A DNA stretch of 7,303 bases, from positions 1 to 7,303 of the forward strand of contig JAHIPW010000039.1 of assembly GCA_018903055.1 (NCBI GenBank). Reading direction: 5' to 3'. Below are positions 1 through 7,303 of the stretch, piece after piece. Numbering within the stretch: position 1 is the stretch's first letter; each line of letters begins with the position of its first letter. The translations under genes were made by a program, and so were the position numbers. Below the pieces are notes generated by a model that searched no databases, had not been told where the DNA came from, and was given only the letters and a program-made list of their open reading frames with translations. Origin of the DNA: DRGV01 sp018903055 [NCBI: bacterium]. Lineage in GTDB: Bacteria > UBP18 > UBA7526.

Positions 1-48
1 CAGGAAGAGGATGATGACTATTAGTCTCTGGCCAGAAGAAAAAGACAT
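1..48 (-). CDS. Start of an unidentified membrane or exported protein (partial)
   Basis: Only the first 16 codons are inside the window: MSFSSGQRLIVIILFL, a short polar start with one arginine followed by a hydrophobic run. This fits the beginning of a signal peptide or an N-terminal membrane anchor. The ATG at 46-48 lies 5 bases after the TAA (54-56) that ends the tail of the upstream nuclease frame. A GGAG at 59-62, inside the last codons of that frame, sits 10 bases before the ATG and is a plausible ribosome binding site. The tight spacing suggests co-transcription, and perhaps translational coupling, with the nuclease gene. The function cannot be told from this fragment. Confidence 0.5.
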   Translation of the reverse strand, partial: MSFSSGQRLIVIILFL

Positions 49-53
49 TTATC

Positions 54-131
54 TTACACTCCTTCTTTCTCAAGGGAGGAAGAGAGGATACTGTCAATAC
101 TCTCTATATTCTCGATGGAGATGAGAGTCAC
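54..131 (-). pseudogene. In-frame C-terminal tail of the nuclease beyond the TGA
   Basis: Directly after the TGA the same frame stays open for 25 codons to a TAA at 54-56. It reads VTLISIENIESID, then a leucine-rich end and EKEGV. The order 'LYRIE, stop, VTLISIENIESID' is what I expect for the last beta strand and helix of this nuclease family, where many members read roughly Y-R-x-x-G-[IV]-x-L-I-x-I. The stop falls where a glycine is common, so GGA to TGA by one base change would explain it. With this tail the protein would be 139 codons, a normal length for the domain. I read it as a nonsense-interrupted gene, though read-through or a sequencing error is possible. Confidence 0.6.
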
Positions 132-473
132 TCATTCAATGCGATATAGGCCTTCTTTCCATTCCCTCTTTCGTCTATAGGCGGGATCGGTCATGATTCC
201 CCAGTATTCGATGACTATATTCTCCTTGGGAAGATAGAAGTCGGGACGAATGAACTTAGAGGCAATCTCTTTTTCCTGATCATACTCGTATTCAATATTA
301 TGCTCAAAGAGCCAGTCGGCAATCTCCACCTCACCAGAGGACTGGACATTCTCCCCCTTCTTGGTAGAAAGGATCTTGGACATCTCCACCTCCTTCTCAA
401 ACAGTCTCTTCTCAAGGAGCAGGAAGAGGATGACCAGTATCATCCCAAAACTCATAAGAGTAATAAAATTCAT
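132..473 (-). CDS. Membrane-anchored DUF559/VSR-like PD-(D/E)XK nuclease, cut short by in-frame TGA
   Basis: The product is 113 residues to a TGA at 132-134. Residues 3-20 are a hydrophobic segment, followed by a charged linker (about 21-45) and a restriction-endonuclease-like core. The core shows a helix with E50-x-x-A (EIADWLFEHNIEYEY), the motif R-P-D78-F-Y-L-P, then I-V-I-E89-Y-W-G, and a later K106. This matches the small nuclease domains, often fused to UvrD-type or archaeal helicases, with the pattern RPDF..lp...v.iEy.G. Expected activity is cleavage of DNA, here tethered to the membrane. The ATG at 471-473 has GAGG at 484-487, 10 bases upstream, overlapping the stop of an upstream open frame. 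The frame stops before the last strand and helix of the fold, and the missing part follows in the same frame. It lies downstream of comEC. The fold is fairly sure; whether the gene works is uncertain. Confidence 0.7.
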   Translation of the reverse strand: MNFITLMSFGMILVILFLLLEKRLFEKEVEMSKILSTKKGENVQSSGEVEIADWLFEHNIEYEYDQEKEIASKFIRPDFYLPKENIVIEYWGIMTDPAYRRKREWKEGLYRIE

Positions 474-485
474 ATAAGATAGACC

Positions 486-590
486 TCACTTTCGTTCGGC
501 AATTTCACCCCGCACCTTTTTAGCATTCATAAAGGCATTATTTAAGTATTCAAGAAATTCTGAATATTTAAAAGGTGCAGGGCAAGCAGA
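486..590 (-). pseudogene. Possible C-terminal gene remnant upstream of the small nuclease
   Basis: A 34-codon open frame without a usable start near its beginning runs from just after a TAA (591-593) to a TGA at 486-488. Its end looks protein-like: EFLEYLNNAFMNAKK followed by VRGEIAERK, a charged amphipathic helix. The TGA overlaps the likely ribosome binding site of the nuclease gene, a typical operon junction. The frame is cut on its 5' side by the repeat block at 588-708. This suggests the last part of a lost gene. The same bases also form a long imperfect hairpin (541-572), so part of the reading could be chance. I do not recognise a family. Confidence 0.3.
512..578. repeat. Nested inverted repeat in the comEC-nuclease spacer
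   Basis: An inner stem pairs TTTAAGTATTCA (541-552) with TGAATATTTAAA (561-572), 12 pairs with one G-T wobble around an 8-base loop. An outer arm GCACCTTTT (512-520) is the exact reverse complement of AAAAGGTGC (570-578). The two pairings overlap by three bases, so they compete at the edge. No T-run follows the stem in either direction, so this is a weak terminator candidate. It overlaps the possible gene remnant. Confidence 0.4.
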
Positions 591-708
591 TTAGCACAGA
601 TTTGGAACACGGATTAGCACTGATTCAATCCGTGCCCATCCGTAATACTCTCCGAACTCCGAACTGTTAACTCCGAACTAAAGTATCTGTGCCCATCCGT
701 GTAACTCC
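588..708. repeat. Low-complexity direct and inverted repeat block after comEC
   Basis: GATTAGCACAGATT (589-602) recurs as GATTAGCACTGATT (612-625). ATCCGTGCCCATCCGT (628-643) recurs as ATCTGTGCCCATCCGT (685-700). CACGGATT (608-615) pairs with AATCCGTG (627-634) as an 8-bp hairpin. Between them TCCGAACT occurs three times (651-658, 658-665, 672-679). A close relative, CTGATTACACAGATTT, lies at 4811-4826. The block fills most of the spacer directly downstream of the comEC stop. It looks like non-coding dispersed repeat sequence. No terminator with a T-run is visible here. Confidence 0.6.
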
Positions 709-715
709 TATGCTT

Positions 716-3700
716 CTAACTACCTTTCAGAACTAATGGTCTCTCATGCCGTGAGCGACTGCGCATACTCTCTATCCAATATCTTTTTCCATCAGAGGTG
801 ATAATGACCGCCATATCCTTACTTTCCGTGTAGCGGTCGGTAGTATAGTACTTCTCCACCTCTCCTCGATACTTAGCTAAGGTCTCTTGCATCTCCTTCT
901 CGAGTCGTTTGGCCTCTCTCTTATCCCGTCCAGAGAGCTTGGCATTTCCATAAGAAAGAACCGCGACCCGGGGGTTGACCGCCCTCAGGAAATTAGGGGT
1001 GCTGGAAAGGAGGCTCCCATGAGCCGGGATCTGCAGGATGTCGCCTCTTAAGACATTCCCGGAAGCCACCAATCTCGCTTCTCCCTCCGGGCCAAGGTTG
1101 GAGGTAAATAGGAAGGTATTATTCCCATAGATGAGCCTCATCACTATGGAATTGGCCGAAAGGTTGGAGTAGGCATTTTCGATCCTGGGCTCCATGGGGT
1201 TCAGAATATAGAGTTCTAAATCTCGACCCCGAAATCTCTCCTTAGCAATGATTGTTCCATAGGTCCCCTTCTTATGGACGACCATCCTCTCTTTCAGGAC
1301 TCTCAGGAGTTCCAGATAGGTTTCATAGGTCTGGCGGGTAGCGGGCTCATCTCTATTCTCCAAAAAATGTTTCTCATTCATAAGAGTGAGAAATTCGTCA
1401 TAGGACATATCCGGGCTCGCCTGGCCGGGACCCAGGCTATCGATGAATTGGTTGACCTCGAAGTTCTTAAGGATGGATATCAGTCCTCCCATATGCTCTA
1501 AGCTGGGATTAGTGAGCACTACGGCATCCAATCTCTTAATCCCCTCCTTCACCAAGACCGGGGCGATGTACCTCTCTCCCGTATCCCAGGTGGGGCTGCG
1601 GTATCCCCCATCAATGAGGATATTCTTTCCCTCAGGGGTCTGAATGAGGATGGAGTCCCCGTATCCCACGGAGAGGTAGAGGACCTTCAAAACCGGCTTT
1701 CTCTGGGCAGATAGAGAAGCGATGAAGAAGAGGAGAACAACCAGTCCCACCACGATCCAGGCGCAGATCCTTCCTCTGACTAATCCCTTTCTTTTCTCTT
1801 TAAGTTTTTCTATCTCTTCAGAAAATTCGGCCTGGGTCTCTTTTCCCTTCATCTCTTTCTCGATACTCTTAAGATCTGGACAGGTGAGTTTCTGGTGCAG
1901 GTCATCGAAGTAGACATAGACCAGGACAAGAGAAAAATAACTGGTCAACTGATAGACGGTAGGGGTCTTCTCAAAGGGGTAGCGGAAGATATTGGTGGCG
2001 GCATAGGAGAGCCATAAAAAGAGTTTAACCAGGAGCCAGTTGCCGGCATTGATGAGCAGGGCCAGGTACTGGCCCAACCAGGGGATGATCATCCCTAAGA
2101 CACCGGCCATTATTCCCAATGGAATGATGGTAGTAATGAGAGGAATGGCCATGAAGTTGGCATAGGGGCCGGCATAGGGAACGTGCTTGAAGTAATAGAG
2201 GGAGAGGGGGAACATCATCCCTAAGTTGATGGCTACCTGGGCGCAGAGGAAGGCGAAGAACCACTGGGCGAGAACGAAGCGAAGGTTCCCATCACCTAAG
2301 CCGAACCTGAAGAGGGGTCCTCCCCGTATTAAATTCCCTAAGGCATAAGAGGAAATGGTAGTAATATTCTCTATCTTTCCCTTGAGTCTCTGGAAAGTTC
2401 CTCTATCCATGCCCGGAACCTGGGCAAGTTCCTCTATGCTCTTAAAGCCTCCCTGCTTCTCGCGATAGAGAATGATATTCGCTACCTTTCGTAACCCCGC
2501 AAAGTGATGGCGCTTCTGGATGATATAGGAGACTACAAGAAGTAAAAAAGCAAAGATGATGAACTGTCCCATAGTGTAGAGTTCCTTGAAGGCCTCTTTT
2601 TGGAAGTAGGAGATAAGGGGAAAGATGAAGGCAATGACTAAGAGGGTTACAGATGGAAGGCCTTTCAGTTTCCTCAGATACTTCATGGTGGGAGCGGTAA
2701 TTAGTCCTAAGGATAGAACAGCGCCAAAGGAGAGGGTAAAACTGGCCTCGGTCAAAAACAGCGGGTTGTAAATGAGGATGAGAGTAGCGGAAATGGGGAT
2801 GCCCAAAAGAAGGGAGTAACGCAGGCCAGTGCCCATTGCCCAGAGGAGAAGAACGATGGAGGCCATGATGAAGGCGCGCATGGTGGAGGGGCGGGCGCCG
2901 GTAAGGGCGGTGAAGATCATGAGAGCGAAGAATATCATGAAGAAGAGGGTGAAGGCCGCTGCTTTCTCTCTCGACTTGAACAGGAGAAGAGAGAGGCCGA
3001 AGAGGAGGCCAGCGATTACCGTTACGTGGAGACCGGAGACCGCTATGACATGGATGGTTCCCGCATGGCGGAAAGCGTCCTCCACGCTTAAGGGAGACCA
3101 GGGATAACGGTGGAGCTTTATTAATCCATGACGCAGACCCAGGGTAACCCCACCCAGGAAAGCGCTCTCCGGATAAGGCATAGTCTTCTTGAAGACGGCA
3201 AGCATCTTCTTCTTAATGATCAGGGCGGTCTCTACCCAGAGCCTCCCTCTGGTCTCATTCAGAATCTCAATGGGAGGGGCCCAGCGGCTGGGAAAGGTGA
3301 GTGGGGACTGGGCATAGATCCCACTGTCCATCAGGTATTTCTTATAGTCAAAGCCTCCCGGATTGTTAGCCGGTTGCTCAGCAAATAGGGGGGCGTGTAA
3401 CTTGACGGTATAGCCCAGGGCCTCGGATGGAGATAGCTCTCTATAGACCTCTCCAATCATGGGAGAGATCTTTACCAGTATATCCCCTTTAACCTTCTCA
3501 ACAAAGGGGCCATCCGGGGGTTCGCGTTGAATCTTAGAAGGTCGGAGGATGAGATAGGTATCTTTCTCCACCATCTCTCCGGTTTCCGGATCGGTATGAT
3601 ACCTTACCTCGGGCTCCTTCCAGATCTTCCCAATGACCACCCTCTTATCTCCCCAGTCCTTGCTCAGGAAACGGTTCAGATGATGGGGGGAGGAGGTATC

Positions 3701-4111
3701 TACTTTATTGGTATAGCAGGCGATACCCAAGAGGAGGGCAAGGATAACCAATGAAGGGGTGGTCCATTTCATTCTTGCCGGAGAAAGTTCTGGAGGTTTC
3801 TCTGGGGTAGGGGGAGCCTCGGGGAGCACAGCCGCTGCTGCTTTATCTTTATAAAAGAAAAAGGCGGTCAGGGCCGCCAGAATAGCAATAGTGATCCAGG
3901 CAATGGGGAGATATTGGGGGAGGATGAGGAAGGATTCGGGAAGAATAATTTCCCAGTCCCGAAAGCTGACCCCATGGAAGAAGGCTGTGGCCACGGCCAC
4001 CCCTAAGATGAAGATCCAGCAGAAGAGGATTATCTTTCTTTCTCTTAATCCCATCCCCCTACCGGCCGGTTTCTCTTCTGCTGCCTTTATCATCCCATAG
4101 GCCTCAACCAT
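716..4111 (-). CDS. comEC: ComEC/Rec2 DNA-uptake channel with internal HhH domain and degenerate MBL domain
   Basis: This 1131-residue inner-membrane protein is the channel that carries single-stranded DNA into the cell in natural transformation; most family members are about 700-850 residues. Membrane segments lie near 27-46, 62-88 and 118-132, with a proline-rich linker (96-112). The DUF4131 region follows (about 135-280) with its hallmark NPGGFDYKKYL (250-260). The competence domain (about 315-710) shows VSGLHV (358-363), GARPSTMRAF (405-414) and SFTLSFGAV (457-465). It is interrupted near 484-607 by two extra membrane segments and a ComEA-like helix-hairpin-helix. A charged stretch (747-777) and a last membrane segment (782-800) lead to an MBL domain (807-1112). 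That domain keeps the fold motifs (GYGDSILIQTPEGKNILIDGG) but has lost most metal ligands. The ATG at 4109-4111 has AGGA four bases upstream, a mediocre site; codon 7 is another possible start. The stop is TAG. A 490-base repeat spacer precedes it. Family assignment is secure; activity is not. Confidence 0.95.
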   Translation of the reverse strand: MVEAYGMIKAAEEKPAGRGMGLRERKIILFCWIFILGVAVATAFFHGVSFRDWEIILPESFLILPQYLPIAWITIAILAALTAFFFYKDKAAAAVLPEAPPTPEKPPELSPARMKWTTPSLVILALLLGIACYTNKVDTSSPHHLNRFLSKDWGDKRVVIGKIWKEPEVRYHTDPETGEMVEKDTYLILRPSKIQREPPDGPFVEKVKGDILVKISPMIGEVYRELSPSEALGYTVKLHAPLFAEQPANNPGGFDYKKYLMDSGIYAQSPLTFPSRWAPPIEILNETRGRLWVETALIIKKKMLAVFKKTMPYPESAFLGGVTLGLRHGLIKLHRYPWSPLSVEDAFRHAGTIHVIAVSGLHVTVIAGLLFGLSLLLFKSREKAAAFTLFFMIFFALMIFTALTGARPSTMRAFIMASIVLLLWAMGTGLRYSLLLGIPISATLILIYNPLFLTEASFTLSFGAVLSLGLITAPTMKYLRKLKGLPSVTLLVIAFIFPLISYFQKEAFKELYTMGQFIIFAFLLLVVSYIIQKRHHFAGLRKVANIILYREKQGGFKSIEELAQVPGMDRGTFQRLKGKIENITTISSYALGNLIRGGPLFRFGLGDGNLRFVLAQWFFAFLCAQVAINLGMMFPLSLYYFKHVPYAGPYANFMAIPLITTIIPLGIMAGVLGMIIPWLGQYLALLINAGNWLLVKLFLWLSYAATNIFRYPFEKTPTVYQLTSYFSLVLVYVYFDDLHQKLTCPDLKSIEKEMKGKETQAEFSEEIEKLKEKRKGLVRGRICAWIVVGLVVLLFFIASLSAQRKPVLKVLYLSVGYGDSILIQTPEGKNILIDGGYRSPTWDTGERYIAPVLVKEGIKRLDAVVLTNPSLEHMGGLISILKNFEVNQFIDSLGPGQASPDMSYDEFLTLMNEKHFLENRDEPATRQTYETYLELLRVLKERMVVHKKGTYGTIIAKERFRGRDLELYILNPMEPRIENAYSNLSANSIVMRLIYGNNTFLFTSNLGPEGEARLVASGNVLRGDILQIPAHGSLLSSTPNFLRAVNPRVAVLSYGNAKLSGRDKREAKRLEKEMQETLAKYRGEVEKYYTTDRYTESKDMAVIITSDGKRYWIESMRSRSRHERPLVLKGS
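776..1693 (-). other. MBL domain of ComEC lacking most metal ligands
   Basis: The domain starts with VLKVLYLSVGYGDSILIQTP (residues 807-826) and ILIDGG, which is diagnostic of ComEC MBL domains. Where active members have T-H-P-D-x-D-H, this one has T867-N-P-S-L-E-H873: the first histidine and first aspartate are gone, the second aspartate is glutamate, and the last histidine remains. The L-T-G-D ligand is F-T-S-N (N1005). The H-H-G-S motif is A1030-H-G-S. The scaffold through VNPRVAVLSYGNA (1045-1057) is intact. The pattern fits a fold kept for structure with weak or no nuclease activity. Confidence 0.75.
2369..2503 (-). other. ComEA-like helix-hairpin-helix embedded in ComEC
   Basis: Residues 537-581 of ComEC include VANIILYREKQGGFKS, then EELAQVPGMDRGTFQRLKGKI. 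This is the usual ComEA pattern 'A..II.yRe..G.Fks.eeL..V.Gi....~~Lk..I': the second helix of one hairpin, the YRE-x-x-G-G-F turn, and a second hairpin centred on V-P-G-M. A membrane segment (about 512-531) comes just before it, as in ComEA, where a membrane anchor leads to the DNA-binding domain. The first hairpin is poorly formed (AGLRKVA). HhH domains bind the DNA backbone without sequence preference, so the likely role is holding incoming DNA near the channel. Which side of the membrane it faces cannot be read here. Confidence 0.75.
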
Positions 4112-4140
4112 CTCGTCCTCGCTTTGCTCGGATAGTTAAC

Positions 4141-4220
4141 AAGTTGATAAGTTGATAAGTGAATAAGTTGATAAGTGAATAAGTTGACAAATTAATACGT
4201 GAATACGTTAATAAGTCATT
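4141..4220. repeat. Tandem array of ten 8-bp units
   Basis: Ten consecutive octamers in exact register start with two copies of AAGTTGAT and alternate with AAGTGAAT. They decay to AAGTTGAC, AAATTAAT, ACGTGAAT, ACGTTAAT and AAGTCATT. The array begins 29 bases upstream of the comEC start codon. It occupies the place where a comEC promoter would be expected, but I find no convincing -10/-35 pair within it on the minus strand. Confidence 0.8.
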
Positions 4221-4252
4221 GGGTTACGGTTAAGGTTAGGTTGTTAGTTTAG

Positions 4253-4320
4253 CCCCTCGGATCCTGCCCATTCGGGTTCTCGTCCCGAGACCCCTCAGGG
4301 TCGAGGGAAAGATCCTCGGG
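4253..4320. repeat. GC-rich multi-hairpin element
   Basis: Several short stems are packed into one GC-rich island. CCCTCG (4254-4259) pairs with CGAGGG (4302-4307). TCGGG (4272-4276) pairs with CCCGA (4284-4288), or alternatively TCTCG (4278-4282) pairs with CGAGA (4286-4290). GACCC (4289-4293) pairs with GGGTC (4298-4302). GGATC (4259-4263) can pair with GATCC (4311-4315). It is flanked by AT-rich, T/G-biased repeat sequence. It has no T-run and does not fold as a tRNA. Confidence 0.4.
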
Positions 4321-4333
4321 ATCTGAAGGGTTG

Positions 4334-4480
4334 TTGGGTTAGGTAGTTGGTCTTTAAACACCTAACCTTTACCCCGTTAGAAGTAAGACGCCTGAGGCGT
4401 CTGCCTCAACTTTGTTGAGGACTTCTAACGGGGCGAGCCCAACTACCAAACTCACTACTTTGCCCTAACCCAACTACCAA
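4334..4480. repeat. Inverted flanks around the three-way palindrome
   Basis: TTGGGTTAGG (4334-4343) and GGTAGTTGG (4342-4350) lie left of the palindrome. Their exact reverse complements lie to the right: CCTAACCCAA (4464-4473) and CCAACTACC (4439-4447, and again at 4470-4478). Related GGTTA/GGTTAGG sequence continues left at about 4221-4248. The flanks are low-complexity and may simply be degenerate tandem repeats, but their inverted arrangement around a perfect palindrome suggests one larger element. Confidence 0.45.
4372..4433. repeat. Perfect three-way-junction palindrome (62 bp)
   Basis: The outer stem pairs CCCCGTTAGAAGT (4372-4384) with ACTTCTAACGGGG (4421-4433), 13 bp without mismatch. 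Inside are two more perfect hairpins: AGACGCC (4386-4392) with GGCGTCT (4396-4402) around a TGA loop, and CCTCAAC (4404-4410) with GTTGAGG (4414-4420) around a TTT loop. Only one unpaired base separates outer stem from first hairpin and one separates the two hairpins. All 27 pairs are Watson-Crick. This could be a REP/MITE-like mobile palindrome or a structured RNA. No protein gene lies inside it. Confidence 0.75.
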
Positions 4481-4503
4481 TTATTTTCTTATCCTCGTAT
4501 TCT

Positions 4504-4601
4504 CTTATTTCTGAGTAGTAATGAAGAAACAAGGTTCTTGGGCGGCAGCGAAAGGCTTTCTTATTTCTGAGTGTTAACGAAGAAAGAGACAACTTGCTTG
4601 G
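4504..4601. repeat. Two imperfect direct repeats of about 40 bp
   Basis: CTTATTTCTGAGTAGTAA begins at 4504 and continues TGAAGAAAC to CTTGG at 4541. CTTATTTCTGAGTGTTAA begins at 4560 and continues CGAAGAAAG to CTTGG at 4601. The two copies start 56 bases apart, are nearly identical over the first 14 bases, and are similar throughout. The second copy ends against the stop codon of the 55-residue gene. Together with the palindrome and octamer array, this accounts for most of the gene-free stretch 4112-4602. Confidence 0.55.
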
Positions 4602-4602
4602 C

Positions 4603-4770
4603 TCATTTTTCTACCTGAACTGCGGGATAGTAGCCCCGGTTACTACGCAGGTTGCTCTTTATATCGTAAGCAAAGTCCCTCTTAAATTTGGCCACGATTA
4701 ATACTATAGAACCGACCAGGAAGGTGACTAAAAAGAGACGTAGGATATCTCGACGCTCCATGGTACGCAT
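4603..4770 (-). CDS. Small single-span membrane protein, 55 residues, unrecognised
   Basis: The ATG at 4768-4770 is preceded by a full AGGAGG (4776-4781), five bases away, the best ribosome binding site in the window. The protein begins MRTMERRDILR, has one membrane segment (about 12-27, LFLVTFLVGSIVLIVA), and ends with a short charged tail (KFKRDFAYDIKSNLRS, then NRGYYPAVQVEK) and TGA. Arginines lie before the membrane segment and basic residues lie after it, so topology is unclear. I do not recognise a family; the size resembles small membrane adaptors, but nothing more can be claimed. It lies between the tandem nuclease gene (156 bases upstream) and comEC. It is too short for many gene finders. 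The Shine-Dalgarno, start and membrane segment together make it likely real. Confidence 0.7.
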   Translation of the reverse strand: MRTMERRDILRLFLVTFLVGSIVLIVAKFKRDFAYDIKSNLRSNRGYYPAVQVEK

Positions 4771-4775
4771 TTCTT

Positions 4776-4811
4776 CCTCCTGAGGTCTCTGAAAAAAGTT
4801 TCAGAGCCCTC
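4776..4811 (-). promoter_or_regulatory. Leader hairpin directly against a strong Shine-Dalgarno
   Basis: On the plus strand GAGG (4782-4785) pairs with CCTC (4808-4811) and CTCTGAAA (4787-4794) with TTTCAGAG (4799-4806). This makes a 12-bp stem with one mismatch and a 4-base loop. In the minus-strand transcript this stem ends one base before the AGGAGG (4776-4781) of the 55-residue gene. It could keep the site open, affect translation, or mark the end of the upstream nuclease transcript. There is no T-run after it, so I do not call it an intrinsic terminator. Confidence 0.4.
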
Positions 4812-4926
4812 TGATTACACAGATTTAAACTAATAATTATGGTGATGAAATCGCCAATGGGATCGAGGTTCTACACTTTCAATATCACTGCAATCCCTAC
4901 TTTTCGGACTTTTTCAGAAATCTCTT

Positions 4927-6549
4927 TTAGACCTCCAGGCTTCCGTATAGCCTTATTGCTTCTTCCTTCAGGGGGCATTCTAAGTCGCAGCTTACGCAGT
5001 ATTTATTTATCTTTCTGGGAAAGTCGTTCAGTTCCGTGGCCCGGCGGATATCCTCTGCCGCCTGGTCCACGGTAATGATGAGTCTATCAATATCCTCTTG
5101 GGTTCTTTTGGTCTCCAATCGCTTGCCAAACCTCAGGTAATCGAAGTATAAGTGATCGAAGGTAAAGTTTAAAACAATAGGAGCCGCCCAGTAGTAGGTG
5201 GTAAACTGGAGGTCGTTATCCAAGTCCTCCTGAGTGGGCTGGCGGGGCTCGGTCTTGTAATCGATTAATATATGACTACTATCGGGGAGTTCGTCCACCC
5301 GGTCCATATAACCAATCATGATGGCCTTCTCCCCAATGGGTAATTCAAAGTATTTCTCTAAATACCTGGCTCGCTGGAAGCCTTTCTTAATGAATTTCTG
5401 GTAGTAATCCTTCACCATCTTCAGCCCGTCCTGATAGTACCTCCTCTCCTCTTCCTTATTCCGATAACCGATCGGAATCCAGTGCTTATTATAGAGTTTC
5501 AAGAGGTAGCGCAGGGGAGGGGTGGTGAAGAGACCGTCATAGGCATAGAACTCCTCAAAGGTAGTATGGATGCTGGAGCCAAAGGAGAAGAAGAACTTGG
5601 GCTTCATGGGAATCTTATCGATATAGACCGCCTGGTACTGTGCCGGGCATCTCTGGAACATACTCATCTTGGAGTAACTGAGGCGCAGTCTTTCTTTAGC
5701 ATCCGGGATCTCCTTAAACTCCGGGCAGGTCTCCTTATAATCGCACCAGCCACAGAGGGGACCGGTCTTGGGCGAGAAGTCCTCCTTCTGGATGCCCTGG
5801 GCGATATTATGAATGGCCCGTTTAAGGGCCTTTATTCTCTGGGCTTCTCCCCCAATACGGGAGACGCTCACCTTGCGCGGTCGATATTGACCATTCTCCT
5901 GGGCAGCGAGATAGTAGATGGAGAGCCGCTTCGGTTCCCTTCTCCAGTTCTCCTGGCAGGCAATGTGGTAGATATCGAGCTGTAGGGTCTCCTGAACCTC
6001 AGTGGGGTGGAGGGGGCTCTCCAATTCACTCTCATCCTTGATCTTACGGGAGGTCTTATAATCGATGATCTCCCACCCTCCATCGGGAAGCCTATCTACG
6101 CGGTCTATCCTTCCCACCAGTTCATAATCTCCGATCTTTACCTTAAAGAATTCCTCAAGATAGAGGACCCGATTGGGGTCTACCTTGGCTTTCTCATAGT
6201 AGGCCTTCAGGATGCCCCTACCGCGTTCTCTGAAGGCCTCTTCTTCCTCTTTATCCTTATAGGCCGTAGCGATCCAGTTCCTGTGATAAGTAGCCATCAG
6301 ATCCTCTAACTTAGCTTTCTTAGGATCACAGTCTCTGTGATAATCTCTTAGGGTATTATGGATGGTGGAACCAAAGTCTAAGTAAAGGCTGGGCTTGGTG
6401 GGTCTTTTCTCAATATACTGGTACTTATACTTTAAGGGGCACTGACTGTAGGTACTGATTTTGGAATAACTTAATCTCACCGCTCCCCGGAGGAAAAGAT
6501 TACTGATAAACTTTCCAATGAGGGGTATTATCTTCTCAAAGCGAATCAT
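4927..6549 (-). CDS. Tandem RecB/Cas4-like PD-(D/E)XK nuclease with two complete modules
   Basis: The 540-residue protein holds two copies of a RecB/AddB/Cas4-type nuclease domain (PDDEXK_1-like). Module 1 (about 25-280) has RLSYSK, C37, FGSTIH (H64), GRID149RVD, IID163YK165T, Q190/Y194, and a C266-x2-C269-x5-C275 cluster. Module 2 (about 287-530) has RLSYSK, C301, FGSSIH (H328), GYMD416RVD, LID430YK432T, Q448/Y452, and C518-x2-C521-x3-C525. Each has four cysteines placed as for a 4Fe-4S cluster and a complete catalytic set. In RecB, AddB and Cas4 such domains cut single-stranded DNA ends. By my count about 22 of the first 47 residues match between modules, so this is an internal duplication. 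There is no helicase domain. The ATG (6547-6549) follows AAGGGAAGGGAA; a GTG at codon 24 just before RLSYSK would remove a hydrophobic 23-residue N-terminus and is an alternative start. Partner and pathway are unknown. Confidence 0.88.
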   Translation of the reverse strand: MIRFEKIIPLIGKFISNLFLRGAVRLSYSKISTYSQCPLKYKYQYIEKRPTKPSLYLDFGSTIHNTLRDYHRDCDPKKAKLEDLMATYHRNWIATAYKDKEEEEAFRERGRGILKAYYEKAKVDPNRVLYLEEFFKVKIGDYELVGRIDRVDRLPDGGWEIIDYKTSRKIKDESELESPLHPTEVQETLQLDIYHIACQENWRREPKRLSIYYLAAQENGQYRPRKVSVSRIGGEAQRIKALKRAIHNIAQGIQKEDFSPKTGPLCGWCDYKETCPEFKEIPDAKERLRLSYSKMSMFQRCPAQYQAVYIDKIPMKPKFFFSFGSSIHTTFEEFYAYDGLFTTPPLRYLLKLYNKHWIPIGYRNKEEERRYYQDGLKMVKDYYQKFIKKGFQRARYLEKYFELPIGEKAIMIGYMDRVDELPDSSHILIDYKTEPRQPTQEDLDNDLQFTTYYWAAPIVLNFTFDHLYFDYLRFGKRLETKRTQEDIDRLIITVDQAAEDIRRATELNDFPRKINKYCVSCDLECPLKEEAIRLYGSLEV

Positions 6550-6584
6550 TTCCCTTCCCTTTAGTCTGACTATTATCGATACTT

Positions 6585-6609
6585 AAAAAGGGGGATTTCT
6601 CCCCCTTTT
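6585..6609 (-). terminator. Intrinsic terminator-like hairpin after the GAF gene
   Basis: In the minus direction AAAAGGGGGA (6609-6600) pairs with TCCCCCTTTT (6595-6586) around a GAAA loop, and the transcript continues with the T-run of the stem plus one more T. The G/C core is 5 bp. It also works in reverse, though less well. It lies 217 bases after the GAF gene stop and only 35 bases before the tandem nuclease start codon, so it probably separates the two transcripts. Confidence 0.65.
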
Positions 6610-6826
6610 CTTTAGCTACCCCTAACTTCCAACGGAGTTGATAACTTCGTATCTACGGGGCCTGACTGGGCTTCTATAGGGGGCTACTCTCCTTGCTTAC
6701 TGGACTTTTACATCTTTCGTCTTTCGGTATACGTCTTGTTACGAACGACGATAGACGATAACCGAAACGAGCCTCGCAACCGCAACCGTTTGACGATGAA
6801 CGGCAAATTTGCAAAAGTCGAGTGAC
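6610..6826. other. Spacer without a gene; weak repeats only
   Basis: I find no supported gene in this stretch. It contains a weak fold between CCCC (6619-6622) and GGGG (6657-6660) with two 4-bp inner stems: CAAC/GTTG at 6630-6640, and GATA/TATC at 6640-6653, which shares its first base. It also contains an imperfect inverted repeat around 6715-6770 (TTCGGT 6723-6728 against ACCGAA 6761-6766) rich in GACGAT-like words. It resembles the degenerate repeat spacers elsewhere in the window. Confidence 0.4.
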
Positions 6827-7303
6827 TTACTTTCTTTCCTCTATGGCCTGTGCCTTATCAAGGGAAGTAGCCACCAGGCTTCCCAGGAGTTCCAAGAGGA
6901 GCTGGTCCCTCTCCTGGAAAGACTCTCCAGATAGCCGGTTCCTGATCTCAATCACCCCAATGGTCTTTCCCTTACTCACCAAGGGAGAGACGATTCCACT
7001 TCCCGGCTTGGGGGTATCTACGAGAGAGGAGGTTCCAAACTCAGAGGCCATCCAAACCTCCCCCCTTCCTTCCTTTACCTTGATATCCGCCAAGGCTTCT
7101 TCACTCATGGGACCACTCATATCATAGCCCATTCTGGCCTTCAATTCCCTGGTCTTCTCACTCTTCAAAAAGATGATGAGTTCCGAGACCTTCATGATGT
7201 CAGAGATAGTCTGAGCACTGAGCCTCAGGGCCTCTTTTAGACTCAGGACAGTCGGAATCTCCCTGGCTGCCTTAAAGAGAGCAAAGAGTTCCTGGGGAGA
7301 GAG
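6827..7303 (-). CDS. GAF-domain protein, C-terminal part (5' end outside window)
   Basis: The frame is open from the window edge to a TAA at 6827-6829, giving 158 residues. An ATG at 7193-7195 is internal, since coding continues through it. The visible part begins SPQELFALFKAAREIPTVLS, a helix typical just before GAF domains, followed by a GAF core: LSAQTISDIMKVSELIIFL, then GEVWMASEFG, the strand GSGIVSPLVSKGKTIGVIEI, and a last helix (LLLELLGSLVATSLDKAQAI). GAF domains bind small molecules or mediate dimerisation in signalling proteins. The protein ends right after the domain, so no kinase, GGDEF or output domain follows; any partner domain would be at the unseen N-terminus. Ligand and role are unknown. 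Confidence 0.8.
   Translation of the reverse strand, partial: LSPQELFALFKAAREIPTVLSLKEALRLSAQTISDIMKVSELIIFLKSEKTRELKARMGYDMSGPMSEEALADIKVKEGRGEVWMASEFGTSSLVDTPKPGSGIVSPLVSKGKTIGVIEIRNRLSGESFQERDQLLLELLGSLVATSLDKAQAIEERK

Follow-up and report, generated by a model that had tools for sequence, protein, structure and literature searches.

Channels of the ComEC/Rec2 family combine a competence domain (PF03772), a DUF4131/OB domain (PF13567) and a metallo-beta-lactamase-like (MBL-like) C-terminal domain (PF00753), and the family as a whole is covered by the model TIGR00361. In the parts of PMC12455585 drawn on here, the strand passing through ComEC is said to be a single one, structural predictions cited there place DUF4131 outside the cell or in the periplasm, and ComFA and ComFC are said to act on the DNA leaving ComEC in poorly understood ways; full-length ComEC is described as hard to produce. 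The same parts report that ComEC of S. pneumoniae has a likely inactive MBL-like domain and is accompanied by a separate nuclease, EndA. ComEA carries a pair of complete helix-hairpin-helix (HhH) motifs, and the excerpts of PMC9747964 used here model its DNA contacts on double-stranded DNA and name four mutated lysines of B. subtilis ComEA (K164, K193, K197 and K199), with K164 and K199 being the two with >2-log effects. An HhH inside the channel domain of ComEC, or the ComEC branch reported below, is not described in the titles and abstracts of the open-licence literature that we searched, and three papers on ComEC (PMC5031224, PMC6299819 and PMC12455585) do not use the terms HhH or helix-hairpin in their main text, as far as these texts were available. 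The arrangement had likewise been unfamiliar to the reader who made the original prediction for this locus.

The window analysed here is an entire contig of 7303 bases from a genome assembly of 1.09 Mb (191 contigs, 85% complete). It contains a minus-strand gene for a 1131-aa protein that we call ComEC2, a name coined in this analysis for a ComEC branch with two extra membrane helices. The features of the window are as follows.

1..48 (-): start (16 codons) of the next gene, truncated where the contig ends (comparison with the G001 ortholog L036:9270-9812)
132..473 (-): small protein, hydrophobic segment near its N-terminus; PD-(D/E)XK-like by eye, Pfam giving nothing significant
716..4111 (-): ComEC2 gene, 1131 aa (ORF; Pfam; TIGR00361; AlphaFold2)
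947..1669 (-): metallo-beta-lactamase-like domain, residues 815-1055 (PF00753, E 1.2e-9; Foldseek)
1493..1510 (-): degenerate metal site, NPSLEH for HxHxDH, residues 868-873 (motif alignment)
2276..2371 (-): linker, residues 581-612 (profile scan, alignment)
2372..2488 (-): HhH of ComEA type, residues 542-580, second helix of HhH1 and complete HhH2 (HHH_3; hhalign; PDB ComEA match)
2519..2581 (-): second extra membrane helix, residues 511-531, unbroken into the HhH (AlphaFold2; 41-row ComEC2 alignment)
2603..2659 (-): first extra membrane helix, residues 485-503, common to the ComEC2 clade (AlphaFold2; 41-row ComEC2 alignment)
3308..3910 (-): DUF4131 (OB-fold) region, residues 68-268 (Pfam PF13567, E 1.3e-13)
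4927..6549 (-): tandem PD-(D/E)XK nuclease, AddB/Cas4-like, the upstream neighbour (PF12705, E 9.5e-63, two stretches)

From its N-terminus the protein consists of three membrane helices, the DUF4131/OB region, a competence channel domain with an insert and the MBL-like domain, i.e. the three domains of ComEC/Rec2 in identical order. All three family features are thus present, and the ComEC/Rec2 equivalog model TIGR00361 is just reached (190.3 bits, cut-off 190.05). PF03772 (E 4e-34) matches in two stretches, residues 343-503 and 618-734, with the insert between them, and for the C-terminal domain Foldseek ranks the nuclease domain of Moorella ComEC first (9ic4, E 1.4e-16). Judged from these matches, the protein is a ComEC-family channel with a ComEA-type HhH inside its channel domain, and DNA transport in transformation is its predicted role. 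In contrast to ComEC/Rec2, it has two additional membrane helices and the HhH insert and is without the HxHxDH metal site. An assembly chimera could be rejected since the identical architecture is found in four genomes, those of the window, G001, G002 and G005, and the other three proteins are 81-85% identical to that of the window. The four HhH-bearing genes span three genera of one family.

The insert runs from residue 484 to residue 607 (nt 2662 to 2291, in ORF 716-4111 of the minus strand), and its position between the two Pfam stretches bears out the prediction that these residues interrupt the competence domain. Two hydrophobic helices lie in it, together with a single HHH_3 match (residues 542-580); both elements had been predicted as one insertion, but the helices proved to be clade-wide and separate from the insertion of the HhH. 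HHH_3 scores 34.8 bits in the full protein (E 1.8e-8, cut-off 27) and 38.9 bits (E 9.5e-10) in the insert scanned alone. The proposed profile search against HhH and ComEA families therefore gave HHH_3 over its cut-off, with the ComEA HhH model TIGR00426 (E 3.6e-8, 33.3 bits, cut-off 53.1) and TIGR01259 both below theirs. In the PDB, residues 532-612 match EEPD1 (9yi2, E 1.1e-5) and ComEA (8dfk, E 5.2e-4) and, weakly, PsbU (E about 0.8), and a weak match of the insert to T2SS protein K was also seen (E 0.19). Alignment of the insert to ten ComEA-like proteins with hhalign gave a probability of 96.8% from a shallow query profile (Neff 1.3).

The module is hence ComEA-like as had been proposed, but it comprises only the second half of the paired HhH domain. 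The HHH_3 match spans profile positions 26-64 of 65, and neither helix 1 nor hairpin 1 of the ComEA pair is present, their place being occupied by the second extra membrane helix. Instead of the two complete HhH motifs of ComEA, the insert retains helix 2 of HhH1 (RKVANIILYREK) and HhH2 in full (FKSIEELAQVPGMDRGTFQRLKGKI). The remaining second hairpin (VPG-M/I/L-D) carries Asp for the usual second Gly in all four HhH-bearing sequences, in which residues 549-567 are identical. Residues 539 to 580 align to the ComEA structure 8dfk without gaps, and on this alignment, with the offset of the chain numbering inferred from the lysine spacing, K164 corresponds to K542 (Arg in G005), K197 to R575, K199 to K577 and K193 to G571, leaving three of the four mutated lysine positions basic. 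The HhH further differs from ComEA in being embedded in a channel and in its predicted cytoplasmic instead of periplasmic location. The AlphaFold2 model, built from a 46-sequence alignment (mean pLDDT 83.5, pTM 0.83), has helices at residues 485-503, 511-552, 559-563 and 570-588 of the insert, with the second hydrophobic helix and HhH helix 2 joined into the single helix 511-552; pLDDT is 68-70 for residues 541-580 and 57 for the insert folded separately. Beyond the HhH, the linker of G001 reads ININTAS, with which a ComEA HhH usually begins, and gives a weak profile match (domain E 0.076), the same scan yielding E 15 for G005 and no match for the window and G002. This signal may go back to a tandem repeat or to a circular permutation and is a lead rather than a result.

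To place the HhH relative to the membrane, we assigned membrane helices from the AlphaFold2 helices and hydrophobicity and obtained three before DUF4131, seven from DUF4131 to the HhH loop and five from this loop to the MBL-like domain, i.e. 12 between DUF4131 and the MBL-like domain. In this assignment, these two domains lie on one side and the HhH on the opposite one. The density of Lys and Arg, counted without the terminal loops and with long loops trimmed to 15 residues per end, is higher in the inside-assigned loops in 39 of the 41 ComEC2 sequences, the exceptions being L072 and L087; for the window the counts are 25/117 inside versus 10/94, and the loop directly after the second extra helix reads QKRHHFAGLRK. 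Helix count and charge rule are two lines of evidence on one shared helix assignment and both are predictions, the topology resting on helix order and charge. The HhH is most likely cytoplasmic, opposite to DUF4131 and to the nuclease-like domain, and as such should not receive incoming DNA. A DNA receptor placed in the channel, as envisaged in the original prediction, is thus not supported: the suggested comparison with the side of DUF4131 gave opposite sides by helix count and charge, and a cytoplasmic location had been listed there as an outcome against the idea.

The spread of ComEC2 that we can give is a lower bound, as it comes from the best 80 of 550 confirmed loci obtained when named genomes were scanned with eight aligned relatives. 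Among the matches listed, the hosts belong to several phyla and include Kiritimatiellae, other Verrucomicrobiota, Elusimicrobia, Lindowbacteria, Riflebacteria, Ozemobacter and others. When 46 ComEC proteins are aligned, two extra hydrophobic loop segments are seen in the 41 ComEC2 and in none of the five canonical sequences. Measured between two fixed points, the loop is 105-183 residues long in 43 of 44 ComEC2 (52 in L161) and 45-70 residues in 39 of 47 canonical ComEC, the other eight having 102. A FastTree reconstruction on the channel core without the insert splits 44 ComEC2 from 47 canonical sequences with a support of 1.0. The tree set contained ComEC of >200 bits and >600 aa plus three added later (91 kept, with shorter or broken ones left out, including the canonical ComEC of the window genome with frames of 248 + 533 aa), and the ComEC2 labels were preset by the score to a profile of the window's relatives, meaning that the separation is independent of this score and the labelling is not. 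By alignment and tree, ComEC2 is one separate clade.

The HhH has a far narrower distribution. Pfam finds HHH_3 in only four of the 46 aligned ComEC proteins, those of the window, G001, G002 and G005. Since 43 of 44 ComEC2 have the long loop and 40 of 44 are without the HhH, the extra spans do not belong to the HhH insertion. A ComEA HhH profile run over the 91 ComEC sequences reached E <1e-5 in the same four only (next E 0.047), and a profile of the insert with its flanking helices, run over 386 genomes, gave full-length matches in four, all from the window's family, and partial ones in 42 more; only the best nine candidates were scored in many of these genomes and misses are possible. Three examined genomes of the phylum of G034 gave no full-length insert match, and 39 genomes of the phylum of G123 gave none in an insert search run without a positive control. 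A widespread HhH insert in ComEC is therefore rejected within the 386 genomes and 91 sequences searched. The eight canonical ComEC with a 102-residue loop (L075, L105, L106, L109, L114, L118, L120 and L122) are without HhH; seven of them are titled Acidobacteria or subgroups of it, and the three inserts inspected (L105, L109 and L114) are Arg-rich. It seems that this loop of the ComEC channel tolerates additions.

For the six pairs of the four HhH-bearing genes, dN/dS is 0.20-0.42 for residues 532-581, a rough ratio from about 50 codons, compared with 0.18-0.22 across the whole gene and 0.15-0.35 in the linker (residues 582-611). These ratios indicate that the HhH segment is under purifying selection, which is weaker than that on the channel or the whole protein.

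Besides the additional helices, the clade is marked by its MBL-like domain. Neither HxHxDH nor HxDxDH is kept in any of the 39 readable ComEC2 sequences; two of the 41 rows (L057 and L085) stop short of the motif or inside it and were not counted. The five canonical ComEC of the same set have HxHxDH (four) or HxDxDH (one). As ComEC of S. pneumoniae is also without the catalytic residues, loss of the motif is compatible with membership of the ComEC family, and it argues against a nuclease function of ComEC2 only. The domain is still conserved in the four HhH-bearing genes, with a dN/dS of 0.13-0.21. A separate MBL protein, whose N-terminus has a hydrophobic segment (seen by eye in the alignment), frequently adjoins ComEC2, and HxHxDH is intact in 10 of 13 such proteins examined, those of G001, L042 and L068 being the exceptions. 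ComEC2 would thus be like the S. pneumoniae pair of ComEC and EndA, as described in the available text, in having a channel with an inactive nuclease-like domain and a nuclease supplied by another protein. In contrast to EndA, this other protein is an MBL that resembles the ComEC nuclease domain itself and is encoded beside the channel, its role being suggested by motif and gene order. ComEC2 appears to split the channel from the nuclease, which could allow each of them to be studied alone.

Upstream of ComEC2, the ORF 4927-6549 carries two PD-(D/E)XK stretches of the AddB/Cas4 kind (PF12705) and has weaker matches to AddB and Cas4 models, under their cut-offs. Unlike in the AddB or Cas4 setting, the nuclease of the window is linked to ComEC2, and the window ORFs scanned with Pfam and NCBIfam include neither a helicase nor a CRISPR gene. 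Relatives of it lie beside ComEC2 in other lineages (L040, L041, L052, L068 and L160), and this recurrent adjacency suggests a functional link. Downstream, the small protein 132-473 ends at an in-frame stop about 30 residues before the G001 copy, and such a protein also lies between ComEC2 and an HhH gene in G001, G002 and G005. By comparison, the 16 codons at 1..48 appear to be the start of the ortholog of the 181-aa ComEA-like HhH protein of G001, in which HHH_3 has an E of 1.5e-15. In G001, with protein domains taken from Pfam, and in G005, where one more frame intervenes, the genes are arranged as PD-(D/E)XK nuclease, ComEC2, small protein, HhH protein, MBL, HhH protein, SLBB-HhH ComEA and canonical ComEC. 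Within 4 kb on either side of ComEC2, an HhH gene was found at 13, an MBL gene at 13 and a PD-(D/E)XK gene at eight of the 30 loci (out of 44) that have at least 1.5 kb downstream. Three of these 30 are the window's own relatives, each with all three kinds of neighbour, and none of the three kinds occurs at the eight counted loci titled Kiritimatiellae or Verrucomicrobia/-ota. The gene cluster is not universal, some members of the clade having it and others not.

Separate HHH_3 proteins over the cut-off were found in all six genomes of the family examined, as was a match to canonical ComEC, and ComEC2 is present in four of them, with none found in G003 (93% complete) and G004 (83% complete). 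The six genomes have 66 HHH_3 matches, four of which are the ComEC2 inserts, and DprA exceeds its cut-off in five of the six, consistent with competence. As both separate HHH_3 proteins and canonical ComEC occur in six of six, the HhH of ComEC2 adds to ComEA-type proteins and does not replace them; the expectation that genomes with the insert might be without a separate comEA was not confirmed. In the genome of the window, the canonical comEC (G000:C57, L043 866-3330) directly follows an SLBB-HhH-like comEA and has the motif HPHADH, and it is read in two frames of 248 + 533 aa; it may be a broken gene or misassembled. In the other five family genomes the frames are 806-819 aa long, the one of G005 with one stop in its far end. 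If the canonical gene is truly broken in this organism, ComEC2 could serve there as the main channel.

We give about an even chance to the HhH of ComEC2 being a cytosolic grip on DNA that emerges from a second import channel. The sequences show that the loop after the second extra helix acquired one and a half ComEA-type HhH motifs in one family-level lineage. Located at the cytoplasmic mouth of the channel, the HhH would then grip the backbone of the emerging DNA without sequence specificity, with K542, R575, K577 and the hairpin amides as proposed contacts, and might thereby hinder back-sliding and present the strand to cytoplasmic partners, e.g. the neighbouring PD-(D/E)XK nuclease. Removal of the other strand might take place on the outer face, in trans, by the separate MBL, and the separate ComEA-like HhH proteins that the cluster encodes might feed the DNA. 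Several observations count against the grip: of the two hairpins the first is missing and the other has Asp for Gly, so that DNA affinity may be low, the HhH segment is less constrained than the whole protein, and a single strand is said to pass ComEC whereas the ComEA contacts were modelled on double-stranded DNA, at least in the parts of both papers used here. Also counting against this reading are the pLDDT of 68-70 of the HhH, the two exceptions to the charge rule, the two of six family genomes in which no ComEC2 was found, the limited spread of the cluster and the cluster MBL of G001, which is without HxHxDH. A natural channel fused to an HhH at its predicted cytoplasmic exit would offer a tractable handle on how DNA is held and pulled after leaving ComEC.

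The missing half of the HhH pair, the Gly to Asp exchange in four of four sequences and the weaker constraint on the HhH than on the rest of the protein would also fit a structural or protein-docking module, in which an HhH that does not bind DNA braces helix 511-552 or docks a cytoplasmic partner. HhH-like domains in GspK or PsbU are examples of such a role, and the weak matches to T2SS protein K and PsbU point in the same direction; yet three of the four ComEA lysine positions are basic and the best matches are HHH_3 and ComEA-type HhH, and we regard this explanation as a serious but rather unlikely one. The insert could also be a neutral relic, a functionless piece put into a tolerant cytoplasmic loop by recombination with neighbouring tandem HhH genes. 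HhH repeats are abundant in the lineage (66 matches in six genomes), the linkers of G001 and, at E 15, of G005 resemble the start of the next HhH unit, and the same loop is long in eight sequences of the canonical group as well. This is improbable, however, given that the HhH is kept in all four ComEC2 genes of the family across three genera, with a dN/dS of 0.20-0.42 and residues 549-567 identical. The least credible reading has the HhH on the outer face as a DNA receptor built into the channel that replaces or supplements ComEA: the ComEA-type sequence and the channel context speak for it, but the topology is predicted inside and separate HHH_3 proteins exist in six of six family genomes, in G001 and G005 even in the same cluster, and we consider it very unlikely. 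Going beyond the cytosolic grip, ComEC2, the MBL, the HhH proteins and the PD-(D/E)XK nuclease might together form a distinct import apparatus parallel to ordinary ComEC, its channel being catalytically dead and the nuclease shifted to another protein; in the window's lineage a cytosolic clamp at the channel exit, a circularly permuted ComEA HhH domain (HhH1 helix 2, then HhH2, then HhH1 helix 1), would ratchet the strand inward and pass it on to the nuclease; this we hold to be a speculative and unlikely extension.

Other large HhH-bearing frames considered as ComEC candidates were rejected, with L155, L156 and L157 having no match to the ComEC profile and L158 matching in the MBL part only. 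The latter (L158:2501-4585, plus strand, genome G246) is a single 695-aa frame in which the MBL part is followed by four HhH units, tandem repeats of the ComEA type. A different combination is found in the two family members that gave no ComEC2 match, G003 and G004, as 578-aa proteins (L012:157-1893, minus strand; L013:1513-3249, plus strand) with an N-terminal hydrophobic segment followed by MBL, HhH, an OB-like part recognised by eye and a second HhH, possibly an exported nuclease with DNA-binding modules. Finally, the genome G034 encodes three divergent ComEC2 paralogs (L039, L040 and L041), two of which adjoin PD-(D/E)XK nuclease genes.
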